Both the position numbers and the translations under genes were made by a program. A stretch of DNA of 5,187 bases from Deltaproteobacteria bacterium (GTDB lineage Bacteria > Desulfobacterota > Desulfobacteria > Desulfobacterales > JAFDDL01): positions 1 to 5,187 of the forward strand of contig JAFDDL010000314.1 of assembly GCA_019310865.1 (NCBI GenBank). The letters run 5' to 3'. Every line of letters starts with the position of its first letter. The first letter of the stretch is position 1. Positions 1 through 5,187 of the stretch are shown one piece after another. The notes beneath the pieces are model-generated. The model was not told the origin of the DNA. It made no database searches and saw only the letters and a list, made by a program, of their open reading frames with translations.

Positions 1-101
1 CCCCAACCACCCGGCAATGGGCTGATGAGATCGGGGCCGACCTGTATTGTACAGATGCCGGGTCGGCGCCGAAGCAGATTGCTGAACTCATTGGATCATA
101 A
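1..101 (+). CDS. Corrinoid (cobalamin-binding) methyl-carrier protein, C-terminal end only (MtmC/MtbC/MttC-like)
   Basis: An open frame enters from the left edge (first full codon at 3) and ends at TAA 99-101, giving 32 residues. The visible tail contains QWADEIGADLYCTDAG followed by an amphipathic helix ending IAELIGS. This resembles the closing helix of the Rossmann-like B12-binding domain of methylamine and methanol corrinoid proteins, which typically end with an ADEIGAD-type segment, an acidic/alanine turn and a last helix. In the family, this protein carries Co(I)/methyl-Co(III) cobamide between a substrate-specific methyltransferase and a second methyltransferase acting on coenzyme M or tetrahydrofolate. 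The DxHxxG cobalt-ligand motif would lie upstream of the window and cannot be checked. The next gene is an MtmB-family methyltransferase 84 nt downstream on the same strand, as in mtmCB operons, which supports the call. The exact subfamily (MtmC, MtbC or MttC) cannot be told from 32 residues. Confidence 0.78.
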   Translation, partial: PTTRQWADEIGADLYCTDAGSAPKQIAELIGS

Positions 102-122
102 TCCGGCAAAGCCGAAATGGAA

Positions 123-150
123 GTGCTGAGTGCTCAGTGCTGAGTGCTCA
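123..150 (+). repeat. Four tandem copies of a 7-bp unit GTGCTSA (S = G or C)
   Basis: Read directly, the stretch is GTGCTGA, GTGCTCA, GTGCTGA, GTGCTCA, followed by a broken fifth unit starting GTG at 151. It can equally be described as two perfect 14-bp copies (123-136 and 137-150). Alternating CTGAG and CTCAG segments are mutually complementary, so the transcript could form short competing hairpins (for example 126-130 with 133-137, or 140-144 with 147-151). It lies between the corrinoid protein stop and the methyltransferase ribosome binding site, ending 35 nt before the start codon. A role in intercistronic mRNA structure or copy-number variation is inference only. Confidence 0.85.
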
Positions 151-171
151 GTGAAGCGTCTAAATCTCAAC

Positions 172-177
172 AAGGAG
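172..177 (+). promoter_or_regulatory. Shine-Dalgarno site of the MtmB-family gene
   Basis: AAGGAG ends 8 nt before ATG 186-188, a near-ideal sequence and spacing. It fixes the start of the 460-residue methyltransferase and argues against the overlapping ORF that starts at 130 in another frame. Confidence 0.85.
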
Positions 178-185
178 ACTGAACC

Positions 186-1568
186 ATGTCCGTACCGTAT
201 CATATGTGGGAGATTCAGGAACGTTCCCTCACCGGCCCGTACTGTGATGACAATGATTTTTTACCTAAAATCTTTTCACCGAAACTTAAAGAGGTCATAC
301 AAAAATACGACATCAAGGCTGATTTGAGCCATCCGGTCCCTGTGGATGACAATATGGCGGATCGGCTTTGGCAGGCTGGATGGGAACTGTTCCGGGATGT
401 GGGTCTGTACAACACGGATACGCACCGAATGATCCGTCTGTCGGACCAGGAGATCAAAGAGGCGCTCTACTCGCTTCAGGATGAATATCGCGTCGGAGAA
501 GGGCGAGACGCCAGGGTTTGGCGCTACCGGGATATCGAGGACAAGAATCCGCCTTTTTGCATATACAGTGGAGATGCCACCTGCTCCGAGGCGTTGCACT
601 ACTCTCAATGTGTGGCCTATCTCAAGGAGCCGCTGCTGGACGGATTCTGTGCCCCAATCCTGGAGGACACAATCGGGCAGAAAATACGATCCGGCTCCCC
701 CTCGGAAATCAATGCCTGCACGCAACATATCTACAATATGCGCCTGGCGGCAAAGCAGGTGGGGCGCCCTGGAACCTTTTTCGTTGCCGTCGGAACGGCG
801 GAGCACGACTCCGGGCAGATTGCCGTGTCAAACCCGGAGTGGGGCGTGCGGCCCACCGACACGAGAATTATCGGGACCTTGACGGAGTTCAAGACCGCCG
901 ATACGATGTTGAACCGCGCGGTGCATTGCGCCCAGTACGGGTGCTATGCCGGCAACTTGACCGGCCCCATATATGGTGGTTGGTGTGGTGGTTCCGAAGG
1001 CGTTGCAGTGGCCTTGGTGGCCTACAGCCTCAGCGGCTTGTGTATTCACGGCGCCATTTTCAACCAGCATTTTCCGTTTCACCTAAACTGGGGCTCCAAC
1101 ACGACCCGAGAATTGCTTTGGCCCATTGCCATGGCCGGGCAGGCCATGAGCAGAAACAGCCGGCTTCGATACACCTCCAACGGATTTGCAAATGCAGGCC
1201 CCATGACGGAAATGCTGTTCTACGAAACCGCATGCCATGCCATGGTCAGCACCGTATGCGGGTGGGATCTGTGGGAGATGGCGTCCACGAGAAATAAACT
1301 CAGGGATGCCGCCACCCCAATGGAAGCCAGAATCGGCGCTGAAGTGGGACATGCCGTCGCCCGTCAGGGAATGACCCGGGAAAAGGCCGATGAAATCGCC
1401 AACCGGATCTTGGAAAAATATGAAGATCAGGCGGCCACTGCACCTGCCGGTAAGCTGTATCAGGAATGTTACGACGTTGAAAGGGCACTTCCGACAACGG
1501 AACACCTGGACATGTTCCACAGGGTCAAGGAAGATTTAAGCGAATTGGGCATCAAGTTTCCCTATTGA
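186..1568 (+). CDS. mtmB: MtmB-family (monomethylamine-type) corrinoid methyltransferase lacking pyrrolysine
   Basis: Complete 460-residue cytoplasmic protein; archaeal MtmB is 458 residues. No signal peptide or membrane segment is apparent. The family is a TIM barrel that transfers a methyl group from its substrate to the cobalt of a partner corrinoid protein, here presumably the gene just upstream. Compared with Methanosarcina MtmB as I recall it, shared blocks are NTDTHR (76-81), GxGRDA (104-109), GRPG (193-196), LTEFK (232-236), YGGWCGGSE (263-271), WGSNTTREL (302-310), AGPMTEM (337-343), PMEARIGAEV (378-387) and APAGKLYQECYDV (419-431). Archaeal and bacterial Pyl-type MtmB carries pyrrolysine, encoded by in-frame UAG, at residue 202. 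Here the frame is uninterrupted and the aligned residue is Val202 (GTC, 789-791). The family symbol is given, but activity on monomethylamine is not implied and another methylated substrate is plausible. Thirteen cysteines fit an anaerobic cytosol. Start chosen from AAGGAG at 172-177. The 3' end overlaps the convergent regulator gene by 17 bp. Family assignment is firm; substrate is unknown. Confidence 0.9.
   Translation: MSVPYHMWEIQERSLTGPYCDDNDFLPKIFSPKLKEVIQKYDIKADLSHPVPVDDNMADRLWQAGWELFRDVGLYNTDTHRMIRLSDQEIKEALYSLQDEYRVGEGRDARVWRYRDIEDKNPPFCIYSGDATCSEALHYSQCVAYLKEPLLDGFCAPILEDTIGQKIRSGSPSEINACTQHIYNMRLAAKQVGRPGTFFVAVGTAEHDSGQIAVSNPEWGVRPTDTRIIGTLTEFKTADTMLNRAVHCAQYGCYAGNLTGPIYGGWCGGSEGVAVALVAYSLSGLCIHGAIFNQHFPFHLNWGSNTTRELLWPIAMAGQAMSRNSRLRYTSNGFANAGPMTEMLFYETACHAMVSTVCGWDLWEMASTRNKLRDAATPMEARIGAEVGHAVARQGMTREKADEIANRILEKYEDQAATAPAGKLYQECYDVERALPTTEHLDMFHRVKEDLSELGIKFPY
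1552..1568. other. Tail-to-tail coding overlap of 17 bp between the methyltransferase and the regulator
   Basis: The plus-strand methyltransferase ends with TGA at 1566-1568, and the minus-strand regulator ends with TGA read from 1554 down to 1552. The final residues GIKFPY of the first and INRET of the second are thus encoded on opposite strands of the same DNA. No stem-loop plus T-tract is visible on either strand around the junction, so full-length transcripts of the two units would be complementary at their 3' ends. Confidence 0.9.
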
Positions 1569-4500
1569 TACCCAGCTTTTTCATTCTGCCATACAGGGTA
1601 TTGGGATGAATATCGAGGATATCCGAGGCCGAGCCCTTGCCCTGTATCTTCCCACCGGTTGCTTTAAGGGCCCGGATAATATGCGCGCGCTCAAGTTCTC
1701 GAAGGGTTTCAATTCTACCCTTCTGATCCGTTGTGGTATGCTTATGGCTGGATTCCGGTAATTTGAATCGGGGCCCATGACTCAAAATCACGCCCCGTTC
1801 AATGACATTTTCCAGTTCCCGAATGTTTCCGGGCCAATCATAATCGATCAGGCGAGCCATATCGGCTTGTGATATTTTCTTCACCTGCTTTCTGAATTTT
1901 TTTTCATAGATTTTGAGAAAGTAGTATGCCAGAAGCGCAATATCAGCCTTTCGTTCCCGGAGGGGTGGCACATGAATCGGGAACACGTTGAGCCGGTAAT
2001 ACAGATCTTCCCGAAACCGATTTTCTTTCACATCCTCATATAGATCCCGATTGGTGGCTGCGATCAGCCGAAAATCCGATTGGACCGTTTTACTTCCCCC
2101 CAGTCGTTCGAACTCTCTGGTCTGGATGACCCGGAGCAGCCGCAGCTGGACATCCATTGAGATGTCACCGATTTCGTCAAGAAAGATGATGCCTTTATCG
2201 GCCAGTTCGAATCGACCCATTCGCCGGTCCCTGGCACCGGTAAACGCGCCTTTTTCATGTCCGAAAAGCTCACTTGTGATCAGGGTGTCTGGAAAAGCCG
2301 AGCAGTTCGTGCGAATAAAGGGCTGGTCGCTTCTGTCACTGCGCTGGTAGATGGCGCGTGCAACCAGCTCTTTTCCCACGCCGGTTTCACCCAATATGAG
2401 CACATTGGAATCCGTGGCGGCCACCTGCACGACCTTTTGCAGTACATTTTTTATTGCTTGGCTTTCTCCCACGATTTCGTCGAATTGAAAATTTTCAAAC
2501 TGCTGGGCCTCATAATATCGATTTTCCTGCTCGAGGGCTTCATAGGCCTCTGCATTGTCCATGGCGATGGCTGCCTGGGCGGCGAAAAAGGAGAGGATTT
2601 CAAGATCAGATTCTTCAAAGTTGCTCCGGAAAAACCGGTTGTCATGGTACAGCACGCCGACCACGGTGTCCCTGATTTTCATGGGGACGCAGATGCAGTC
2701 GCGGACGATAATATTCTGAGAAGTCTGTTTTTTTGTGGGTGCCCGTTTTTGAATTTGGCCGGTCTCGGTGGTAAAGGTTTTTTCAATTAAGCTCATTTGA
2801 GCGGCAAAATCCGGGTGATCGATATCATCGGTGGTCAGGTTTTTGGCCGCTCGCAGTACCGGCTTTTGGGTGGATGCCTCCTTATCCAGAAGGAAGATGG
2901 CGCCGCGTTCGGCGCCGGTGATGCTATTTGCCGTGGACAGAATATGCCCAGCCAACTCCCGGTTGTCTCGAATCACCACCAGGTCTTGACCGAGTTTCAT
3001 TATTTTTTTTAAAAGCCCCTTGTCGTCTTGACGATCCCTTCGTAAAAACATCAAGTCTTCGGGGAGCAAATAATCCCCGTACGTATCGAGGATCGGGCCG
3101 AGTTTCTGCATGGCCTTTCCGGCCCTGGTTTCATCATCGATCAGCAGGTATTGTCGAATCAGTTCAATATATGTTTTCGCTAATTCAGTCTGGTGCCCCG
3201 ATGCCGTCAGCCACTTAATCGACAAGTTGTACGATTGGATGATATTTTCGTGATCTTCTTTCGCCTTTCTTCGAAGAAGCCCCTGGCACCGATAGGCCAT
3301 TCCCTTTGCGCAAATATGTTTGCCTCTAACGGTGCTGTTAATCAATTTGTCGATGGGAAGTTTTAGAAAATCCGGTGATTGGCCCGCTTCTTCCAATTTC
3401 CAGCAAAGTTCAATCAGGTTAAACAAATGGTTGGGTACCATTTTCATCTTGTCGCTTAACTCAAGACATTGTTTTAGACACGCGATACATTTTTCCTGCT
3501 CATTGAGCCTGTTGTATGCTTCCGCCAGATATTGATAGCTATAACCCAAATAAATATCACTGGATGCTTTGGACGTTTTAACTTTCGAGCGCTTCAAGTG
3601 CTTCATCGCTTCATCGACACGATTAAGCTCAAGCAGTATGACGCCAATTCCGAAAGACAGCAATCCATCCACAAAAGCATCCCCTTTATCGGCATAATGG
3701 GTGGACAGGGTGTCCAGCAATCCCATTCCCTGGGTCACTTTTCCGGTCAGTCCGTAGGCGCAGCCCGTGTAAATGGTCGCCAGCGCGGAAAGCCTGGTTT
3801 TGGGATGTTTTGCTACTTCCGGTGCAAATTCCTCATAATTTGAAATGACTTGCACATATCGTCCCTGCCCATACAGCAGCAAGGTACTATATTCAGTGGC
3901 TGTTTGCTTGAGCATCGGTTCATTCAATTCTTCGATGATGTCCCATCCACGATGCAGATGACGAAGCGCGCTGTTCATGTTGCCAAGAAAATAATCCGTC
4001 TTGCCAAGGTGCATTTCCAAAATACCCATCCACGGCTTGTGGTCACGTTTTCGGGCCCTTTTCATTGCAGCGTGCAAGGCATCGGTGACAGGCGCGATGT
4101 GCGAATCGGGTTCGGAAAAATAAGAATATCCAATCGCCGATCTTATAAAAAGTTCATCCGCCTCCTCGTCGTCATTGTTTTTAAGGTCATCCAATACTTT
4201 GATAATATATGGTTTTGCCTTCTTGAATCGATTCATTTCCACATGAATCATACCGGCTTTCACCAGCCGGCGACAGCCTTCTATGCCATTTTTAATATTG
4301 AGAAGATGCGTTGCCACGAGCGTGATGGTTTCATCATCATCCACCGGCTCTTTCAGGAGAATATCGATGATGGCCTGGTTTGATCGTTTCCTTTCGCCCC
4401 GGTCCAATGTTTCTTTCAACTGATTGCGATCTTCATCGTTTTTGAATCGATACTTGCCGGGTTCTATTTGGATAATGAGCCCCTGTGCGATCCCGTCCTC

Positions 4501-4674
4501 GACGGACGAAAGAATCTCTGCGACCTTCAATCCGGTCAGTTCCAGAAGCCAGTCGATGGAAAAAAATCCCTCAAACAAGGATGCAAGGGTCAGCAGGCGG
4601 CGTTTGGAAGCGGTGACAACCATATTCAAAAGATTCTCCCCCATAATAATACCCATTGTATCCCACATTCGCAT
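1552..4674 (-). CDS. Sigma-54 enhancer-binding transcriptional activator with winged helix, TPR-like, GAF, AAA+ and Fis-type HTH domains
   Basis: Up to 1040 residues. Domains in order: a winged-helix-like module (about 23-90, resembling the one after the NTPase in MalT-type STAND proteins); helical TPR-like repeats (about 95-545, for example around 221-250, 341-364 and 375-410); a GAF domain (about 560-708); a short polar linker; a sigma-54 AAA+ ATPase (about 731-965); and a Fis-type helix-turn-helix (about 988-1036, with IHPNTLYGRMKKLGI). The AAA+ core appears intact: Walker A GETGVGKE (762-769), GAFTGA sigma-54 contact loop (809-814), Walker B IIFLDE (829-834), AATNRD sensor I (872-877), RFREDLYYRLNVFP (886-899) with the likely arginine fingers, and WPGNIREL (947-954) with sensor II. 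In this family ATP hydrolysis opens sigma-54 promoters. The ligand is unknown. There is no receiver domain, so a phosphorelay input is unlikely. A close paralogue lies 27 bp upstream. The start is uncertain: ATG 4674 has no Shine-Dalgarno site, whereas GGGGGAG (4642-4636) precedes TTG at 4629 and ATG at 4623. Control of the convergent methyltransferase operon is inference. Confidence 0.93.
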   Translation of the reverse strand: MRMWDTMGIIMGENLLNMVVTASKRRLLTLASLFEGFFSIDWLLELTGLKVAEILSSVEDGIAQGLIIQIEPGKYRFKNDEDRNQLKETLDRGERKRSNQAIIDILLKEPVDDDETITLVATHLLNIKNGIEGCRRLVKAGMIHVEMNRFKKAKPYIIKVLDDLKNNDDEEADELFIRSAIGYSYFSEPDSHIAPVTDALHAAMKRARKRDHKPWMGILEMHLGKTDYFLGNMNSALRHLHRGWDIIEELNEPMLKQTATEYSTLLLYGQGRYVQVISNYEEFAPEVAKHPKTRLSALATIYTGCAYGLTGKVTQGMGLLDTLSTHYADKGDAFVDGLLSFGIGVILLELNRVDEAMKHLKRSKVKTSKASSDIYLGYSYQYLAEAYNRLNEQEKCIACLKQCLELSDKMKMVPNHLFNLIELCWKLEEAGQSPDFLKLPIDKLINSTVRGKHICAKGMAYRCQGLLRRKAKEDHENIIQSYNLSIKWLTASGHQTELAKTYIELIRQYLLIDDETRAGKAMQKLGPILDTYGDYLLPEDLMFLRRDRQDDKGLLKKIMKLGQDLVVIRDNRELAGHILSTANSITGAERGAIFLLDKEASTQKPVLRAAKNLTTDDIDHPDFAAQMSLIEKTFTTETGQIQKRAPTKKQTSQNIIVRDCICVPMKIRDTVVGVLYHDNRFFRSNFEESDLEILSFFAAQAAIAMDNAEAYEALEQENRYYEAQQFENFQFDEIVGESQAIKNVLQKVVQVAATDSNVLILGETGVGKELVARAIYQRSDRSDQPFIRTNCSAFPDTLITSELFGHEKGAFTGARDRRMGRFELADKGIIFLDEIGDISMDVQLRLLRVIQTREFERLGGSKTVQSDFRLIAATNRDLYEDVKENRFREDLYYRLNVFPIHVPPLRERKADIALLAYYFLKIYEKKFRKQVKKISQADMARLIDYDWPGNIRELENVIERGVILSHGPRFKLPESSHKHTTTDQKGRIETLRELERAHIIRALKATGGKIQGKGSASDILDIHPNTLYGRMKKLGINRET
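1947..1980. repeat. 34-bp direct repeat shared with 5124-5157 (one mismatch), inside the two paralogous regulator genes
   Basis: On the plus strand, 1947-1980 and 5124-5157 match at 33 of 34 positions; the single difference is C at 1958 versus T at 5135. Both encode PIHVPPLRERKA in their regulators, just after the AAA+ arginine-finger region. Identity at almost all synonymous sites exceeds what protein constraint requires, while flanking sequence diverges more. A second similar segment covers the 3' ends (from about 1570 and about 4747). The repeat reflects paralogy of the two genes, not a mobile element. Confidence 0.8.
4636..4642 (-). promoter_or_regulatory. Candidate Shine-Dalgarno site favouring a shorter start for the regulator
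   Basis: On the minus strand the sequence GGGGGAG stands 6 nt before a TTG codon (4629-4627) and 12 nt before an ATG (4623-4621), both in frame with the 1040-residue reading. The longest start (ATG 4674-4672) is preceded by a T-rich stretch with no purine-rich site. The true start may therefore be TTG or ATG at residue 16 or 18 of the longest version; either keeps the winged-helix module intact. Confidence 0.5.
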
Positions 4675-4701
4675 AAAAACAACGCGTTTGCAGGAACCCT
4701 T
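4675..4701. other. 27-bp gap between the tandem regulator genes
   Basis: The space between the stop of the upstream regulator and the longest start of the downstream one is 27 bp (78 bp if the ATG at 4623 is used). It contains no recognisable promoter, sigma-54 -24/-12 element or terminator hairpin, which suggests that the two regulators are co-transcribed. A weak vegetative promoter cannot be excluded by eye. Confidence 0.5.
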
Positions 4702-5187
4702 TTAGTCGCGAATTTCCCCCGGTGATATGCGTTTTGGCCGTTTGATGCCCAGCTTTTTCATTTTGTTATACAGCGTGTTGGGGTGAATATCGAGGCGTTC
4801 GGCGGCTGCGCCCTTTCCCTGTATCTGGCCATCCGTTGCCTTAAGCGCCCGGATGATATACCGACGCTCCACTTCTTTAAGTGGTATTATTTCCCCCTGC
4901 TCATCGGTTTCCGTGTGCCGATGATGTATTTCCGGCAATTTGAATTGGGTGCCGGCACTCAAAATAACCCCTCTCTCGATCACGTTTTCCAGTTCCCGCA
5001 CATTGCCCGGCCAATCATATGTCATCAATTTCGCCATCGCAGATTCGGTTATCGTCTTAACCGGTTTTCTGAATTTTTTTTGAAATGTTTTCAGGAAATA
5101 ATATGCCAAAAGGGGGATATCCGCCTTTCGTTCCCTGAGGGGTGGCACATGAATCGGAAAAACATTCAGTCTATAATATAGATCCTC
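4702..5187 (-). CDS. Second sigma-54 enhancer-binding activator, C-terminal 161 residues only (runs off the right edge)
   Basis: The frame is open from the right edge to TAA (4704-4702), giving 161 residues. It begins inside the AAA+ domain at EDLYYRLNVFPIH, continues with VPPLRERKADI, a YDWPGNVRELENV sensor-II block, and a linker rich in His/Glu/Thr. It ends in a Fis-type helix-turn-helix (DIHPNTLYNKMKKLGI) with a short basic tail. The apparent start at 5148 is an internal GTG (the Val of VPPLRERK), not a real initiation site; the gene clearly continues upstream. It is about 70% identical to the neighbouring 1040-residue regulator over the shared 137 residues (98 identical by my hand count), so the two are tandem paralogues. 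The Fis-type HTHs are very similar, so overlapping operator recognition is possible. Its sensory domains, Walker motifs and GAFTGA loop lie outside the window. Same strand and 27 bp upstream of the other regulator, so probably one operon. Confidence 0.93.
   Translation of the reverse strand, partial: EDLYYRLNVFPIHVPPLRERKADIPLLAYYFLKTFQKKFRKPVKTITESAMAKLMTYDWPGNVRELENVIERGVILSAGTQFKLPEIHHRHTETDEQGEIIPLKEVERRYIIRALKATDGQIQGKGAAAERLDIHPNTLYNKMKKLGIKRPKRISPGEIRD

Follow-up and report, generated by a model that had tools for sequence, protein, structure and literature searches.

Pyrrolysine is thought to exist to turn simple methylamines into good methyl donors, and families that hold both pyrrolysine-containing (Pyl) and non-Pyl enzymes can reveal the function of the residue and whether lineages acquired it or lost it. 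For the family of the monomethylamine methyltransferase MtmB, this Pyl versus non-Pyl question was raised in 2026 by the enzyme MtqB. We asked what a bacterial MtmB relative without pyrrolysine, encoded in a stretch of 5,187 nucleotides (hereafter, the window), carries at the corresponding site, to which lineage it belongs, and what it may demethylate.

Valine at the pyrrolysine site and the surrounding pocket

The gene occupies positions 186–1568 of the forward strand as a single open frame of 460 amino acids with no in-frame TAG, as the initial annotation had read it. Its product, a pyrrolysine-free member of the corrinoid-dependent MtmB family, matches the Pfam family MtmB (PF05369) over profile positions 3–450 of 450 (292 bits, cut-off 25), and in a phmmer search Methanosarcina barkeri MtmB (1l2q/1tv2) aligned with its residues 7–458 (192 bits), which bears out the earlier description of a whole-length alignment at nearly equal length. 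PF05369 was the sole Pfam family found in the protein at E 0.001, with no match to PF06253, the family of the non-Pyl MttB superfamily. The MtmB fold is also predicted for it, the model superposing on MtmB with an rmsd of 1.4 over 450 residues.

Window positions 3–101 of the same strand hold the C-terminal end (32 amino acids and the stop) of a methyltransferase-associated corrinoid protein whose remainder lies beyond the window. This tail weakly matches positions 174–202 of the NCBIfam MtbC profile NF041607 (E 1.2e-4), and its ADEIGADLYC/AEEIGADLYC end is similar in the corrinoid proteins of four relatives (L001, L002, L003, and L009). A 14-base tandem repeat with 2.3 perfect copies lies at 122–153, in the spacer from the stop codon of the corrinoid gene to the start of the mtmB-like gene. 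Downstream of the methyltransferase gene and convergent with it, two sigma-54 type activators are encoded on the reverse strand: a complete one at 1552–4674, with GAF, AAA+, and HTH_8 domains and TPR matches, and a second at 4702–5187, cut by the window end and 74% identical to the product of the first over 150 residues.

Running without a gap from the GRPG anchor, which is common to MtmB and lies shortly before the site (residues 193–196, forward strand 762–773), phmmer, MAFFT (189 sequences), and profile–profile hhalign (two 12-sequence profiles) all placed Pyl202 of MtmB over Val200 (GTT, forward strand 783–785). The initial annotation had chosen Val202 (GTC, forward strand 789–791), two residues beyond the equivalent position; we rejected this placement because it would require a two-residue insertion after GRPG, and it seems to assume equal numbering, although residue numbers in the query are two lower than in MtmB at this point. 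Valine in place of pyrrolysine is therefore right as to the residue, V being present at both positions, but not as to the codon. Val200 is the final residue of a predicted strand (198–200), and Pyl202 of MtmB is described as anchored to a barrel strand (PMC9842639).

Among 119 aligned clade proteins (the 120 best matches minus P0066, removed by the length filter at 410 amino acids), the Pyl202-equivalent column contains V in 117 and I in 2, and it is V in all 21 genome-locus rows left after the removal of identical rows. The column of MtmB 204, where the query has Val202, is V in 119/119 clade proteins and 20/21 genome-locus rows. Because V or I fills the Pyl202 column throughout the clade and the differences from L001, the nearest of 25 genome loci, number 90, 45, and 241 at codon positions 1, 2, and 3, the valine site is more than chance. 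A sequencing error that turned a true TAG codon into valine has, given V/I in 119/119 clade proteins and V in 21/21 genome-locus rows, a vanishingly small probability, and we rejected it.

We then compared the positions of H228, E229, E259, Q333, and Y335, which we take to be the residues lining the MtmB pocket around pyrrolysine. In the MAFFT alignment, the window protein has R, I, L, N, and F at these sites. The H228 and E259 columns are invariant among the 119 clade proteins, with R and L, respectively; the E229 column holds L, I, F, and M in 95, 21, 2, and 1 of them, the Q333 column N, A, and G in 114, 4, and 1, and the Y335 column F and Y in 114 and 5. As aligned, the polar methylamine pocket of MtmB gives way to Val, Leu/Ile, Leu, Asn, and Phe. 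The absence of both pocket glutamates is consistent with an enzyme that takes something other than methylammonium. A substrate other than monomethylamine is plausible.

A separate bacterial clade and its host genomes

The search with the window protein gave 520 protein matches at E 0.001, the best 120 of which were 66–79% identical to it (the window itself excluded), and no plasmid record matched at E 1e-5. Scanning genome contigs yielded 25 loci, each assigned by its title to Deltaproteobacteria/Desulfobacterota or Spirochaetes; one is from the isolate Desulfocicer vacuolatum DSM 3385 (L009). The clade is rare in the genome sample examined: at E 1e-60, 8 of 296 genomes matched in the phylum of the Spirochaete chosen as center (G003), where the center alone exceeded 66% identity and one other genome showed 49%, and 8 of 395 matched in the phylum of D. 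vacuolatum (G009), three of them, center included, at 67% or above.

In a tree of 66 rows (IQ-TREE quick search, midpoint root), all 12 sampled clade rows fell beneath one node with an SH-aLRT of 100, and the idea of a pyrrolysine-free MtmB lineage is upheld in that these sequences form a clade of their own. M. barkeri MtmB, its three nearest full-length relatives, and 11 further rows made up a separate group of 15 (SH-aLRT 99) that contained no clade rows, and further pyrrolysine-free groups, Asgard archaea included, were placed around the clade and MtmB groups. Since the tree is midpoint-rooted, it does not tell whether pyrrolysine was gained or lost. The window protein is 28–29% identical to MtmB, 26–38% to 17 other rows (no near-clade relative among them), and 43–49% to the nearest rows outside the clade. 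The initial annotation had put forward a pyrrolysine-free MtmB lineage as the parallel case to the MttB family, but such enzymes are already on record: MtqB of Methanococcoides methylutens Q3c, an MtmB homolog of the non-Pyl kind, is reported to demethylate tetramethylammonium and choline, and the same report describes non-Pyl MtmBs as long known (PMC13044021). The window gene is a pyrrolysine-free MtmB relative of an already published kind, in a separate bacterial clade.

Six other relatives, 45–48% identical to M. barkeri MtmB (P0125, P0126, P0127, P0130, P0133, and P0134), make up a lysine-for-pyrrolysine MtmB group, with lysine at the pyrrolysine column and with E259, Q333, and Y/F335 retained; one of them is named Methanomassiliicoccaceae. 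The full-length P0121, P0122, and P0123 (54–57% identical to MtmB) show Q, Q, and C at the column with the remaining pocket almost intact, which may come from a gene caller reading TAG as a sense codon.

We sought pyl genes via PylS (TIGR02367) in genomes of relatives only, the 25 with clade members. PylS was found above the cut-off in 11 of these and in 0 of the 4 Spirochaete genomes, an absence that is soft, genome completeness not being given; G013 had a partial match of 85 bits. Weak matches below the cut-off are unspecific, because 13 of 14 control genomes also have one, Methanosarcina alone passing the cut-off. These counts partly support the proposal that the enzyme needs no pyl genes. 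The presence of PylS in 11 hosts shows that the lineage is not the mere result of lacking pyrrolysine. None of the 45 MtmB-family matches in the 25 genomes contains an internal TAG; three contain one TAA. The further MtmB-family copies at G003:C138:24580-25929 and G001:C29:2815-3300 have an in-frame TAA and are probably decayed genes or assembly errors.

Gene neighborhood and candidate substrates

As the window gene is flanked downstream by sigma-54 regulators, we took its context from relatives 66–79% identical. Neighbors were clustered by BLAST linkage across the 25 loci; representatives were annotated, other labels rest on similarity, and the counts refer to clade loci only. A corrinoid gene was present on the same strand, about 15–270 bases upstream, in all 22 loci with enough upstream DNA (the three excluded have 138, 1, and 0 bases); the corrinoid protein of one relative scored 171 bits against the MtbC profile, below the cut-off of 350. 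An MttB-like gene was found in 15/25 loci, the other 10 having none in their contigs, many of which are limited by contig ends, and the same stretch included a 311-aa MtaA/CmuA-like gene in 12/25. Genes for a Mo oxidoreductase (12/25), a GntR/UTRA regulator (11/25), a methionine-synthase-activation-like protein (9/25), a pyridine-nucleotide oxidoreductase (6/25), a RACo-type activator (4/25), and an aminotransferase (4/25, two types lumped) were also seen. An amino-acid ABC ATPase was encoded in 8/25 loci, with none in the contigs of the other 17, many again limited by contig ends, and a family-3 binding protein of an amino-acid ABC transporter in 7/25; the nearest solved structure to the solute-binding protein, 9e2b, is uninformative on the ligand. 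The MttB-like protein of D. vacuolatum, encoded by a single open frame of 491 amino acids, scored 231 and 230 bits with 2qne and 9yce, of the glycine betaine type, and 230 with M. barkeri MttB, and because of this tie its substrate is not assignable.

IorB and ADP-forming acyl-CoA synthetase genes occur in three of the 25 loci (L002–L004), and in L002 an IorA-type gene begins at most 20 bases from the MtmB-like stop. An additional genome (L082, the only one scanned for IorA) carries a single run of genes of the IclR, IorA, IorB, acyl-CoA synthetase, corrinoid, and MtmB-like types, ordered differently. HutH is above the cut-off in L001, and the trans-4-hydroxy-L-proline dehydratase HypD in L013, where it and a glycyl-radical activase-type neighbor lie beside the methyltransferase cluster (L013:7375-10643); the neighbor, scanned in L013 only, scores 378 bits, below the cut-off of 425. 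In L022, an ORF resembling HypD and truncated by the end of the contig (L022:3-1754) lies beside another methyltransferase cluster. No single amino-acid pathway is common to the loci, IorAB/synthetase being found in 4, HutH in 1, and HypD in 2, and the neighboring genes suggest amino-acid-like substrates without pointing to any single one.

Building on the observed family, predicted fold, residue swap, clade, and surrounding genes, we consider it reasonably likely that the window protein is the substrate-binding methyltransferase (MtxB) of a three-part corrinoid system and takes a methyl group from an already activated (quaternary ammonium, betaine-type), probably amino-acid-like N-methylated compound. 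The enzyme would hold such a compound with its activated methyl, one methyl would pass to the corrinoid protein of the adjacent upstream gene, in its Co(I) state, and a second methyltransferase, MtaA/CmuA-like as in 12 of 25 relatives or another, would take it from the corrinoid; the final acceptor in these bacteria would probably be tetrahydrofolate. A pyrrolysine adduct would be unnecessary, and in several relatives the substrate may be imported by the family-3 amino-acid ABC transporter. The methyl transfer, the quaternary substrate, and the acceptor are here inferred from homology and context. We propose a quaternary substrate because the non-Pyl enzymes MtgB, described as acting on glycine betaine (PMC13044021, PMC4993014), and MtqB, one per family, act on quaternary amines with an activated methyl. 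Caution is needed as to betaines, since by analogy a non-Pyl MtmB need not take them: MtqB is reported as inactive on glycine betaine and on trimethylamine (PMC13044021). Taken alone, the amino-acid class of the substrate is tentative. A bolder and doubtful extension is that the clade would be the first group in the MtmB family to demethylate N-methylated amino acids or betaines derived from amino acids of the proline, histidine, or aromatic type. In these anaerobic bacteria, it and the neighboring non-Pyl MttB-like enzyme would operate in series through a common corrinoid protein, and the amino acid released would pass to transaminase, indolepyruvate oxidoreductase, and ADP-forming acyl-CoA synthetase.

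While an amino-acid betaine is the best substrate lead, its main rival is that these proteins are bacterial MtqBs, demethylating choline and/or tetramethylammonium as in Methanococcoides. The proposed MtqB branch is reported to include bacterial besides archaeal species, and MtqB-like homologs to occur among microbes associated with benthic foraminifera; on the other hand, the branch is placed near the Pyl-MtmBs (PMC13044021). The window clade is far from MtmB, both by its 29% identity and in the tree, and the annotated neighbors include no gene specific to choline, so that we regard this rival as rather unlikely. Another rival substrate is a sulfonium compound such as DMSP. D. vacuolatum, whose strain DSM 3385 has a clade member (L009), is reportedly among the marine sulfate reducers that demethylate DMSP, and a sulfonium methyl requires no pyrrolysine. 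DMSP demethylation by marine sulfate reducers was described by van der Maarel 1996 (cited in PMC4993014); the consulted passages of PMC12596276 name no corrinoid DMSP methyltransferase. The transporter, however, is of the amino-acid type, clade members are also found in Spirochaetes, next to aminotransferase and IorAB genes, and no DMSP gene was seen among the annotated neighbors, making a sulfonium compound quite improbable.

A slow monomethylamine methyltransferase working without pyrrolysine would share the predicted fold, and MtqB retains a low activity on monomethylamine, given as 11 nmol/min/mg beside 37 for tetramethylammonium and 42 for choline (PMC13044021). Yet the clade differs from MtmB in the whole pocket set, and not in pyrrolysine alone, and hardly varies in it, and PylS in 11 of 25 hosts means that pyrrolysine is available there; this makes such an enzyme very unlikely. 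With a nearly fixed Val/Leu/Leu pocket in a bacterial clade of sulfate reducers and spirochaetes, whose genomes include some that have pylS and some that lack it, these proteins offer a clean test case, and in anoxic sediments they are candidates for a route that handles methylated osmolytes or amino acids.

Comparison with known methyltransferases

MtgB and other non-Pyl enzymes of the MttB superfamily (2qne, 9yce) belong to another family (PF06253) and are about 12% identical to the window protein on structural alignment. Pyl and non-Pyl MttB-type enzymes of marine Deltaproteobacteria were treated by Kivenson et al. 2021, from whose main text the term MtmB is absent (PMC8318568). A described parallel in kind is MtqB, which is likewise a non-Pyl MtmB homolog whose gene follows an MtbC-like corrinoid gene, matched in the window by the tail at 3–101. 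Unlike the window protein, MtqB is archaeal, methanogenic, and next to Pyl-MtmBs in the published tree, a contrast drawn from its published description; among the matches listed in three protein searches (best 120 each, most rows nameless), the name Methanococcoides is absent.

MtmB proper of M. barkeri (1nth, 1l2q, 1tv2) resembles the window protein in whole-length homology at 28–29% identity, in similar length, and in the predicted fold. It differs in having pyrrolysine where the window frame, free of TAG, has Val200, and in H228, E229, E259, Q333, and Y335, which in the clade are mostly R, L/I, L, N, and F. In the tree, the window clade groups apart from it (12 rows with support 100 versus 15 rows with support 99).
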